Shown one piece after another: positions 1 through 64,000 of a stretch of DNA of 64,000 nucleotides. The position numbers and the translations under genes are program-made. The notes beneath the pieces were generated by a model. It made no database searches. It saw only the letters and a program-made list of their open reading frames with translations, and was not told where the DNA came from. Numbering within the stretch: position 1 is the first letter of the stretch; the number at the start of each line of letters is the position of its first letter. Source of the DNA: Hahella sp. KA22 (GTDB lineage Bacteria; Pseudomonadota; Gammaproteobacteria; Pseudomonadales; Oleiphilaceae); contig NZ_CP035490.1 of NCBI RefSeq assembly GCF_004135205.1, positions 4,259,644 to 4,323,643 on the forward strand. The letters run 5' to 3'.

Positions 1-3000
1 GCGCCGGATATAGAAATCTTGGCGTCAGTGACCGTTGGCGGGATCACAGAAAGCGTGACGTCGTTGCCGCTGGAGCCGAGATAGCTCACGGTCAGCGGAA
101 CGCCATTTAGCGTTGTGGATTTATCCCCTTCCGACAGCCCGTTGAAAATACCGCTGACAGCGTCGCTGGCGTCATTGCTGATAATCGTAAAGCTGTCTCC
201 GCCGCTGCCCGAATAACTGCCGAGAACGCTGAGCGTGCCTCCCAACGTGACTGCGCCGGTGACATTGTATTGGTCATAGCCGGAACCGGCGGTGGTTCCA
301 TTGATGCGCGCCACCAACGCGCCGCCGCTGTTAACGGTAAGGCCGTTGCCCAGGGTGAGATCGCCGGGGGAGCTTCCTATTTGTAGTGTAGCGCCGCTGT
401 TCACAGTCACCAGACCACTGATGGAGCCCTGGCCCTGCAAGGTGGTTCCGCTGGCGACGTTGACTGCGCCTCCAACAGCGCCGCTGACATCCAGGGTTCC
501 AGCGGACAGCGCAATGGAGCCGGTATTGGTATTGGTTGCGCTCAGCGTCAGCGTTCCCGCTCCGGTTTTAGTCAGTCCGCCGGAGCCGCTGATCACGCCG
601 GACCAGGTTAGCGCGTTGGCGTGGCTGATCGTCCCATTGCTGGCGCCCAGGCTGAGAGCGTTGTCGACAGTTATCCCGGACCCGGTCACGATGAGAGAGC
701 CGCCATCCAGCGTCAGTGTCCCAGACCCGAGGTTGCCGTCTCCGGCGATGCTGACGCTTCCTGCGGTGATGTTTAGCCCGCCAGTCTGCGTCTGCGAGCC
801 CGACAGCGTCAGCGTTCCCGCCCCGGATTTACTCAGAGTTCCAGAGCCGCTGATCACACCCGACCAGGTAATATCGTTAGCGTTGCTCAACGTGGCGTTG
901 TCTTCCATGGTCAGATTATTGGCGATGGTGACGCCCGACCCTGTCACACTGAGAAGGCTGTTAAGTTTTAATGTCACATTCCCTGATCCCAGATTGGAGC
1001 TATCTGTGATAATCAAGCCGTTTACTCCGTTAACGGACGCTCCGCCTGAGAAAGTATTGGCGCCTGACAAAGTCAATGCGGGACCGCCGATTTTGCCGAA
1101 ACTGCCGCTCCCTGAAATCACGCCGGACAGAACTTTGGCGCCACTCACCGCCCCCACTGTGCCGCCTCCGGCGCCGAGTACGATGGAGTTATCGACAGTA
1201 AAAGTTGCGCCAGACAAAGTCAGCGTCCCGCTATCCAGGGTAATGACGCCACTGGATAAATTTTCATCACTGGAAATCGACAGCGTTCCCGCCGACACAG
1301 TCATCGCGCCACTGTATGAGGCCTCATTACCGGTATTCGTCAAAGTTAGCTTCGCCGCTCCGGTTTTCGTCAATGTGTTAGAGCCGGAAAACAAACCGGA
1401 CGCTGTTATATCAGTGCTGACGCTGAGTGTACTGTCCGCAGCAATATTGATGGCGTTGTTGATCGTGGTCGACCCGGTCACCGCCAGCGTCCCTCCGTTC
1501 AACACCAGCTGCCCGCTTCCCACATTGCTGTCAGACGCTATGCTGAGCGCGCCTGCGCTGATCGTGGTGGTTCCGCTGTAAGTCTGAACTCCTGTCAGCG
1601 TTAGCGCGCCCGCGCCGGTCTTGCTCAGGCTGCCGGTTCCCGCAAATAGGGTTCCGATGGCGCCGGTGTCGCCGCTGCCGTTATTCATTGTCAGCGTAAC
1701 GCCGCCGCCAAGGGTCAGCGTTCCACCAGAAATAGTCGCGCCGGTGGCGGAATCCAGGTCCAGAGTCAGACTCTCCGCCAGACTGGAAGCGGATGTGGCG
1801 GATATCGTCTGCCCCGCCAGGGCGCTGGCGAGAATCAGGGTTTGAGTCCCCGTTGCGTCCGCATTGGCGATGGCGATAGCTTCGCTGAAACTTACCCCAT
1901 CGGTCTGATCAATAGATGCCGTATCGGTGGTGTTGGTGATGTATATGCTGTCGGACTGCACACTGGCGTCCGCCGTGGTGGATTTGGAGCCATCGCTTAA
2001 GGTGAAGCGGACCGAAGCGTCTCCTCCGGGCGTATCATTACGGTAGGTGATCCGGCTCATGACATTCGACACCAGCGCCGTCGTCGCGGTAGTGCTGGCG
2101 CTGTTAAACGTGATCGACAAGACGCCATTGGCGTTGGTGAATGAAGCGAAGCTTTGCCCCGAGGATTGCAGGTCACTCCCATTGACCGTAAACGCAGCGC
2201 CGCTGGTGTCAAACCCGAACAGGTCGCTGGTGACGGCGCCGCCAACCCGCTGTACGGTCAATGTCCCGCCAGAGTAGTCTCCATTGCCGCCGTTGAGCGC
2301 ATCCAGCTCCGTATCGCTGCCGCTGGCGTCGCCCCCGGAGTCGAGATTCACGGTTCCCCCGACGCCAGCCCAGGAAACGGCATCGCCGTTTAGATTGGAG
2401 ATGACCGGTGCGTTATTGATGGTGGAAGTGATGGCCGAGCTGTTTGCGCTGCTCAGCCCGCCCGAGGCGGCTTGCAGCGCAATGGTATCGGTCGCGCCGC
2501 CATTGGTGTACTGCAACGCCAGATTGGTAAAGGTGGCGGAGCCGCTGCTGGGTGTGAGCGTAACCGTGGTTCCGGAGCCGTCGCCATCGCCGGTTCCGGA
2601 CATGCTGTTGACGGTCCCATCCAATACGCTATCGTTGGGGTCCGTCACGCTGAGGACAATATCCGTGCTGTAGCCGGCATCCAACGTATTGGAGCCATCC
2701 ACCGCCTGCACCACCGGAACCGTTGTGAAGCTGGTGGAAGAGCCGCTATCTATGCTGGTCGGCGCCGGCTGTGTGGAGAATCTCAGCTGGGTCGCCACCA
2801 CATCTGAAGTGACGGTATTGGACGTCCCATCGCTAAGCCCGGAAGCGGCGGCGGTCAAAGCAAAGTCTTCCTGGTCCGCTGAAGCGGTGTAGACCACATT
2901 TGTGAAAGTGGCTACGCCACTGACGGGCGTCTTTGTCGTTGTGCCGGACAAAATGCCGCTGCTGGATTCCGACAGACTGATGTCGCTGACGTAATCCACA

Positions 3001-4814
3001 TCCACGTTACTGAAAATATCCGTCGCCGCCACTACCGGTTGCGTGGTCAGCGCCAAGCCAGAGGTGGAACCTGCTGGCTGCGTCGAAAACGTCAGCTGGG
3101 AAGCAGTGACATCCAAGGTTGTGCCGGAGCCATTGGTGACGGCGCTTTGCCCGCTCGCCATCTGCGTACCGGAAGATCCCACGACCAGATCGCTATCGCC
3201 ATCCACACTGAGGATAACGGTGTGATCTTCAGTTAACCCGGAGGGCGTACCGTAATAACCATTGACGGTGTACGTTTCGCTAGTATTGTCCGCAACGGAA
3301 ATGCTCAGGCTGGAAAACGTAATGGTGTCAAAAGCGCCGTCATAGACGCCAGTGACATTGGATGCGTCATTTCCATTCAAACGCCAGACAATATTATCCC
3401 TTTCCGTATCCGTACTGGTTCCGGAGACGTTAATCACAATCTGACTGACGGTCATGGGCAGGGAGTCGCCGCCGCCGCCGTCCGTCAGAGTGAAGTCAAA
3501 CAGATCGACCGCCTCGCCAGTCGTATCTACGGTCGAGTTCAAGCCGACCGGCTCCGTCACGACTGCGGAGGCGACGAGGGTTCCGTCAGAGTCCATACTG
3601 CTCTGAAGATTGGCGATGCTGATGTTATCCAGCTTCAGCCAATCCAGACTCGCATTGTCTGAATATTGCACCGTAAAACTGGTGATGTCCGTCCACTGTG
3701 CGCCGGAAAAATTGATTGTGGCCCCTGAGCTGGCCGCCACCGGGCCAGTCGAGTCCTGAGTTCCTCCTTTGCTGGAGGTAACTCTGATGGTTTTGGTCGG
3801 CGCGCCGAAACCGTGATAGACGTACAGGCTGTTAAGGGAGAACGTTTCTCCACTGGTGAAATAGACACTCGACGAGGTTTGCGTGGAGTCTCTGGTGCCG
3901 ATGTAAATATACCCTGCGCTGTAGTTGTACAGATCTTTGGAGCCGCTGCCGCCGGATTTGAATTTTATGGTGTAAGAAGTGCCGCCGATCGTATAGCTCT
4001 TGGCGTTGGCGTACCCCGGAGTTACGCTGCCCAGCCCCAGCGTGCCGGTATAGGGCAATACGGCAGTGAAATCCACCATGGCGATGGAATCGAAACGCGG
4101 TTTGGCGTCAATATCGCCTTTTTTGATTTCAAGGTCCCAGTCGCCGCCAAGCCGTTCCGAACCAGTAAGGTCATTGGAGGCGGCGACATCCACATGAGCG
4201 GCGGCGGACACCAGCTCCAGCAGCGCTTCGCCTTTTGCGCCGCGCGCCAGATTGCAACCGTAGAACATGACGTCGGCGCCGTCCTGCATGGCCTGATCCA
4301 GAGACGCCAGCGTATTGATCTCCCGACTTAACGTAACCTTGGTCACCACGCTGTCGCCGAGGTAAAACGCACCGTCTTCGGCATGAGAAAAAACATGCAG
4401 AGCCCGCAGGTCGCGATAGCGCGATAAAATCGCTCTCAACTGCGCCAATCCATCCTCGCCCGCGCGCAACGTCGCAAACGCCACGCCTGGCTCCCGCTTT
4501 TCATAGATTTGATGTTTTTCCGGCACGGCGGCGTCGATGATCACCAACTCCCGGATAGCAGTTGCGTTGGCGATTTCCAGCTGCTCGATTTTTGTGGATG
4601 TGGCCTCCGCGCGCGCCCACTTTGAAGGCTTCGGTTCTGCGCCAGGGAACGTCGCGAGGGAGGCGAACATCGTCCCGGCGTAACCGCCCGCGCCCGCTCT
4701 ACGCGCCCCCTGATAGGAATATCCACCGCCTGTCGCCAGGCCGGCATGTGAGGCGCTGCTTAGACCCAGTGAAACAAAGACGGAGGTTAATCCATTCAAC
4801 AGAAATCTGCTCAT
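1..4814 (-). CDS. Giant secreted DUF4347 / autotransporter-repeat protein, 3' end outside window
   Basis: The minus-strand frame stays open from an ATG at 4814 to the window edge, giving at least 1,604 residues; an in-frame TAG lies 15 nt upstream of the ATG. Residues 1-26 look like a signal peptide. Residues about 89-230 match DUF4347: IIDAAVPEKHQ, then a FSHAEDG segment, FYGCNLARG and AASNDLTGSE...GGDWDLE. Long Ser/Thr/Gly-rich beta repeats follow, and from about residue 1000 there are repeated blocks of the type TLTLSGANTFSGG and GSGSLSKTGAG, typical of autotransporter-associated beta-strand repeats. This is seen in the sequence. Family knowledge suggests an exported adhesin-like surface protein. 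Whether it ends in a beta-barrel or a type I secretion signal cannot be seen here. Confidence 0.85.
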   Translation of the reverse strand, partial: MSRFLLNGLTSVFVSLGLSSASHAGLATGGGYSYQGARRAGAGGYAGTMFASLATFPGAEPKPSKWARAEATSTKIEQLEIANATAIRELVIIDAAVPEKHQIYEKREPGVAFATLRAGEDGLAQLRAILSRYRDLRALHVFSHAEDGAFYLGDSVVTKVTLSREINTLASLDQAMQDGADVMFYGCNLARGAKGEALLELVSAAAHVDVAASNDLTGSERLGGDWDLEIKKGDIDAKPRFDSIAMVDFTAVLPYTGTLGLGSVTPGYANAKSYTIGGTSYTIKFKSGGSGSKDLYNYSAGYIYIGTRDSTQTSSSVYFTSGETFSLNSLYVYHGFGAPTKTIRVTSSKGGTQDSTGPVAASSGATINFSGAQWTDITSFTVQYSDNASLDWLKLDNISIANLQSSMDSDGTLVASAVVTEPVGLNSTVDTTGEAVDLFDFTLTDGGGGDSLPMTVSQIVINVSGTSTDTERDNIVWRLNGNDASNVTGVYDGAFDTITFSSLSISVADNTSETYTVNGYYGTPSGLTEDHTVILSVDGDSDLVVGSSGTQMASGQSAVTNGSGTTLDVTASQLTFSTQPAGSTSGLALTTQPVVAATDIFSNVDVDYVSDISLSESSSGILSGTTTKTPVSGVATFTNVVYTASADQEDFALTAAASGLSDGTSNTVTSDVVATQLRFSTQPAPTSIDSGSSTSFTTVPVVQAVDGSNTLDAGYSTDIVLSVTDPNDSVLDGTVNSMSGTGDGDGSGTTVTLTPSSGSATFTNLALQYTNGGATDTIALQAASGGLSSANSSAITSTINNAPVISNLNGDAVSWAGVGGTVNLDSGGDASGSDTELDALNGGNGDYSGGTLTVQRVGGAVTSDLFGFDTSGAAFTVNGSDLQSSGQSFASFTNANGVLSITFNSASTTATTALVSNVMSRITYRNDTPGGDASVRFTLSDGSKSTTADASVQSDSIYITNTTDTASIDQTDGVSFSEAIAIANADATGTQTLILASALAGQTISATSASSLAESLTLDLDSATGATISGGTLTLGGGVTLTMNNGSGDTGAIGTLFAGTGSLSKTGAGALTLTGVQTYSGTTTISAGALSIASDSNVGSGQLVLNGGTLAVTGSTTINNAINIAADSTLSVSTDITASGLFSGSNTLTKTGAAKLTLTNTGNEASYSGAMTVSAGTLSISSDENLSSGVITLDSGTLTLSGATFTVDNSIVLGAGGGTVGAVSGAKVLSGVISGSGSFGKIGGPALTLSGANTFSGGASVNGVNGLIITDSSNLGSGNVTLKLNSLLSVTGSGVTIANNLTMEDNATLSNANDITWSGVISGSGTLSKSGAGTLTLSGSQTQTGGLNITAGSVSIAGDGNLGSGTLTLDGGSLIVTGSGITVDNALSLGASNGTISHANALTWSGVISGSGGLTKTGAGTLTLSATNTNTGSIALSAGTLDVSGAVGGAVNVASGTTLQGQGSISGLVTVNSGATLQIGSSPGDLTLGNGLTVNSGGALVARINGTTAGSGYDQYNVTGAVTLGGTLSVLGSYSGSGGDSFTIISNDASDAVSGIFNGLSEGDKSTTLNGVPLTVSYLGSSGNDVTLSVIPPTVTDAKISISG

Positions 4815-4878
4815 AAGCCTGACTCGCTATCGGACATCACGGATGTCTGTGTAATCCATAAGCCTTCGCCTGACGCCG

Positions 4879-5700
4879 CTATTGCTTGGGCGCGATGCAA
4901 CTCGCATTGGTCCCTGAGGTATCAAGCCAAAACGCCAATTCACTGTATTTCTTGAAGAGATCGGGAGGTAAAATGCTGGGTCTGGGGCGAAATTCCACTT
5001 TCTTGTTCACCCTGTGCAGACCTTTTACGCCAATGGCGTGGTCAAACTCATCAGCGTCGAATTCAACACAGTCAAAATCATGGGAAAACTCTCGCTGGCC
5101 AATAAACTGGTACAGCAGAGCGACCGCCTTTTGCGGGTATTGGGTCAGCAGGTCATAGTCGATCAGTAGCAAGCGTTCCGAAAATTCGCCGTAGAACGCT
5201 TCCTTCAGCGCCATCAACGCCATGCCCAGCGACCCATTTTCAGCCGCCAGCGCTTCACACCGCGTATAGACAGTCTGTCGACTCTGCGGCGTAAACATCC
5301 GGCTGTAATCAAACGGATTGGCGCGATAGACCCTTTCGAAGCTGTCCATAACCCAGGCGGGGTTGCGCACGCAACAGATCACTTTGAAGTCATCGAACAA
5401 CTCTATCAACTGATGCAGACGGGAGGGCCAGATGCGATTGGTGTCGAAAATCACCGCAAAATCAGAGTGCGGTTGGTAATACGAGTCAAAAATGCCGCGA
5501 CAGATCAGCTTGCGCCGGTTTGCGTCAAACAGCGTGTAAAACTCCGACTCCGCTCCCATTTGCTCCAGGCATCCGTTCATCAACGCGCAGACCGGGCTAC
5601 TGATGGCGGCGTAAAAGCGAGGGTTTTGTCTGAGAATACCGGATAGAAGCGTAGACCCTGACCGAGGCAGGCCTGCGATGAAGTGAACCTGGCTTTCCAT
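4879..5700 (-). CDS. Sulfotransferase family protein
   Basis: A 273-residue protein that begins MESQVHFIAGLPRSGSTLL, placing the 5'-phosphosulfate-binding loop (GLPRSGST) near the N-terminus as in PAPS-dependent sulfotransferases. A second motif, VICCVRNPAWVMDSF, fits the 3'-phosphate-binding region. I chose the ATG at 5700; an upstream TTG at 5763 would add 21 residues that do not fit the family, whose members start just before the loop. It should transfer sulfate from PAPS to an unknown acceptor. It lies 64 bp downstream of the giant secreted protein on the same strand, so a joint role in surface modification is possible but unproven. Confidence 0.82.
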   Translation of the reverse strand: MESQVHFIAGLPRSGSTLLSGILRQNPRFYAAISSPVCALMNGCLEQMGAESEFYTLFDANRRKLICRGIFDSYYQPHSDFAVIFDTNRIWPSRLHQLIELFDDFKVICCVRNPAWVMDSFERVYRANPFDYSRMFTPQSRQTVYTRCEALAAENGSLGMALMALKEAFYGEFSERLLLIDYDLLTQYPQKAVALLYQFIGQREFSHDFDCVEFDADEFDHAIGVKGLHRVNKKVEFRPRPSILPPDLFKKYSELAFWLDTSGTNASCIAPKQ

Positions 5701-6089
5701 GATATAAGCACTGTCTCCCAACCCGAGAGCGAGATTTGACGTCTCATCTGAGAACGCCGGCAAACCATCTCGACCTGACTTTTATTGTGTTCAGATTATG
5801 AGCAAGTATAGAGCACCCAGCTATTTCGCAATGGAACGGTAAAAAGAAATTACCAAATGACGAAGGAGGGGTTACAAAGTCGACTTACGACCAGGATAGG
5901 CAGCGACATGTACTCCACAGACGGACGTCGACTTTCTTGCCGCCTAAAAAAACGTCAACTAACCTTGCTGATACGCATTTACTTAAAATGCAGACCATTC
6001 CGGCTGTTTAGTACTCTCGATACCCCCTGTTGGCTGGCGTCCTGTCGGCGCAACGGGGCTGTACATGGATCAAACAAGGAGACGCTTCA
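5701..6089. other. Intergenic region between sulfotransferase and tail-collar genes
   Basis: About 390 bp of divergent intergenic DNA. Short open frames here have no ribosome binding site and do not resemble proteins. It must carry promoters for both directions. An AAGGAG at 6076-6081 is the ribosome binding site of the next gene. I see no repeat or RNA structure of note. Confidence 0.5.
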
Positions 6090-6605
6090 ATGACTCCGTA
6101 TCTCGGACAAATAAGCATGATGGGATTTGGCTTTCCGCCTGAAAGCTGGGCGCAGTGCAATGGCCAGATCCAACAAATCACCCAAAACCAAGCGTTATTT
6201 GCGCTCGTAGGCACGCGCTTTGGCGGCAATGGCACATCCACCTATGCGCTACCAGACCTGCGTGGCCGAACGCCGGTTCACCTCGGCGCGTCCTACTCTT
6301 CTCAGGTGGGTGTGGCCGGTGGTTTAGAGCAGGTTACTATCACCGAGTCCACCATGGGGGCTCACATTCACCCCGTTTACGCCTCATCCTCTCCCGCAGA
6401 TAAAGGCGGCCCGAAAAACGACCGCATACTGGCTGAAACGCCAGATATTTACTGCTCTCCAGACAATCTGACAACGATGAACTCGCAAGCGGTCGGCTTT
6501 AATGGCGGAAGTAATGGCAGCGCAACGCCTCACGCGAATATGCAGCCATCTTTAACAATTAACTTCTGCATAGCGCTAGACGGCGTTTTTCCTCCACGTA
6601 ATTAG
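6090..6605 (+). CDS. Phage tail collar domain protein (MdpB-like), first of three
   Basis: A 171-residue protein beginning MTPYLGQISMMGFGFPP. The start at 6090 has AAGGAG eight bases upstream; an earlier in-frame start at 6030 has none. It has the tail-collar pattern: WAQCNGQ, then an FALVGTRFGGNGTST segment, ALPDLRGRTPVH, and a C-terminal FCIALDGVFPPRN. These proteins are annotated as microcystin-dependent protein / phage tail collar, but in many environmental bacteria they stand alone in tandem groups and their function is unknown. It is followed after 21 bp by a homologue, so the three genes form one transcription unit. Confidence 0.88.
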   Translation: MTPYLGQISMMGFGFPPESWAQCNGQIQQITQNQALFALVGTRFGGNGTSTYALPDLRGRTPVHLGASYSSQVGVAGGLEQVTITESTMGAHIHPVYASSSPADKGGPKNDRILAETPDIYCSPDNLTTMNSQAVGFNGGSNGSATPHANMQPSLTINFCIALDGVFPPRN

Positions 6606-6626
6606 TCACAGCAAAGGAGATGCATC

Positions 6627-7154
6627 ATGTCAGAATCGTTTCTTGGTGAAATCAGAATATTCGCAGGACCTTTTGTTCCGGTGCAGTGGAGCTTTTGTAA
6701 CGGACAAGTCCTTACCATTGCTCAGCAGTCCGCCCTATTCAGCTTGCTGGGGATAGCCTACGGAGGAGATGGAACAGTAAGTTTTGCGCTACCGGACATG
6801 CGAGGGCGCGCGCCCATTCACACTGGAACCGGACCGGGGTTGACCACTCGACCAATAGGCAACGCCACGGGTACGGAAACAGTGACGCTGACCATGGCGA
6901 ATATCCCTTCTCATACGCACGCCCTGCAGGCGTCTAACAACGCAGTGACGACGAATGTCAGTCCGTCGAACCAGGTGACAGGAGTCACAGACGTCAGTTT
7001 CTATACAACGACGACAGACCCGACAAGCATTACAACTTTATCGCCGCAAGCGATCGGCAACAACAGCGGAGATGGAGCACACTCCAACATCATGCCCTAT
7101 CTCGCACTGGCTTTTATAATTTCCATGAACGGAACATACCCGACCCGCAACTAA
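6627..7154 (+). CDS. Phage tail collar domain protein (MdpB-like), second of three
   Basis: A 175-residue paralogue of the flanking genes, starting MSESFLGEIRIFAGPFVPV with AAAGGAGA upstream. The same landmarks recur: WSFCNGQ, a GIAYGGDGTVSFALPDMRG segment, histidines in IPSHTHALQ, and a C-terminal AFIISMNGTYPTRN. The middle of the protein differs from its neighbours and the last residues again end in RN. No other phage structural gene lies nearby, so this looks like a stand-alone tail-collar cassette rather than a prophage. The tandem arrangement probably arose by gene duplication. Confidence 0.88.
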   Translation: MSESFLGEIRIFAGPFVPVQWSFCNGQVLTIAQQSALFSLLGIAYGGDGTVSFALPDMRGRAPIHTGTGPGLTTRPIGNATGTETVTLTMANIPSHTHALQASNNAVTTNVSPSNQVTGVTDVSFYTTTTDPTSITTLSPQAIGNNSGDGAHSNIMPYLALAFIISMNGTYPTRN

Positions 7155-7172
7155 ACATAGGAGCAAGGAGCC

Positions 7173-7703
7173 ATGTCTGAACCGTTTTACGGCGAAATCC
7201 GCATGTTCACCTATCAATTCGCACCTGCAAACTGGGCGTACTGCAGCGGACAAATATATCCGATTAGCCAAAACCCTGGGTTATATGCCGTCATTGGCAC
7301 TCTTTACGGAGGAAATGGCAGCAGTACTTTCGGCCTTCCAAACTTGGAGGGGCGAGCCCCAGTCGCCTGGGGGACAGGTGTCGGGCTAAGTAGTTACCAA
7401 CCAGGGCAAAGCGGCGGCGCCTCTACGATCCAGCTGACATCCAGTCAAATCCCTTCTCATAATCATACGTTAAACGCGGTGACCAGCGCAGGAACCACAC
7501 CTGAGCCCGGAAACCAGTTATTTGCGTATCAGGGAGGTGACGCCCAGCCAGACTACAAGCAGCCTCCTTTGGGCACGCTGGTTACCATGTCCAACCAGAT
7601 GCTTGCAGTCACTGGCGCATCGGCAGGACATGAAAATAAACAGCCCTTTCTGTCCATACCATTTTGCATTGCGCTAGACGGCGTGTTTCCTCAACGCAAT
7701 TAA
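7173..7703 (+). CDS. Phage tail collar domain protein (MdpB-like), third of three
   Basis: A 176-residue protein starting MSEPFYGEIRMFTYQFAPA, 18 bp after the preceding gene, with GCAAGGAG as ribosome binding site. It carries WAYCSGQIYP, TLYGGNGSSTFGLPNLEG, IPSHNHTLNA and FCIALDGVFPQRN. Gene 3 shares its C-terminal signature with gene 1 more closely than with gene 2. A rho-independent terminator follows 12 bp after the stop, closing the operon. Confidence 0.88.
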   Translation: MSEPFYGEIRMFTYQFAPANWAYCSGQIYPISQNPGLYAVIGTLYGGNGSSTFGLPNLEGRAPVAWGTGVGLSSYQPGQSGGASTIQLTSSQIPSHNHTLNAVTSAGTTPEPGNQLFAYQGGDAQPDYKQPPLGTLVTMSNQMLAVTGASAGHENKQPFLSIPFCIALDGVFPQRN

Positions 7704-7715
7704 GCACTTGGCGAA

Positions 7716-7738
7716 ATGGGCGCCAAGCGCCCATTTTT
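7716..7738 (+). terminator. Rho-independent terminator of the tail-collar operon
   Basis: A perfect 8-bp stem, ATGGGCGC / GCGCCCAT, with a CAA loop, is followed by a run of T. It begins 12 bp after the stop of the third tail-collar gene. Confidence 0.85.
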
Positions 7739-7754
7739 CTTGCGCCTGCAAACG

Positions 7755-7976
7755 TCACTGTTTTGTTGTCCTCCCCATTTCCCTGGCGAAGTACCCCCGC
7801 AACCACTCATGCGCGGGGTCTCTGTGCGAACGTTCATGCCAGAACATGGACATTTCAAAACCCGGTATTTCAACGGGAGGTTCGACGACGCGGTATTTGT
7901 CGCTGTCGGCGACAAGTCGTGAGGGCAGCATCGCGACGTTCCAAAAATGAGAGAAGCAAGTAATCCTTCTCCTCAT
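7755..7976 (-). pseudogene. LysR-family regulator, C-terminal remnant
   Basis: An open frame of 73 codons translates to the C-terminal end of a LysR substrate-binding domain: LPSRLVADSDKYRVVEPP, then PGFEMSMFWHERSHRDPAHEWLRGYF. That 'FWHER..DPAHEWLR' ending is characteristic of the family. Nothing resembling the DNA-binding or central parts lies upstream, where an in-frame TAA occurs three codons before the ATG. This is a decayed gene end, not a working regulator. Confidence 0.7.
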
Positions 7977-8112
7977 TTCAGCCTGTTAACCTGCTCACTC
8001 TACGCAACAGTGAATTGACGATTCCCCGGTTTTTCCTATCTTTTACGCAATTTAAACTCCCTCCCCTGATTTGAATTTATACCGATTAACCCAGAATACA
8101 GGCGGAGGGTTT

Positions 8113-8502
8113 ATGACCAATCTGGATATCATCAAAAGCACTTATGAAGGCGCGAATTCAGAGGAAAATGGCCGTAATTTGTTGCTGTATCTGGCGGTGG
8201 ATGTCAGATGGACGGAGGCCGCCGGGTTTCCTTATGCCGGCACTTACATTGGCGCTGAGGCGATCGTCGAGAATGTATTCAAGCGTTTGGCGGCGGATTG
8301 GGATAACTATCAATTCACCGTAGAAGGCTATGTCGCGCAGGATGACAAAGTCGCAGCCTATGGAAGTTATTCCGGGGTCCATAAACAGAGCGGTAAACAC
8401 TTTATCGCCCGGGTCATGCATCTTTGGACATTGAAGCAGGGAAAAATCGTCTGTTTTGAGCAGTTTGTCGACAGTTTGCCTGTCGTAGAGGCGACACGCT
8501 GA
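8113..8502 (+). CDS. SnoaL-like / NTF2-fold protein
   Basis: A 129-residue protein starting MTNLDIIKSTYEG. The ATG at 8113 has GGAGGG just upstream and fits the family better than the in-frame ATG at 8071. The pattern YEGANSEE, VRWTEAAGFPYAGTY, an IGAEAIVENVF segment, and a C-terminal ARVMHLWTLKQGKIVCFEQFVD is typical of SnoaL-like small alpha+beta-barrel proteins. The family includes isomerases, cyclases and many binding proteins, so the substrate cannot be predicted. It is monocistronic, ahead of the ABC-F gene. Confidence 0.8.
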   Translation: MTNLDIIKSTYEGANSEENGRNLLLYLAVDVRWTEAAGFPYAGTYIGAEAIVENVFKRLAADWDNYQFTVEGYVAQDDKVAAYGSYSGVHKQSGKHFIARVMHLWTLKQGKIVCFEQFVDSLPVVEATR

Positions 8503-8694
8503 GCCGCCATTTATAAATGAAATATCTATATTTGTTAATGAGTTAGCTATAGCAACCAAAACCGGTTTAAGCTACTCTACTTCCGGTTTTTCCCACGCGC
8601 CGCCCAACGCCATTTTCGCCCTGTCCTCATTCGCGCGAACTATTCCGGACGTTATCTCAAGGCGCGTCTCTTTCCGCCATTTACAGGAGGTTTT

Positions 8695-10281
8695 ATGGCC
8701 AGCATCAGCGTGCAAAACTTAACTTATCGCTTCGATAACGGCGACACCCTGTTTTCCGATCTGACGTTTACCCTGGACGATAAAATCACTGGTCTGGTGG
8801 GCCGCAACGGGGCGGGTAAATCCATCCTGGCGGCGCTGCTGACAGGGGAAAAGACGCCTTATTCCGGTTCGGTCAGCACTTTCTGCCGGGTGGGCGGGTT
8901 GCGTCAGATTGGCGCAGAAGAAAAGCTTGTGCAATATGAGACTGTCAGCGACTTTCTAGGCGTTCGCGCCAAGCTCGAAGCCCTCTCCCGAGTCGCTGCA
9001 GGCGGATGCGATCCTCATGACTTTGAATTGATCGGCGATAGCTGGCTGCTGCGGGAAGAACTAGAGCAGCAACTGCTGGCGCTGGGGCTGCCTGTAGACC
9101 CCTTTTTGCCTTGTCAGGCCCTGAGCGGCGGTCAGCTGACCCGACTCGCGCTACATCAGCTTTTCCAATCCGACTACGGCTATCTCATTCTCGATGAGCC
9201 AGGCAACCATCTGGATGAACAGGGCAAACACTGGTTGATCGAACAAATGCGGCGCTTCCACGGCGGCGTTCTGATCATCAGTCATGATCGCGATATTCTG
9301 CGTTGCGTGGATGACATTCTGGAACTGAACAGCCTCGGCGTGCGTCACTACGGCGGAGCCTACGATATTTACGCCGAACAGCGCGCCAATGAGCTGGCCA
9401 GCCAGGAACGACGCATCGACCATGCAAAGACGCAGATCAAGCAGATGCGCCAAACCATGCAAAGAAATCGTGAGAAAGCCCAACAGCGAGCTGGTCAAGG
9501 CAAACAGGTTGCGCGTTCGGGCAGTCAGGCGAAGGTTCTACTGAACAGCAAAAAGCAGGACGCAGAACGCGCCGGCGGCGCCCGAGAAAGTAACCAGAAT
9601 CGCCAAATGGCGCAGGTGCAGGACCAGCTTAGCAAGCTGAATAAGCAGCATGAAATGCTCAAACAGCAGAGCCTGTCTCTGGGCAAAACAGAGAAACGCG
9701 TCTCCCGCATTCTGGATATCACCGAATTGCGCCTGCCTTATATCCAACAGGAAAACGACATCACCTTCTCTGTCGATTTCGGAGAAAAAATCCGCCTGTC
9801 CGGCGCCAATGGCAGCGGTAAGTCCACCTTGCTGAAAGCGATCGCCAGCCGCCTGTCGCCCCTTCAAGGAGATATTCAGGTGCGCGCTGGCCTGTGCTAC
9901 CTGGATCAGCATTTCACCCTGCTGGATAGCGCCAAGTCCGCACAGGAAAACCTTGCGCATTTCTGCCCTCATCTGTCGGAAACAGATCAGCGCACGCTAT
10001 TGGCGGGGATTGGACTAAGAAGAGAGCGAGCGGATCAGGCAGTGGCCACTTTGAGTGGCGGCGAAAAAATGAAAGTCGCTATGCTGGCGATCAGTCATCA
10101 ACCCGGCGATACTCTGTTGTTGCTGGATGAACCGGACAATCACCTGGACCTGGATTCCCGGCTGATGTTGGCTCAAGCCCTACGCGACTTTACTGGGAGC
10201 TTATTAGTGGTCAGCCATGATCAGGACTTTATCGCCGACATAGGCGTAAGTGGAGAGATAAGCCTGGACAGCTCAGTCTGA
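8695..10281 (+). CDS. ABC-F family ATPase (duplicated ATP-binding cassettes)
   Basis: A 528-residue soluble protein with two ABC cassettes and no membrane domain. Cassette 1: GLVGRNGAGKS, LSGGQLTRLAL, LILDEPGNHLD and an ISHD switch. The charged linker (about residues 230-330) is rich in Gln, Lys and Arg. Cassette 2: GANGSGKST, LSGGEKMKVAML, LLLLDEPDNHLDLDSR and VSHDQDF. ABC-F proteins act on the ribosome, in translation or antibiotic protection; which subfamily this is cannot be told here. AGGAGG lies upstream of the ATG. Confidence 0.9.
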   Translation: MASISVQNLTYRFDNGDTLFSDLTFTLDDKITGLVGRNGAGKSILAALLTGEKTPYSGSVSTFCRVGGLRQIGAEEKLVQYETVSDFLGVRAKLEALSRVAAGGCDPHDFELIGDSWLLREELEQQLLALGLPVDPFLPCQALSGGQLTRLALHQLFQSDYGYLILDEPGNHLDEQGKHWLIEQMRRFHGGVLIISHDRDILRCVDDILELNSLGVRHYGGAYDIYAEQRANELASQERRIDHAKTQIKQMRQTMQRNREKAQQRAGQGKQVARSGSQAKVLLNSKKQDAERAGGARESNQNRQMAQVQDQLSKLNKQHEMLKQQSLSLGKTEKRVSRILDITELRLPYIQQENDITFSVDFGEKIRLSGANGSGKSTLLKAIASRLSPLQGDIQVRAGLCYLDQHFTLLDSAKSAQENLAHFCPHLSETDQRTLLAGIGLRRERADQAVATLSGGEKMKVAMLAISHQPGDTLLLLDEPDNHLDLDSRLMLAQALRDFTGSLLVVSHDQDFIADIGVSGEISLDSSV

Positions 10282-10368
10282 AATATGGAATGACGCAGGG
10301 GCATAAAATCAGGGCGTCACGCATAAACGCAACCGCCCTTATTGATCATTATTTAAGCGGCTGGCGGA

Positions 10369-10761
10369 TTACTGAGGAACCGGCACGCTGCTGTTAAAAA
10401 TGTCCCGATGCAGCTTCCATTTCCCGGCTTCTTTTTTCCAGATAACGACGTATTTACCTTGATCGAGCACTTGCCCGCCCTCGCCTTCAAGCGCGAACTT
10501 ACCGACTTCCGACGCGGCGTCCCCATATCCCTCTACTTCGAGGGTTTCCAGTTTCATTTCCTTAACGCCCATGTCCATGAAGGCTTGAAACGCGCCTTGA
10601 ATCGCCGGCTGCCCTTCCACAAAGTCGGCGTGGGGAGGCATCAGTTGCGCGTTATCCGTGTAGCAGGCGGCGATGCCAGCGGCGTCGCCCTGGCTGAAAG
10701 TGTTCATAAACACCTTCTCCGCCGCAAGAATAGCGGCCTGGACTTCTGTTGAAACGTTCAT
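10369..10761 (-). CDS. YybH-type SnoaL/NTF2-like protein (DUF4440-like)
   Basis: A 130-residue protein starting MNVSTEVQAAILAAEKVFM. The ATG at 10761 follows GGGAGGTTGGT, so it is preferred over the ATG six codons upstream. It has the pattern of stress-associated ketosteroid-isomerase homologues: FSQGDAAGIAACYTDNAQLMPP, GQPAIQGAFQ, and a C-terminal KYVVIWKKEAGKWKLHRDIFNSS. Catalytic function in this group is usually unknown. No operon partner lies close by on this strand. Confidence 0.8.
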   Translation of the reverse strand: MNVSTEVQAAILAAEKVFMNTFSQGDAAGIAACYTDNAQLMPPHADFVEGQPAIQGAFQAFMDMGVKEMKLETLEVEGYGDAASEVGKFALEGEGGQVLDQGKYVVIWKKEAGKWKLHRDIFNSSVPVPQ

Positions 10762-10976
10762 ACCAACCTCCCGCTTCATCAGTTAGGGTTTGTTATTGCA
10801 CTCAGGCTATCGATTAAAAAGTAGACGCATGCGGACATTGAGGCAAATATCCAATAACGCGGAAATTAAGCCGCACAGTTATAAGCGCGCATTTTTAGTT
10901 CCATCGAAGCATCCCTTCTTCGATGAGTGACAAGCTCGCCACGACCGTTGTTCATCGATGGTCGTCGCGTTGCTTT

Positions 10977-11477
10977 TTAGAGTCTGCTGTAAACAATCAC
11001 CGTGCGGTCAAGATAGGCTTCATCGGTCACTACATTCACCGTGCGCACCAGTTTATCGTCCACGCGATAGATCTGATCGCTGATAGTGGTGTCGCCATCG
11101 TCATAGCGGAGAATGACTGAATATCGGTTGGTTGGGGCAGCCCACGAGGGAATATCGTCCGCCTGCAGAAACACGCCGGACCTGTGTGTTTTCACCACGC
11201 CACTGAATGGAACCACTTGAGGCGTCAAAACACCGTCCGTGTCGAACCATTTAACCTCGGGTTCGCCCTCTTTTTCTTCAGTAAAGAAACCGTTTTCTTC
11301 TATGGTTAAAGTCAGCCCGCTAGCAGGAGCGACGCTATCAACCAACTCTTCGCCAGAGCCGCGCAGCCCTGATTTGATTCTGTCGTCATGCACGCCGCCC
11401 GGCTCCTGTGCGATGTCGCTACTGACAGAAATGCTTCCATCCAGCAGCCATGTGCCAACAAGGGATTCTATGCTCAT
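10977..11477 (-). CDS. Lipocalin-like hypothetical protein
   Basis: A 166-residue soluble protein starting MSIESLVGTWLLDGSI. The opening LVGTW and the closing DDKLVRTVNVVTDEAYLDRTVIVYSRL, with many short beta-strand-like stretches between, resemble bacterial lipocalin-like or DUF proteins that measure 'GTW...' at the N-terminus. No signal peptide is present. It is a single gene. Function is unknown; the family label is tentative. Confidence 0.6.
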   Translation of the reverse strand: MSIESLVGTWLLDGSISVSSDIAQEPGGVHDDRIKSGLRGSGEELVDSVAPASGLTLTIEENGFFTEEKEGEPEVKWFDTDGVLTPQVVPFSGVVKTHRSGVFLQADDIPSWAAPTNRYSVILRYDDGDTTISDQIYRVDDKLVRTVNVVTDEAYLDRTVIVYSRL

Positions 11478-11706
11478 AGGGATACTCTTATAGGTAATAT
11501 TCTATCTTGTTTCCTGCGCCTGATTTTTATTGGCGTCACCGCCAATCCTACCTAATTTGCAAAGGGATTTGTTTTAAGAATTTCTAACGTTTTCGCTGAG
11601 TTATGCTTGAACTTTTGTCGCTGACATTTTCATTTAACTTAACAACGACAGGGCCCTGATCGCCTGGAAGTGATAGAATCCCTCCTCTTTTTCAGGGCGC
11701 TCAATA

Positions 11707-12279
11707 ATGGAATTACATAAGCTGGGATATGACGAAAAGTGGCTGGCATATCAGATTCTCGATCCAGAGCTATTCAAACAACAATGCCAAGCCTATGAGG
11801 AAAACGGCGACAGCCATACAGAGCACTATCGCTACGCAGCCTTTTTGCACTGGATCGCAACCAGAGCCGCCGCCCCGGATGAGGCGCTCAACCACTTCGT
11901 GGAACTGACGCTGAGTGACCCAGACAGCATGATGGGAGGAAGCGCGTTTATTCAGTTACTGTCGGCGTCCTGGCTGACAGACCCGCAATTCGACTTGCTC
12001 AGTCGCCGGGCGCAGGAGTTGGGAAACTGGACAACCGACAAGGTTGAGCGGGTCGCCCTGATGCGACGCCTGAGAACCGGCGGCTTAACCCCGTCCCTTT
12101 TTCGAGATTGTTTGCAACTGGAGGATTCCAGCCTTCATGAAATCCTGCTGAAACGTAGCGATATGGACCAGGACATGATGAAAGCACTTGCGGAGCACGG
12201 AGCCAATAAACGCATTCGCAATCTGGCGAAACAGTATTCTGCGTCGAAGAAGCGCTGGGGAGACGCCGCACAACCATGA
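11707..12279 (+). CDS. Hypothetical protein, overlapping start of DUF6210-like gene
   Basis: A 190-residue soluble, mostly helical protein, starting MELHKLGYDEKWLAYQ. I do not recognise it. It has an acidic N-terminal half (LDPELFKQQCQAYEENGD) and a basic end (NKRIRNLAKQYSASKKRWG). Its TGA overlaps the ATG of the next frame (ATGA at 12276-12279), implying translational coupling. Such paired small genes in accessory DNA are often toxin/immunity or defence parts, but nothing in the sequence proves that here. Confidence 0.7.
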   Translation: MELHKLGYDEKWLAYQILDPELFKQQCQAYEENGDSHTEHYRYAAFLHWIATRAAAPDEALNHFVELTLSDPDSMMGGSAFIQLLSASWLTDPQFDLLSRRAQELGNWTTDKVERVALMRRLRTGGLTPSLFRDCLQLEDSSLHEILLKRSDMDQDMMKALAEHGANKRIRNLAKQYSASKKRWGDAAQP

Positions 12280-12584
12280 AAATCACCTTATACGATTCTG
12301 TCGGAACCGCCATCATTATCGGTTGTAAATCCGGGGTGATTTACAGCAATCAAACCGGCGGGACCGCCTGCTTGCAGCCCGAATACGAAGGCGTATTGAT
12401 CCCCATTGCGAACACAATTGGTATACCGAACTTGAATCTGGTCAGCCCTGAAAAACTACTCAACTGCGCAGAGCGCCCGTTCGCCCTGAGCCTGTCGAAG
12501 GGCCTCCCAGAGCGCCTCCACCCCAGTCGGCTCAAGTGGACGTTATTTCCCGTTGGGTCAGTTTTGGCTCAAGGTCACTGCTAG
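12276..12584 (+). pseudogene. DUF6210-like gene truncated by repeat array
   Basis: The first 65 codons look like a real protein: MKITLYDSVGTAIII, GVIYSNQTGGTACLQPE, then a LIPIANTIG stretch, resembling the N-terminus of DUF6210 proteins, which are normally longer than 140 residues. From about position 12475 the frame enters the repeat array and reads ALSLSKGLPERL, the translated repeat seen in many genomes. The natural 3' half is missing: on the far side of the array comes the stop of the dehydratase gene, not the rest of this one. It is therefore a truncated gene. The DUF6210 match is from memory of the family pattern and is uncertain. Confidence 0.6.
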
Positions 12585-13362
12585 ACTGCCGCCCTTCGAC
12601 AAGCTCAGGGCGAACGGTTTCTTGGTGGTGGTTATTATCCAGACAGCCAGATCGCTGCCGCCTTTCCGATAAAGGAGAGGACACGTAAGCAAACCACAAA
12701 CGACACCCTGTTCGCCCTGAGCCTGTCGAAGGGCCTCCCAGAGCGCCTCCACCCCAGTCGGCTCAAGTGGACGTTATTTCCCGTTGGGTCAATTTTGGCT
12801 CAAGGTCACTGCTAGACTGCCGCCCTTCGACAAGCTCAGGGCGAACGGTTTCTTGGTGGTGGTTATTATCCAGACAGCCAGATCGCTGCCGCCTTTCCGA
12901 TAAAGGAGAGGACAAGTAAGCAAACCACAAACGCCCCCCCCCTTTCGTCCGGAGCCCGTCGAAGGCCATCCTGAAGACTACTCGACTAGGCAACCCCGTT
13001 CGCCCTGAGCCTGTCGAAGGGCTTTCCAGAGCGCCTCCAACCCAGTCGGCTCAAGTGGACGTTATTTCTCGTTGGGTCAGTTTTGGTTCAAGGCCACTGC
13101 GAGACTGCCGCCCTTCGACAAGCTCAGGGCGAACGGTTTCTTGGTGGTGGTTATTATCCAGACAGCCAGATCACTGCCGCCTTTCCGATAAAGGAGAGGA
13201 CACGTAAGCAAACCACAAACGACACCCTGTTCGCCCGGAGCCCGTCGAAGGCCATCCTGAGAGACTACCCGAGTATAGCCCTAGGCCTGTCGAAGCCATC
13301 CTGAAGACTAATCGACTAGGCAACCCCGTTCGCCCTGAGCCTGTCGAAGGGCCTCCCAGAGC
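12477..13362. repeat. Tandem array of about 231-bp units with inverted-repeat ends
   Basis: The palindromic core TTCGCCCTGAGCCTGTCG occurs at 12480, 12711, 12999 and 13329, with a variant at 13230. Its reverse complement, GCCCTTCGACAAGCTCAGG, occurs inside each unit near 12592, 12830 and 13110. Spacing is 231, 288 and 231 bp; the 288-bp unit carries an extra 57-bp piece. Each unit holds the sequence from CTCCCAGAGCGCC through GGTTATTATCCAGACAGCC to CACAAACGACACC. The array starts within the DUF6210-like frame and stops a few bases before the dehydratase stop codon. It looks like a REP/BIME-like array grown by unequal recombination. Confidence 0.85.
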
Positions 13363-13369
13363 GACAAAC

Positions 13370-14287
13370 TTATCCCGTTTCCGCCCACTTGCGAATCTGA
13401 TCAATCGTCGCTGTCGCCCCGCCGCACACAATCACCAAAATCCTGTCGAATGTCGCCAGAACAGGATGGTTTTCATACACAACCGCCAGACTGGCCCCGC
13501 ATGCCGGCTCGACCAAAATGCGATGATCCGTCAGAAACCGCTCACAGGCGGATAACGCGCTGGGGTCAGAAACAACAACGCTGAGAATACTATGTTGCTT
13601 CGCACATTCCAGGGCTCTCGCCGATACCCGCTTGGCGCCCAAGGACGTAGCGATGCTGTCGATACGCTCCAGCTCTATGCTATGTCCCACCTCCAACGCC
13701 GCGTGAAAGGACGCTGCGCCTTGAGTTTCAACAGCGATAACGGGAACATCCGCCCACTGATTACGCTGCAAGCCCTCGACCACGCCAGAGAGCATGCCGC
13801 CTCCCCCCACACAGAGCAGCACCGCGTCCGGCTTCATTCCCGCTCTAGCGACTTCATCTATCATGGTCGCATGTCCCCGCCACAGCAGAGGATCATCGAA
13901 GGGATGAATAAAGGCGTCCGTGGCGCCAACCAGCGCTAGCGCATGCTCATTCGCCTCCTGCCAGCTTCCGCCGTGAACGATCACTTCCGCCTGTTCCTGA
14001 CGCAGCAGCTCTTTGGCTCTCGCGGTCGTGGTTTCCGGCACGACCACGAGGGCGGGAACGCCCAAACAACGCCCCGCATAGGCGACCGCCAATCCTGCAT
14101 TGCCGCCGGAGGAGCTGATAAAACGTTGCGCACCCTGCTTTTTGTGATGCTCGCAGGCGGCGCCTACGCCGCGAATCTTGAAAGAGCCCGGCGGCTGCAA
14201 CGCCTCCAGCTTTAACCAGATCGAACGTTGCGACGCCACGCTCAATGGCCGCGATTCCAGCAAAGGCGTTTCGATATGCAGGCTCAT
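13370..14287 (-). CDS. PLP-dependent serine/threonine dehydratase
   Basis: A 305-residue fold-type II PLP enzyme. PPGSFKIRG near residue 37 holds the PLP lysine; SSSGGNAGLA and the GGGGML phosphate-binding loop follow, as in L-serine/L-threonine ammonia-lyases. The length and the near-absence of an ACT domain fit the short serine dehydratase type (product pyruvate or 2-oxobutyrate plus ammonia). The start has GGGGAG upstream. It is divergent from the broken AraC gene, likely its former regulator. The repeat array lies directly at its 3' end. Confidence 0.88.
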   Translation of the reverse strand: MSLHIETPLLESRPLSVASQRSIWLKLEALQPPGSFKIRGVGAACEHHKKQGAQRFISSSGGNAGLAVAYAGRCLGVPALVVVPETTTARAKELLRQEQAEVIVHGGSWQEANEHALALVGATDAFIHPFDDPLLWRGHATMIDEVARAGMKPDAVLLCVGGGGMLSGVVEGLQRNQWADVPVIAVETQGAASFHAALEVGHSIELERIDSIATSLGAKRVSARALECAKQHSILSVVVSDPSALSACERFLTDHRILVEPACGASLAVVYENHPVLATFDRILVIVCGGATATIDQIRKWAETG

Positions 14288-14505
14288 TATGCTCCCCTCA
14301 TCTTCTTGTGATTTTGTATGGAAAATAATCCTGTCAGGCCACTAGTGAGATCGTGACGACCGACCCGATCCGACGATAGCTCAGAAAGAAACTCCTGCCT
14401 TGTAAAATATTGACGCCTGGCCCGGCCTTCCCGCAGATGGTAAGGGTTGTTATAGTCCTTTTGCTCCGTAGGTTTCACGTCTGACTCCAACTTTTCCAAT
14501 CGCCC

Positions 14506-15287
14506 ATGAATGACAGCATTCAGTATCAACGCTGCGCCGACATCCCCGGACTGGTGCTCGGCGCAGGTCGCTTCGCCCAGTTTGATTTCGGCCGCCATTA
14601 CCATCTCGATTATCACATCGGCATCGTCACGGAAGGCGTGCAGCGTCAGCAATATAAGGGGGAGACACAGGTTCTGGGCCCCGGTTTTATTTCACTGATG
14701 GCGCCTGCGATAGCGACGCCTACACATTGAGAACCTTTCGGGTCTCACAGGACTTGATGCAGGAAGCCAGCGCAGAACTCAGCGACGCGCATCTTGGCCC
14801 GGAACTGTTTGGCAATGTCATTGAGGATTCAGCGACTGCGACGCGTCTGTTCCATCTGCACAACGCCATGTGCTCAGAGAGAGTTTCCACGCTGGCGATA
14901 CAGTCAGAATGGCTGTCAGTGCTGGACGCATTATTCACGCAGACGCGGGCCATCAAGCCCAGACGCGATCCCAATACCCTTTCCCATGCACAGTGGCGAC
15001 GCATCCATGATTACTGTCTGGCGAATCTATCCGAAAAAATCACCCTGGACGATTTAGCGACCCTATGCGGCCTGGGTCGTTTCCTCTTTCTCCGCCAGTT
15101 CAAGCGCACTGTAGGCATGACGCCCCAAGCCTGGCTATTGCGACTCCGCCTGGAACAAGCCTGCGCCCTGCTGACCCAAGGCTCCCTCTCCATCGCACAC
15201 ATCGCCCAACGCGTCGGCTTCTACGACCAAAGCCACTTTAACCGGAGTTTCAGACAGGCGTTTGGGGTGGCGCCGTCGGGGTATTAG
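14506..15287 (+). pseudogene. AraC-family regulator broken by a frameshift
   Basis: The first frame (14506-14730) encodes the N-terminal sensing domain (FDFGRHYHLDYHIGIVTEG, PGFISLMAP) and stops at 14730. The second frame (from about 14700 to 15287) continues with DAYTLRTFRVSQ and a full two-helix AraC DNA-binding domain (ITLDDLATLCGLGRFLFLRQFKR, then IAQRVGFYDQSHFNRSFRQAFG). In intact relatives 'LMAPGE.HDG' joins these parts, so a few bases are missing near 14703. A real mutation and a sequencing error look the same. It is divergent from the dehydratase gene, so it may once have controlled it. Confidence 0.78.
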
Positions 15288-15308
15288 GTGTGAACAGTCC
15301 TAATAGAA

Positions 15309-15833
15309 TTACTGACCATATTGGATTCGCTTGAAAGAGACGGCGCCTTTTGAGTTTGCCGCTGTCGAAAAGAATGTCCCCGACATGCTATCGCTAGACT
15401 CGGCGACTAAATGAACAAATGTTGAACTTTTTCTGATTAGCCCATCTTCCTTCAAAGTTAAGTCGACCAGATTATCCGAAAAGAATTTATACGTTATCGT
15501 GCCTGAAATTTCCGAGTGGCTTCTCTTGGAGGGGTGATATGCTATGGACTCGCTATTTGTTTCTTCCGCGACCTTTTCGCCTAAACCGGAAATACCAAGG
15601 CCGTTTTGGATTAGAAAAATTTCATGAGTAGCTGTCATCCCCTTGTAAGGGTTGTACTCGGTATTCTCAACATAAAACTCCACTTTCCAGCGCCCACTCA
15701 AACGATCAACTTTATAGAGATAGTCATTCCAAAGCCCAAAGATAATGGCTATCAGAATTGCGGAAATTATGTTCTCGCTAATTCCCTTAAAATGACTTGG
15801 CAGTCCTCTTAATTTCCTTACCACTGATTTCAT
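15309..15833 (-). CDS. Hypothetical membrane-anchored protein
   Basis: A 174-residue protein starting MKSVVRKLRGLPSHFKG. Residues about 22-40 (NIISAILIAIIFGLWNDYLY) form one transmembrane segment, followed by a soluble beta-rich domain (LSGRWKVEFYVEN, HSEISGTITYKF). The 'GRWKV...' pattern recalls lipocalin-like or DUF domains but I do not recognise the family. The ATG at 15833 is preferred to a GTG at 15845. AT content is higher than in its neighbours, which fits an acquired gene. Confidence 0.65.
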   Translation of the reverse strand: MKSVVRKLRGLPSHFKGISENIISAILIAIIFGLWNDYLYKVDRLSGRWKVEFYVENTEYNPYKGMTATHEIFLIQNGLGISGLGEKVAEETNSESIAYHPSKRSHSEISGTITYKFFSDNLVDLTLKEDGLIRKSSTFVHLVAESSDSMSGTFFSTAANSKGAVSFKRIQYGQ

Positions 15834-16028
15834 AGTTCCAATCACTGTGGAGTCGCCAAACGCGGTGCCATCACCTTACCTCTCCCAAGTCTATGAGATT
15901 AATACGGCGAATTTTCGAGGTTGAGAGTAAAAATTTAGACTCGCTGTTCCTGAAGGGCAAATACAACTTCACGCACAAATTTGCATCAGTCCTCGTCAAT
16001 ATCTTACGCTGAAGGGGAGTAGCCCCCA

Positions 16029-17747
16029 TCAACTCATCATCTGCCAGATCAACACTGCCATAAGCACCAACGAAACCCCTTGCCAAAACATCACCGGGTT
16101 ACGCTCCAGAATGGGAGGCCGGGTCTGGTTGAGGTAGGCGGGGTTGGGGTGACGGAGGTCGTGGAGGAATTCCGAGATTTCGGTGTAGCGTTTGTGGGGA
16201 TTGGGGTGGACGGCTTTCTTGAGGGTGGCGTCTATCCAGGCGGGGATGTCTCGTTCTTCGCTGAGCACGGATTTGTAGGTGAGACGCTTCTGTGCGCCTG
16301 CGGTGCGGGTTTTAGCGACGTCGGCGCCATAGGGAAATCCGCCGGACAGCAGATGATAGGTCAGCACGCCCAATGAATAGAGGTCAGAGCCGGGGGAACC
16401 GACTTCGCCGAGGAAATATTCTGGCGCCGCATATAGGGCTGTGCCAAGCAAATTCGGCTGACGCACGCCCTGGTCGTTTTCTGCAACGCCGCCTACCCGG
16501 GTTGAGCCGAAATCTATGATTTTCACTACGCCAGACGCGTCGATCATCAGGTTGTCCGGTTTTAGGTCCTGATGCAGCATGTCCATGCGGTGAAAAGCCA
16601 TCACCCCTTTCGCCGCTTGCTCCACTATGCCTCTTACCGTTTCCAGATCCGGTCGCGGGTGGTCCCGCAGCCATTGGCTCAGCGTTCGGCCTTCAATGTA
16701 TTCGCTCACTGTGTAGAGGTAGCATCGCGGGCGCTCGAACTGCGCGGCCTTCGCTACATGCAGGCTATTAATGCGGCGTGCGATCCATTCTTCCATGAGC
16801 AGGCGCTCCAGATAGGCGGGGTCGCCCTGCTGATCCGTCGCAGGCGTTTTTATTATCACTTTGGTTTTAGAAGCGAGATCTAAAGCGAGATAAACATGGC
16901 TACAGCTGCTGGTTTGCAGGCAGCGCAGGATTTGATAGCCATCAAACTCCGCTCCGGCATGCAAAATCGGGGGAAGCGGTAAGGATTCCACCTGTTGTTG
17001 GAACAAAGAATCCACGTCACAGGGCAACGCCTCTACGCGAATGATCTGCAGCGTCAGGTTGTCCTTACTGCCCTGCTCCAACGCATAATCGACCATGCGT
17101 TTGGCGATAGCGTCCAGATCATCGGGCTCCTGTAACGCCTCGATCAAAGTATGGGCGTCGCAGTATTCATACACGCCGTCGGTGGCCATGATAAAGATAT
17201 CGCCCAGCCTGAGCCGCAATGGCTGGTAGTCGATTTCAATGTGTTCTCTGAATCCCAGCGCTCGGCTCAGATAGCTCTGACTTTGCGACACCCACAAACG
17301 GTGATCATGGGTCAACTGCTCCAGAGCCCCGTCCCGCAGACGGTAAACGCGGGTGTCGCCGACATGAAGGATATGCGCAATGTCGGACTTGAACACCACC
17401 GCGCTAAACGTACAGACGTAGCCTTTTTCCTTGTCATAACGATACACGCTGCGCTGGCCTTCGGCATACAGCCAGGAGTTGGTCGCCCGCAAAACCCGCT
17501 GCGCCGCGTGCTGCACAGTCCAGGCGTCGGAGGTGCAGAAGTAGTCCTCCAGAAAACTTTTCACCGCCGTCTCACTGGCGACCTGACTGATCGAGCTGCT
17601 GCTGACCCCATCGGCCATCGCAAACACAGCGCCTTTCATGGTGAGTTGCGCACCCTTGGGAACACAACCGCCATGAAAATCCTGATTGATCTCTTTGCGG
17701 CCTTTATCGGTCCATTGACCGAAGGAAAGCGTCAGCTCATTGCGCAT
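16029..17747 (-). CDS. Bifunctional PP2C phosphatase / Ser-Thr protein kinase
   Basis: A 572-residue fusion. Residues 1-240 are a PP2C phosphatase (GRKEINQDF, AMADGVSSS, HVGDTRVYRL, MATDGVYEY, SKDNLTL). Residues about 265-530 are a kinase domain with MLHQDLKPDNLMID, IDFGSTR and a YAAPEYF activation segment. The glycine-rich loop is weak (CLQTSSCSHVYLAL, no GxGxxG). A single C-terminal membrane helix (WQGVSLVLMAVLIWQMM) anchors it. This fusion is known near nitrate/nitrite assimilation genes in Pseudomonas and marine relatives, which fits the FNT transporter 80 bp upstream on the same strand. Its targets are unknown. Confidence 0.88.
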   Translation of the reverse strand: MRNELTLSFGQWTDKGRKEINQDFHGGCVPKGAQLTMKGAVFAMADGVSSSSISQVASETAVKSFLEDYFCTSDAWTVQHAAQRVLRATNSWLYAEGQRSVYRYDKEKGYVCTFSAVVFKSDIAHILHVGDTRVYRLRDGALEQLTHDHRLWVSQSQSYLSRALGFREHIEIDYQPLRLRLGDIFIMATDGVYEYCDAHTLIEALQEPDDLDAIAKRMVDYALEQGSKDNLTLQIIRVEALPCDVDSLFQQQVESLPLPPILHAGAEFDGYQILRCLQTSSCSHVYLALDLASKTKVIIKTPATDQQGDPAYLERLLMEEWIARRINSLHVAKAAQFERPRCYLYTVSEYIEGRTLSQWLRDHPRPDLETVRGIVEQAAKGVMAFHRMDMLHQDLKPDNLMIDASGVVKIIDFGSTRVGGVAENDQGVRQPNLLGTALYAAPEYFLGEVGSPGSDLYSLGVLTYHLLSGGFPYGADVAKTRTAGAQKRLTYKSVLSEERDIPAWIDATLKKAVHPNPHKRYTEISEFLHDLRHPNPAYLNQTRPPILERNPVMFWQGVSLVLMAVLIWQMMS

Positions 17748-17828
17748 AAATGTAGTGAGCCCCGACGTCCGTTCGCAGACGCCAGGGCCGGCAACTGTCC
17801 TCAGGTGTTGTGTAATCAGGCGCGCCGA

Positions 17829-18665
17829 TCAAGCCATCGCTTCTTTACCGGACGCCGCCAGTTTGCGTTTCGGCGCTGTTTTATAGTGAGTGCTGTACAG
17901 GGTGAGCCCGGTGAAAGCCAATCCACCCACCAGATTACCCAGCGCAGTCGGAATTTCATTCCAGATGAAGTAATCCATGATAGAGAAATCGCCCCCCATA
18001 ATCATGGCCGAAGGAAACAGGAACATGTTCACAACAGAATGTTCGAATCCCATGAAGAAAAACAACATGATAGGCATCCACATCGCCAGAACTTTACCGG
18101 AAACCGTCGTAGAAATCATCGCGCCGACCACTCCCATGGACACCATCCAGTTACACAGCATGCCACGCAGAAAAATGGTTAACCATCCGGCCAGACCATA
18201 TTGCGCGTAGCCAAGAGTACGGGCCTCCCCCACGCTGGCGATCTTGCTTCCCACCGGACCAGGGTCCGTATTAAAACCATAGGTGAACACGAAAGCCATC
18301 ATGAAAGCCACCGTCAGCGCGCCGGCGAAGTTACCCAGAAACACCAGTCCCCAGTTCCTCAAAACACCTTGGGTCGTCACGCCCGGCCGCTTGTCCAGCA
18401 ACGCCAGAGGCGTGAGCACAAACACCCCGGTCAGCAGATCGAAGCCCATCAGATAGAGCATGCAGAAGCCAACAGGAAACAACATGGCGCCAACGAGAAA
18501 CACGCCCGTCTGCACCGCAACCGTGACGGCGAATACCGCCGCCAGCGCCAGAATGGCGCCCGCCATATAAGCGCGGATCAAGGTATCTCGCGTCGACATG
18601 AAAATCTTGGATTCGCCAGCATCGACCATCTTGGTCACAAACTCTGAGGGGATTAAGTAAGCCAT
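17829..18665 (-). CDS. Formate/nitrite transporter (FNT) family protein
   Basis: A 278-residue integral membrane protein starting MAYLIPSEFVTKMVDAG; the ATG at 18665 has GAGAG upstream and is preferred to the GTG at 18677. It shows the FNT hallmark FLGNFAGALTVAF and GMLCNWMVSMGV, and GFEHSVVNMFLFPSAMI, across six predicted helices. FNT channels move nitrite, formate or related anions. With the phosphatase/kinase gene downstream on the same strand, nitrite or nitrate handling is likely, though the nitrate reductase genes are not in the window. Confidence 0.9.
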   Translation of the reverse strand: MAYLIPSEFVTKMVDAGESKIFMSTRDTLIRAYMAGAILALAAVFAVTVAVQTGVFLVGAMLFPVGFCMLYLMGFDLLTGVFVLTPLALLDKRPGVTTQGVLRNWGLVFLGNFAGALTVAFMMAFVFTYGFNTDPGPVGSKIASVGEARTLGYAQYGLAGWLTIFLRGMLCNWMVSMGVVGAMISTTVSGKVLAMWMPIMLFFFMGFEHSVVNMFLFPSAMIMGGDFSIMDYFIWNEIPTALGNLVGGLAFTGLTLYSTHYKTAPKRKLAASGKEAMA

Positions 18666-18891
18666 TGCAACTCTCACATCATGTTATAAGTTTGGTGATG
18701 GCATTTGGCGTCAAGGACGTAAATGCTGACTCCAACAACGCAAATTAGGGGCCAGAAGCTCAACAAACCTATTTGATAACAGTGTGTTAGATAGTTATGC
18801 GCCCCATAATGGCGCAAATAAAACATCCCTCATACAAGGCGTTCGCGCACATCCGGTGCGAAAGAGAGTTGGAGAGCGTCAGGATTAGTGC

Positions 18892-18925
18892 AAAAAAGAA
18901 AGGACCAGTACTCCCGCCCTGGTCC
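18892..18925 (-). terminator. Rho-independent terminator (minus strand)
   Basis: GGACCAG at 18902 pairs with CTGGTCC ending at 18925 across a loop; on the minus strand the stem is followed by a run of T (read as AAAAAAG on the plus strand). It lies between the 19098-19622 gene and the FNT gene and would stop transcripts of the former. Confidence 0.7.
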
Positions 18926-18989
18926 AATGCGACAGTCAATACCCTAGACCGTCTTTAGAAGCGGCGTCAGCGACGCAAGTGACGTCTGT

Positions 18990-19060
18990 TATTATTAATC
19001 AGGTAGACAAATAGCCGCCTTCTATTGGTCTGCAACGACAGGGCCTGCAAAGGTCACCCC
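18990..19060 (+). repeat. Dispersed intergenic repeat, degenerate copy
   Basis: Reads TTATTAATCAGGTAGACAAAT, then a second CTATTGGTCTGCAACGACAG segment ending in GGGCCTGC. The reverse complement occurs at 27556-27635 with the same order of parts. Here the right arm of the hairpin is lost, so it is not a terminator. No gene is present between 18666 and 19097 apart from this repeat and the terminator. Confidence 0.6.
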
Positions 19061-19097
19061 CTTCCTCCCGCTGCCAGCCGCCGCGCAGGCGCATCCA

Positions 19098-19622
19098 TCA
19101 AACGGCGAGAAATTTAGAGTCATTAAATACATTTAAAAAGGAGCTTGGCCGCGACACCAAAATGCGTCCAGCCTGCTTTACAATTACGGCGCTTTCTTTA
19201 TGAGAGAAGCAATTACCAGGCGCAACGTCTCTCATCCTGTACGCACTTTCATCCAATCTAAGGGACTCTATATTACTAAAGTCTTTTAATAGCGCAGCGT
19301 GAGTACACTCATGTCCTCCTTTAATGTACCCGCCATCAGGAATAGAAGAGATATTCGTATCCGACGCAGTCTGAATAGTAATAGGAACTATTTTTAATGA
19401 GCTTAATGGGCCGAACCTCACCAAGGATTGGGTCAATCCCGCCATAAATACATGTGAGGGTTCTATCCCTCTATGCGACAGGCCAACTCCTATTTGTGTC
19501 CCTTCCGAGCCAATAACTCTAAATATCATTGTGCTACAGTAGGTCAAAGGACCAGATCTGAGCACGCCGAATTCACCACTTTTTAGAATCATCGTCTTTC
19601 CCATATCAACTATGAAAGGCAT
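19098..19622 (-). CDS. Hypothetical protein
   Basis: A 174-residue soluble protein starting MPFIVDMGKTMILKSGEFG. I do not recognise it. It has a His-rich patch (GYIKGGHECTHAALLKD) that could bind a metal, but no enzyme motif. The ATG at 19622 is chosen over a GTG at 19634. AT content is well above the window average and the gene stands alone, so it may have been acquired. The hairpin terminator at 18892-18925 probably belongs to it. Confidence 0.6.
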   Translation of the reverse strand: MPFIVDMGKTMILKSGEFGVLRSGPLTYCSTMIFRVIGSEGTQIGVGLSHRGIEPSHVFMAGLTQSLVRFGPLSSLKIVPITIQTASDTNISSIPDGGYIKGGHECTHAALLKDFSNIESLRLDESAYRMRDVAPGNCFSHKESAVIVKQAGRILVSRPSSFLNVFNDSKFLAV

Positions 19623-19846
19623 AAAAACCACCACAAATAAATAGTATTATATTGATCAGATACTTAATCTACTTTTGTGAAGGTATATGTTTCTCATAAA
19701 TAAAAGTATCCTACAGATGTAGGATACTTTTGTTCCTGCTAGAGAATAGTGCTCAAGTATTAGACATTAATATTACTTAGCAGTTTCATTTCCAGTTAAT
19801 AATCAGCATATGAACATATGCTCATAAACCCTGTAACCTGAGTTGG

Positions 19847-20179
19847 CTACCAGCTCTCCATATGCCCAAATTCATAATGAATCTTGCGCTCCGCCGCCAG
19901 CAGCTGCACCGTGGCGTGGGCGTTGAGCGCACAGAAAACTTCCTGTTTGAGCGCATCGTCGTGACTTGAGAGAGATTCTTTACATCTCAGGAGAGCAGTA
20001 ACCAAAGCGGAGTAATTAAGCACCCGTTCAAGAGCGCATTCCCCGCTTTTGCGCGCAATCCACTGCGCAATGTCTTTGATTTGCTCCAGCTTGCGATTGA
20101 CCAGGGACAGCATCGTCCCCGTATCCAGAGTTCCATCCCCGGCAGCCAACCATGAGTGATCAACCAACCGTACTTGCAT
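19847..20179 (-). CDS. Small hypothetical protein
   Basis: A 110-residue soluble, helical protein starting MQVRLVDHSWLAAGDGTLD, with LVNRKLEQIKDIAQWIARKSGE and ending FGHMESW. No family is recognised. Its start has an AAAGAAG sequence upstream. It is not part of an operon. Possibly a regulatory or immunity protein, but nothing shows it. Confidence 0.55.
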   Translation of the reverse strand: MQVRLVDHSWLAAGDGTLDTGTMLSLVNRKLEQIKDIAQWIARKSGECALERVLNYSALVTALLRCKESLSSHDDALKQEVFCALNAHATVQLLAAERKIHYEFGHMESW

Positions 20180-20906
20180 AAATAACTTCTTTTGCGAATT
20201 TGATGGGGCGATTCTTGTATCAGAATGGACTTGGGAAGCGCTCCTGGCTGTTGATAGGTATAGCGCATGAACATGACAGAATAACTACAATCGTCATCGG
20301 CACGCTTAGAGGTGCGAGATCTGAGGCCCCGCCACCTCCTAAAAGGCGCCTATTTTTTACAAGTCAGGGTAATGTCTTGTTGATAATGAGGGCCCGCTGA
20401 GGTGCTAAAACTATAATTCTGGTGTTCGGCAAGTTTGAGAAGAAGCGGCGTATATCATCCTTTCAAGATGACAAAGCCTATAGATTACTTTTTATCTTTG
20501 CCTGAAAGGCACTTCTGAGTTATGCCTGAGCGAGCTGTATAAAACAGTCATTTTCAGTGTAATCCCACCTTTACACAGGAAAACCCTAGGTTTTTTCTCT
20601 CGTATACTCTCAAAAGACTATCCCTTAATGGAGAACCATTTTGGCAGACTCAAACTTATTAACTATAGGGTTTAGATTAGTTTTGCTTAACATTGTTTAC
20701 TTTTGGCCGCTTCGTAACCAATTCACCCCATTTAAGTAACCAATTATCACATTAATACGATAATGTTTTCGCTTTATATTTTGTCAAACTAATTGACATT
20801 AAAAACTTGTTATACAGCCAAAAGCATTGATATATATGCATGGCACAGGAATTGCTGAGGTCGATTTGCTTTGTTAAGTAAATCTACAATGGAGAGAAGT
20901 ATTCAT
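20180..20906. other. Long intergenic region before the PEP-CTERM gene
   Basis: About 730 bp without a convincing gene. The left half includes a small G+C-rich palindrome (AAAGGCGCCTATTTTT near 20342) that may act as a terminator, and the right half (20560-20880) is strongly AT-rich, with several TTGACA-like and TATAAT-like hexamers, as expected for a regulated promoter of the 20907 gene. An AAAACCCTAGGTTTTTT palindrome lies near 20580. Confidence 0.5.
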
Positions 20907-21647
20907 ATGCTAAAAACATTAACCAAGGGATTGTTATTATCAGCGCTGACGGCGTCTTCCGCCTATGCAAGCCAAATCACCTGGGACCTGACCGAAGGCG
21001 TTCGTTACGGCTCATACAATAACTCTCTTTCCTACTCGAAAGACGGTATGAGCCTCACCGTAACCGGCTGGAGCGACACAAAAGGTCCTGCGGACGATAA
21101 AATCGAAGGCGCCCGCCTAGGTCGCTGGAATGGTCTTGGAGTCTGTAACGACGACGAATACCGCAAGACTCGTTGCGCCACCCCAGAGCACTCTACAGAC
21201 AATGATCCAGGTCGCGATGGCGATTTTGACATGATCATGCTGTCCTTCTCCGAAGCGGTTAGCCTGAGCTCATTTCAAAACGGCTGGTACGCCTACGACT
21301 CAGATGTCTCCCTGCTCGCCTACACCGGCGGCGCGCCTTCCTACAATCTGAACGATAAAGATTGGGAAGGCCTGCTCAGCGACGGCTGGAGCGTGGCTGG
21401 CAACTACTCCAACACCATGACCAAAGAAACCGCGACCAGCACGGATCTGGTTTCCAAGTTCTGGTTGATTGGCGCTTACAATCCCGCATTCGGTGAGTTG
21501 GGCGAGCTGTGCAACGAACTGAACGATCACTTCAAATTGAAGATGCTGACCATCGACACCGTTGAGTGTCCCGAGCCAACCGCACTGGGCCTGTTCGGCC
21601 TGAGCCTGGCGGGCCTGTTCGCGGCGCGTCGCCGCAAGGCCTCTTGA
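20907..21647 (+). CDS. PEP-CTERM sorting domain protein, XDP1-like
   Basis: A 246-residue secreted protein starting MLKTLTKGLLLSALTASSA (signal peptide, cleaved near AYA-SQ). The C-terminus is PEPTALGLFGLSLAGLFAARRRKAS: the PEP motif, hydrophobic helix and basic tail of a PEP-CTERM sorting signal processed by an exosortase. The middle (TPEHSTDNDPG, DMIMLSFSEAVSL, WYAYDSDVSLLAYTG) resembles the exosortase-dependent surface protein XDP1. No exosortase gene is in the window. The ATG at 20907 follows GGAGAG. A terminator follows at 21676. Confidence 0.88.
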   Translation: MLKTLTKGLLLSALTASSAYASQITWDLTEGVRYGSYNNSLSYSKDGMSLTVTGWSDTKGPADDKIEGARLGRWNGLGVCNDDEYRKTRCATPEHSTDNDPGRDGDFDMIMLSFSEAVSLSSFQNGWYAYDSDVSLLAYTGGAPSYNLNDKDWEGLLSDGWSVAGNYSNTMTKETATSTDLVSKFWLIGAYNPAFGELGELCNELNDHFKLKMLTIDTVECPEPTALGLFGLSLAGLFAARRRKAS

Positions 21648-21675
21648 TCTAGCATCCAAGTAGCGCCCGATTCCA

Positions 21676-21702
21676 AGCCGGCCTTGCGCCGGCTTTTCTT
21701 TT
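21676..21702 (+). terminator. Rho-independent terminator of the PEP-CTERM gene
   Basis: AGCCGGC pairs with GCCGGCT across a CTTGC loop and is followed by TTTTCTTTT. It begins 29 bp after the stop codon. Confidence 0.85.
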
Positions 21703-21722
21703 ACCATGTATACGCTTATTTA

Positions 21723-22115
21723 TCAGAGGGATTCTTTTATGTTGTAACCGGCCGCCAACACTTCCAGTTGGCCAGTATCATTAAAATTAAATTTGTAATG
21801 CCGGTGGCTTTTCTCATGCATTAAGCCTTGATCACAATGCAGCTTAATCCATTCGGAGTCACAGATTTCATAGCATGAGTCATCCCGCTCTCCGTCCAGT
21901 AACTCCATCGCTTCGCTCCACTGATATGCAACAACGTCGTTGAAGCATATTTCGACTTTTTGTTCCCGCCAGTCCTGATAGCGGAGCGTCAGGTCTCCAT
22001 TTTTGCTGTATATCTTTAAATCTTCGGCATCAGCAGTAGAAATAGAGTCGTTCAAGTCTCTTATATATCCCATAAAAACACTCTTTTTGAGTAATTTATA
22101 GCGTAGTTCACCCAT
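21723..22115 (-). CDS. Small hypothetical protein
   Basis: A 130-residue acidic soluble protein starting MGELRYKLLKKSVF. It contains ISTADAEDLKIYSKNGDLTL and HRHYKFNFNDTGQLEVLA. The first ATG after the TTG at 22121 is used. I do not recognise the family. It is convergent with the PEP-CTERM gene and shares its terminator region. Confidence 0.6.
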   Translation of the reverse strand: MGELRYKLLKKSVFMGYIRDLNDSISTADAEDLKIYSKNGDLTLRYQDWREQKVEICFNDVVAYQWSEAMELLDGERDDSCYEICDSEWIKLHCDQGLMHEKSHRHYKFNFNDTGQLEVLAAGYNIKESL

Positions 22116-22216
22116 GTCCAAAAAGCGCCATTGGGAGCCCCTGCGCAGACTGAACGGCCTTTATCGGAGGTTGGGAGAGCGGCGCCACCCCATATTCAAC
22201 TAATTGATTTTTAATA

Positions 22217-22275
22217 ATAAATATAAATTTGAGATAAATTGGAGAGAAACCGGATACCCGCGAGATTCATGAAAA
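22217..22275 (+). repeat. Copied intergenic element, copy 1
   Basis: Starts ATATAAATTTGAGATAAATT, then GGAGAG, GGATA.CCG.GAGATTCA. Copy 2 lies at 25061-25130. It is upstream of the first AraC gene, and may be a promoter/operator shared by the genes of this locus. Confidence 0.7.
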
Positions 22276-22331
22276 ACGTCGCCTCTCGATAATCGATCGC
22301 ATTGACATTTGATCGATGCTCGAGGTGAAAA

Positions 22332-23105
22332 ATGGATCAGTCGCTGTATTATCATTGGAACAACTTATGTCTTTATATGGGTCGCTTTGACGGGGCCTAT
22401 CATTGGCAGCATATTGCGGATAGTTTCATTGTCAGTCTTGATAATGAATTTGTCGTTAAGCTGGCGAGTGGAGAGGTTATTTCCACACGCTGTTTGATGA
22501 TTCCCGCTAACGCCCGCTGTGATTTTGTATTGAACAACCAGCGCATTGCATTTGTGTCATCTCATTTCTGGCGCAATATTAAAACCACCCTGACCTATAA
22601 CTATTATTGTTGTGAGCAGGACGGGCTTCTTTTTGATTTCCTGGGCGCGTGTGATATTGCACGGGCTTTCCGGGACTTATATAAGAAACGTCCGTGCGCC
22701 AATGACGCCAAGGAGATATTGGATCAGATTCTTAACCCTAAACAACATCCGCTTGCTCCACCTTTAATGGATCGCCGAGTTCGCAAGCTGATCGAATTAT
22801 TGTTGAAGAATCCGGATCACTCTCAATCCATCGACGATTATGCGGAACTTATGCCGATTTCCGCCGCGCATCTCAGTCGATTGTTCAAGCAGGAAACCAA
22901 TATTTCATTCTCGCGATTTCGCCTGGGGGTTCGTGTGTTGTATTTCATCAAGCAGTTTTCGCGCAGCCGTAATTTAACTACCGCTGCGCATGATTCCGGG
23001 TTTGCGGATCTGGCGCACTTAAACAAATGCCACAAATTATTGTTCGGCATCTGCCCCTCGCAGTTATGGCTGAGCGAATCTGAACTTAAGATCTGCGTGG
23101 CCTGA
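22332..23105 (+). CDS. AraC-family regulator (first of the pair)
   Basis: A 257-residue protein starting MDQSLYYHWNNLCLYMG, with GAGGTG upstream. The C-terminal ~100 residues form the two-HTH AraC domain: IDDYAELMPISAAHLSRLFKQ, then LTTAAHDSGFADLAHLNKCHK and ICPSQLW. The N-terminal part is cupin-like with no recognised ligand motif. It is related to the AraC gene at 26466 (same SID/LS.... and FADLAHLNK / FYDLSHLNK pattern), and it lies 110 bp before the ToxR-like gene, so it may control it. Confidence 0.85.
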   Translation: MDQSLYYHWNNLCLYMGRFDGAYHWQHIADSFIVSLDNEFVVKLASGEVISTRCLMIPANARCDFVLNNQRIAFVSSHFWRNIKTTLTYNYYCCEQDGLLFDFLGACDIARAFRDLYKKRPCANDAKEILDQILNPKQHPLAPPLMDRRVRKLIELLLKNPDHSQSIDDYAELMPISAAHLSRLFKQETNISFSRFRLGVRVLYFIKQFSRSRNLTTAAHDSGFADLAHLNKCHKLLFGICPSQLWLSESELKICVA

Positions 23106-23215
23106 ACAACCATAGGCGAGCCCAGTTAATTGAGAATATCTCTTAACTCCTGTGCGGATATCCGGTAAAGGATTTGTATAATGCAGACCAACCGTTTTCA
23201 GCATAGGAGCGCTCC

Positions 23216-24664
23216 GTGTCCGACCGAGATTATGAAGAAATGCAAATTGGCGAGTGGCGCATCAATGTAGAAACGAACCGGCTCTATCGTGAAGCGGCGG
23301 AGCATCAACTGAGTGATAAAGTCTGCAAAGTGCTTCTGGCGCTGGCGGAAAATCCCGGTCGTACAGTGAGCCGGGAAACGCTGATTCAGAAAGTCTGGAA
23401 TGAAAACGAATATGTCGGCGAGCAGGCGCTGAATACCGCCATCTGGCAATTGCGCAAAGCGTTCAACGACAGCAGCGAAGCCCCTGAATACATTGAGACC
23501 ATTCCTAAAAAAGGGTATCGCCTGCTCAAGGAAGTCTCTGTCATCCCCTATCCTCCCAGACCGGATATCACTCCCCCGCCCCCCGCGGAGCCTGTACCAA
23601 CTCCCGAGCCGGAAGCCAGTACGCCGGTTAGTCCAGCGGAGCCGCCGCCAGAACCCGTAACAGAAGTGACTCCCCACACATCGACGTCCAGCGCCCCACC
23701 GCGGCGCAAAAAGTCCATGATGCTGGGCGGTGCGTTACTCCTGCTGGCGGGCGCCACGCTGATCGTCAAGCTGATGTACGGCCGCGAGGATGCGCCCCCG
23801 GCGCTGACTTATTGGTGCGGCGTCGATGAGGGACGTATGCAGCGTCTGGGCGTCGATCCCGCCAGCGCCTGCATGCTGGAAACGGATCAAGGCCAGTTTG
23901 GTCTGGCCATCGGCGAGCGCATGGCGCAGATCAGCTCATCTTATTATCAATCGGCGGACACAGGCGATATCGCCGGCGACATCTTCTTCTGTGAGAACAA
24001 TCACAAACGACAGGGGCACAAAAACAACAGCCTCCTGAATTTCGTCACCCTGAAAAACCGTTGTATGGCGCAAGGCGACGGCGAAGTCGACATCGCCGAA
24101 CGAGGCGGCGCCCGCGCATCACTGGTTTGTGCGGGGTATCTGCCGCAATCCATTCATTTGCAGACGTCGACGGCGGAAAAACATTGCGCCCTGCCTGCCG
24201 CCTTAACCACGAATCACCCTAACGCCGTCAAAGACCCGGATTACTGGTACGGGGTTCGCCGCGACGAACTCGCAGGCATCGGCATTGATGAAGCGGCCAA
24301 TTGCCTTCTCCACGCAGAGGACCCCACCTGGATCGACACCATTGAGTTCGGTTGGATATGGGGTTCACGGCGCTGCACGGACAGCAGCTCCAACCCGGTT
24401 GGATGCGGCGTGGTCAGCCACAATGCGCAACGCACCGGGGCGACGGTGAGCGACTTCTTCACCCAGCAACAACTGCAAAGTCGCTGCGCCGCCGGCGCGG
24501 ACAAAATCGCCTTAACGCCGTCAGGCTGGTGGCGTCCTGAGTACAAAGACAAAACCTCGCTGGACGCTTATCTGCTATGCGAACAACAGCAGCCCAAAGC
24601 GATTCAGTTGTTGTTCAAGCCCGTCGTAGGCGAGCCCATTGAGAAGACCTGCGCGCTATATTAA
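23216..24664 (+). CDS. ToxR/CadC-like membrane regulator with novel Cys-rich sensor domain
   Basis: A 482-residue protein from a GTG at 23216 (TAGGAGC upstream). Residues about 1-110 are a winged-helix domain (GRTVSRETLIQKVWNENEYV, LNTAIWQLRKAF, ETIPKKGYRLL), as in OmpR/ToxR/CadC. A Pro-rich linker (116-160) leads to a transmembrane helix (about 163-187). The remaining ~285 residues are periplasmic and Cys-rich: YWCGVDEGRMQRL...ASAC and WYGVRRDELAGIG...ANC start two halves. This domain aligns with the secreted protein at 25302-26273 over its whole length. The wing-helix suggests direct promoter control from the membrane; the signal is unknown. Confidence 0.88.
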   Translation: MSDRDYEEMQIGEWRINVETNRLYREAAEHQLSDKVCKVLLALAENPGRTVSRETLIQKVWNENEYVGEQALNTAIWQLRKAFNDSSEAPEYIETIPKKGYRLLKEVSVIPYPPRPDITPPPPAEPVPTPEPEASTPVSPAEPPPEPVTEVTPHTSTSSAPPRRKKSMMLGGALLLLAGATLIVKLMYGREDAPPALTYWCGVDEGRMQRLGVDPASACMLETDQGQFGLAIGERMAQISSSYYQSADTGDIAGDIFFCENNHKRQGHKNNSLLNFVTLKNRCMAQGDGEVDIAERGGARASLVCAGYLPQSIHLQTSTAEKHCALPAALTTNHPNAVKDPDYWYGVRRDELAGIGIDEAANCLLHAEDPTWIDTIEFGWIWGSRRCTDSSSNPVGCGVVSHNAQRTGATVSDFFTQQQLQSRCAAGADKIALTPSGWWRPEYKDKTSLDAYLLCEQQQPKAIQLLFKPVVGEPIEKTCALY

Positions 24665-24706
24665 TTCAATAGATGAAGTTCAATTGGGATCTTAAAGGTA
24701 CTGACC

Positions 24707-25006
24707 ATGAATGCTAAAACCTGGCTGCTTGGGGCCTTGATCGCCCTTACGTCGACAACCGCGCTTGCCGCCGAGCCCAAACTGGTGATCAAAGAGAACG
24801 ATTCTCTGCAAGACGTGCTGCGCGGACAGGCGGACAAAAAGATCGGCGTGCTATTGAATTCCGGCGTCGAATTACATGGGGTACTGAAGGAAGTCGGCGC
24901 CAAAGTGATACGCCTGCAGGAGCTGCGCAATCGAGAAACATTTGATGCGGTCATCCCTCTCAGCGAGGTCTCCGCCGTGCTGATCGACAATCATTTGTTC
25001 GATTGA
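24707..25006 (+). CDS. Small secreted Sm-like protein
   Basis: A 99-residue protein starting MNAKTWLLGALIALTSTTALA (signal peptide, cleavage after ALA). The mature part, IGVLLNSGVELHGVLKEVGA, then VIRLQELRNRETFDAVIPL and EVSAVLI, has the alternating strands and internal Gly spacing of the Sm/LSm fold (Hfq-like), although it is exported. It follows the ToxR-like gene by 42 bp with AAAGG upstream, so it is probably co-transcribed with it. Function unknown; the Sm resemblance is by pattern only. Confidence 0.7.
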   Translation: MNAKTWLLGALIALTSTTALAAEPKLVIKENDSLQDVLRGQADKKIGVLLNSGVELHGVLKEVGAKVIRLQELRNRETFDAVIPLSEVSAVLIDNHLFD

Positions 25007-25060
25007 GTCGCCTGATTTCAGGCTTCCAGCCATCCATCAATTCATTGATATATAAGCATT

Positions 25061-25130
25061 AATATAAATTTGAGATAAATTAGAGAGCGATTGGATAGCC
25101 GTGAGATTCAGCGGCGCATGGGGTCGCCCT
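25061..25130 (+). repeat. Copied intergenic element, copy 2
   Basis: Repeats ATATAAATTTGAGATAAATT of copy 1 (22217-22275), then GAGAG, GGATA.CCG.GAGATTCA, and continues with a diverged tail. It lies upstream of the small ATA-start frame at 25169. Confidence 0.7.
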
Positions 25131-25168
25131 AACATCCGTTTCATCAACAACGCAAACGGAGAACCCCC

Positions 25169-25285
25169 ATAAATATCGCACTAATTATTGTCCTTATTCT
25201 GACCGCAGCCGCCATCGGCGAACTGAGACACCGGTACAACAATACGCAACGCAGCAACCAGAACAAAAAGAACGGGACTCACTGA
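25169..25285 (+). CDS. Possible 38-residue membrane peptide with ATA start
   Basis: The frame (M/I)NIALIIVLILTAAAIGELRH, ending KNGTH-stop, has one hydrophobic helix and a basic tail, like many small membrane proteins. CGGAGA lies eight bases before the ATA codon, but no ATG, GTG or TTG is in frame. It may use a rare ATA start or be a decayed ATG gene. Confidence 0.35.
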   Translation: MNIALIIVLILTAAAIGELRHRYNNTQRSNQNKKNGTH

Positions 25286-25301
25286 GCCCGTTCGTTGACG
25301 A

Positions 25302-26273
25302 TCAGGATTTATGGACAGGCTTATCCTTCAACAACGCCTCTGGTATGGGACACTGCTTTTCCTGTGTTTCCCCTACCAAAGGCTTAATCGCCAGCTTGAC
25401 GCCCGTCGGCGCGCCTTTGGCGCACTGGATATAGCCTTTCACGTAGGACAGGCTTTCATCGTGGTTATCAAGCCGTCGGAAAGGTTTGGTGACTTCCACT
25501 TCGCCGTCCCTGGTCTTCTGGCACAGCTTGGCCAGCACCGGCTGGGCGTAAAAACTGGACATCTTCGAGCCGCGCATGCCGTTATCGTTAGCGAACCAGC
25601 CGCAGGCATGCTTATTCTTGTAATAGTTGGTCAAATGGCAGGCGACATCGCCCCACACAAACGCAATAGTGAGATCTTCCGGATAGGTCGGGTCCGTCAC
25701 CGCCAGCGAACACAGCTCCTCTTCCGGAGCGATGCCACGACGCTTAACGTCTGCGCTATCGAGACCATACTTGGCGGATTCAATTTTGAAATGCGGCGTC
25801 GCCACCTTCAGGACCTCTGGCATGCCACAGTCTTTCTCACCCGCTTCCGTTTGGATTTTGATATTCGTGGCCTGATAGTGCTGGCACTCCACTGTCGCCT
25901 GAACGCCCTCGGAAGTCAGTAGTTCATGCGCGCCGTCCTTTTTCAGGCTGCAGATTTTCTGCAACTTGGCGGTGGTCAGCATGGTGTCGCCGGATAAAGT
26001 GACCGCCTTGCCCCCTTCGCACTTGCGCAACATGGCGCCAGGATGACGCCCCTTCTCCGGCGTAAACCAGGTATTGCTGGATACATTGAAGTGTTTCTCG
26101 GCCTCGATCAGCACCAGCTCCCCCGCCCCTGTCGGCAAGCGGCATTCGCTGGCCTTGTTGACCCGCCAGTCGCGGATGTTGTCATCACTGTAGCCGCACC
26201 AATATTCCGCATTCACATGAGCGGCGGCGAATAATAAGCAGATAGGAGCCAATACATATTTGAGAGTAGCCAT
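25302..26273 (-). CDS. Secreted protein homologous to the ToxR-like sensor domain
   Basis: A 323-residue protein starting MATLKYVLAPICLLFAAAHVNA (signal peptide, cleavage before EYWCG). Mature residues 1-300 align with the periplasmic half of the 23216-24664 regulator: YWCGYSDDNIRDW...ASEC, EKDCGMPEVL, KYGLDSADVKRRGI, ACGWFANDNG, and the ending IKPLVGETQEKQCPIP (regulator: FKPVVGEPIEKTCALY). Cysteines keep their order. Like the regulator, it is an internal duplication. No enzyme motif is visible. It is divergent from the second AraC gene and convergent with the regulator operon. Likely ligand binder or signal partner. Confidence 0.85.
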   Translation of the reverse strand: MATLKYVLAPICLLFAAAHVNAEYWCGYSDDNIRDWRVNKASECRLPTGAGELVLIEAEKHFNVSSNTWFTPEKGRHPGAMLRKCEGGKAVTLSGDTMLTTAKLQKICSLKKDGAHELLTSEGVQATVECQHYQATNIKIQTEAGEKDCGMPEVLKVATPHFKIESAKYGLDSADVKRRGIAPEEELCSLAVTDPTYPEDLTIAFVWGDVACHLTNYYKNKHACGWFANDNGMRGSKMSSFYAQPVLAKLCQKTRDGEVEVTKPFRRLDNHDESLSYVKGYIQCAKGAPTGVKLAIKPLVGETQEKQCPIPEALLKDKPVHKS

Positions 26274-26465
26274 GATGGGTTTTGTCAGCCAGCTTGCAGA
26301 TGGTCAGGGGAAATCCGTTTTGTTGAATGATTATAGGCGTTTATCTGTGGTTTTAAACCAAGCCTGCAAACCCCGACGCAGCTGGTTATTGCAACTGACG
26401 TCGCGCGCATTTGCTAACATAACGCCTTGTCATCTCCTTTTTTGATCTTATTTTTACTCACCTTC

Positions 26466-27455
26466 ATGCAGCCAAAGCTTTACGAATGGGGCGATAAGTC
26501 CTTGCTCTTTTACAACGGTCGACGCCAGCCGCATCATTCAATGGGTATTACGCCCACCCTGTTAATGGGGAGTCAGCCGTTCGTCGTCGAATTCATGGGA
26601 GAACAGTATTGTTGCAATACGTTTCTGCTATCGCCCAATAAGCCGTTTACAGTGAGTTCGGAAGCGCCGCGAATGGCTCTACTGCCTCTCAACCCAGCGA
26701 CGCAAGAGCATGCCTGCCTGTTGCGTAACTATGCGTGGGAGGCCTGCGTAAAAGACATTTGCTACAGGATGAATGAAGATTTGCTGCAGCAAACTTTATT
26801 CTATCTTGACGAAGGCGACATACCTCACCCCATCGCCACCTGGTGTCTGTTCAACGCTATTTATGAAGAAGAAACCCCAATCACATTGAAGAAATACGAT
26901 AGGCGTATCGCCAAGGCGGTCGCGCATATTATCCGCAATCCAACCAGCGATCTGTCCATCGACGAGATAGCCGCACAGGTGCATTTGAGCCCAACCCGCT
27001 TTATGGCCTTGTTCAGCGCTTTAAACGGCCTGAGCTACAACAAATACAAGGTCGTCAGCCGCCTGCAGTATTTCTTCGAGCGCTACAGTATCGCTCATAA
27101 CCTGACCCACGCGGCGGCGGAAGCGGGTTTCTACGATCTGTCGCATCTAAACAAATCGGTGAAGATGTACTACGGCATGAGTCCAAGGGAGTTCCTGGCG
27201 GTTGGGCAGGACCTCATTACCATCAGCAGCCCCTCTCATAACCGCGCCTGGTACGCCGACTGGGTCCAGTATGGCTACTTCGAACTGACGCAGGTTTACT
27301 CAGAAATCAGCGTGCCGGAGCTGCTGGCGCATTTGCGGGATTATAAAAGGGAGGAACGACGCTGCGCCCGTAGTAATAGGCGCTGCCATCCTGAGGCAGA
27401 GTGCTTTCCGGCGCGACTTTGCATTTCGTATCCACCACCCAGAACGATGCCATAA
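26466..27455 (+). CDS. AraC-family regulator with C-terminal extension (second of the pair)
   Basis: A 329-residue protein starting MQPKLYEWGDKSLLFYNG. Residues about 145-245 are the AraC DNA-binding domain (LSIDEIAAQVHLSPTRFMAL, LTHAAAEAGFYDLSHLNKSVK, YGMSPREF). An extra ~85 residues follow, ending in an Arg/Cys/Pro-rich tail (REERRCARSNRRCHPEAE) that looks like read-through into non-coding DNA. The TTG at 26427 is possible as a start but has no support. It is related to the gene at 22332 and lies divergent from the secreted sensor-like gene; the two AraC genes bracket the locus. Confidence 0.8.
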   Translation: MQPKLYEWGDKSLLFYNGRRQPHHSMGITPTLLMGSQPFVVEFMGEQYCCNTFLLSPNKPFTVSSEAPRMALLPLNPATQEHACLLRNYAWEACVKDICYRMNEDLLQQTLFYLDEGDIPHPIATWCLFNAIYEEETPITLKKYDRRIAKAVAHIIRNPTSDLSIDEIAAQVHLSPTRFMALFSALNGLSYNKYKVVSRLQYFFERYSIAHNLTHAAAEAGFYDLSHLNKSVKMYYGMSPREFLAVGQDLITISSPSHNRAWYADWVQYGYFELTQVYSEISVPELLAHLRDYKREERRCARSNRRCHPEAECFPARLCISYPPPRTMP

Positions 27456-27483
27456 ACACCTCGGTTTAACTTGTTATTGTTAT

Positions 27484-27555
27484 TAACATGGCAATGATAT
27501 TGGCATGTTAATCATCAGGCGCATGGACGCGCCTGCGCGGCGTTAAGCCGCGGGA
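27484..27555 (+). repeat. 75-bp dispersed element, copy A
   Basis: Starts with a near-perfect dyad, AACATG-GCAAT-GAT-ATTGG-CATGTT (27487-27511), then GGCGCATGG, GCGCCTGCGCGGCG and AAGCCGCGGG. A second copy lies at 28372-28445 on the other side of gntR, and the dyad alone recurs at 30990-31019. Confidence 0.75.
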
Positions 27556-27635
27556 GACAGGGCCTGACCTGTGCAGGCCCTGTCGTTGCAGACAAATAGA
27601 AGGAAGCTATTTGTCTGCCTGATTAATAGCACGGC
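27556..27635 (-). repeat. Hairpin repeat, likely bidirectional terminator
   Basis: GACAGGGCCTG pairs with CAGGCCCTGTC (27556-27584); the rest, TTGCAGACAAATAGAAGG and ATTTGTCTGCCTGATTAATAG, matches the copy at 18990. It lies between convergent genes (AraC at 27455, gntR at 27651) so it may end both. Confidence 0.65.
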
Positions 27636-27650
27636 GGCGATATTGCGTTG

Positions 27651-28328
27651 TCAGTGGCTCGCGCCGCCCGCCTGTTCGATCAGCAAGTCATGAATGGCCT
27701 GACCGGCTTCCAGAATATGTTTCTTCAGCAACGCAGACGCCGCTTTTTTGTTGCGCTGGCGACAGAATTCCAATAAATCCGCATGCTCCCTTTCCGCCTT
27801 TTCTATGCCGGTGGTGAATAACAATTGCAGACGGATATAGCGGTCGGACTTGATGTTAAGACTACGCACGACTTCCATCGCCTGCGCCAGGTTGGCGGGA
27901 TGATACAAGGCGGCATGCAGTTCGTAGTTCAGCTCGCTCCAGCTCTCCACCTGATCTCCACTCTCCACCGCCGCCTCGAAGGCTTTGAGTATTTTCTCCG
28001 CCGCGGCCAGATCCTGGTCAGTCATATTGTCGATAGCCTGTTCCAGCACATGACATTCTATCAACGCCCGTAGCTCAAACAGCTCGCGAATTTCCGATGG
28101 ACGCAACTCTGTCGCCGTGGCCCCTTTGTGCGGCTCGAAGCAAACCAGCCCCTGCGCTTCCAGTTGCAACAGCGCCTCCCGCACCGGGATGCGGCTGACG
28201 TTGAACTCTTTGGCGATAGCGTCCTGTCGCAAAGGTTCTCCCGCCACGATTTCTCCAGAGAGAATTTTTTTACGCAGAATATCTGCGACCATCTGTGTAC
28301 GGGTTTTATAAACGGCTGCGGTGCTCAT
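27651..28328 (-). CDS. GntR-family (FCD) regulator, likely of hydroxyproline catabolism
   Basis: A 225-residue protein starting MSTAAVYKTRTQMVADILRK at 28328; the open frame runs further upstream but through repeat DNA. The N-terminal winged helix (GEPLRQDAIAKEFNVSRIPVREALLQLEAQG) and the C-terminal FCD ligand-binding domain (ELRALIECHVLEQAIDN, ELNYELHAALYHPA) are clear. FCD regulators of this class usually bind a palindrome of TTGTATACAA type; such sites occur at 29641-29660 and 33125-33144 in front of the hydroxyproline genes. It follows the epimerase gene on the same strand. Its inducer is probably hydroxyproline or a pathway intermediate (inference). Confidence 0.88.
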   Translation of the reverse strand: MSTAAVYKTRTQMVADILRKKILSGEIVAGEPLRQDAIAKEFNVSRIPVREALLQLEAQGLVCFEPHKGATATELRPSEIRELFELRALIECHVLEQAIDNMTDQDLAAAEKILKAFEAAVESGDQVESWSELNYELHAALYHPANLAQAMEVVRSLNIKSDRYIRLQLLFTTGIEKAEREHADLLEFCRQRNKKAASALLKKHILEAGQAIHDLLIEQAGGASH

Positions 28329-28371
28329 AACGGACAATAAATGATCCCGGGTGTCAAAGAAGGAGGCGATA

Positions 28372-28445
28372 TTAACATGGCAATGATATTGGCAAGTTAA
28401 TACTCGGGCGCATGGATGCGCTTGCGCGGCGGCTAGCCGCGGGAT
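28372..28445 (+). repeat. 75-bp dispersed element, copy B
   Basis: Same order as copy A: AACATG-GCAAT-GAT-ATTGG-CAAGTT, then GGGCGCATGG, GCGCTTGCGCGGCG and AGCCGCGGG. It lies in the gntR promoter region, directly upstream of the start. The two copies flank gntR in direct orientation. Confidence 0.75.
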
Positions 28446-28525
28446 TAATAGTATCATTTTAGGCGCTCGCCGCAGTAGTCATGAAAATTTCCTCTGGGCG
28501 AGCGAAGATTTGTGCCGGGCGCTTA

Positions 28526-29527
28526 TTATTTCACTTCAAATCCATGGGCGTAGGGGTCTTCGCTGTCCACCCAGATGGTGTTATGGCCGTAGACTCTGGC
28601 CCAGCCTTGTACACTCGGACGTATCCCCGTATGCGGTCCCACCGTCGCTGCTTCCTCTACCCGGCCATGGAACAGGCTGCCGATAATGCTCTCATGCACA
28701 AAAGTATCGCCAACTTTCAGTTTACCTTTGGCGAACCATTGCGCCATTCGCGCGCTGGTGCCGGTGCCGCAAGGAGAACGGTCTATGGCGCGGTCGCCGT
28801 AGAAGACGGCGTTGCGGGCGTCCACGCCAGGCTGCGCAGGTTTGCCGGTCCAGAGCACATGGGACACGCCGCGTACGGTGGGATCGTCAGGGTGCACGCA
28901 CTCCACCACTTCATCGACAATACGCCGCACCAGCGGACTGAAGCGCAGAATCTGATCCACACTGAAATGCTCCAACCCCGGGAAGTTCTTTTGCGGATCA
29001 ATGATGGCGTAATAGTTGCCGCCATAGGCGACATCCACCACCAGTTCGCCAATTTCAGGAACCTGTACCGCCACTTCGCTGTGCGCAAGATAAGCCGGCA
29101 CGTTATAGATTTTGACGCTTTCGACTTTAGCGCCCTGCTGCTCGTACTCAATGGCGATTTTGCCCGCCGGCACATCCAGGATCAGTTTGCCGGGAACCCG
29201 CGGACGAATAATGGCGTTCTCGATGGCCGCCGTGACAGTTCCAATGGTCCCATGACCGCACATGGGCAGACAGCCGCTGGTTTCAATGAACAGGATCGAT
29301 GCGTCGGCGTCCTCGGAGCAAGGGGGATAGACGATGGAACCGGACATCATGGAATGACCGCGGGGTTCAAACATCAGCGCCTGGCGAATCCAGTCGTAAT
29401 GCTCCATGAAGTATTGCCGCTTCTGGCTCATGGTGCTCCCCGGCAATGCCGGATAACCCCCCGCCACCAGGCGCACCGGATTGCCGCAGGTATGCGCGTC
29501 GATACAGAAAAACGTGCCTTCTCTCAT
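28526..29527 (-). CDS. 4-hydroxyproline 2-epimerase
   Basis: A 333-residue proline-racemase family enzyme that converts trans-4-hydroxy-L-proline to cis-4-hydroxy-D-proline. It carries DAHTCGNPVRLVAGG, MCGHGTIGT (first catalytic Cys) and DRSPCGTGTSARMAQW (second catalytic Cys); both cysteines present separates it from the trans-3-hydroxyproline dehydratases. EPRGHSMMSGS and HESIIGSLFHGR match known bacterial 4-hydroxyproline epimerases (Brucella/Ochrobactrum type) nearly line for line. The start at 29527 has GAAGGG eight bases upstream. It is divergent from the dehydrogenase gene, with a GntR-type site between. Confidence 0.93.
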   Translation of the reverse strand: MREGTFFCIDAHTCGNPVRLVAGGYPALPGSTMSQKRQYFMEHYDWIRQALMFEPRGHSMMSGSIVYPPCSEDADASILFIETSGCLPMCGHGTIGTVTAAIENAIIRPRVPGKLILDVPAGKIAIEYEQQGAKVESVKIYNVPAYLAHSEVAVQVPEIGELVVDVAYGGNYYAIIDPQKNFPGLEHFSVDQILRFSPLVRRIVDEVVECVHPDDPTVRGVSHVLWTGKPAQPGVDARNAVFYGDRAIDRSPCGTGTSARMAQWFAKGKLKVGDTFVHESIIGSLFHGRVEEAATVGPHTGIRPSVQGWARVYGHNTIWVDSEDPYAHGFEVK

Positions 29528-29640
29528 ATCCATATCCCTTCTTGTCTTATTTTTGCAGTGATGCTTGGGCTGTCATTAGAGCGAATCCACCGATCAGCAG
29601 CCATAGTGTCTGGATGTGGATTGTCCGCCCCCAGATAAAT

Positions 29641-29660
29641 GTATATTTTATACAATATTC
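29641..29660. promoter_or_regulatory. Probable GntR operator in the epimerase/dehydrogenase promoter
   Basis: GTATATTTTATACAATATTC differs from the perfect 20-bp palindrome at 33125-33144 at only three positions. It lies between two divergent hydroxyproline genes, 28 bp before the dehydrogenase start. Confidence 0.7.
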
Positions 29661-29686
29661 AATTTCACAAATGAAGAGGGCTTTCG

Positions 29687-30934
29687 ATGCAAGAGCTGGA
29701 CACGGACATCACAGTACTGGGAGGCGGCATTGTCGGGGTTTGTTGCGCCCTGTCGCTGCAGCAAGCGGGCATGAAGGTCAGCCTGATTGACGGTCGAGGG
29801 GTCGGCGAAGGCTGTTCCCGGGGCAATGCAGGCCATTTCGCTACAGAGCAGATACTGCCTTTGGCCACGCCAGGTCTATTGTGGAAGATTCCCGGCATGC
29901 TGATGGACCCACTGGGACCGGTGGCGATTCGCTGGTCTTATCTCCCTCATATCGCCCCCTGGTTGCTCCGCTTCATGCTCAATACTCGCGAAGCCTCCTA
30001 CAACCGCAGCGGTAAGGCGTTACAAGCCTTGAACGCCGCCTCCCTGCCCGCCTGGCGTCGCCTGTTGGCGGGTACCGGCGAGGAAAGCCAGATCCGGGTC
30101 AATGGCTCCTTGCTGACCTTCGAACGCAACGCCAGTTTTCAAAGCTATCAGACTACGCTGGACACGCTGCGCACTCGCGGCGTCAAAACCCAGGTTCTTA
30201 ATGGCGCTCAGGCGCGAGATCTGGAGCCCGGATTGGGATCTACAATCAAACATGGCGTGTTTTTTCCGGAAACAGGCCATACCGCCAACCCATACCATCT
30301 CACCCGCACCCTGGGAGCGCTATTCCAAACCCGAGGCGGAACGCTGCTAAACAGAATGGTAAATAGCGCCACGCCAACGACGGATGGCGTACTGCTGCAT
30401 TGCGACGGCGACCGGATTCGGGTTCCCAAGCTGGTGCTGGCGGCAGGCGCCTGGTCCAAACCGCTGGTGAAGCAACTCACCGGTAAGTCGATTCCTTTGG
30501 ATACGGAGCGCGGCTATCACCTGATGTTGCGCAACGCCGGAGCCTCCCTGTCGATTCCGGTCACCTCCGCTGAGCGGCGTTTCATTATGACCCCCATGAG
30601 CGAAGGATTGCGTCTTGCCGGCACAGTCGAATTTGGCGGTTTGAAACAGCCCGCCAACATGCGCAGAGCGACCATGCTCGCCACCCACGCCCGTGCGCTA
30701 CTGCCTGGTTTGGACGACGCCCAGGGCGAGACCTGGATGGGGTTCCGTCCCTCTCTGCCCGACTCACTGCCAGTCATTGACCGCGTGGGCGAGCGACGCC
30801 AAATCATACTCGCCTTCGGGCATCAGCATCTGGGGCTGACTCAGGCCGCGCTGACCGGTGAACTGGTGCGTCAGTTAGCGACGGATCAGACGCCGACTGT
30901 GGATATACAGTCTTTGCGCCTGAGCCGCTTTTGA
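29687..30934 (+). CDS. D-amino acid dehydrogenase, probably cis-4-hydroxy-D-proline dehydrogenase
   Basis: A 415-residue DadA-type flavoprotein. The Rossmann motif ITVLGGGIVGVCCALSLQQAG is near residue 8; GVGEGCSRGNAGHFATEQI follows, and the C-terminus has MGFRPSLPDSLPVIDRVG and AFGHQHLGLTQA, typical of FAD-dependent D-amino acid dehydrogenases. In the hydroxyproline pathway this enzyme oxidises cis-4-hydroxy-D-proline to 1-pyrroline-4-hydroxy-2-carboxylate. It sits divergently from the epimerase. Substrate is inferred from this neighbourhood. Confidence 0.9.
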   Translation: MQELDTDITVLGGGIVGVCCALSLQQAGMKVSLIDGRGVGEGCSRGNAGHFATEQILPLATPGLLWKIPGMLMDPLGPVAIRWSYLPHIAPWLLRFMLNTREASYNRSGKALQALNAASLPAWRRLLAGTGEESQIRVNGSLLTFERNASFQSYQTTLDTLRTRGVKTQVLNGAQARDLEPGLGSTIKHGVFFPETGHTANPYHLTRTLGALFQTRGGTLLNRMVNSATPTTDGVLLHCDGDRIRVPKLVLAAGAWSKPLVKQLTGKSIPLDTERGYHLMLRNAGASLSIPVTSAERRFIMTPMSEGLRLAGTVEFGGLKQPANMRRATMLATHARALLPGLDDAQGETWMGFRPSLPDSLPVIDRVGERRQIILAFGHQHLGLTQAALTGELVRQLATDQTPTVDIQSLRLSRF

Positions 30935-30989
30935 GAGTCGAAAAGTCAGGCGCTCTCGCCACGCCAGACCTCCCTGACGGGAATATCCC

Positions 30990-31019
30990 AATAACATGGC
31001 AATGATATTGGCATGTTAT
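30990..31019 (+). repeat. Dyad of the 75-bp element, short copy
   Basis: Only the dyad part is present: AACATG-GCAAT-GAT-ATTGG-CATGTT. It lies between the dehydrogenase and the pectate lyase. The rest of the element is absent, so the dyad itself may be the functional part. Confidence 0.7.
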
Positions 31020-31322
31020 CAATATAAATATACATTTGTATTACAAATATCCACTCCACCAAATATTAATTGAATGCCATTTAATTAATGGCGTTCAATC
31101 AGACTCCCCATATATACCCTACTAACTTCGCCCCCCAAACAAACCATTAGGACTATCCCTTTAAGCACACTCTTCCCCAGGATATAGAATTATAATTTAA
31201 TATTGTCGTGACCACTCTCACAAATCACTTTCCGTTACATGTACACCAATACACTCCATATATATATTTACCCCAGCTCACCGAATATCCAAAAAACCAA
31301 ATAAACAAATTCAGGATAAAAA
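31020..31322 (+). promoter_or_regulatory. AT-rich promoter region of the pectate lyase
   Basis: About 300 bp with no gene. At 31034-31048 the palindrome ATTTGTATTACAAAT may be an operator. No match to the KdgR or the hydroxyproline operators in full. Confidence 0.45.
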
Positions 31323-32894
31323 ATGAATATAAAGACTCACAGGATTAGCTCCTGCCTTGCCAGTCTTTCCTTACTCACCTGCACGCTTCTGCCCTCTGCC
31401 TACGTCCATGCCTCCAATTGTGAAGCCGCGCCTGTCAGCGGCAAGATCTATACGATCGTTAACAGGGAAACGGGGTTGGCGCTGGATATTGAAAAGAGCA
31501 GCCCATTGGAGAGAGCGTCATTGATTCAGTGGCGCAGCAAAGGCTCTCTGAACCAGCAATTCCGAGCGACGGATGTCGGCGGTAATTCCTGGAAGTTTGA
31601 GGCCATGCACTCCAACCTGGCGCTGGATGTGCTCAATCTGGCCCAGCACGATAACGCCGAACTGATTCAATGGCCCTACTGGGGCGGCGATAATCAAAAA
31701 TGGTTTCTGGTGCAGTCGTCTTCCGGCGGCTACAGCGTCAGAGCCCGCCACTCTGGCAAAGCGTTGACCGCCAGCGCAAAAGATAGCGGCGCCCGCATTG
31801 TGCAAACGTCGGAGACAGGCAGCGGCCTGCAACGATGGTATTTCAATCCCGTAGACGGCTCCTGCCATCAAGCGAAGGGGTTCGCCGGGCAAAGAGGCGC
31901 TGACGGCCTCGCCACCACCACGGGCGGAGCGGCAGGTGAAACAGTAGTCGCGACCAACTGCCAGACTCTCACGTCAGCATTAAGTTCCGATGGCCCCAAA
32001 ACTGTCGTTATTCCCGCCAATACCGCCATCGATTGCCGCACGCCGGTGCGTAAAGTCGCCGCTTGCGCCATTTCCTGTCCCTCATATCAGGATCCCGGCA
32101 AAACCTTCTACCGCGTACCCGTTGGGGACCAGACTTGTAAAGAATTGGGGGCCCCAAATAATGCAACTGTATCCGTTAACCGTAACGAAAGCCGTATTCA
32201 GGTTAAGTCCAATAAGACGCTATTGGGCCAAGGCGCAAATAGTCGAATAATTGGCGCAACACTCAATATCTACGGCGTAAAAAATATCATTATTAATAAT
32301 GTCGCCATCGAGAACGTGAACCCCCACCTGGTGGAGGCCGGCGATGCCATTTCCATCGAAAACGCCAGTCATATCTGGGTGGATCATATTAAAACCAAAA
32401 TGATCAGCGACGGGCATATTGATATTAAAAACAGCGCTAATTTGACGCTGAGCTGGAACCACTTCGACGGTTATAATCCCAACGTCTGCGGCAATCAGCA
32501 TCACTACACCATGTTGGTGCAGGACAGTCAGACGACCATTGATCACAACTTCTGGGACCGCGCCTCAGGACGCAACCCCAAGCTATATGGTTACAACACG
32601 CGCGCCCACATCTACAACAACTACTGGAGAAACATCACTTATTTCTCCATTAACGCTTCTAACGGCGCGCAAGGGCTGATTCAGAACAATTACTTCGAAA
32701 ACGCCCGCTATCCACACTGGAATGAGTCCGGTTATTTAAACGCTACCGGCAACGTGTACGCCGGCTCGTCCGCCACAGATGAAAAGCGCGACACGGGCGA
32801 CAGCGTGTTCTATGACGTTCAGCTGTATCCTTATGACTTGGACAACGCATCCGGTCTGCCCAACCTGTTGAAGGCTAAAGCCGGCCCCCGCTGA
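31323..32894 (+). CDS. Secreted pectate lyase (PL1-like) with N-terminal ricin-type lectin domain
   Basis: A 523-residue protein with a signal peptide (residues about 1-30, LLTCTLLPSAYVHA-S). Residues about 38-180 form a ricin-B/CBM13-type beta-trefoil (LALDVLNLAQHDNAELIQW, GGDNQKWFLVQ). Residues about 205-523 are a pectate-lyase beta-helix: SHIWVDHIKTK, DGHIDIKNSANLTLSWNHF, TIDHNFWDRASGRNPKLYGY. It should cleave pectate by beta-elimination outside the cell, with the lectin aiding binding. It lies between hydroxyproline genes. Pectin and hydroxyproline-rich glycoproteins share plant and some algal walls, which may be why they are neighbours. Confidence 0.9.
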   Translation: MNIKTHRISSCLASLSLLTCTLLPSAYVHASNCEAAPVSGKIYTIVNRETGLALDIEKSSPLERASLIQWRSKGSLNQQFRATDVGGNSWKFEAMHSNLALDVLNLAQHDNAELIQWPYWGGDNQKWFLVQSSSGGYSVRARHSGKALTASAKDSGARIVQTSETGSGLQRWYFNPVDGSCHQAKGFAGQRGADGLATTTGGAAGETVVATNCQTLTSALSSDGPKTVVIPANTAIDCRTPVRKVAACAISCPSYQDPGKTFYRVPVGDQTCKELGAPNNATVSVNRNESRIQVKSNKTLLGQGANSRIIGATLNIYGVKNIIINNVAIENVNPHLVEAGDAISIENASHIWVDHIKTKMISDGHIDIKNSANLTLSWNHFDGYNPNVCGNQHHYTMLVQDSQTTIDHNFWDRASGRNPKLYGYNTRAHIYNNYWRNITYFSINASNGAQGLIQNNYFENARYPHWNESGYLNATGNVYAGSSATDEKRDTGDSVFYDVQLYPYDLDNASGLPNLLKAKAGPR

Positions 32895-33042
32895 CTTACG
32901 TTGGCGGAGACGCTTCACCCATTCAGATAGGGATATGCCCCCCGGCACGGACGCCAACTTCTCAGCTTTACATTGTTCTCTTTCGACTCACTATTCACCC
33001 GGTCACCCGGCGGACAAACAGCTTCCTTCTTTTGGCCTGCAA

Positions 33043-33073
33043 CGACAGGGCCTGCACATGTCAGGCCCTGTCG
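33043..33073 (+). terminator. Hairpin repeat after the pectate lyase
   Basis: CGACAGGGCCTG pairs perfectly with CAGGCCCTGTCG over a short loop. It is a copy of the hairpin at 27556-27584. It likely terminates the pectate lyase transcript, although no strong T-run follows. Confidence 0.65.
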
Positions 33074-33124
33074 TCCTCTATACAGAGATAAAACCGAGAT
33101 AAACGTACGAAGAAACATCAATTC

Positions 33125-33144
33125 GTATATTGTATACAATATAC
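33125..33144. promoter_or_regulatory. Perfect 20-bp palindrome, probable GntR operator
   Basis: GTATATTGTATACAATATAC is its own reverse complement. It lies 105 bp before the DapA-like gene. With the near copy at 29641 it defines a likely regulon of the adjacent GntR protein. Confidence 0.8.
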
Positions 33145-33248
33145 CGTTTACATAAGATGAAGAGCGATGACTCCAGCCCAGCCCTGTTACAGACCTAAGG
33201 CGGCTGAGCAGGAAAAACAAAAACAAGCGAACGCGAAAGGTAATAAGG

Positions 33249-34130
33249 ATGAACATAGATGGCGTACTGGTCCCTGTCGTCACCCCATTCGATGACCGGA
33301 ATCAGATTGATTATCCGGCGCTGGGCCGATTACTTGACCACCTCATAGAATCCGGCGTACGAGGGATCGTCGCCTGCGGCACCACCGGCGAGTACTATAC
33401 GCTCAGTGTCGAGGAGCGACGCGACCTGATGGCGTATATCGCCCGGCATGTAGGCAGTCGCGCGCTATTGATCGCTGGCGTGAACGATACGCACACCGCT
33501 GGCTCCATCGCCAAAGCGAAAGAAGCCAGAGAGATGGGCTATCAAGCCCTCATGCTGGCGCCGCCCATTTACTGCCTGCCTCAGCAACACGAAATCATTC
33601 AGCATTATCAAAGCGTCAGTACGGCCGTGGGTATGCCGATCATCATGTACAACTTCCCTGCCCGTTCCGGCGTGGAGATCAGCATAGAAGCGGTCATGGA
33701 GCTGGCCCGGGATAAAAACATAGTCGGCATCAAAGAGAGCAGCGGCGATTTCAGTCGCGCACTGACCCTGATCAACGCGAATCTACCGAACTTCCAAGTG
33801 GTATGCGGGTCGGATGATCAGGCGGCGGATTATTTCTTCTGGGGCGTGCGCTCCTGGATTGGCGGCGCCGCCAATTATCTTCCCAAGGAACATGTGGCGT
33901 TGATCGAGGCGGCGCAAGCTGGCGATTATCAGCGCTTGCGGGACGGCATGCGTAAAATCCTTCCCGCCCTCAAGAATCAGGAGAAAGCGGATTATAACCA
34001 GAAAGCCAAAGTCGGCTGCGCTTACATCGGTTATCCCGTCGGCGACACCCGTCCGCCACTGGCGTCGATCAGCGAAGAAGACAAAGCGGAATTTCTGGAA
34101 GCCTTGGCGGCGGCCATCGTAAATCAATAA
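33249..34130 (+). CDS. DapA-family 1-pyrroline-4-hydroxy-2-carboxylate deaminase
   Basis: A 293-residue DHDPS-family barrel enzyme. VPVVTPFDDRNQIDYPALGRL, ACGTTGEYYTLS, IMYNFPARSG (Tyr) and NIVGIKESSGDF (Schiff-base Lys) are the usual landmarks. In hydroxyproline pathways this member removes ammonia from 1-pyrroline-4-hydroxy-2-carboxylate, giving 2-oxoglutarate semialdehyde. The palindromic operator is upstream and an aldehyde dehydrogenase gene follows after 21 bp. Assignment rests on family plus the complete pathway around it. Confidence 0.88.
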   Translation: MNIDGVLVPVVTPFDDRNQIDYPALGRLLDHLIESGVRGIVACGTTGEYYTLSVEERRDLMAYIARHVGSRALLIAGVNDTHTAGSIAKAKEAREMGYQALMLAPPIYCLPQQHEIIQHYQSVSTAVGMPIIMYNFPARSGVEISIEAVMELARDKNIVGIKESSGDFSRALTLINANLPNFQVVCGSDDQAADYFFWGVRSWIGGAANYLPKEHVALIEAAQAGDYQRLRDGMRKILPALKNQEKADYNQKAKVGCAYIGYPVGDTRPPLASISEEDKAEFLEALAAAIVNQ

Positions 34131-34151
34131 CAACAAGGACGAAAAACCATC

Positions 34152-35639
34152 ATGCCAATAAAAAAAGAAGATGTTTTTCAGTTAGCCAGAGACGCTCAGC
34201 TTTATGCAGGCGCGCTGGTTCCCGGCCTGGACAATAGCCATGAGCTTCACTTCGACACCTTGAACCCGTTCAATCAGCAGGTCATCGGACGGGTACAGCG
34301 CTGCAACGGCCGCCATGTGGATGCGGCGGTGAAAGCCGGTCGCGCCGCGTTCGAATCTGGCGTCTGGTCAACGCTGTCGCCGGGGGAACGCAAACGCATC
34401 ATGCTGCGTTGGTCGACTCTATTGAAGGAGCACCATGAAGAGCTGGCGGCGCTGGACTGCCTGGACGCAGGCAAACCCATCACAGAGTGCCTGAATACCG
34501 ACATTCCCGACACTATTCACACCATCGCCTGGTATGCCGAAGCCGTCGATAAGCTGTTTGGAAAGATTTCACCCACCGCCAGCGACAACCTGGGGCTGAT
34601 TGTGAAGGAGCCTATTGGGGTGGTCGGAGCCGTACTGCCCTGGAACTTCCCCGCCCTGATGCTGGCCTGGAAGGCCGCGCCTGCTCTGGCCGCCGGCAAC
34701 TCACAGGTGATCAAACCCGCAGAGCTGACCTCTTTAAGCGCCTACCGCATCGTGCAACTGGCCCATGAAGCGGGAATCCCGGAAGACGTACTGACGCTGG
34801 TTACCGGCCTGGGAGAGGAAACCGGAAAACCATTGGGGCTGCACCCTGACGTAGACATGGTGTCTTTCACGGGCTCAACCGAGGTGGGCCGCCTGTTCCT
34901 CACCTACTCCGCGCAAAGTAATCTCAAGGAAATCGTGTTGGAGTGCGGCGGCAAGAGTCCGCAGATTATCTTCAAGGACAGCTACGCCCTGGAGGAAATC
35001 GCCGACAATATTCTTTCCGCCGCATTCTGGAATATGGGGGAAAACTGCAGCTGCGGCTCGCGTTTGATCGTTCACAAAAACGTGAAGGACGAGCTGCTCA
35101 AAATACTGCAAAAGCGGCTGGTGGACGGCTGGAAAGTCGGCGATCCGCAAGACCCGGAGACGGCTATCGGACCGATGATCGAACCCGCGCACTTTGAAAA
35201 AGTCTGTGGTTATATCAAGGCGGCCAAAGAGGAAGGCGCCAAGTTAATACGAGGCGGCGAAGCTCTGAAACTGGGAGCGGGCATGAGCGTTGAGCCCACG
35301 ATTTTTGATGGAGTCACGGCGGAAATGACGTTGTTTCAGGAGGAAGTATTCGGGCCCGTTCTCGCCGTCACAACCTTCGAAACCGAGGCCGAAGCCATTC
35401 ACTTGGCGAACGCCACCAGCTACGGTCTGGCCGCCTCTCTATACACCTCCGACCTGCGCCGCGCTCAACGGGTCTCCCGCGCCATCAAGGCCGGCACGGT
35501 CTCCATCAACTGCTTCTCCGAAGGCGACATCGCCACGCCCTTCGGCGGCTACAAAACCTCCGGTTTCGGCGGCAGGGACAAAGGCCTGGAAGCACTGGAG
35601 CAGTACGTGCAGACCAAGACAGTGTGGTATGGGGGATAA
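34152..35639 (+). CDS. Aldehyde dehydrogenase, probably 2-oxoglutarate semialdehyde dehydrogenase
   Basis: A 495-residue NAD(P)-dependent aldehyde dehydrogenase. IGVVGAVLPWNFPALM, FTGSTEVGR, LECGGKSPQII (catalytic Glu) and MGENCSCGSR (catalytic Cys) are present. Sequence style is closest to the PuuC/gamma-glutamyl-aminobutyraldehyde dehydrogenase branch. Being the last gene of the operon it would oxidise 2-oxoglutarate semialdehyde to 2-oxoglutarate, finishing hydroxyproline breakdown. A hairpin follows the stop. Confidence 0.9.
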   Translation: MPIKKEDVFQLARDAQLYAGALVPGLDNSHELHFDTLNPFNQQVIGRVQRCNGRHVDAAVKAGRAAFESGVWSTLSPGERKRIMLRWSTLLKEHHEELAALDCLDAGKPITECLNTDIPDTIHTIAWYAEAVDKLFGKISPTASDNLGLIVKEPIGVVGAVLPWNFPALMLAWKAAPALAAGNSQVIKPAELTSLSAYRIVQLAHEAGIPEDVLTLVTGLGEETGKPLGLHPDVDMVSFTGSTEVGRLFLTYSAQSNLKEIVLECGGKSPQIIFKDSYALEEIADNILSAAFWNMGENCSCGSRLIVHKNVKDELLKILQKRLVDGWKVGDPQDPETAIGPMIEPAHFEKVCGYIKAAKEEGAKLIRGGEALKLGAGMSVEPTIFDGVTAEMTLFQEEVFGPVLAVTTFETEAEAIHLANATSYGLAASLYTSDLRRAQRVSRAIKAGTVSINCFSEGDIATPFGGYKTSGFGGRDKGLEALEQYVQTKTVWYGG

Positions 35640-35656
35640 ATTCTAATTGCGCCAAT

Positions 35657-35682
35657 AACGCTGCGCGACACTGCGCAGCGTT
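35657..35682 (+). terminator. Hairpin after the hydroxyproline operon
   Basis: AACGCTGCGC pairs with GCGCAGCGTT over a six-base loop, 17 bp after the stop. No T-run follows, so it may be a weak or factor-dependent end. It may serve the convergent gene at 35702 too. Confidence 0.55.
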
Positions 35683-35701
35683 GATCAGAAGTCCTCGACT
35701 C

Positions 35702-36121
35702 CTAGCCTGCCGAGCGCTTAAACAGATTATAGGCGTCAACGCCGGGATCAAATCCCGTTTGCGCGAACTCCGGTCCTTCACTGGCGGGGTCGATGCAGTT
35801 CCAAAACGAAGCTGCTGTATTCAACACAACGCCTCTCAGATACCAGTTAGGGTCCAAAGAGCTTACCGCGTTTTTCAATTGCATGTCCTGCGGTTTGCGC
35901 CACTCCCGCAGCCAATGCCAGGCTTCCAGCCTGTGCGCCGTGCTGGAAAAAATTCTGCCTTCATTCGCTCTTCTCGCGTTCTCTATCACAAAGTTGGCGC
36001 TTTGATCGCTCAAAGGCACTTTATTCTCCGCAAGAAACTTGTTCGTTCCGTACACCAACTGGCCAAACCAACTCGTACTGGACCTGGTCGCCTCTGAAAT
36101 ACGCGCTCTCGCATCTGGCAT
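35702..36121 (-). CDS. Hypothetical protein
   Basis: A 139-residue soluble protein starting MPDARARISEATRSSTSWFG with AAGGAGA six bases upstream. It holds QSANFVIENARRANEGRIF and EAWHWLREWRKPQDM; the family is not recognised. It is the first of a run of orphan genes on this strand. Function unknown. Confidence 0.65.
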   Translation of the reverse strand: MPDARARISEATRSSTSWFGQLVYGTNKFLAENKVPLSDQSANFVIENARRANEGRIFSSTAHRLEAWHWLREWRKPQDMQLKNAVSSLDPNWYLRGVVLNTAASFWNCIDPASEGPEFAQTGFDPGVDAYNLFKRSAG

Positions 36122-36401
36122 TTCTGTTCTCCTTACTTCGCCAAACTTCTAATTTCCACCAGGGGAAATAAATCCCCTTCGGATACCTCTTTCTGCTCAT
36201 ACAACATGATCAATAACGCCAACGAAAATCGGCGCATTAACCTCTCAGCTCAAACACCACCAAGATACTTAGATAGTAAGTTAATTGCCGTATAAACAGT
36301 AAGTTAAGATGAGATTAAATGTTCTACATCACTTTCTGGGAGGGATTCGAGAGAATCTGAGAGGGCCTGCTTGACGCGTCAATATCAGCGCATGGCGAGA
36401 G

Positions 36402-37097
36402 TTAGAAGCACTGCCACTCCAGCGCCCATTCGTTTTTCTTGCCAGAAACAGTCCCGCGACCAAAATAGCCGACGCCATTATCCCCCCACATCCACCCGCC
36501 CTTTTCAGTGGAGTCGATTTGAAAAACATAATCCGGGGCGGCGTCGTGCTTATTCCGTGGAGCCCAGAAGATCTCCGATTGAATCAAACTTGGCCAGCCT
36601 CCTAATTTAAAGCCATCGACGTTTTCAAACAGGTCGTAATACTCATCTTCGAACTCATCAGGGCAGTCTACAGGTAAGTCTTCCCAACAAGGGAAATCCT
36701 GCTCAACCACCCGAGGCTTCATAGGAAAGGCTTTAATCAAGCTTTCTGTTGCAATGCTCTGCAATGGGACAAGATCGGAAATGTTTGTATAAGTCCGGAT
36801 CAGCCACTTCGTCCCATTTGGGTCGTGATCTGGAAGCTCATCAGGACAGATAAAGATACTAATGAATGCCAGGTCTTCAAGCCCTTCGGGTTTAAATGGC
36901 AGCCCTGTAAGATTGATTTGCGCAAGGCCATGCATGGGGCGTCCAGCATACTCAGGCCAGACCTCCCCTTTGCTACCAGAAGTCACTTTGCCGAACCAGG
37001 AACCTAATGGGTCCTCTGGAGGCTGAAACCCGCCAATATCAAAGACAATCGCTTTACGGACAATTTGGCTCTTAAATTTTTCGATTGTTGTTTTCAT
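36402..37097 (-). CDS. DUF1963 (YwqG-like) protein
   Basis: A 231-residue soluble protein starting MKTTIEKFKSQIVRKAIVF. SWFGKVTSG, VWPEYAGRPMHGLAQINL, LPFKPEGLEDLAFISIFIC and the acidic, Trp-rich ending match DUF1963. Members of this family often lie in immunity or accessory regions; a biochemical role is not established. It is a single gene. Confidence 0.75.
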   Translation of the reverse strand: MKTTIEKFKSQIVRKAIVFDIGGFQPPEDPLGSWFGKVTSGSKGEVWPEYAGRPMHGLAQINLTGLPFKPEGLEDLAFISIFICPDELPDHDPNGTKWLIRTYTNISDLVPLQSIATESLIKAFPMKPRVVEQDFPCWEDLPVDCPDEFEDEYYDLFENVDGFKLGGWPSLIQSEIFWAPRNKHDAAPDYVFQIDSTEKGGWMWGDNGVGYFGRGTVSGKKNEWALEWQCF

Positions 37098-37303
37098 TTT
37101 TTAAATTTGATTTGTACTTATTCCATTAGTCCAAAACTGAGCCCAAACCTAATCCCAAGAGCCTTACGCCCACGGAGGTAAAGATTTTTCCCTGCGTCAA
37201 ACGAGTCTATTAGATCATTATGCACGACGGATGAAGTAGACGTTCACACCTATCTGTGGTTTGGTCGACGCAGTGGCCTGAATTTCCCATGCGCTTTTAA
37301 CCT

Positions 37304-37816
37304 CTATTGGATGTCAGTTAAGTTATTTCTAAACAGCCCAGTCCCCAGGCTTAGTATTTCAGCGATTTCTATTATGTTGGCGTTGCTCCAGGTAATTCCT
37401 GAGGAAGATCTACTACGATCATAAAAGTAATAGTTATTATCAAAGAAAAGCTTTTCATAAAGAGACCGCTTTGACCGAAATTCTTTCCTAAAGCTATTAG
37501 TCTCCCCAAGGCAGCTAAAGAGTGAGTCGTCGATCAAATTCCATGCAGATAGGGATTGACTTGCGTCGAAGCTACTCTTCTGTGGGGCTTGGATAAATCT
37601 AATAATTAGATCCAAGTCCACTAATATTGGGTCACTATTTTTTTCTATTTCAATTCCAATTAACTTGGCAAAATCCTCAAGATGAGAAATGGAAGAAAAC
37701 TGCGCGAGCTTACCGTTAATCAGGGAAATCCTTGAGGGGCTTTCCGTTGACCAAATAAGGTAGCGATCAGTATTTTCCAGTCTGAACAGGTATGGGTAGT
37801 ACTCGATTTTCTCCAC
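37304..37816 (-). CDS. Hypothetical protein, AT-rich
   Basis: A 170-residue soluble protein starting with GTG (EKIEYYPYLFRLENTDRYL), with AGGA upstream. It has an aromatic, acidic N-terminus and no recognised motif. Its base composition is markedly AT-richer than the window, suggesting recent acquisition. Such short orphans in this region resemble immunity proteins, but that is only a guess. Confidence 0.6.
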   Translation of the reverse strand: MEKIEYYPYLFRLENTDRYLIWSTESPSRISLINGKLAQFSSISHLEDFAKLIGIEIEKNSDPILVDLDLIIRFIQAPQKSSFDASQSLSAWNLIDDSLFSCLGETNSFRKEFRSKRSLYEKLFFDNNYYFYDRSRSSSGITWSNANIIEIAEILSLGTGLFRNNLTDIQ

Positions 37817-38065
37817 TTTTAATTTCCTAATAATAGCTACAGGCCAGCATTAAAATATCCATCTGGCGTCGTCCGCCATGAATATAAGGTTGTAGAAGAT
37901 GACTTTAAAACAGCTCAAGGCGAATATCTTTTATTCAACCAATATGCACACGAAATGCTCTCTCCAAAATGCTTCCATTGGCGTGTTCTGGTCCAATCTC
38001 AGTGCACAATTTCCTCAGAGAGTTTTCATAGAAAAGACGTTTCGTATTTAAGCTCTTCAGCAAAG

Positions 38066-38455
38066 CTATTCATACTCATCATACACCGGCAGTTCTTTGT
38101 TGATGTCATACCAGCTTGCTTTGTTGGAGACCCAGATGTGGCTTCTTTCCTGGGATTGTGGGTCATTGTCCAAGGAGCCCAGTCGTAGAATGATGAAGGG
38201 GGTGTTTTCTCTTTTCGCGTAGACCTGCGTGCCGCAACATGAGCAGAAGAAGCGGGATTTTCCTGGGGAGGACTCGAAGGAGTTCAGGTGCTCTCCGCCT
38301 TGCAGGTTGAAGTCATTGTCGTCCACTCGCGCCACACTTGAAAAAGCGGCGCCGTGGGCTTTTCTGCAGGTTCTGCAATGGCAGTGGATGATGTCGCCCA
38401 CTTTTCCCGTAATGTCGTATTTCACTCTGCCGCACAGGCAACTACCTGAAATCAT
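38066..38455 (-). CDS. GFA-family (CENP-V type) zinc-binding protein
   Basis: A 129-residue protein with the GFA zinc-site cysteines: SCLCGRVKYDI, HCHCRTCRKAHGAAF and FFCSCCGTQVY. This fold occurs in glutathione-dependent formaldehyde-activating enzymes and many uncharacterised proteins. GGAG lies upstream of the ATG. It is an orphan, so no pathway can be named. It is complete at the usual length. Confidence 0.88.
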   Translation of the reverse strand: MISGSCLCGRVKYDITGKVGDIIHCHCRTCRKAHGAAFSSVARVDDNDFNLQGGEHLNSFESSPGKSRFFCSCCGTQVYAKRENTPFIILRLGSLDNDPQSQERSHIWVSNKASWYDINKELPVYDEYE

Positions 38456-38525
38456 GATTCAACTCCTTAACCATTTCCGGAGCGTCAGGCCCCGAGTCAG
38501 CGCATCATGGTATCCGAAATTAAGA

Positions 38526-38580
38526 AGCCGCTGAAAAACTACCTGCGGCGCCTTTGCGGCGTTAAAGTTTTTCAGCGGTT
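38526..38580 (-). terminator. Long hairpin between DUF4261 and GFA genes
   Basis: GCCGCTGAAAAACT (38527-38540) pairs with AGTTTTTCAGCGGTT (38566-38580), and inner GCGGCG / CGCCGC add to the stem. It starts 8 bp after the stop of the DUF4261 gene and ends it; the stem resembles sequences common as transcription ends. Confidence 0.7.
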
Positions 38581-38587
38581 CGTTAAG

Positions 38588-39379
38588 TTACCAGAACTTC
38601 AGGCTGAATCTCTTCGGCTTTCCATTCGAGTAGTTAAGTCTCATCACTTTCCCTTTGTGGCCCAATTTGGACTTCTTATAAACCACTTTGATTCTTTCAT
38701 TTTCATCTTCGCCCACAGTGTCGCCATTTTTAATTACCGGGCCATTCTGGAGCAGGTAATCCACCAGGCCAGTTAGCCTGTCTTTGAGGTCAGCCATACT
38801 CTCAGGCGCATCGATAGCTTCGATTTCCATCATGCCAAACGCGGCCAATCCTGTTGTAAACCCGGTAGACGCGCCTTGCTCGCCTGGCCCCACTCTGATG
38901 TCCACCCAAATAGGCACGGGCGAACCTTCCGGCAAGACACTGAGGGCGAACTCAATGAATACGTCACGGGGAATCAGCAATGACGCATGGGACCAAAACA
39001 CGCCAATCGCTCCTTGGACCACCGCCAACAATGCGGCGTTGATTTGGGTTAGAAGGATAGCGGCTTCAACGCTGGAGAGCGCTTCACTGCTTACCGCTAC
39101 GACCAAGTGATATTGATGGCCGCTGATTTCCTCTTTGGCATTAGCCCACAAACAGCTGGTGGAGCAAGGGCCTTCGAGATCGCTCCAGGGGATTGGCGCC
39201 GGCATGATTCCAATCGCGACAATGGAGTCTCGCACCGTAAAAGATATAGCGCCCTCCTCCTCCGTGGCGTCCTTGAACGCGTCTACATCCGTCCAGTTTT
39301 CAAGGGCGAACGCTTCTATATTCGCAAGCGAAATTCGCGGCTCTTCCGTGAACATGGGCATGGATATCAGTAGTGTCAT
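38588..39379 (-). CDS. DUF4261-like protein
   Basis: A 263-residue soluble protein starting MTLLISMPMFTEEPRISLANI. SFTVRDSIVAIGIMPAPIPWSDLEGPC, a central YHLVVAVS..., and IPRDVFIEFALSVLPEG.PVPIWVDIRVG match the layout of DUF4261. Function of that family is unknown, though members turn up near secretion and immunity genes. It is transcribed away from the borosin-like operon, and the two share the 39380-39875 region as divergent promoters. Confidence 0.7.
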   Translation of the reverse strand: MTLLISMPMFTEEPRISLANIEAFALENWTDVDAFKDATEEEGAISFTVRDSIVAIGIMPAPIPWSDLEGPCSTSCLWANAKEEISGHQYHLVVAVSSEALSSVEAAILLTQINAALLAVVQGAIGVFWSHASLLIPRDVFIEFALSVLPEGSPVPIWVDIRVGPGEQGASTGFTTGLAAFGMMEIEAIDAPESMADLKDRLTGLVDYLLQNGPVIKNGDTVGEDENERIKVVYKKSKLGHKGKVMRLNYSNGKPKRFSLKFW

Positions 39380-39875
39380 TGAGTTTCTCTTATTAATCTC
39401 TTTGTTAAACTCTTATCTTGATTTATTACATTAATCATTTGGCATAACCCACCAAAATATCACATATGCTTTTTAACTTTATAAAAAGCAAACACTTTTA
39501 TAATACAAGCGCCATTAGTTAAAAACTAAAACAGGATAAATCAATATATAACAATGGCCTGACGACCCGATATAACCGGCCGCGATCAGCCCATAAAAAG
39601 TAAGACAAAACTGTTTTAGTTTTTTCTCCATGGCCGCCTTGCTTAAACCGGAAATCCTGACTAAACAGTTATGACGCATCGGGGGAGTCGTTCCTCTGAC
39701 TAACCGCCGAAAAGTATGGCGCGTTCCCGCGCGCGCTTCTCAGGGACCTGCGAGACAAGCCGAGTTACCTCTGTTCTCGCGCCGTGAGTAAGGAAGCGCA
39801 CGCACTGCCGCAAGGCGAAGTTTGTAGTACGAAGGACGCTTTCATTCACTACAACGATTAACAAGGACCAGTACC
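39380..39875. promoter_or_regulatory. Divergent AT-rich promoter region of the borosin-like operon
   Basis: About 500 bp with no gene. The left 250 bp are strongly AT-rich with several possible -10/-35 elements; the right part is normal GC. AAGGACC precedes the 39876 ATG. I see no palindrome strong enough to call an operator. Confidence 0.5.
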
Positions 39876-41666
39876 ATGTCAACAGCCGCTTCCACCACTA
39901 AACCAGACCAAAGCAAAGAGTGTGTGATCAGCAATAGCTGCACCTCTGATATCGTTATTCTGTCTCCCACAACCTCCCAGGCTCCTGGCGATACACAGAA
40001 CGCCAGCGTTTACGATCAGGATCTGGAAATTCTATCTCTGCTCGAAGGCGGAACTGTGATCAGTCAGAACGGTTCCGGAACGGTTTATCTGGACCAGTAC
40101 TACACTGATCCGAATACCAAACAGCAGCAGTATTCGCTGGTTTATAACCTGCTGGCCAGCACCTCCAGCTGGTATTTCCCGGTAGACAATATCGGCGTCA
40201 TGCAAAATATCTTCAGCTCGCCAGTCACCTTTCCGGCGCAAACAGTGACTGCGGACGAACAGCAGTCCATAGCCAATGCAGCCACGTTCTATCAGACCAT
40301 CGCCGCCTACCCTACCTCCCAGTTAACCAAAGACTATGAAGCCGCCATGAACGGCGCGCAAACCACTGCGCAGGGTCAGGCGGACGGCAGCGCGAATTCT
40401 TCCGACAATGTGGCTAATTCCATCACCAATAGCGTCAATGCTTTCTTTGCGTCCACCAAGGGTTTCCAGAACGTCACCCTGGCGGGCCTGGTTGCGGTGG
40501 AGTCCTACTACAGCAAGTTCCCGTTCGTGTGGGCGCAATATGACAGCACGACCTATTACCTGTACAGCAGCGACAGTAAAACCACGTCCTTTGTGGGCAC
40601 ACTCTCTCTGACCAAACCATCGGCGCTGGATCTCAGCAAACCCAACGCCGGCTATACCTGTACCTTTACACCAGCCAAAAACCCTTCCGACACCACTACT
40701 GTCGATGTGGACTCTTCGCAAGCCAAAACGCTGACTTACACCAACGCCTTATTTGTGGACAACGTAAACGCGGATATCCCGGACGTAGCGGTGAAAGGCA
40801 CATTTCAATTGAAACGCGTCTTCACCCAAAACCCGTCCGACACCCAAATCATTCCGGTTATAACCGGCAGCATCGCCGGGGAAACCTGTATTGGGTTCGA
40901 CTCTCCGCAACTGAGCACTGACCAGAGTTCGGAATTCTGGAATACCCTCTTCCACCCGAAAAACTCCGCGCAAGTATTCAATTCCATCATGACCATTGGC
41001 GGCGCGGTGATGATGTTGCATTTCGTGGGATCGACTCTGTACGGCATCTTCAAGTGGGTCAAGAACCGCGGCAAAGCCAAGGAGCCCACCACTGAGGATT
41101 TGTTCAAGCAACAGCAGGAAGCGTTTGAGAAGGCTCTGAACGAGAAGATCGACACTGCCGTGCAGAAGCTCACCAATGGCCAGCAGAACGCGCCGGAGGA
41201 TACCGAAAGCGCACTGGATGAAATCAATTCGGAACGGGGCTCCATTGATGACAATCTGAACGCCATTAATCTGGAAGAAGGTCTGAAAGCCGAAGCCAGC
41301 ACATTGGAAATTCAGGCGCAATATGAAAGCGAAATGAACGGCCAACAGCTGGAGCAACTGGAATCCAGCGCCACCAGCATCAAGAACTCCAATGACGCGC
41401 TGAACAGCGCCACAGAAGAGAATCTCCATGATGTCGTCACCGAGCAGACCAGCGCATTCAAAGACATTCAGGCCAATACCTCCGCACTGACGGAGTCCCT
41501 CGATCAGACCATTTCCAGCGAGCAGAAGGCGCAGATCGAAAGCAATCAGGCCGCCAGCGAAAAAGTCAGCGAAGATATCGAGAATTCCGAGAAAAATGCG
41601 GAAGAGGACGCCGCCAACGACGATCCCAAAGCGGAAGACGAAATCAAGCCATTCGAAGATTTCTAA
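39876..41666 (+). CDS. Large protein with hydrophobic segment and coiled coil; operon gene 1
   Basis: A 596-residue protein with no signal peptide. Residues about 1-365 are Ser/Thr/Asp-rich and probably beta-rich. Residues about 370-395 are hydrophobic (IMTIGGAVMMLHFVGSTLYGIF), then basic (KWVKNRGKAKE), then a coiled coil from about 405 to 570 rich in Glu, Asn and Ser, ending in an acidic tail. Segments VTADEQQSIANAATFYQTIAAYP and VWAQYDSTTYYLYSS line up with parts of the next protein, so the two are distant paralogues. I recognise no known family. It is the first gene of the borosin-like operon. Confidence 0.75.
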   Translation: MSTAASTTKPDQSKECVISNSCTSDIVILSPTTSQAPGDTQNASVYDQDLEILSLLEGGTVISQNGSGTVYLDQYYTDPNTKQQQYSLVYNLLASTSSWYFPVDNIGVMQNIFSSPVTFPAQTVTADEQQSIANAATFYQTIAAYPTSQLTKDYEAAMNGAQTTAQGQADGSANSSDNVANSITNSVNAFFASTKGFQNVTLAGLVAVESYYSKFPFVWAQYDSTTYYLYSSDSKTTSFVGTLSLTKPSALDLSKPNAGYTCTFTPAKNPSDTTTVDVDSSQAKTLTYTNALFVDNVNADIPDVAVKGTFQLKRVFTQNPSDTQIIPVITGSIAGETCIGFDSPQLSTDQSSEFWNTLFHPKNSAQVFNSIMTIGGAVMMLHFVGSTLYGIFKWVKNRGKAKEPTTEDLFKQQQEAFEKALNEKIDTAVQKLTNGQQNAPEDTESALDEINSERGSIDDNLNAINLEEGLKAEASTLEIQAQYESEMNGQQLEQLESSATSIKNSNDALNSATEENLHDVVTEQTSAFKDIQANTSALTESLDQTISSEQKAQIESNQAASEKVSEDIENSEKNAEEDAANDDPKAEDEIKPFEDF

Positions 41667-41687
41667 ACACCCACTTCATTGACCATT

Positions 41688-41724
41688 GACGACGGGATGC
41701 GCAGCGACGCGCACTCCCGTCGTC
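41688..41724 (+). promoter_or_regulatory. Intercistronic hairpin between operon genes 1 and 2
   Basis: GACGACGGG (41688-41696) pairs with CCCGTCGTC (41716-41724), with an inner GCGC/GCGC stem. No T-run follows. It may adjust the ratio of the two proteins through processing or partial termination. Confidence 0.5.
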
Positions 41725-41763
41725 GCCTTTGTCACGCCCTACCCACGCTTGAAGGAGATCCGC

Positions 41764-43611
41764 ATGGCCGCGAATGTGGTTAACATCGACAATCAATATA
41801 GCGAAGCTCTCGATATCTATACGTTTACCGTGCCTTCCGGCGCCTCGGCGGATAATCCCAGCACGATGTACCCGGTTTACACCAAAGTGGACTCCGTCGC
41901 CGCCAATTCCAAGAAGACCTATACCCCCTCCAACCCTCTGGAAAACCTCTCTTTTGCGCGCCAGTCCGACGGCATGCCACTGCTGAATCAGGTCACCAAT
42001 ATCCTGAGCGACACCAATGTCACCATCACTGCTGATGACCTCACCAGCGCACAGAAAGCCTTTGCGTTCTACAAAGCTTACAAAGGCAGTCCGTACAGTC
42101 CCAACGCACTGGCGGTCAACGACATCATTCTGAACAACAGCGACCTGACGCAACAGAACCAGAAGTTGAACCAATGGTTCTCCGACAACAATGTCGGCTT
42201 TGACTACAACACCTTCTCCTCCGTTTCCTATTGGGCGGAAAACGACGTGCGCGCCTGGGCCGGCAGCGAAGGTCTGACCCTCTACTGCTACAACCCACAA
42301 CCGCCGCAACCCATTATTCCGCTGGTGCTGCCGAAAGACAGCAGCGGCCAGATTATTCTCGGCGCTGATGGCAGCGCTCTGTATCAACCCACCAGCGGAA
42401 GCACGGTGGAGCTGACGCTGAGCAAAGGGACGCTGACCTCCAACGGCGCCACCGACACCAGCGGCGTCAATCTCAGCGCGGTGATGCAGGACATGATCAT
42501 GCATGGCGGCGACGCCGGCGTTTACGAACTGTTCTTTACCGGCAAAGTCGATGGCGACGACGTCATTGTCCAGCCCTATCAGGTTCCGCAACTGGCCTGG
42601 TGGATGTCCGCCTATGATCTGGCGTACACCGCCTATACCGCCATTAACATCGTCATGATCAGCCAGACAGTCATTGCGCTGGCGAATAACCTGCCTACGC
42701 TGTTCAACGCATTGAAAACCGGGGGCCAGGCGGTGATCAGCGCCGTCAAATCCGACCTCAGTAACGTCGCACAATGGATATCCAGCAAGTTCACCAGCGC
42801 CGCGGCGGAGAATGGCGATCTGGTGAACGTGGACGTAGACACCGATGTGGACGTGGATGTCGACGTGGACGTAGACACCGACGTGGATACGGATGTGGAT
42901 GTAGACGTAGATATCGATGTGGACATTGACATAGATATCGACGCTCTGGTGGTGGTGGACGTAGATGTGGATATCGATGTAGACATCGATACCGATGTAG
43001 ACACTGTCGTGGACAATGTCGTCGACAACGTGACTGATATCGACACCGACATCGACACCGATATCAATGTCGACAGCTCTGCCCTGGGCTCGCTGGTGAA
43101 GAACATCGGCCAGTCTCTGTGGGCCAATAAAGGCGCTATTTTCAAGTTTGTGCTTAAAAACGCCGCGGTGATGGGTGGCATGACCGCCGCCCAGAAACTG
43201 CTGGGCATGTGGGGCAAAAAGGCCGGCGCCAGCTACGCCGACGAACAGCCTTCCGAAGCGGCCCCACTGGGCCTGCTCATGGATTATATGGAAAACCCCG
43301 CCAACACGATTCAGGAACGCTGGACCACCTTCTCCTACTACGTGGATCAAGGCGCCAGCGCTGACGAACAGAACATGGCGGTATCCGGCATCCTGTCCCT
43401 GAAAAACGACGCCGAGGATCAGGCCTTCAACGCCTGGCGCTGGAGTCAGGACGACGAGAACGCGGCGGTCAACGCCATGGCGCAGTATTCCGCGCAAAGC
43501 GACTGGCCGAAGGCGTACACCACACTCGCCAGCTACACCTATCAGGGAAAAACACTGCCGTTAAAAGTCGGCGCCAGCGTCGCCCTGAAATTCGTCGCCA
43601 AAATTCTTTAA
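41764..43611 (+). CDS. Large protein with Asp-Val/Ile/Thr repeat; operon gene 2
   Basis: A 615-residue protein starting MAANVVNIDNQYSEALDIY with AAGGAGATCC upstream; the in-frame codons before 41764 lack support. The N-terminal part (ITADDLTSAQKAFAFYKAYKGSPYSP, VRAWAGSEGLTLYCYNP) is distantly related to gene 1. Residues about 280-340 include hydrophobic stretches (YTAINIVMISQTVIALANN). Residues about 355-437 alternate Asp with Val, Ile or Thr. The end (FKFVLKNAAVMGGMTAAQKLLGMWG...) is Ala/Gly-rich. No family is recognised. Position directly before the methyltransferase makes it a candidate substrate or partner. Confidence 0.75.
   Translation: MAANVVNIDNQYSEALDIYTFTVPSGASADNPSTMYPVYTKVDSVAANSKKTYTPSNPLENLSFARQSDGMPLLNQVTNILSDTNVTITADDLTSAQKAFAFYKAYKGSPYSPNALAVNDIILNNSDLTQQNQKLNQWFSDNNVGFDYNTFSSVSYWAENDVRAWAGSEGLTLYCYNPQPPQPIIPLVLPKDSSGQIILGADGSALYQPTSGSTVELTLSKGTLTSNGATDTSGVNLSAVMQDMIMHGGDAGVYELFFTGKVDGDDVIVQPYQVPQLAWWMSAYDLAYTAYTAINIVMISQTVIALANNLPTLFNALKTGGQAVISAVKSDLSNVAQWISSKFTSAAAENGDLVNVDVDTDVDVDVDVDVDTDVDTDVDVDVDIDVDIDIDIDALVVVDVDVDIDVDIDTDVDTVVDNVVDNVTDIDTDIDTDINVDSSALGSLVKNIGQSLWANKGAIFKFVLKNAAVMGGMTAAQKLLGMWGKKAGASYADEQPSEAAPLGLLMDYMENPANTIQERWTTFSYYVDQGASADEQNMAVSGILSLKNDAEDQAFNAWRWSQDDENAAVNAMAQYSAQSDWPKAYTTLASYTYQGKTLPLKVGASVALKFVAKIL
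42829..43074 (+). repeat. Codon repeat encoding alternating Asp-Val/Ile/Thr
   Basis: About 82 codons of GAY alternating with GTN, ATY or ACC. It encodes a strictly alternating acidic/branched residue strand, with one Ala-Leu-Val-Val-Val break. Because GAY/GTN pairs read open on both strands, the antisense frame is also long and open. Confidence 0.9.
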
Positions 43612-43624
43612 GGGAGAACAATAC

Positions 43625-45835
43625 ATGGCGAGCGCTTACCCTAAATATGAAGACCATCAGAAGCACTGGGAAGAACTGGCGCAAGGCATCGCTGCGCTGA
43701 GAGACAAAGTCAGGGAGGTGGAAGAAGGCGAAATTCCCGCCGGCTCAAAACAAGGCGAGCTGATCATTCTGGGAACCGGCATCGAGACCATTGGCGTTTC
43801 CGTCGGCGACATCCGCCTCATCGAGGAAGCGGACAAGGTGCTGTACTGTGTGGCCGACCCCGCCACCGTGGTCTGGCTCAAGCAGTTGCGACCGGACTCG
43901 CTGGATCTGTACGTGCTGTACGGAGAAGACAAAGTCCGCTACACCACTTACATGCAGATGACGGAAGCCCAGCTCTACTGGGTGCGGCAGGGACTCAAGG
44001 TCGTAGTGGTGTTCTACGGCCACCCGGGCATATTCGTGTTATCCACTCATCGGGCCATCAAACTGGCGCGGCGGGAGGGCTATAAAGCCACCATGAAGGC
44101 GGGTGTCTGCGCGCTGGACACACTGTGCTCCGACCTGGGCATCGACCCTTGCTACCCTGGCCTGCAGACTCACGAAGCCACCGACTGCCTGATCCGACGC
44201 CGTCAATTGGACGCCAGCCTTCATGTGGTGTTATGGCAGGTCGGCCTGATTGGAGAAATGGGTTATCGCCGGCAAGGATACCTGAATAATAAGTTTTCTT
44301 ATTTCATCCACTGGCTGCAGTCTATTTACGGAGTGGATTATGAAGTCACTCACTACATTGGCTCCCGCTATCCCACCATTGACCCGCTAATCGAAACCTA
44401 TCGCCTCAGCGCGCTGCATGATCCTGAAAATCAGATCAAAATAACAGGCCTGTCCACGTTCTATATTCCGCCCATGCAGGCGGTCCCGACGGACTACCAA
44501 ACCGCCGTCGATCTGGGCGTCATCGAACCCGGGCAAAAATTGCTGACGCCCCGCTCGCCCCTGCGTGAAATCGACCGTTATGGCCCACGGGAAATGAAAG
44601 CCTTCGACGCATTTAAGCGCTTTCGCATCCCCGCTTCCTACAAATGGCAGGATGAAACCGCCGCCAGCCGCTTCCTGATTGAGCTGCGTTTCGATACGCG
44701 CTTGCAGGATCTTTATCGTCGCGATCCCGGCGCCGCGCTGCAGGACCCTCGTTTCAGCTCGTTATCAGATCGTGAGCGGGCGATGCTGGCGTCGCGGGAT
44801 TCCGGCGCCATTCAAATCGCCGCCAAAGGCGCCTATATCCGCTCCCCCGCCACAGAAGCGACGGTGACCGCCTGTCTGACGCAAAAGTCCGTCGCGATGG
44901 AGCTGCTGAAAACACTGGGGGGACAGCCCAAAGCGGAAGCCAGAGCCGCCTTCGAGACCTGGCTAAAATCAAGGAACTATCAGGTTGAGTGGGCGCATTT
45001 GGGCGGGGCCATTGATTTTATCTTCCGCAATAATCTGTTCCCCTGGACCGGGGTTTATATCGAGCCAGAGCAGCAGTTTGCGATAACGATTATCGGCGCC
45101 CGCAAACAGCGTCATAAGAGCGTTATCTACATCAACGATGTCCGTATCCGATCCTTTACTTTTGACTCCGGCGCCATTCGCTGGAAGGCGGGCGGTCAGG
45201 TTCCCCATCACGGCTTTCTGCGCCTGGACGTGGACGCCAGCGGCGCACGCCGGCTGATCGGCAAGATCTGGAGCGACGCCGCCAGCGACGGAGCCCAGTC
45301 CGCTTTTGTCGCCCTGGAAGCCAACCCGGAACGTAAAGCGCTTAGCGCCCAAGCCTGCAGTTTCAGCGGGTGTGACGACATTAGCGCCATCTATGGAGAA
45401 TACGCCGTTCGCACCGACGGACGCTTTTACCGGGACATCAACGAGTTCAATGTGTCGGAGACTGGCTTGACGATCAACCAGCGCATTGTTTCAGAGTTCT
45501 CTTTTAACAGGGGGACGCTGCGCTGGCGCGGCGGCGACAAAGCCTGCTACGAAGGGGAAGCGACCTTTTTGCGTGATCCCATCATCAACTCCATTGAGCT
45601 GTACGGCGCCACCCGCTCTAACGAAGAGGACGGCGTTTTCACCTGCTACGGCTCCTCCATCTCTCCAACGACGCCCGATTATTGCGGACCGACTCTGCCT
45701 GACTGGGCCGCGCGCCACTTGGCGGATATCGCGCGCCATAACAGCCATAAGGGAGGATTGCTGTTATGGCATAAGTGGGAAAAGTTCAATCTCACGACTT
45801 TCATCGTCAATCGCTATTTAACCCATCTTCTTTAA
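43625..45835 (+). CDS. Borosin-type alpha-N-methyltransferase fused to precursor-binding domain and duplicated C-terminal domain
   Basis: A 736-residue protein. Residues about 43-285 closely follow the fungal OphMA methyltransferase: ELIILGTGIETIG, VLYCVADPAT, LYVLYGEDKVRYTTYMQMTE, FYGHPGIFV, STFYIPP. The catalytic Tyr99, Arg105 and Tyr109 (OphMA Tyr66, Arg72, Tyr76) are present. Residues about 345-405 resemble the borosin precursor-like domain (RFLIELRFDTRLQDLYRRDPG, SDRERAMLASRDSGAIQIA). After it, instead of a short hydrophobic core, two related beta-rich blocks follow (FTFDSGAIRWKAGG..., SFNRGTLRWRGGD...). OphMA N-methylates backbone amides of its own C-terminus, using SAM. The substrate here is not evident. 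AAGGGAG is the ribosome binding site. Confidence 0.88.
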   Translation: MASAYPKYEDHQKHWEELAQGIAALRDKVREVEEGEIPAGSKQGELIILGTGIETIGVSVGDIRLIEEADKVLYCVADPATVVWLKQLRPDSLDLYVLYGEDKVRYTTYMQMTEAQLYWVRQGLKVVVVFYGHPGIFVLSTHRAIKLARREGYKATMKAGVCALDTLCSDLGIDPCYPGLQTHEATDCLIRRRQLDASLHVVLWQVGLIGEMGYRRQGYLNNKFSYFIHWLQSIYGVDYEVTHYIGSRYPTIDPLIETYRLSALHDPENQIKITGLSTFYIPPMQAVPTDYQTAVDLGVIEPGQKLLTPRSPLREIDRYGPREMKAFDAFKRFRIPASYKWQDETAASRFLIELRFDTRLQDLYRRDPGAALQDPRFSSLSDRERAMLASRDSGAIQIAAKGAYIRSPATEATVTACLTQKSVAMELLKTLGGQPKAEARAAFETWLKSRNYQVEWAHLGGAIDFIFRNNLFPWTGVYIEPEQQFAITIIGARKQRHKSVIYINDVRIRSFTFDSGAIRWKAGGQVPHHGFLRLDVDASGARRLIGKIWSDAASDGAQSAFVALEANPERKALSAQACSFSGCDDISAIYGEYAVRTDGRFYRDINEFNVSETGLTINQRIVSEFSFNRGTLRWRGGDKACYEGEATFLRDPIINSIELYGATRSNEEDGVFTCYGSSISPTTPDYCGPTLPDWAARHLADIARHNSHKGGLLLWHKWEKFNLTTFIVNRYLTHLL

Positions 45836-45855
45836 TCCTTGAGGAGGAATGCGCC

Positions 45856-47463
45856 TTGAACGCCACACACGAACTCAGCGATCACCTCGAAGCGTCGGAA
45901 AATATCGCCAACGTCAGCCAGTTGGCGGGCGTCGTCGCCAGCCTGCCGCAGAACGCCAGCACCACTCATTACGGGGCGGACGGCAAGCAAATCGCGTCCT
46001 ATTCCAAAACCAGTTACGCCAACCTAAAACTGTCCCCGCAGGGCGACATTCAGGGTGGAACCCTGAGTCATACCGCAACGGACGCCAATGGCAATACGCT
46101 TAACAGCTCCACCCTCGCCTTCGCCAACGGTAATGTCGCCTCGGCCAAAACGCAGATCAACAATCGCTTCGCCAGTGGCGTCGCCAAGCAGGTGGAAGCG
46201 GATTTCGGTAATGTGAAATGGACGCCGGCCACCACCATTCACAGCGGCCAGGTCAAATTCACATCCCGGTGCGGAGATTCTCAAACCCTGCGTAGCGACG
46301 GCTTCGTCACTTACGCCAATGAGCTGATAACGAGCGGATCGTTTCGCCATTACTCGCCGGAGGGACAAGGCGGCGTGGAAGGCTATACGGACATCGACTA
46401 CAGCAACACCAAATTCGTCGGCGACCGCATTATCGGCGGTTACTTCTCCGTCTCCTCCAAGAACGCCGCGCGCGCAGAGAACTCACAATCCAATGTATTC
46501 ATGAACGCCAGCGGCCGCATAGACCAGATTCACACTAAAAATTTCGACCCTGTCTCCGCCGCAATGAAGTCACAGGTTTTGACGGAGTTCCAAAACACCC
46601 AGTTCAACGCCCGTAACGAAATCGACGGCGGTGAAGCCCACTACAGCGTCAGCGATCCCAGCGGAGCCTTGCAGAACAAAACAGTGGTGACCTATCAAAA
46701 CGGCGTCCCGTCAAATACCGTCACGCAAAACTACGCCAACAACCAGGTCCTCAGTAAAGTGGTTTCATCGTACGAAGGCGCGACATTCGACAATGAACTG
46801 CGAGCCATCAACAGCACGGTTCATACCCGGGAATACAACGCAGCGGAAAAGCTGATGTCCATGACGGACGCCAGTTACAACGCCAGCGGAGCGCCCGCCA
46901 AAATTCAAAGCCGCACGCTGGACCCGGACACACAAACGCCGCTGTTTCTGATCGAAACGGACTACGCCAACACACAGTTTAACTACCGCCGCAAACCCAT
47001 TGGCGGTCACGCCAAAATCACCACGACCAACCTGAAGGACGCCAGCTCCATCGAGACCATAAAAACCTTCACCTCGCCCACGGCGGCCACCACAACCAGC
47101 ACAACCAATACAACGGCTCAAGCAGAAGAACTGATGGCCACGCCGACGCAGCCTTCAGCGCCACAGTACCTGACCCACACCAGCACGATGAAAAACGCGG
47201 AGGGCCAAACCACCGCCTATAAGAAAACCATCACGCGCAGCGATGGCTCACTACTTAAAACCGTGATCACCAATGTCACTGACGATAAGCCAACCTCCGT
47301 CGCGGTGACGCTCTACGCCGAGGACGGCAAAACCGTCGCCAAGACTTACGCCATGGACGTCAGCGGAGTGGCCGTCAACGCAGGAAAAGTCAGCGGCGCG
47401 ATGAAAATAACCGCCAAATTTCGCGGCCAGACCCTCAGCAGCGAAAGCACTGTGGAGTTTTGA
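45856..47463 (+). CDS. Repetitive beta-rich protein, operon gene 4
   Basis: A 535-residue protein beginning at TTG (45856) with GAGGAGG eight bases before; the ATG at 45775 would overlap the methyltransferase end. Repeats of about 60-70 residues share a [Y/F]xNxxF...I.GG pattern (YSNTKFVGDRIIGGYFSV, FQNTQFNARNEIDGGEAHYS, YANTQFNYRRKPIGGHAKIT). It is rich in Thr, Ser, Asn and Gly, with almost no Cys. No signal peptide is seen. No family is recognised. It might be a structural or surface partner, or a substrate of the modifying enzymes. The gene lies 20 bp after the methyltransferase. Confidence 0.75.
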   Translation: MNATHELSDHLEASENIANVSQLAGVVASLPQNASTTHYGADGKQIASYSKTSYANLKLSPQGDIQGGTLSHTATDANGNTLNSSTLAFANGNVASAKTQINNRFASGVAKQVEADFGNVKWTPATTIHSGQVKFTSRCGDSQTLRSDGFVTYANELITSGSFRHYSPEGQGGVEGYTDIDYSNTKFVGDRIIGGYFSVSSKNAARAENSQSNVFMNASGRIDQIHTKNFDPVSAAMKSQVLTEFQNTQFNARNEIDGGEAHYSVSDPSGALQNKTVVTYQNGVPSNTVTQNYANNQVLSKVVSSYEGATFDNELRAINSTVHTREYNAAEKLMSMTDASYNASGAPAKIQSRTLDPDTQTPLFLIETDYANTQFNYRRKPIGGHAKITTTNLKDASSIETIKTFTSPTAATTTSTTNTTAQAEELMATPTQPSAPQYLTHTSTMKNAEGQTTAYKKTITRSDGSLLKTVITNVTDDKPTSVAVTLYAEDGKTVAKTYAMDVSGVAVNAGKVSGAMKITAKFRGQTLSSESTVEF

Positions 47464-47467
47464 TCCG

Positions 47468-48109
47468 ATGCTCAGCCGCGCCCTGACACTGACGTACGAT
47501 ACGGAGCAGTATCCGTTCCAGAGAGTATTGTCGCACTATGTCTTTAAAGTGCGGCGACTGGACCAGTTGCATGTGGTGTGGCGGCGACAGAATAACCGGG
47601 ACAAACTGCATTATCAGGACAACATGGCGCTGCGCAGTCTGATGCAGCGCCTGCCTGACGACTCCCCGTTTTATAAGGTGTATCACGCCTGGATCGCCCA
47701 TGTGCTGGCCCCGCTCTACGGCGGCAAGATCAGTTATTCCGCGCATCCGAAAATGCGCGTGCATCTGGCTGGGACCAGCTGCGTGAGCGATTTTCATCGC
47801 GACGCGGACGTGACCGGCAGACTGGATCAGATCAACTGCTACCTCCCCTTCACCGACGTCTTCGAAACCTGCACGGTATGGTGTGAAGAGCGTTACGACA
47901 GCAATATCTACCAGCCACTCACGCTGAAGTATGGAGAGGCCCTGTTATGGGACGGCGGCTTGCTAAAACACGGCACATTCGCCAATCAAACCGATCAGAC
48001 ACGCGTCAGTTGCGATTTCAGGTTCAAAGCGAAGGCGCCTGACAGGGTCCGCCCGCCTTGGAGCGATGTTCTGGCTGATCGCCAGCCATTGACTCAATCT
48101 GAGTTATGA
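47468..48109 (+). CDS. 2OG-Fe(II) oxygenase-like (StrG-like) enzyme, operon gene 5
   Basis: A 213-residue protein that starts four bases after the previous stop, so it is translationally coupled. FHRDADV (His110, Asp112) and LLKHGTFANQTDQTRVSCDF (His168, Arg179) give the HxD...H iron site and a 2-oxoglutarate-binding Arg of the cupin-fold dioxygenases. YSAHPKMRVHLAGT and QINCYLPFTDVFETCTVWCE resemble StrG-type enzymes of antibiotic clusters (from memory). Probably hydroxylates or oxidises the product of the operon. This gene closes the operon and its end overlaps that of the next, convergent gene. Confidence 0.75.
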   Translation: MLSRALTLTYDTEQYPFQRVLSHYVFKVRRLDQLHVVWRRQNNRDKLHYQDNMALRSLMQRLPDDSPFYKVYHAWIAHVLAPLYGGKISYSAHPKMRVHLAGTSCVSDFHRDADVTGRLDQINCYLPFTDVFETCTVWCEERYDSNIYQPLTLKYGEALLWDGGLLKHGTFANQTDQTRVSCDFRFKAKAPDRVRPPWSDVLADRQPLTQSEL

Positions 48110-48394
48110 GCCGTCTTGATTCAGTGTCCTGACCATCTTTTCCAGCAAGACAAGCTCATCGGTGGTCAGGCAATGGTGAGTGATATGATCGTCGCCGCCC
48201 AAATGGCGTTTGAGATTGTCCATCCAGTTTTTGCAGATTCTGATTTGCCGCAGGATATCTTCCGTGAGGGCCTTATCGCTTTCCAAAGCGGAAAGCTGCT
48301 GCATTTTCCCATTTATGCAATTTAACGCTTCATGTTTCTGGCAAGTGACGCCAATTTTGCTCCACGTCTCGTCTATCAATGGGGCGTTGATCAT
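48104..48394 (-). CDS. Small hypothetical protein
   Basis: A 96-residue helical protein starting MINAPLIDETWSKIGVTCQK, with TGAGG upstream. It overlaps the convergent StrG-like gene by 6 bp. No family is recognised. It contains HLGGDDHITHHCLTTDELVLL. It could be a regulator, but this is not supported. Confidence 0.5.
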   Translation of the reverse strand: MINAPLIDETWSKIGVTCQKHEALNCINGKMQQLSALESDKALTEDILRQIRICKNWMDNLKRHLGGDDHITHHCLTTDELVLLEKMVRTLNQDGS

Positions 48395-48473
48395 AAAGGA
48401 CCTCAGCGCATAACGACTACTGGCTCTTTTGGAGCCGCCATTATTGAGTTTTTCGGATAGTGAAAGAAAAAAG

Positions 48474-48511
48474 AGTCTGGCGCAAAACGGATGACGCTGG
48501 CGCGCCAGACT
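48474..48511 (-). terminator. Rho-independent terminator (minus strand)
   Basis: AGTCTGGCGC pairs with GCGCCAGACT; on the minus strand the stem is followed by a T-run (CTTTTTTC). It may end minus-strand transcripts coming from the kinase side. Confidence 0.6.
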
Positions 48512-48683
48512 TGTCCAGGGTTGCGTATCTTCGAGACCTTACTTTAGGGAATTATCAGCGAGGGAGTAATACGGGAGGCTACGGAACTTTTTCGGGAATA
48601 TCTCAGTAGTATTACTGAACGCCTGTGGCGTTTTCCCTCCCAGTACATCTACTGCCTGTCCACCAGGCCCGCCAGCTTACTAC

Positions 48684-48796
48684 GCTTCCTACATCTAATA
48701 TTTCGCCCCTGCTCCGTAGCGCTACGGATATCAGTGTTCATTTTTGCGTAGCGGTACGAATATTCGGGCGGGCGATAAGAGTATATTGTAGGAAGC
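48684..48796. repeat. 113-bp imperfect inverted repeat
   Basis: GCTTCCTACA at the left (48684) pairs with TGTAGGAAGC at the right (ending 48796); inner blocks TCGCCC / GGGCGA also pair, and CCGTAGCGCTACGG (48714-48727) is a perfect palindrome. It may fold as a long stem in RNA or a cruciform in DNA. The 48847 gene lies 50 bp beyond. No other gene is found between 48395 and 48846. Confidence 0.6.
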
Positions 48797-48846
48797 ATTG
48801 CAATTCGGCATACACTGATCGCTCTGAAGTAGGAGGAAAACACCCC

Positions 48847-49173
48847 TTGTACATCAACTATTCGATTTTGACTGCTGGAATACAGAACTCCGGCGCCGCC
48901 CTGATCCATACCCAGCAAAACGCGTCTCGTCTGGGCGCCATTCTTGATATTTCCATCGGACGTATCGTGGAGGACTCAGGGAAGCGCAATGAATTTTCAA
49001 TCGCCAAAAAGGCAGTAGAAGTTCGGCGCTGGTATGACGTTGCGTCCCGTAATTCAGACGTGACGCAGATGCAGCGCTTTGTCGAAGAGCGTCTGCAGGA
49101 AGAAAACTATCCCAAAAACAGCTTATTCAAGAAGTGGGCGATGCAGTATTTTCAGCTGTACCAGGCCCATTGA
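48847..49173 (+). CDS. Small hypothetical protein with TTG start
   Basis: A 108-residue protein (M)YINYSILTAGIQNSGAALIH; AGGAGG ten bases before the TTG at 48847 decides the start, since longer frames have no ribosome binding site. It contains GAILDISIGRIVEDSGKRNEF. No known family is recognised. It has no partner. It is followed by the minus-strand kinase gene, whose 3' end is 30 bp away. Confidence 0.6.
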   Translation: MYINYSILTAGIQNSGAALIHTQQNASRLGAILDISIGRIVEDSGKRNEFSIAKKAVEVRRWYDVASRNSDVTQMQRFVEERLQEENYPKNSLFKKWAMQYFQLYQAH

Positions 49174-49203
49174 TAACGCGTCATACGCGCCCGTCGCAGA
49201 CGG

Positions 49204-52200
49204 CTAGCCGATTGTCTTCAATAAATCGTCGCAATCTCCCAGGGCGGCGATGAAATCAAGTTGGGTCATGTGCGCTTCCAGTTTACTGAAGTAGTCTGGA
49301 TAGCGTCGTTGGTACTTCGCTCGGAGCTCTTCAAAGTGAGTCATCGCGCTCATATCCGAGTTTTCAACCAGCTTCGCCAGTTTAATGACCTCCCTGCGCA
49401 ACATCATGGCGGAGGGAATATCGGCGTCATCCGGCGGCGCCAGCTGCTGATTAAGGCTGTCCAACAGCCCTTGAATAGCGTCGCTCATAGCGTCCAGCTC
49501 ACCCTGCAAACGACCCAGCGGACCGCTGCTGTATGAGCCATGAATCGCCTCGCGCTCCACCTGCTGCGTCAACCTGGCCAAATCATCCGCGCCGACAGTA
49601 GCGGCGATGCCTCTGAATGTATGCAATGCACGGGATAACTCAGATGGCGCTTTATTCAATAACGCGCTGTCCGACAGGAAGTCGCGCACCTTGGACAACT
49701 CAACGCCAAAGCAACTAACCGCCATACGAAATGCGCCCATATTGGAGCCAAAGCGCTTCAAGGCGGCGCTGACGTCCAAGCCGATTCTCAACCCCGCATC
49801 GATCAATTCCTGCCATGAAGGGAGACTGTTATTGAAGGCTGATGCAGGGATCTTTTTGCCGCCTGTATGCTGCAGGACGATCGCCACCACTTCCTTGATG
49901 TCGAAAGGCTTGCCAATATGATCATTCATCCCGGCCATCAGGCAACACTCTCGATCGGAAGCCATAGCGTTGGCTGTCATCGCCACAATAGGCAGGCGCT
50001 TTTCTCCCAGCGTGTTGCGAATTTCCCGAGTAGCGGTGTAGCCGTCCATATCCGGCATTTGAATATCCATTAACACCAGGTCGAATTGGGGCGACGCCTT
50101 TTTAACCGCCGCGATCGCCCACCTGCCTCCGCCCACGATCTCCACCTTCGCCCCCACCCGCGTCAGAAGCTCTGTCGCGACTTGCTGGTTGGTGAGATTA
50201 TCCTCCACTAACAGTAAACGTAATCCAAGCAAGGGTTTACTGGCTGACGCGTCGGAGGCGGACACGTCTTCGTCCAGCCCGCCTGATTGCGACGCCTGAG
50301 CGTTGACGACTGCATCCAACAGCATGGAGGCAGTAACCGGCTTGACTAACAGGCCGTCAAGAATCGATTTGTAGTTAAATCCCATCTTATCCAGCACATT
50401 CTTGCCGTGGGCGGTCATCATGATAATCAGAGGACGCTTTTCCAGCAGCGTCATGCCCCGAATGCGACGACAGGCCTTCAACCCATCCGTACCCGGCATG
50501 CAGTAGTCCATGAATATCGCATCAAACTGGCCAGTGGTTGGAGATTCCAACTGCGCAATCGCGGCAGCCGCCGACGCGGCCATATGCACCTCCCAACCGA
50601 ATGAACGGGCGATATCGGCAATGGCGGCTTGCGCGTATTTATTGTCGTCAACCACCAGCACATTCAGGTTACGCAGCTTCTGCGATAGCGGATGGGCCAC
50701 CGAAGCGTTCAGGCTGTGATTGTCATCCAGTTGCAATTCCAGCGTAAACGTAAAAACGCTGCCTTTACCGGGGCGACTTTGCACCCGAATTTCTCCGCCC
50801 ATCAAGTTGACCAGTTGGCGAGAAATCGCCAGCCCCAGGCCAGTGCCGCCAAACTTTCTGGTGGTGCTGGTCTCCGCTTGCGAAAAGCCATCAAAAATTA
50901 ACTGCTGATGTTCTTCGGAAATGCCAATGCCGGTATCGCTGACGCTGAACGCCAGCGCGGCGCTTTGCGCGGTCAGTTTCACCATGCGTATCGACAGCGT
51001 GACCTCACCTTCCTGGGTGAACTTAATTGCGTTGCTCACCAGATTCAGCAGCACTTGCTTGAGGCGCAGGCTATCGCCAATCAGATGTAGAGGAGCCTGT
51101 GGATCGATGTCAAACAACAGCTCCAGTTCTTTGTCCCCCAGATTAGCGGACATCATGGCGCTGATCTCACTCATTAGCCGGTCAATATTGAAGGGATGAG
51201 GGTCCAGCGTCAGCTTGCCCGCCTCCACTTTGGAGAAGTCCAGAATATCGTTGAGGATCGATAACAAAGAACGGGAGGCGGCGGTGGTTTTCTCCACATA
51301 GTCCATTTGCTGGCTGTTCAGAGGCGTCATCTGCATTAATTGCAACATGCCGATGATGGCGTTCATCGGCGTACGAATTTCATGACTCATATTCGCCACA
51401 AAATCTGATTTGGCTCGGGACGCCTTTTCCGCGCACTCCTTGGCCATGGTCAACTCCATGGTTCTTTGCCTGACCTTCTGCTCCAGGCTGAGATTGAGCT
51501 TATATACCTCCTGTTGAATGGCCACCTGCTCTGAAATATCCCGGATAGCGAACGCAAAACCGACGACATCCCCCTCCTCCGCTTTAATGGGCGAGGCCGC
51601 CACGGATACATCCAGTAATCTGTCGTCCTTACAGCGTCGCTGCGTGTTGATGCTGCGCACAGGGCGGCCTTCCCGGATCATTTGCAACGCGGAGTAGGTT
51701 TCTTCCCGTTCCTGTTGCGGAACAATTAACTCGTCTAACGGTTTGCCCTGAACCTCTTTCTCGGTAAATCCGAACATCTGCTCCGCGGATTTATTCCAGT
51801 CGGATACCCGTCCGTTCAGATCCAGCCCGATTATCGCCTCACTGGAGCTATTCACAATCGCCGCCAGACGAGCCTGTTCCAGGGTCTCCCGCCACCGATG
51901 ACGCATCAACAGCAAATAGAAATACAGAATCAAGCCCATCATGCCAATAACGCCCGCGAGCATTTCCAGCGCAAACACGCCAGCCTGCCTTGCCGGAGTC
52001 AAAACAAAAGCCTCCGGCACACTCACAATAAGCGTCACATGTCTGGTCGTATCCAACGGATCTAGCGCCAGGGTGCGTCTGGCGGCATAAACGAGACCAT
52101 CAGAGGTATCATGCAGTTCCAATCCAGAACGGTTTCCCACCAGCCTATAATAGTCCTGCCATCGATGGCTCTCGTCTTTGTCGAAACCAAAGGTCTTGCT

Positions 52201-52959
52201 TAAATCAGGGTGCAGCAGAAAATCATTGTTTTCATTCAGAAGAAAAATGGCGAGTTCACCCGGCAGCCCATTTAACAGATCCGCAATGAGCGTATTCACA
52301 TCCACGTTGATAATCACAATGCCGAACAAAGCGCCTTGCTCATCATAAACAGGCGTCGAGACGCGCAATGTGGGCACATCCGGCCGCTCGACTTCACCAA
52401 ACTCCCGATTCAGATTGAAGTCCGAGACATATACCTCATCCTCAGCCCGCTCAAGGGTGGCGAGAAAGTAATCGCGACCGCCTTTCTGCTGCAATTGCCC
52501 TTCTGGAACGGCGATAATTTCGTTCCGCCGGTTGTTCACGCGAACCAGCTCAAGCCCGTTATTGGCCACCCCAATAAAACGGATTTGCGAAATCTCTCCG
52601 CTGGTCTCGATGAACTTGGCAAAAATAGTGGTCAGGCGCTCTTTTAATGTATTGATGGAGTTTTCTTCTTTGGGATCAAAACCGCCATTGGCGGCGGCGC
52701 GAACAATGCCGGGGACAGGAGGCGTTTGGGCGAGAAAGAGGGTATATCTCTTAAACTCATCGACTTCTTCATTAAGAGTTTCAGCTCGGTGGCGCAGCTG
52801 CTCATACAGCGCCCTCTGTTGTTGCTCCAACACCCTCTTTTCTTCAACTGAATAAGCTAACCAATAGACGGGGACGGAGAGTAGCAGAAAAATCAGAAGC
52901 GCCAACGACAATGCCCTCAAACCGAAATGCGAGGCAGAAGAAATCCAATGCTTCACCAT
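49204..52959 (-). CDS. BarA-like hybrid sensor histidine kinase
   Basis: A 1,251-residue membrane kinase. Order: N-terminal helix (LSLALLIFLLLSVPVYWLAYS), periplasmic dCache sensor (about 45-315), second helix (about 325-350), PAS (about 365-480), HisKA with phospho-acceptor in NMSHEIRTPMNAIIGM (His about 525), HATPase (about 640-740), REC 1 (MDYCMPGTDG, Asp about 815), REC 2 (LMDIQMPDMDG, Asp about 961) and an HPt domain (LHTFRGIAATVGA, His about 1113). It acts as a phosphorelay in itself and would need a separate response regulator, not seen here. It is divergent from a GGDEF cyclase with which it may share control. Confidence 0.93.
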   Translation of the reverse strand: MVKHWISSASHFGLRALSLALLIFLLLSVPVYWLAYSVEEKRVLEQQQRALYEQLRHRAETLNEEVDEFKRYTLFLAQTPPVPGIVRAAANGGFDPKEENSINTLKERLTTIFAKFIETSGEISQIRFIGVANNGLELVRVNNRRNEIIAVPEGQLQQKGGRDYFLATLERAEDEVYVSDFNLNREFGEVERPDVPTLRVSTPVYDEQGALFGIVIINVDVNTLIADLLNGLPGELAIFLLNENNDFLLHPDLSKTFGFDKDESHRWQDYYRLVGNRSGLELHDTSDGLVYAARRTLALDPLDTTRHVTLIVSVPEAFVLTPARQAGVFALEMLAGVIGMMGLILYFYLLLMRHRWRETLEQARLAAIVNSSSEAIIGLDLNGRVSDWNKSAEQMFGFTEKEVQGKPLDELIVPQQEREETYSALQMIREGRPVRSINTQRRCKDDRLLDVSVAASPIKAEEGDVVGFAFAIRDISEQVAIQQEVYKLNLSLEQKVRQRTMELTMAKECAEKASRAKSDFVANMSHEIRTPMNAIIGMLQLMQMTPLNSQQMDYVEKTTAASRSLLSILNDILDFSKVEAGKLTLDPHPFNIDRLMSEISAMMSANLGDKELELLFDIDPQAPLHLIGDSLRLKQVLLNLVSNAIKFTQEGEVTLSIRMVKLTAQSAALAFSVSDTGIGISEEHQQLIFDGFSQAETSTTRKFGGTGLGLAISRQLVNLMGGEIRVQSRPGKGSVFTFTLELQLDDNHSLNASVAHPLSQKLRNLNVLVVDDNKYAQAAIADIARSFGWEVHMAASAAAAIAQLESPTTGQFDAIFMDYCMPGTDGLKACRRIRGMTLLEKRPLIIMMTAHGKNVLDKMGFNYKSILDGLLVKPVTASMLLDAVVNAQASQSGGLDEDVSASDASASKPLLGLRLLLVEDNLTNQQVATELLTRVGAKVEIVGGGRWAIAAVKKASPQFDLVLMDIQMPDMDGYTATREIRNTLGEKRLPIVAMTANAMASDRECCLMAGMNDHIGKPFDIKEVVAIVLQHTGGKKIPASAFNNSLPSWQELIDAGLRIGLDVSAALKRFGSNMGAFRMAVSCFGVELSKVRDFLSDSALLNKAPSELSRALHTFRGIAATVGADDLARLTQQVEREAIHGSYSSGPLGRLQGELDAMSDAIQGLLDSLNQQLAPPDDADIPSAMMLRREVIKLAKLVENSDMSAMTHFEELRAKYQRRYPDYFSKLEAHMTQLDFIAALGDCDDLLKTIG

Positions 52960-53220
52960 TCCCTTACCTTCCCTTGCCGGCCTGAGTCACACTGGGCGGC
53001 CCAACGGTATTTCCGATCGAATTACTTTTGGCGCTTATACAAGTCTAGTCTAGATATGCAAACAAGTTGTTACTGAATACAAGTAAAACTTCGACATTTC
53101 GTAGGTATCCTCATCGCTAAACGTAGGTAGATTATACCTTTACGGGGAGTTTGCGCGTTTCTGACGGCTTAACTAATCTTTTAATATCCCCCCAATGGAA
53201 TTCGTGGCTAGGACTGGCTA

Positions 53221-54888
53221 ATGAAGCTCAAGTATTTGTTGATTGTCGCCTTTACTCTAGTCGCATCGTTGCCGCTCATGTTCACGTTGCAATACTTGAA
53301 CAGGTTCACCACCGAGCAATATCACGCCAAAATCGAATCCCGCCTGTCTGAAATCTCGCTTGCCCATAAAAACCGCCTGCTTGGCTCTGTAGAGAGGCTG
53401 GTGGAAAGCACCGCCCTCATTTCCAGTCGAACACAAATGCGCGCCAGCCTGGACAACTGGAACAACATGGAGAGCCAAAGCGAAGCGAGCAAAATTAAAA
53501 GCATTATTGAGGACCCCAAGGCTGGCCGTGAGAATATCAGAAGCATTACGGTCTACGATAAAATCCGCCGTCCTGTCTCCAGTACGGCAAGTAGAATGAA
53601 ACCGCTGCGTACGCCACCGTCAGCCAACGGCAATATCTTCATTTTTTTCAATCCAGAAGAAAACGCCACCCAGGTGTCCGTCATCATGCGCCTGATATTC
53701 AAGGAGACGCTAATTGGCGCCATCAAAGTTGATTACGACTTGGGAAGCATTCTGCACGAACAAAGCGAAGGTTTAGGCGACAGCGAGAAATGGATGTTCG
53801 CTTTACGCGACCATGAAAAATTCCTGCTGGTCGAACCCATAGACCAGAAAAAAGCGCGGGTGTCCTACCAAGTCATTCCATCAGGCCCCAAAAGCACCCC
53901 CATCATTGAGGCGCTGCAAGGCAACGAAGTCATCATGCGCAAAGCAACAAACCTGGCCGGTACGCCAGTGATCGCCTCCACCCGATATTTGCCGAGTCTT
54001 GGCTGGGGGCTGGTCTCGGAGCTGGACGAGTCCGAGGCCGCCGCCATCGTCGCGGAGGAAAAGCATCGCTTGTTCTTCATTGAGGCGATGATCGTCATCT
54101 TCTCAATAGGACTTGGGGCCGCCGTCAGCCTGTATGTCGCCAGACCGATCGAAAGCCTGATCAAACAGGTTGAGAACGCCGCTGACGGTCACCCCTATGA
54201 AAGCACGCTGCCGGCGAGTCTATTCGAAGTAAAACGTCTTTCCGGCACGTTTAACAGTATGTCCAAATCCATTAACGAACTCAGAAACAATATTGAGAGT
54301 CAGGTCTTCGAGAGAACCAAAGAACTCGACAAGGAAAACATCGAGTTACGGGAAATCGCCGCCCGGGATTCTTTGACCGGCCTCTACAATAGACGCTTCT
54401 TTCAAAACCGCTTGAATTATGAGTTCAGTCGGGCGAAGCGCTATGACACAGGGTTGACGCTGGTGCTGCTGGATATCGATCACTTCAAAAAAATTAACGA
54501 TACCAGAGGTCATGCGGCGGGAGATGAGGTGCTTATCAGACTGTCTGCGTTTCTGAGTCAGTCACTCCGAAGCTCCGACTTAATCGCCAGAATAGGCGGT
54601 GAAGAGTTTTGCATTATTCTTCCCGAACACCTGGACGACGGAGTAAAAACCTTCATTGACCGGCTGCGCATCGATATCTCCTTGCTGGAGTTTCAGCATG
54701 AGAGCGAGAGCTTTCAGGTCACCTGCAGTTTTGGCGTGGCCGAGTGCCGCAACGACATCACTCAACCCAAAGAGATTCTTAAAAAAGCGGATGAAGCGCT
54801 GTACCAGGCCAAACGCACGGGAAGGAATCGCATTGTGTACGAATCGAGCGTCAACGTGATTGTGGATATAAAAAGCAGAAAGAAATAG
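53221..54888 (+). CDS. Diguanylate cyclase with Cache and HAMP domains
   Basis: A 555-residue membrane protein. Helix 1 (about 5-22), a periplasmic Cache-like sensor (to about 275), helix 2 (LFFIEAMIVIFSIGLGAAVSLYV), HAMP (about 310-360), and a GGDEF domain (DSLTGLYNRRFFQNRL, RIGGEEF at about residue 459). GGEEF is an active variant. It makes cyclic di-GMP when the sensor is engaged. The upstream 260 bp are shared with the hybrid kinase, transcribed the other way. Confidence 0.92.
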   Translation: MKLKYLLIVAFTLVASLPLMFTLQYLNRFTTEQYHAKIESRLSEISLAHKNRLLGSVERLVESTALISSRTQMRASLDNWNNMESQSEASKIKSIIEDPKAGRENIRSITVYDKIRRPVSSTASRMKPLRTPPSANGNIFIFFNPEENATQVSVIMRLIFKETLIGAIKVDYDLGSILHEQSEGLGDSEKWMFALRDHEKFLLVEPIDQKKARVSYQVIPSGPKSTPIIEALQGNEVIMRKATNLAGTPVIASTRYLPSLGWGLVSELDESEAAAIVAEEKHRLFFIEAMIVIFSIGLGAAVSLYVARPIESLIKQVENAADGHPYESTLPASLFEVKRLSGTFNSMSKSINELRNNIESQVFERTKELDKENIELREIAARDSLTGLYNRRFFQNRLNYEFSRAKRYDTGLTLVLLDIDHFKKINDTRGHAAGDEVLIRLSAFLSQSLRSSDLIARIGGEEFCIILPEHLDDGVKTFIDRLRIDISLLEFQHESESFQVTCSFGVAECRNDITQPKEILKKADEALYQAKRTGRNRIVYESSVNVIVDIKSRKK

Positions 54889-54958
54889 CTTTCCGCCATA
54901 CGTAAGTTTTGGCTGGAGCCACCAGCAATCAGGACCGCTTAGGGTGACGTAACCGTTA

Positions 54959-55273
54959 TCAGGGATCGATAGCGGACTCGATGACAAATGACTTTTCAAA
55001 CTTCGCTATCTCAAAAATCTTCCTGATTTCTCTGGAGCAGTTGATGATCTTTATCTTCGCGTCATTGCCTCCCAGATAACGTCGCATGTTCAGCAGCATG
55101 CCCAGCGCCGAACTGTCTATGCGAACCGTCTGCCGCATGTCGACGCAAAAACTTCGCGCTTGCGGGTAGGCTTCATAGGCTTTCCTGAATTGATTTACCA
55201 GTCCGAAGTCAAACTGACCCCGAATGGTGATAGTGACAGCGCCGTCACTGGAAGATTTAGTCTCTACGGTCAT
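54959..55273 (-). CDS. STAS-domain anti-sigma antagonist-like protein
   Basis: A 104-residue soluble STAS protein. TITIRGQFDFGLVNQFRKAY and IDSSALGMLLNMRRYLG give the fold and a serine within DSSALG that is the usual phosphorylation site. It should act in a partner-switch system with a kinase/phosphatase, none of which is next to it. It is a single gene. Confidence 0.88.
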   Translation of the reverse strand: MTVETKSSSDGAVTITIRGQFDFGLVNQFRKAYEAYPQARSFCVDMRQTVRIDSSALGMLLNMRRYLGGNDAKIKIINCSREIRKIFEIAKFEKSFVIESAIDP

Positions 55274-55606
55274 AACCCGCTTTTCCCTGCATGGTGTTCG
55301 ATTTCAGAGCCCAAGGTCAGCCTGACGATGTCATCCAGCATAACTAAAAGCGCGGATACAGGCTTCCCACAAAGACACATAGCGAGTGTAATAACTATAG
55401 TTCATCAAAAAGATTACAGTAGACGTTGTTTGGCGATCCGTCTGTTTCCTGTATTTCCAGGCCCGTAACTCTCTCCCTTCCATTCTTAAATCTTTTGCTC
55501 CTAATTATTTTCAATTAAAACAAACAGGTATGGCATGCTGCTCGTCTAGACTGTACAGTCCACGCCTCATTCCCGTATTGAAAAGTTCAGGTTGTAAGGA
55601 CATGGC
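55274..55606. other. Intergenic region
   Basis: About 330 bp. Only short frames without ribosome binding sites are found. The right part is AT-rich, consistent with promoters for the STAS gene and the following pseudogene. Confidence 0.45.
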
Positions 55607-56036
55607 ATGAAACAACGTTCTTTGAAGCGACTGTCATTGACGACCCTTTTGTTGATTGGCGACCCCGTCTCGGCGACGACAAGCTGCAACAGCGCGGATT
55701 TTGAGTCTGGCGACATCCCCCGCGTTTTCGACGTCAAAGTCAGCAACAAAGACGCCATCCAGATCCAGAGCGATATCGTGCGCAAAGGCCGGTATGCCGC
55801 CAAGTTCGAAATCAAAGATGGCGAGAAAGACGGATTCCGAGCGGAGCTGAAAGACCCAGTAAGAGCCAGAATGAACGAAACCTACTGGTATTCATTATAC
55901 CGGCCCCAATGCATACAACGACGACCAGGGCCCTTACTTCAAATTCGGCCTGTACCGTGACGATACACCGGAAACTTACACCGTATACTACGATGAATAC
56001 CGCTGTGGCCAGAGTCGTAAAGACGTAGATTTTTAA
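55607..56036 (+). pseudogene. Polysaccharide-lyase gene with internal deletion
   Basis: The first frame (55607-55960) encodes an N-terminus (GDPVSATTSCNSADFESG, VRKGRYAAKFEIKDGEKDGF, RAELKDPVRA, YWYSL) like the heparin-lyase I/PL20-type polysaccharide lyases. Right after YWYSL, the continuation in another frame reads YTGPNAYNDDQGPYFKFGLY, ending YDEYRCGQSRKDVDF-stop, which is the C-terminal part of the same family. About 100 residues between these parts are missing and the frame is shifted, so the gene is broken by a deletion near 55895. Confidence 0.72.
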
Positions 56037-56153
56037 CGAACTGACAGCGTTCAAAACAGGAAAAGATGGCTCTGCACTACTCGTGCAGAGCGGATATTGA
56101 GAGCCTGATCAGGAAGAATAGATATGACGATGACGATGTCGACGTCAGAAAGA

Positions 56154-57128
56154 TCAAGGCTTCACCATACATCCCAGCAACGGACAGGTAGACGGCTCTT
56201 TCATTGCCTCACTATCCGCTCGCGCTGGCGTCAAAGCACTGAGTTCAGGCCTGACCGGTAAATGCTCAGGTAACCTTACGTTCCACACCAATCCGATATT
56301 CATCAGCCGGTTCAACACCCACCAACCGGGATCAGACTGCCCTTTATAAATTCCCAGCATGGCGGAGCCAGGAAAAGCGTGATGATTGTTATGCCAGGAC
56401 TCTCCCATCGTCAGCAATCCTGCAAAGCGAACGTTATAGCCCTGAACCGCAGCGCCATTAACATGCCAGTCGCGCTCGCCGCTGTTATGCGCAAAGTATC
56501 CAATCAGCCAGTGCCCCGTCACAGACACGGCGACACGCGCAGAAATGCCCCAAACCACCCAGCTAATGTCTCCGAGCCAATACAATAAGAGCGCCCAGGG
56601 CAACTGCTGCCACATCCAGGTTCTTTCCATAAACCGGTAAACCGAATCATCTTTGATGGCGCTTTCTGGGCAAAACGCGGGAGGACGCTCCAGACGCAAA
56701 TCACAATTCAGCTGACGCCACCCGTCCATCAAAAACCCAGTTCCATGGCGAAGATACGAATGACACTTGGCCTTTCTCTGCGCCCAGTCCCGCAGATCAT
56801 GCTGATACACCATTCCCAACGGCCCCGCCATCCCCACCAACACCCCGAGATGCACGAAGAAATACTCCATCCACTTCGGACACTCATAACTCCCATGGAT
56901 CAACCGCCGATGCATCCCCAAAGAATGCCCCAGACACAACGTCGCTGCGGTAAACACAACAAACACCAGCAACGCATCCAGCGAAAACGTCAAATACCCG
57001 CCAATAAGCGCAATCAACAAATGCCCCAAATACCAAAAGGACTTCAAAGGCGCCCACACCACCTCGCCCGTATCCGGGCAGCAATTAGCCGTTTCTTGAA
57101 TTCTGGGGACGCCGTGGTTTGTTTGCAT
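56154..57128 (-). CDS. Acyl-CoA/fatty acid desaturase
   Basis: A 324-residue membrane desaturase. HSLGMHRRLIH, GMVYQHDLRDWAQ, and GESWHNNHHAFPGSA are in the positions of the histidine boxes of delta-9-type desaturases (the second box is unusual). About four membrane helices are seen. It introduces double bonds into acyl chains at a di-iron site. The electron donor is not encoded nearby. The C-terminal 45 residues are poorly conserved and Pro-rich. Confidence 0.82.
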   Translation of the reverse strand: MQTNHGVPRIQETANCCPDTGEVVWAPLKSFWYLGHLLIALIGGYLTFSLDALLVFVVFTAATLCLGHSLGMHRRLIHGSYECPKWMEYFFVHLGVLVGMAGPLGMVYQHDLRDWAQRKAKCHSYLRHGTGFLMDGWRQLNCDLRLERPPAFCPESAIKDDSVYRFMERTWMWQQLPWALLLYWLGDISWVVWGISARVAVSVTGHWLIGYFAHNSGERDWHVNGAAVQGYNVRFAGLLTMGESWHNNHHAFPGSAMLGIYKGQSDPGWWVLNRLMNIGLVWNVRLPEHLPVRPELSALTPARADSEAMKEPSTCPLLGCMVKP

Positions 57129-57252
57129 AATTGGCTCGTTTTTCTTGGGTTGAAAATCGGTTGAGGGGATAGTGTTATCCTAATTCGAAGGGAATGTTGA
57201 GTCTTTTCTTATTAAGTCATGCTTGATTTCAAAGTGAAAATATAACTTCATA

Positions 57253-57693
57253 GTGGAAGCCTACTTTAATCCTGATGCGTCAGGCATAACTAATAATAAC
57301 CTCAGTTCGCTCCAAAATCGCCTTCGATACAACCACGAACTGGCGTTAGCTGACAAACAGATTCTGCGGGCGGATACGGAAGGGAGAATAAACCGGGATA
57401 TCGCGGAGACCGCGGCGTTCAAGGATGGGCTTAAAGAGCAGAGCCAAACTTAGGGGATGTGGTTTGTCGACGCTATCCGGGGCCTAATGCGACCACTGAT
57501 TACTGGCTATCTGCTTATTCTGGCGACGTTTGTCACCCTGAATATTAGCCGCCATCTCGGTGGCGTTGGCGCGCTGAGCCCGGTCGAGTTAATGGCCCTG
57601 TATAAAGAGGCCATCGCGCAGATGCTATTTCTGACAACGATGGCCGTCACTTGGTGGTTTGGGTCAAGGCCGAGCCAAATACGAAAAGGTTAG
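57253..57693 (+). pseudogene. Holin-like (3TM phage holin family) gene with in-frame amber codon
   Basis: Two open pieces in the same frame: 57253-57453 (NHELALADKQILRADTEGRI, then KDGLKEQSQT) and 57457-57693 (MWFVDAIRGLMRPLITGYLL...FLTTMAVTWWFGSRP). They are separated only by TAG at 57451-57453 and one Gly codon. Joined, they make a helical N-terminus and membrane segments like the GTA-type 3TM holins, with WVDAIRGLMRPLI as the hallmark. CAG-to-TAG is the simplest mutation. It may be a phage relic, but no other phage gene is near. Confidence 0.6.
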
Positions 57694-57840
57694 TGAGTTC
57701 GTTACGTGCGAACCACAGAGTTTGAAACGATCTCCCTGCGGAGGCTGCTGGGCGAAAGTTGCCGGGAAAGCCTTATATGGCTGGGTCAAACTCACAATGG
57801 AGAGGGGCAATACAATAACTATGGGTTATTCAGAGGCTCC

Positions 57841-58353
57841 CTAATATTTAGGGTCTAAAGATTCATAGTCAATATCAAACTGGCATGATTCAAATTCATT
57901 ATAATCACATGGGTCAAACTTTTTTGGCAATTTGGCTCTACTGCCTCCAACTCCTTTTTGAAGAACTTTTTCCGCAAGGTTTTTAAGTTCTCCCCACCAT
58001 TTTGAGCTCAATCCTTCTACTGAATGCAATTCCCAAGAGTCATGTTTAGAGTATCCAGCGTTAATAAAACCTGTTAGCGCGTGAACCTCGTCTTCTACTT
58101 CTGGTAAATCTACCCACCACCAACCACCTGATGTTGATACCAAAGACAGGAATGATATAAGAGGGTTGTATCTGCCATCTTCCAAGTAAGGGCTATCCTT
58201 ACTTGGAATTCGACCAGGCAAAACACCTTCTATATCACTTCTTTCAGAACAAATTATCGACAACATAATCCAGAAAGTATCTAAACAGTCATCTTCTGGC
58301 CATTGTTTAGGTCTGTCTTCAAGAATCATAAGGTCTGCCGCATATCTAACCAT
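57841..58353 (-). CDS. Hypothetical protein, AT-rich
   Basis: A 170-residue soluble protein starting MVRYAADLMILEDRPKQWPE; Trp- and Asp-rich (GGWWWVDLPEVEDEVHALTG). Its AT content is well above the window. No family is recognised. It precedes the NADAR gene on the same strand by 57 bp, so they may be read together. It might be an immunity or antitoxin-like partner, but that is not shown. Confidence 0.6.
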   Translation of the reverse strand: MVRYAADLMILEDRPKQWPEDDCLDTFWIMLSIICSERSDIEGVLPGRIPSKDSPYLEDGRYNPLISFLSLVSTSGGWWWVDLPEVEDEVHALTGFINAGYSKHDSWELHSVEGLSSKWWGELKNLAEKVLQKGVGGSRAKLPKKFDPCDYNEFESCQFDIDYESLDPKY

Positions 58354-58410
58354 TCATTCCACGACTCGAAAAGAGTCTTGAATGCGCCATACTCATTTGG
58401 TTAGGGACTT

Positions 58411-59319
58411 TTACTTTTTTAGGTGATCAAGCCGATATCTTATCGCCGCTCTCACATTCATGAGAGCTTCACCTAAGAGGTTCTGACCTTTCCAATTAAT
58501 TGGGTCATTAACCCCTTTGTCTTCTACAGCCATACCTATCCCCCACACTTTGTCATAGGGAGATGCTTCCACCAAGTAATAATCGCCTGTAGAGATCAAG
58601 GTCTCCTGCAAATCAGGGTTTTGCGAAAACTTAGCCATATTGCCCTGAAACACTATAGCTTCTTTAAAGAGGTCCCATGTTTTTTGGTCAAAATTTAATA
58701 CATTTCTACCAGTCACTTTTTGCTGCTTCGGATCGGTCGCAGCCAGAATACTCAACGCGGATGTTTCATCGCCAAATAACTTGGCTTTGCTATACATCAT
58801 AAACTGTTCAGCGCAATTGAAATCAATGCCAGCAACCTCAAACTTGCTCGGATGCCACTGACTGAGTGGTCCATGCCAGAAGAAAGCAAAAGGCTGCTTC
58901 TTTCCATCAGAACCATGTGGAAAAACTGAGTAATCGAGATTACTTATAGAGACATCATGGAGATATGCGTTCTGTACTCGCTGCATCCACTCCTTGTATG
59001 TCTTTGCATCATCAAACTCAGGTTCCAGCCGAACACCTTTGTTTTGTATTTGAAATTGAGGTAAGTTGCGTAAAGCGCCTTTCTTATCGCTTAGTATAGT
59101 TTCCACTAGTTCTCGGTAGTCCTTTTCTCGTAGCTCAAAGGGGCGCCACTTAACTTGAGGATGAATTTTCTTATCAAAGTATTCTTTTGCAATATGATAA
59201 GGGGGAATAACACCGCAATATATAGGACCTCCTTGTAAATTTATTAAAAAACCATACAAATCGGACTCATATTCTTTCTCGTCCTCATAGGCTTCATTAA
59301 CAACATATTTCACAATCAT
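58411..59319 (-). CDS. NADAR-family protein with unknown N-terminal domain
   Basis: A 302-residue protein with GGGGG upstream. Residues about 135-298 are NADAR/YbiA-like: FAFFWHGPLSQWHPSKFEV, DFNCAEQFMMYSKAKLFGD, VWGIGMA and NLLGEALMNVRAAIR. Residues 1-130 are of unknown type (LYGFLINLQGGPIYCGVIPPY, DKKIHPQVKWRPFEL). NADAR proteins act on riboflavin intermediates or remove ADP-ribose from guanine as antitoxins to DarT-like toxins. No DarT gene is seen. The AT-rich character suggests transfer. Confidence 0.82.
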   Translation of the reverse strand: MIVKYVVNEAYEDEKEYESDLYGFLINLQGGPIYCGVIPPYHIAKEYFDKKIHPQVKWRPFELREKDYRELVETILSDKKGALRNLPQFQIQNKGVRLEPEFDDAKTYKEWMQRVQNAYLHDVSISNLDYSVFPHGSDGKKQPFAFFWHGPLSQWHPSKFEVAGIDFNCAEQFMMYSKAKLFGDETSALSILAATDPKQQKVTGRNVLNFDQKTWDLFKEAIVFQGNMAKFSQNPDLQETLISTGDYYLVEASPYDKVWGIGMAVEDKGVNDPINWKGQNLLGEALMNVRAAIRYRLDHLKK

Positions 59320-59330
59320 ATTTTGCCCCC

Positions 59331-59463
59331 CTATGGCATTGGGTTACCGCCCTGATAGGTTAGTTGATAATACAGGTTTTCGTACTCGACGGGAGGCGCA
59401 TCTCCAATCGACCGCACAAATCGACGATTGTTGAACCACTCTCCCAAATGAGGGTCGCCCGCT
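59331..59463 (-). pseudogene. IS3-family transposase C-terminal remnant
   Basis: The frame reads GDPHLGEWFNNRRFVRSIGDAPP, then VEYENLYYQLTYQGGNPMP-stop. NNRR..R.IGD.PPVEYE is the usual end of IS3-family OrfB integrases. Nothing upstream of it fits a transposase, so only ~40 codons remain. The rest of the 480-bp gap before pntA shows no gene. Confidence 0.7.
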
Positions 59464-59816
59464 CGATTTCATCCAGCCCTTACCAGGGCCTGTTTTTGTG
59501 GGCAGTATCACACGGCCTTGCTCCGGGCTAGCAGCAGGATGTTTGCGACGATAGTCCAGGGATGAGTCCTTAGAGAAACCTTGGGCGACTCATTTTAAAG
59601 GGCCACCAATATCTCCTTAAACGCCCAAATTTGGTTTGCACAGAAGGCGAGATAGCGTATCAATTGACAACTGTAGCCCCAGGGAAACTTACGGAGCCCA
59701 AGATTCGCTCATCAATCCCAAAATATGGGTATACAATGAACGACTTATGGTTAACCCATAGCCACTTGTGAGTTATCCAGCCTAAGGATTGAAATAACAA
59801 CAAAGTGAGGAAGACG

Positions 59817-61343
59817 ATGCAAATAGGCATACCCAAAGAGAGTAGACCTCATGAAAAGCGTGTGGCGGCGACGCCCAAATCAGTTGAGGAGTTGATCAAA
59901 CTGGGGTTTTCGGTGGCGGTTGAGGCCGACGCCGGCTGGCTGTCCAGTTTTGGCGACGGGATGTATGAGGAAGTCGGCGCCAAGGTCGTTTCAAGAGAGG
60001 AAGCCTGGGGAGCGGATATCGTTCTCAGGGTTAACGAACCCAATGACGAAGAAGTCGAACTGCTGAAATCCGGAGCAACGCTTATCGGGTTTATCTGGCC
60101 CTCCCAGCATGAGGAATTACTGCAGAAACTGGCGCAACGGAACGTCACTGTACTGGCGATGGATTCCGTTCCCCGCATCTCCCGCGCCCAGTCCATGGAT
60201 GCGTTAAGTTCAATGGCCAACATCGCCGGATACAGAGCGGTGGTGGAAGCCTCTCACCACTTCGGTCGTTTTTTCACCGGACAAATCACCGCCGCAGGCA
60301 AAGTGCAACCCGCCAAAATTCTGGTCATCGGAGCCGGCGTCGCCGGGCTGGCGGCGATCGGCACGGCGGGCAGCCTCGGCGCTATCGTGCGCGCCTTTGA
60401 TACTCGCCCCGAGGTAAAAGAGCAAATCCAGAGCATGGGCGCGGAGTTCCTGGAAGTCGACATGGAAGAGGAAAGCTCCAGCGGCGACGGCTACGCCAAA
60501 GTGATGAGCAAGGCCTTTATCGAAGCGGAAATGAAGCTGTTCCTGGAACAGGCGAAGGATGTGGACATCATCATCACCACCGCCATGATTCCCGGCAAAC
60601 CAGCCCCCAAACTGATCACCGAGGAAATGGTGAAAGCCATGCGCCCCGGCAGTGTAATCGTCGACTTGGCGGCCCCCAACGGCGGTAATTGCGAGCTCAC
60701 CCAGCCTGGAGAGATGGCGGAGATTCACGAAGTTAAAATCGTTGGCTACGTCGACCTCCCCTCTCGCTTGCCTACTCAGGCCAGTCTGTTGTACAGCAAC
60801 AATCTGGTCAATCTGATGAAGCTGCTGTGCAAAAACAAAGACGGAGCCGTCGACATCAACTTTGAGGACGAAGTCATTCGCGGCGTCACTGTCGTGAAAG
60901 ACGGCGAAATAACCTGGCCGCCGCCGCCAATCAAAGTCAGCGCCGCGCCGCAACAGCCGAAGGCCGCCGCCGCCCCGCCTCCGCCCAAGTCGCAGCCGAT
61001 GTCGAGTTCCTTCAAACACGGCCTGCAGGCCGCAGGAGCCCTGGCGTTGATATGGCTCGCCAGCGCTGCGCCCTCGGAATTTCTGTCTCACTTTACGGTT
61101 TTCGTTCTCGCCTGCATCGTGGGTTATCACGTCGTCTGGAGCGTCACTCATGCATTGCACACGCCATTGATGAGCGTCACCAACGCCATCAGCGGCATTA
61201 TCGTCGTCGGCGCATTACTGCAAATCAGCAGCGACAGCCTGTTAGTGACCTTTTTGGCCGCCGCCGCGACGCTGATTGCAACCATCAACATCGTTGGGGG
61301 ATTTGTCGTCACCCATCGCATGCTGAAAATGTTTCGGAAATAG
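59817..61343 (+). CDS. pntA: NAD(P) transhydrogenase subunit alpha
   Basis: A 508-residue PntA starting [20 protein letters not shown]; the ATG at 59817 is chosen over a GTG four codons earlier, with GAGG upstream. Domain I binds NAD ([24 protein letters not shown] region, [27 protein letters not shown]). A Pro/Ala/Lys linker leads to membrane helices at the end ([15 protein letters not shown] and on). With PntB it forms the proton-pumping transhydrogenase that makes NADPH from NADH at the membrane. pntB follows after 12 bp. Confidence 0.93.
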
Positions 61344-61355
61344 GAGAAGCGACTC

Positions 61356-62732
61356 ATGTCATACAGTGTAATCACCGCCTCCTATATCATTTCCGCCGTG
61401 CTGTTCATTCTCAGTCTGGCGGGTCTCAGCAAGCAGGAGACCGCAAAAACCGGCAACCTCTACGGCGTCATTGGCATGGCGCTGGCGTTGCTGGCCACTA
61501 TCGCCAATCCACAGGTGTCCACCGTCTGGTTGATCATTCTCGCCATGGCCGTCGGCGCAGTAATTGGCGTTAAAGTCGCCTTAAAGGTGGAAATGACGCA
61601 AATGCCTGAACTGGTGGCGATCCTGCACAGTTTCGTCGGTCTCGCCGCAGTTCTGGTCGGCTACAACAGTTATCTTGAACATGGCCCGCTGAGCGGCGCG
61701 CTGTTGAGCATTCACCTGACTGAGATCTTTCTCGGGGTCTTTATCGGCGCAATCACCTTTACCGGCTCAATTGTCGCTTTCGGGAAGTTACGCGGGTCGA
61801 TCAGCTCCAAAGCCCTCATGCTCCCCCATCGCCATAAGCTCAATCTGGGCGCGGGCGTCGTTTCTTTCTTACTTATGCTGTATTTCGTCAAAGCCGGCGG
61901 CAACGGCTTCAGCCTGCTGCTGATGACATTGATCGCTCTGTTTATTGGCTGGCATCTGGTGTCATCCATCGGCGGCGCAGACATGCCTGTCGTCATATCC
62001 ATGCTCAACTCCTATTCAGGATGGGCGGCTGCGGCGGCGGGTTTCATGCTGTCCAACGATCTGTTGATCATCACCGGCGCTTTGGTAGGCTCTTCAGGGG
62101 CGATTCTCTCCTACATCATGTGTAAGGCGATGAACCGCTCCTTTATCAGCGTCATCGCGGGCGGTTTTGGTAATGACCCCGCGCCTGAAGACGCAGATGC
62201 GGAGTATGGCGATCCTCAGGAGATTAATGCGGAAGGCGTGGCGGACATGCTGAAAGGCTCGCACTCGGTGATCATCACTCCCGGATACGGTATGGCGGTG
62301 GCTCAGGCGCAGCATCCTATCTATGAAATCACGCAAAAGTTACGTGAGCATGGCGTGGAAGTCCGTTTCGGCATTCATCCTGTGGCGGGTCGTCTTCCCG
62401 GTCATATGAACGTACTGCTGGCGGAGGCGAAAGTCCCTTACGACATCGTCCTGGGCATGGACGAGATCAACCAGGATTTCCCGGAAACAGACACTGTCCT
62501 GGTGATCGGCGCTAATGACACCGTGAATCCCGCCGCGTCGGAGAATCCAGGGAGTCCATTGGCGGGCATGCCCGTGTTGGAAGTATGGAAAGCGAAGAAC
62601 GTCATCGTATTCAAACGCAGTATGAATGCTGGCTACGCCGGAGTTCAGAATCCGCTGTTCTTCCGCGATAACGCCTTTATGTTGTTCGGCGACGCCAAAG
62701 CCAGCGTCGACGCTATTCTGAAAGCGATTTGA
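61356..62732 (+). CDS. pntB: NAD(P) transhydrogenase subunit beta
   Basis: A 458-residue PntB. Several membrane helices ([19 protein letters not shown] and following) are followed by the NADP-binding domain: [55 protein letters not shown] and [13 protein letters not shown]. It pairs with PntA to couple hydride transfer from NADH to NADP with proton entry. A GGAGA precedes the start. Confidence 0.95.
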
Positions 62733-62741
62733 TAACGCACT

Positions 62742-62779
62742 CAGCTCAACAGGCGCTTAACGGCGAACCTGTTGAGCTG
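62742..62779. terminator. Hairpin after pntB, shared with MerR gene
   Basis: CAGCTCAACAGG pairs perfectly with CCTGTTGAGCTG over a 14-base loop. It sits between convergent pntB and merR-like ends and likely ends both, although no long T-run is seen. Confidence 0.6.
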
Positions 62780-62807
62780 ATCCGGTGCTAGAAATACATC
62801 ACGTCAT

Positions 62808-63641
62808 TTAGGCGATAGTCAGATAGATATCCACTTGCGAGTCTGGGCTGTCAGGGCCCGTGAATCGTCTATCGTAAAGCTCAAAGTCAGGGCCCTCGAT
62901 TCTTTCCAGATTGCTTTCCGGCAGGTCTCGGGAGCAGGCTTTGCGGAAGGTGGCGTTGAGCCCCGCAACCGGTCCTGTGTGAGTCAAAACGGCGTAACGC
63001 GCCGCCGCCACCTCAACAGACACCATGCCCTCAGGAACCGGACTCCCCGACGCCACTTCCACGCCGGCGATATAACGGAACTCGCCGTCTTCCAATGGCA
63101 GGCACAGACCGTAGGACGCTTCGTAATTAACCCGGCCGCGGATTTCATCCTCTCTGGGTAGATAACGTCCCCACAGCATGGGTATAGAGTCCCTGACGTC
63201 GCTGCTGCGATACTCCATTCCGATAAGAGTGAATGCGGGAAGCTCTTTGACTTGCGGTTTTACTGCAGCGCCTTGTGTCGAATTCATACTATTGTTCTCC
63301 ATAATGGGTTGCTTCAGGTATATCAGCAATTCATTGAGAAGCTTGCGTTTATCTTCGATTTCCCGCTCCAGCCCGGTGGCGTGCACGCACAGCTTGTTGC
63401 GTAATACATGTTCATCGCTCAACGCCCCCTGCTCCTTGAGACTGCGAATGCTTTCCAACGGCACGCCCATGTCGCGCAGCCATAAAATGCGTTGCAGCTC
63501 GTCGATTTGCGATGGCGCATAATAGCGATATCCATTTTCACGACCGTATACCGCTGGATGAAACACCCCAGCGCTCTCATAATGGCGTAATGTTTTGGTG
63601 GATACATCGAATAGACGGGCCATCTGCCCAATCGTCAGCAT
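62808..63641 (-). CDS. MerR-family regulator with GyrI-like effector domain
   Basis: A 277-residue protein starting MLTIGQMARLFDVSTKTLRHY (MerR HTH); the TTG at 63662 is a possible earlier start. The N-terminal helix-turn-helix, a dimer coiled coil (about 80-115) and a C-terminal GyrI/BmrR-like domain (LIGMEYRSSD, YASYGLCLPLEDGEFRYIAGVE) are clear. Such BmrR-type regulators sense hydrophobic or cationic compounds and twist a long-spacer promoter. A matching dyad lies 40 bp upstream. Confidence 0.87.
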   Translation of the reverse strand: MLTIGQMARLFDVSTKTLRHYESAGVFHPAVYGRENGYRYYAPSQIDELQRILWLRDMGVPLESIRSLKEQGALSDEHVLRNKLCVHATGLEREIEDKRKLLNELLIYLKQPIMENNSMNSTQGAAVKPQVKELPAFTLIGMEYRSSDVRDSIPMLWGRYLPREDEIRGRVNYEASYGLCLPLEDGEFRYIAGVEVASGSPVPEGMVSVEVAAARYAVLTHTGPVAGLNATFRKACSRDLPESNLERIEGPDFELYDRRFTGPDSPDSQVDIYLTIA

Positions 63642-63679
63642 GTTATTTCTCAACTCCGTCAATGAATGCTCACCCCCAG

Positions 63680-63709
63680 CTTGAAGCTTTCCCCAAGGGT
63701 AAGGTCAAG
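63680..63709. promoter_or_regulatory. MerR-type dyad upstream of the regulator
   Basis: On the minus strand, CTTGACCTTACCC and the opposite GGGGAAAGCTTCAAG form an imperfect dyad centred in a long spacer, as in MerR-family promoters. It probably controls the regulator itself. Confidence 0.6.
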
Positions 63710-63900
63710 CGTGGCCCAACAAGAACAAATCCATCATCAACTTTTATATACCAAACGGAACTCATCCCAAAGCACTAATAAAACACCCTATTTGGCTTAA
63801 TGATAGCTTTAAGTAGATGTTTTATTTTATTGATTCATAGAGCAAGGACCGCCGTATCTCCGTCCGTCAAAGCAAAGATGATTTATTGGGGGAATTCCAA

Positions 63901-64000
63901 ATGCATTTAAACAACATCACTCGCATTCTGTTGCTGACCGGAGCCGTATCTCTGGTTGGTTGCGGCGGCTCTGGCGGGAGCGGCGGAGATAACGTCGCTG
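63901..64000 (+). CDS. Lipoprotein, 5' end only
   Basis: The frame starts MHLNNITRILLLTGAVSLVGC, with GGGGGA upstream. LVGC is a lipobox and is followed by a Gly-Ser-rich stretch. The protein is cut off by the window edge. Function is not visible. Confidence 0.7.
   Translation, partial: MHLNNITRILLLTGAVSLVGCGGSGGSGGDNVA

Follow-up and report, generated by a model that had tools for sequence, protein, structure and literature searches.

In the bacterial type III borosin KchMA up to 11 sites within residues 742-796 are modified, with a preference for Ala, Val and Leu and with some Asp; acidic residues alternating with others are given as the feature of type III cores (Xu et al., 2024; PMC11395268). 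The same study reports that in KchMA carrying an inserted TEV site, acidic, basic and aromatic residues were left unmethylated at the tested position. SonM methylates alternate residues, L63 and I65 (PMC8429565). In the published class 2 layout, one protein combines the methyltransferase with the borosin-binding domain (BBD), and a second one bears the core. Type VIII is reported to carry approximately 160 residues behind its core, and the type III, VII and VIII enzymes to be neighbors in the published tree (Xu et al., 2024; PMC11395268). Among the borosin names, PruM and the like would point to Pseudoalteromonas rubra.

Here we describe a five-gene locus from the 6.96 Mb genome of Hahella sp. 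KA22, found in a 64,000-nucleotide stretch of DNA hereafter called the window. From its sequence features, the locus probably encodes a split borosin system, in which the methyltransferase encoded by gene 3 would N-methylate in trans an alternating aspartate tract in the product of gene 2. The first-pass annotation of this DNA knew of no family with such a gene set, but it is shared by loci on plasmids and in four phyla whose placement is secure, and its layout fits the published class 2 arrangement (PMC11395268).

Organization of the Locus

Five co-directional open reading frames occupy positions 39876-48109 of the window, separated by gaps of 97, 13, 20 and 4 bp, and the frames, coordinates and spacings all agree with the first-pass annotation. 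Genes and domains are given here and below as positions on the forward strand. Gene 1 (39876..41666; 596 aa) is a paralogue of gene 2 that lacks the aspartate tract, and gene 2 (41764..43611; 615 aa from an ATG start at 41764) encodes the candidate substrate protein, or precursor. Gene 3 (43625..45835; 736 aa) encodes a predicted OphMA-type alpha-N-methyltransferase. It is followed by gene 4 (45856..47463; 535 aa from a TTG start at 45856), which encodes an internally repetitive, beta-rich-looking protein that appears to be accessory, and by gene 5 (47468..48109; 213 aa), a predicted 2OG-Fe(II)-type oxygenase with the motif H110-x-D112 ... H168 ... R179. Purine-rich stretches resembling ribosome-binding sites are visible by eye 5' of genes 2, 3 and 4.

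The spacing of the genes, together with a gene order that recurs elsewhere, leads us to propose a single transcript for genes 1-5. The earlier argument from spacing is thus retained, but promoter and terminator scans add nothing to it: in positions 39380-48650 a consensus scan returned no sigma-70-like promoter (mean of 6.3 in shuffled sequence), and terminator-like sites were not in excess (13 versus 11.1 in shuffles).

Gene 3 Encodes a Predicted Backbone N-Methyltransferase

By sequence, fold, active-site residues and phylogeny, gene 3 is assigned to the borosin (OphMA-type) backbone N-methyltransferase family. Searches with phmmer against solved structures matched residues 40-402, which comprise the methyltransferase and clasp, to the dbOphMA, OphMA and Mycena rosella borosin enzymes with E-values of 1e-63 to 1e-67, and matched the methyltransferase part alone to SonM (E ~1e-36). 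The methyltransferase domain (residues 40-302; 43742..44530), in which the Pfam family TP_methylase is detected with an E-value of 1.9e-9, includes Y96, Y99, R105, Y109, Y131 and Q205. The first five of these residues are invariant in 18/18 aligned homologues and align with OphA Y63, Y66, R72, Y76 and Y98, which according to the titles of solved structures have been mutated there; this mapping assumes an offset of one residue between chain and published numbering. The first-pass description of an OphMA-like enzyme with Tyr99, Arg105 and Tyr109 kept is therefore borne out both by homology (E ~1e-67) and by residue conservation.

The AlphaFold model of gene 3 (mean pLDDT 85.3, pTM 0.58) consists of a two-lobed methyltransferase, five short clasp-like helices resembling a borosin-binding domain (residues 346-401; 44660..44827), where the alignment to OphMA extends to residue 402, a second helical bundle (residues 408-469), two related beta domains (residues 476-678; 45050..45658) and a C-terminal helix pair. 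The relatedness of the beta domains is also seen as internal similarity of the sequence (score of 58, against a maximum of 37 in 50 shuffles). OphA is the best Foldseek match to the model (E 1.4e-24), at an rmsd of ~19 A, so that only parts of the two superpose at one time.

Phylogenetic analysis of 42 sequences (18 gene 3 relatives, OphMA/dbOphMA, 16 SonM-type enzymes and six PF00590 proteins from the same genome as the window) placed the gene 3 relatives in a single clade (98/97), sister to OphMA/dbOphMA (97/100), with the SonM-type enzymes and the six PF00590 (tetrapyrrole-methylase-family) proteins outside this group. The root is unsure because the outgroup branches are very long, but the grouping of gene 3 with OphMA is independent of it. 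The first-pass annotation had proposed a phylogeny to distinguish OphMA from cobalamin or diphthine methylases as the nearest kin, and the result favors OphMA (97/100) in a tree that has no diphthine synthase row and in which the PF00590 branches are very long. Two further assignments were considered and rejected: a type IV (SonM-like) identity, given the length of 736 aa with a clasp and the separate clade, and modification by gene 3 of its own C-terminus via a similar tract, as its sequence has no alternating tract.

Gene 2 Carries a Conserved Alternating Aspartate Tract

Gene 2 contains an 83-residue alternation of Asp with Val, Ile or Thr (residues 355-437; 42826..43074), made up of three blocks and interrupted by a conserved hydrophobic break; this tract is the candidate N-methylation core. 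The first-pass annotation does not mention this tract. It had proposed either a backbone-methylated peptide or methylation of a large protein, and the tract supplies a candidate target for the latter half of that proposal. There are 31 Asp-[VIT] steps in gene 2 and 29-46 across the 20 large carriers counted, and V, T or I make up 682 of the 735 non-Asp residues following Asp in 22 counted carriers, with Thr alone accounting for 217 of the 735.

Gene 2 is 98-99% identical in three other Hahella genomes. Relative to these orthologues, synonymous changes in the 83 tract codons number 21, 25 and 29 and non-synonymous ones 1, 0 and 0, with no indels, and since the changes are nearly all synonymous and the length is unaltered, selection appears to act on both the protein sequence and the length of the tract. 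For such a repeat, drift in length would have been the expectation. AlphaFold (AF2) confidence falls below 30 over most of the tract, indicating predicted disorder, and pLDDT is below 50 throughout residues 297-492, so that the helices next to the tract are likewise uncertain. Behind the tract lies a conserved helical domain of ~155 residues (residues 460-615; 43141..43608). In all, 178 residues follow the tract in gene 2, and 176-191 do so in the carriers without a C-terminal extension; the domains flanking the tract on both sides are conserved across phyla.

Pfam and NCBIfam returned no informative family for genes 1, 2 or 4. Matches of gene 2 to MSCRAMM adhesins in NCBIfam scored far below cut-off and were rejected as low-complexity similarity between the tract and Ser-Asp repeats. 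A Foldseek search with the gene 2 model was likewise set aside, with no match at E 0.001 and with VHL beta domains as the best (E 0.0066, low TM-scores), followed by beta domains of other proteins. Additional gene 2 matches within the family, short and confined to the tract in four other genomes, with a second, opposite-strand match in genome G006, were also taken as low-complexity.

Genes 1, 4 and 5

The two large proteins had been described as paralogous in the first-pass annotation. BLASTP shows no relation between genes 1 and 2 (best E 0.32), but profile-profile comparison relates their families over 306 columns (probability 99.1, E 5e-19), so that the paralogy is visible at the level of profiles. 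Gene 1 shares its N-terminal region with gene 2, has a hydrophobic segment at approximately residues 367-385 and an acidic, coil-like C-terminus, and matches no Pfam family above cut-off. By profile, gene 1 relatives lie upstream in 16 of 26 loci, with a seventeenth as a contig-edge fragment, often as two copies and once as three. They are missing from both Pseudoalteromonas loci (L062 and L063), L064, L060 and L066, and several other loci are too short to tell.

The repetitive protein of the earlier description is gene 4, whose self-alignment score of 101 exceeds the maximum of 69 in 100 shuffles; homologues are present in 5 of the 26 loci compared (window included). The label of StrG-like oxygenase given earlier to gene 5 receives mixed support, as its PhyH match is weak (E 0.0029, below cut-off) and its homologues are annotated as "streptomycin biosynthesis enzyme StrG" in two of three plasmid cassettes. 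The H-x-D...H...R motif is invariant in 14/14 gene 5 homologues. Of the 26 scanned loci, 21 contain gene 5; the sequence of L049 ends just after the enzyme, and the available sequence of L064, L046, L051 and L052 contains none. An unrelated Cupin_8/JmjC-type oxygenase lies near the enzyme in L064.

The recurrent set consists of genes 1, 2 and 3 together with the 2OG-Fe(II)-type oxygenase gene 5. Beyond genes 1-5, every gene family is confined to 4 or fewer of the 26 loci compared, and among them peptidase or exporter families are not shared across lineages. An ORF with an ABC-ATPase-like signature is present in 3/26 loci (window included), a protein with lysozyme and C39-like peptidase domains is encoded upstream in the cyanobacterial locus L055, and the Azospirillum cassette is preceded by an ABC transporter gene; these would favor export or processing in single lineages.

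The Tract Remains Linked to the Enzyme While Its Carrier Varies

Contigs were scanned with peptide patterns of gene 3 alone, which returned 26 loci; adding the window, a further two Hahella loci and three from plasmids gave a set of 32. Five or more consecutive Asp-[VIT] units are present in 28 of the 32 enzyme loci, the exceptions being L056, L057, L064 and L066, and a relaxed run in L064 (Magnetococcales) adds a 29th. In L056 and L057 the sequence stops 390 and 182 bases short of the enzyme gene, respectively, and the enzyme in L066 is a broken, partly deleted copy. The 32 loci are not independent cases, because L043/L044, L062/L063, L060/L067 and the cyanobacterial set are close relatives.

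A large upstream tract-bearing protein occurs in 20 of the 26 scanned loci, and these gene 2 homologues always lie upstream of gene 3, either immediately adjacent or separated from it by a single paralogue. In both Pseudoalteromonas loci the tract is instead in a separate 94-aa ORF directly downstream of the enzyme, the short pair consisting of a 965-aa enzyme and this ORF, and the tail of the 1174-aa enzyme of L064 contains a short, imperfect tract that follows a hydrophobic segment. The tract therefore stays with the enzyme while its carrier varies among a large upstream protein, a 94-residue peptide and the enzyme tail. In the tree the fused form comes first, then the short-peptide form and then the large-carrier forms. 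By comparison, no tract, strict or relaxed, was found in 15 SonM-type loci (262,565 bases; up to ~9 kb on each side), and none in four further plasmid loci with other borosin-type enzymes.

Distribution and Mobility of the Cassette

Within the family, gene 3 is present in four of seven Hahella genomes, including KA22, and in no other genus (4/163 genomes in all); the record of Hahella sp. HN01 contains the same operon. More widely, the cassette is carried by Pseudomonadota, Bacteroidota (Aquimarina), Cyanobacteriota (Microcystis elabens and metagenome bins) and Acidobacteriota (a Bryobacterales bin), which we count as four secure phyla. Two loci come from a bin labeled Williamsia with a G+C of 0.49-0.51, and the label is doubtful because the value looks too low for the genus. 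The cassette is also found on megaplasmids of Mycetohabitans endofungorum, where it adjoins insertion sequences, and on a conjugative plasmid of Azospirillum lipoferum; the former species is an endosymbiont of Rhizopus. Viral contigs yielded no relative. The simplest account of the spread is transfer between distant bacteria.

Proposed Mechanism and Alternatives

What follows on the tract as substrate, the residues methylated, the roles of genes 1, 4 and 5 and the fate of the product is what we infer for a split borosin. A homodimer of gene 3, with methyltransferase and clasp in one chain as in OphMA, would bind gene 2 and pass the disordered Asp-(Val/Ile/Thr) tract of this protein through the active site, where methyl groups from SAM would be transferred to backbone amide nitrogens of the tract. 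The methylated positions would most likely be Val/Ile/Thr, that is, every second residue over up to 31 Asp-[VIT] steps, which fits the spacing of the residues methylated in SonA, i and i+2 (PMC8429565). Gene 5 would then probably hydroxylate the product, with Asp or Val side chains as the obvious candidates, and the gene 1 protein, which lacks the tract, probably serves as a structural partner to its paralogue from gene 2; both of these roles are guesses from recurrence. A soluble V(DV)4 peptide has been described as forming amyloid together with a cationic partner peptide (PMC5770463). One set of beta-sheet hydrogen bonds would be blocked if every second residue were methylated on its backbone, and this may be what the modification is for.

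That gene 3 acts on the tract is suggested by their linkage, its persistence through three carriers, the predicted disorder and the KchMA precedent. Against this stand the frequency in the tract of Thr, which is not named among the residues favored by KchMA, the failure of engineered KchMA to accept acidic residues at the tested site, and the short, imperfect form in Magnetococcales; the tract could be conserved for another reason, such as metal binding or assembly. Acidic repeats are common metal binders. It is conceivable, if unlikely, that the target of gene 3 lies elsewhere, in its own C-terminal part, gene 1, gene 4 or an unannotated small peptide, and that the tract is an unmodified metal- or partner-binding segment. 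Gene 3 does extend ~330 residues beyond the clasp, as in fused borosins, and gene 1 relatives also adjoin the enzyme. However, the alternating acidic tract is absent from Hahella gene 3, gene 1 is missing where the tract is present in both Pseudoalteromonas loci and L064, gene 4 occurs in only 5/26 loci, and the linkage of tract and enzyme over three architectures would be left unexplained. A tetrapyrrole-type small-molecule methylase (cobalamin/siroheme) with unrelated neighbors is suggested by the Pfam name TP_methylase and the superfamily common to both, but is contradicted by the tree, the clasp region, the active-site residues and the linkage to precursor-like proteins, and we regard it as most improbable.

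If the tract is methylated by gene 3, as we favor, the product could take either of two forms. The methylated tract may be excised to yield a conventional short or medium borosin peptide, a reading that is plausible but on the doubtful side: the fungal borosins characterized so far are all known as released peptides (PMC11285071), the Pseudoalteromonas carrier is itself a 94-aa peptide, and the C39-like peptidase protein of L055 and the Azospirillum ABC transporter gene would suit processing and export. On the other hand, the absence of any peptidase or exporter family recurring across lineages, with an ABC-ATPase-like ORF in only 3/26 loci, argues against release, as do the domains conserved across phyla on either side of the tract; by contrast, a Bradyrhizobium borosin enzyme outside the clade has a prolyl oligopeptidase nearby. 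Alternatively, and equally tentatively, the mature product may be a full-length, membrane-associated pair of gene 1 and gene 2 proteins, in which ~80 residues of gene 2 would form an alternately backbone-N-methylated, possibly hydroxylated, polyanionic strand.

Implications

Should the full-length protein reading be true, this strand would be protease-resistant and could not form the usual beta-sheet hydrogen bonds, which render plain Asp-Val repeats prone to assembly. Few backbone-N-methylated stretches in ribosomal products would be longer, and the system would be a first borosin acting as a structural protein, spread by plasmids among distant bacteria, such that backbone N-methylation would serve to build proteins and not small peptides only. 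An enzyme tolerant of Asp-Val repeats would additionally be a tool for N-methylated materials. The candidate substrate is unusually recognizable and the cassette is compact (genes 1, 2, 3 and 5) and present in several phyla, and therefore the modification, its site and the release of the product are directly testable. In the descriptions that we found, including partially available ones, we did not find the Asp-Val tract as the mark of a clade, the four-gene cassette with paralogue and oxygenase, its occurrence on plasmids or a product that is possibly a protein.

Comparison With Known Borosin Systems

In the open-licence literature we found no paper linking DVDVDVDV with borosins, a scope that does not establish absence from print, and no text there naming Hahella or Aquimarina together with borosins. 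Of the characterized systems, SonM/SonA (type IV, split) resembles the Hahella locus in its trans-acting alpha-N-methyltransferase and in the methylation of alternate residues, but SonM is a clasp-less enzyme of 263 aa whereas gene 3 has 736 aa and a clasp, and SonA is a protein of ~75 residues with its own BBD, from a group of loci without the Asp tract (0/15). The fused fungal type I enzymes OphMA/dbOphMA share with gene 3 the combination of methyltransferase and clasp in one chain and the active-site tyrosines and arginine; their core, however, is at the C-terminus of the enzyme, where gene 3 has beta domains, and the candidate core of the Hahella system lies in the separate 615-aa protein. 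KchMA (type III) is similar in its alternating acidic core, methylated at many aliphatic residues, although this core is fused to the enzyme and the Hahella candidate is in trans. The Asp-Val tract and the companions encoded by genes 1 and 5 are not part of the type VII/VIII descriptions found in the available text (PMC11395268). It is with class 2 and these two types that the layout agrees, in that gene 3 carries a BBD-like clasp and the candidate core is on the separate gene 2, and the ~160 residues after the core in type VIII, known from a one-sentence description, compare with 178 in gene 2 (PMC11395268). Judged from the descriptions of these types, the operon probably falls in published type VII or VIII.

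Within the Hahella operon (39876-48109), divergence is unevenly distributed. Relative to locus L038 of another genome, G006, genes 1 and 2 (the tract-less paralogue and the proposed Asp-tract substrate) are 98-99% identical, whereas genes 3-5, which encode the methyltransferase, the accessory protein and the 2OG-Fe(II)-type oxygenase, are 74-89% identical; this disparity in sequence identity suggests recombination or differing constraint inside the operon. Elsewhere, a gene 1-like protein of 986 aa (L058:4346-7306) terminates at its C-terminal end in a 26-residue poly(Asp-Gly) run.

Three Methylococcaceae cassettes encode a GH19 (chitinase/lysozyme-like) protein after the enzyme or oxygenase gene (L051:12519-13145, L060:8345-8971 and L067:10816-11484); the domain was identified in two of these proteins, and all three fall into one gene family. 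Upstream of the cyanobacterial cassette L055 lies a phage-lysozyme plus C39-like protein. The presence of such cell-wall enzymes next to the cassette may hint at an envelope role.

Two complete cassettes (L045 and L046) come from a single metagenome bin labelled Williamsia, and are probably misbinned because their G+C of 0.49-0.51 does not suit that genus.

In Magnetococcales (L041 and L064), the fused enzyme carries a TM-like segment and a short acidic tail, and adjoins a Cupin_8/JmjC-type oxygenase; also adjacent is a protein that combines PQQ-like repeats with a PLD domain. In Pseudoalteromonas (L062:13921-16924), the genes downstream of the 94-aa ORF and oxygenase encode a radical SAM protein and another that carries DUF364, a putative heavy-metal chelation domain. 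Outside the gene-3 clade, a Bradyrhizobium plasmid (L097:5911-10923) encodes a clasp-less borosin-type methyltransferase. A TauD/TfdA dioxygenase lies close by, as does a prolyl oligopeptidase, and the gene set resembles a peptide-releasing borosin cluster.
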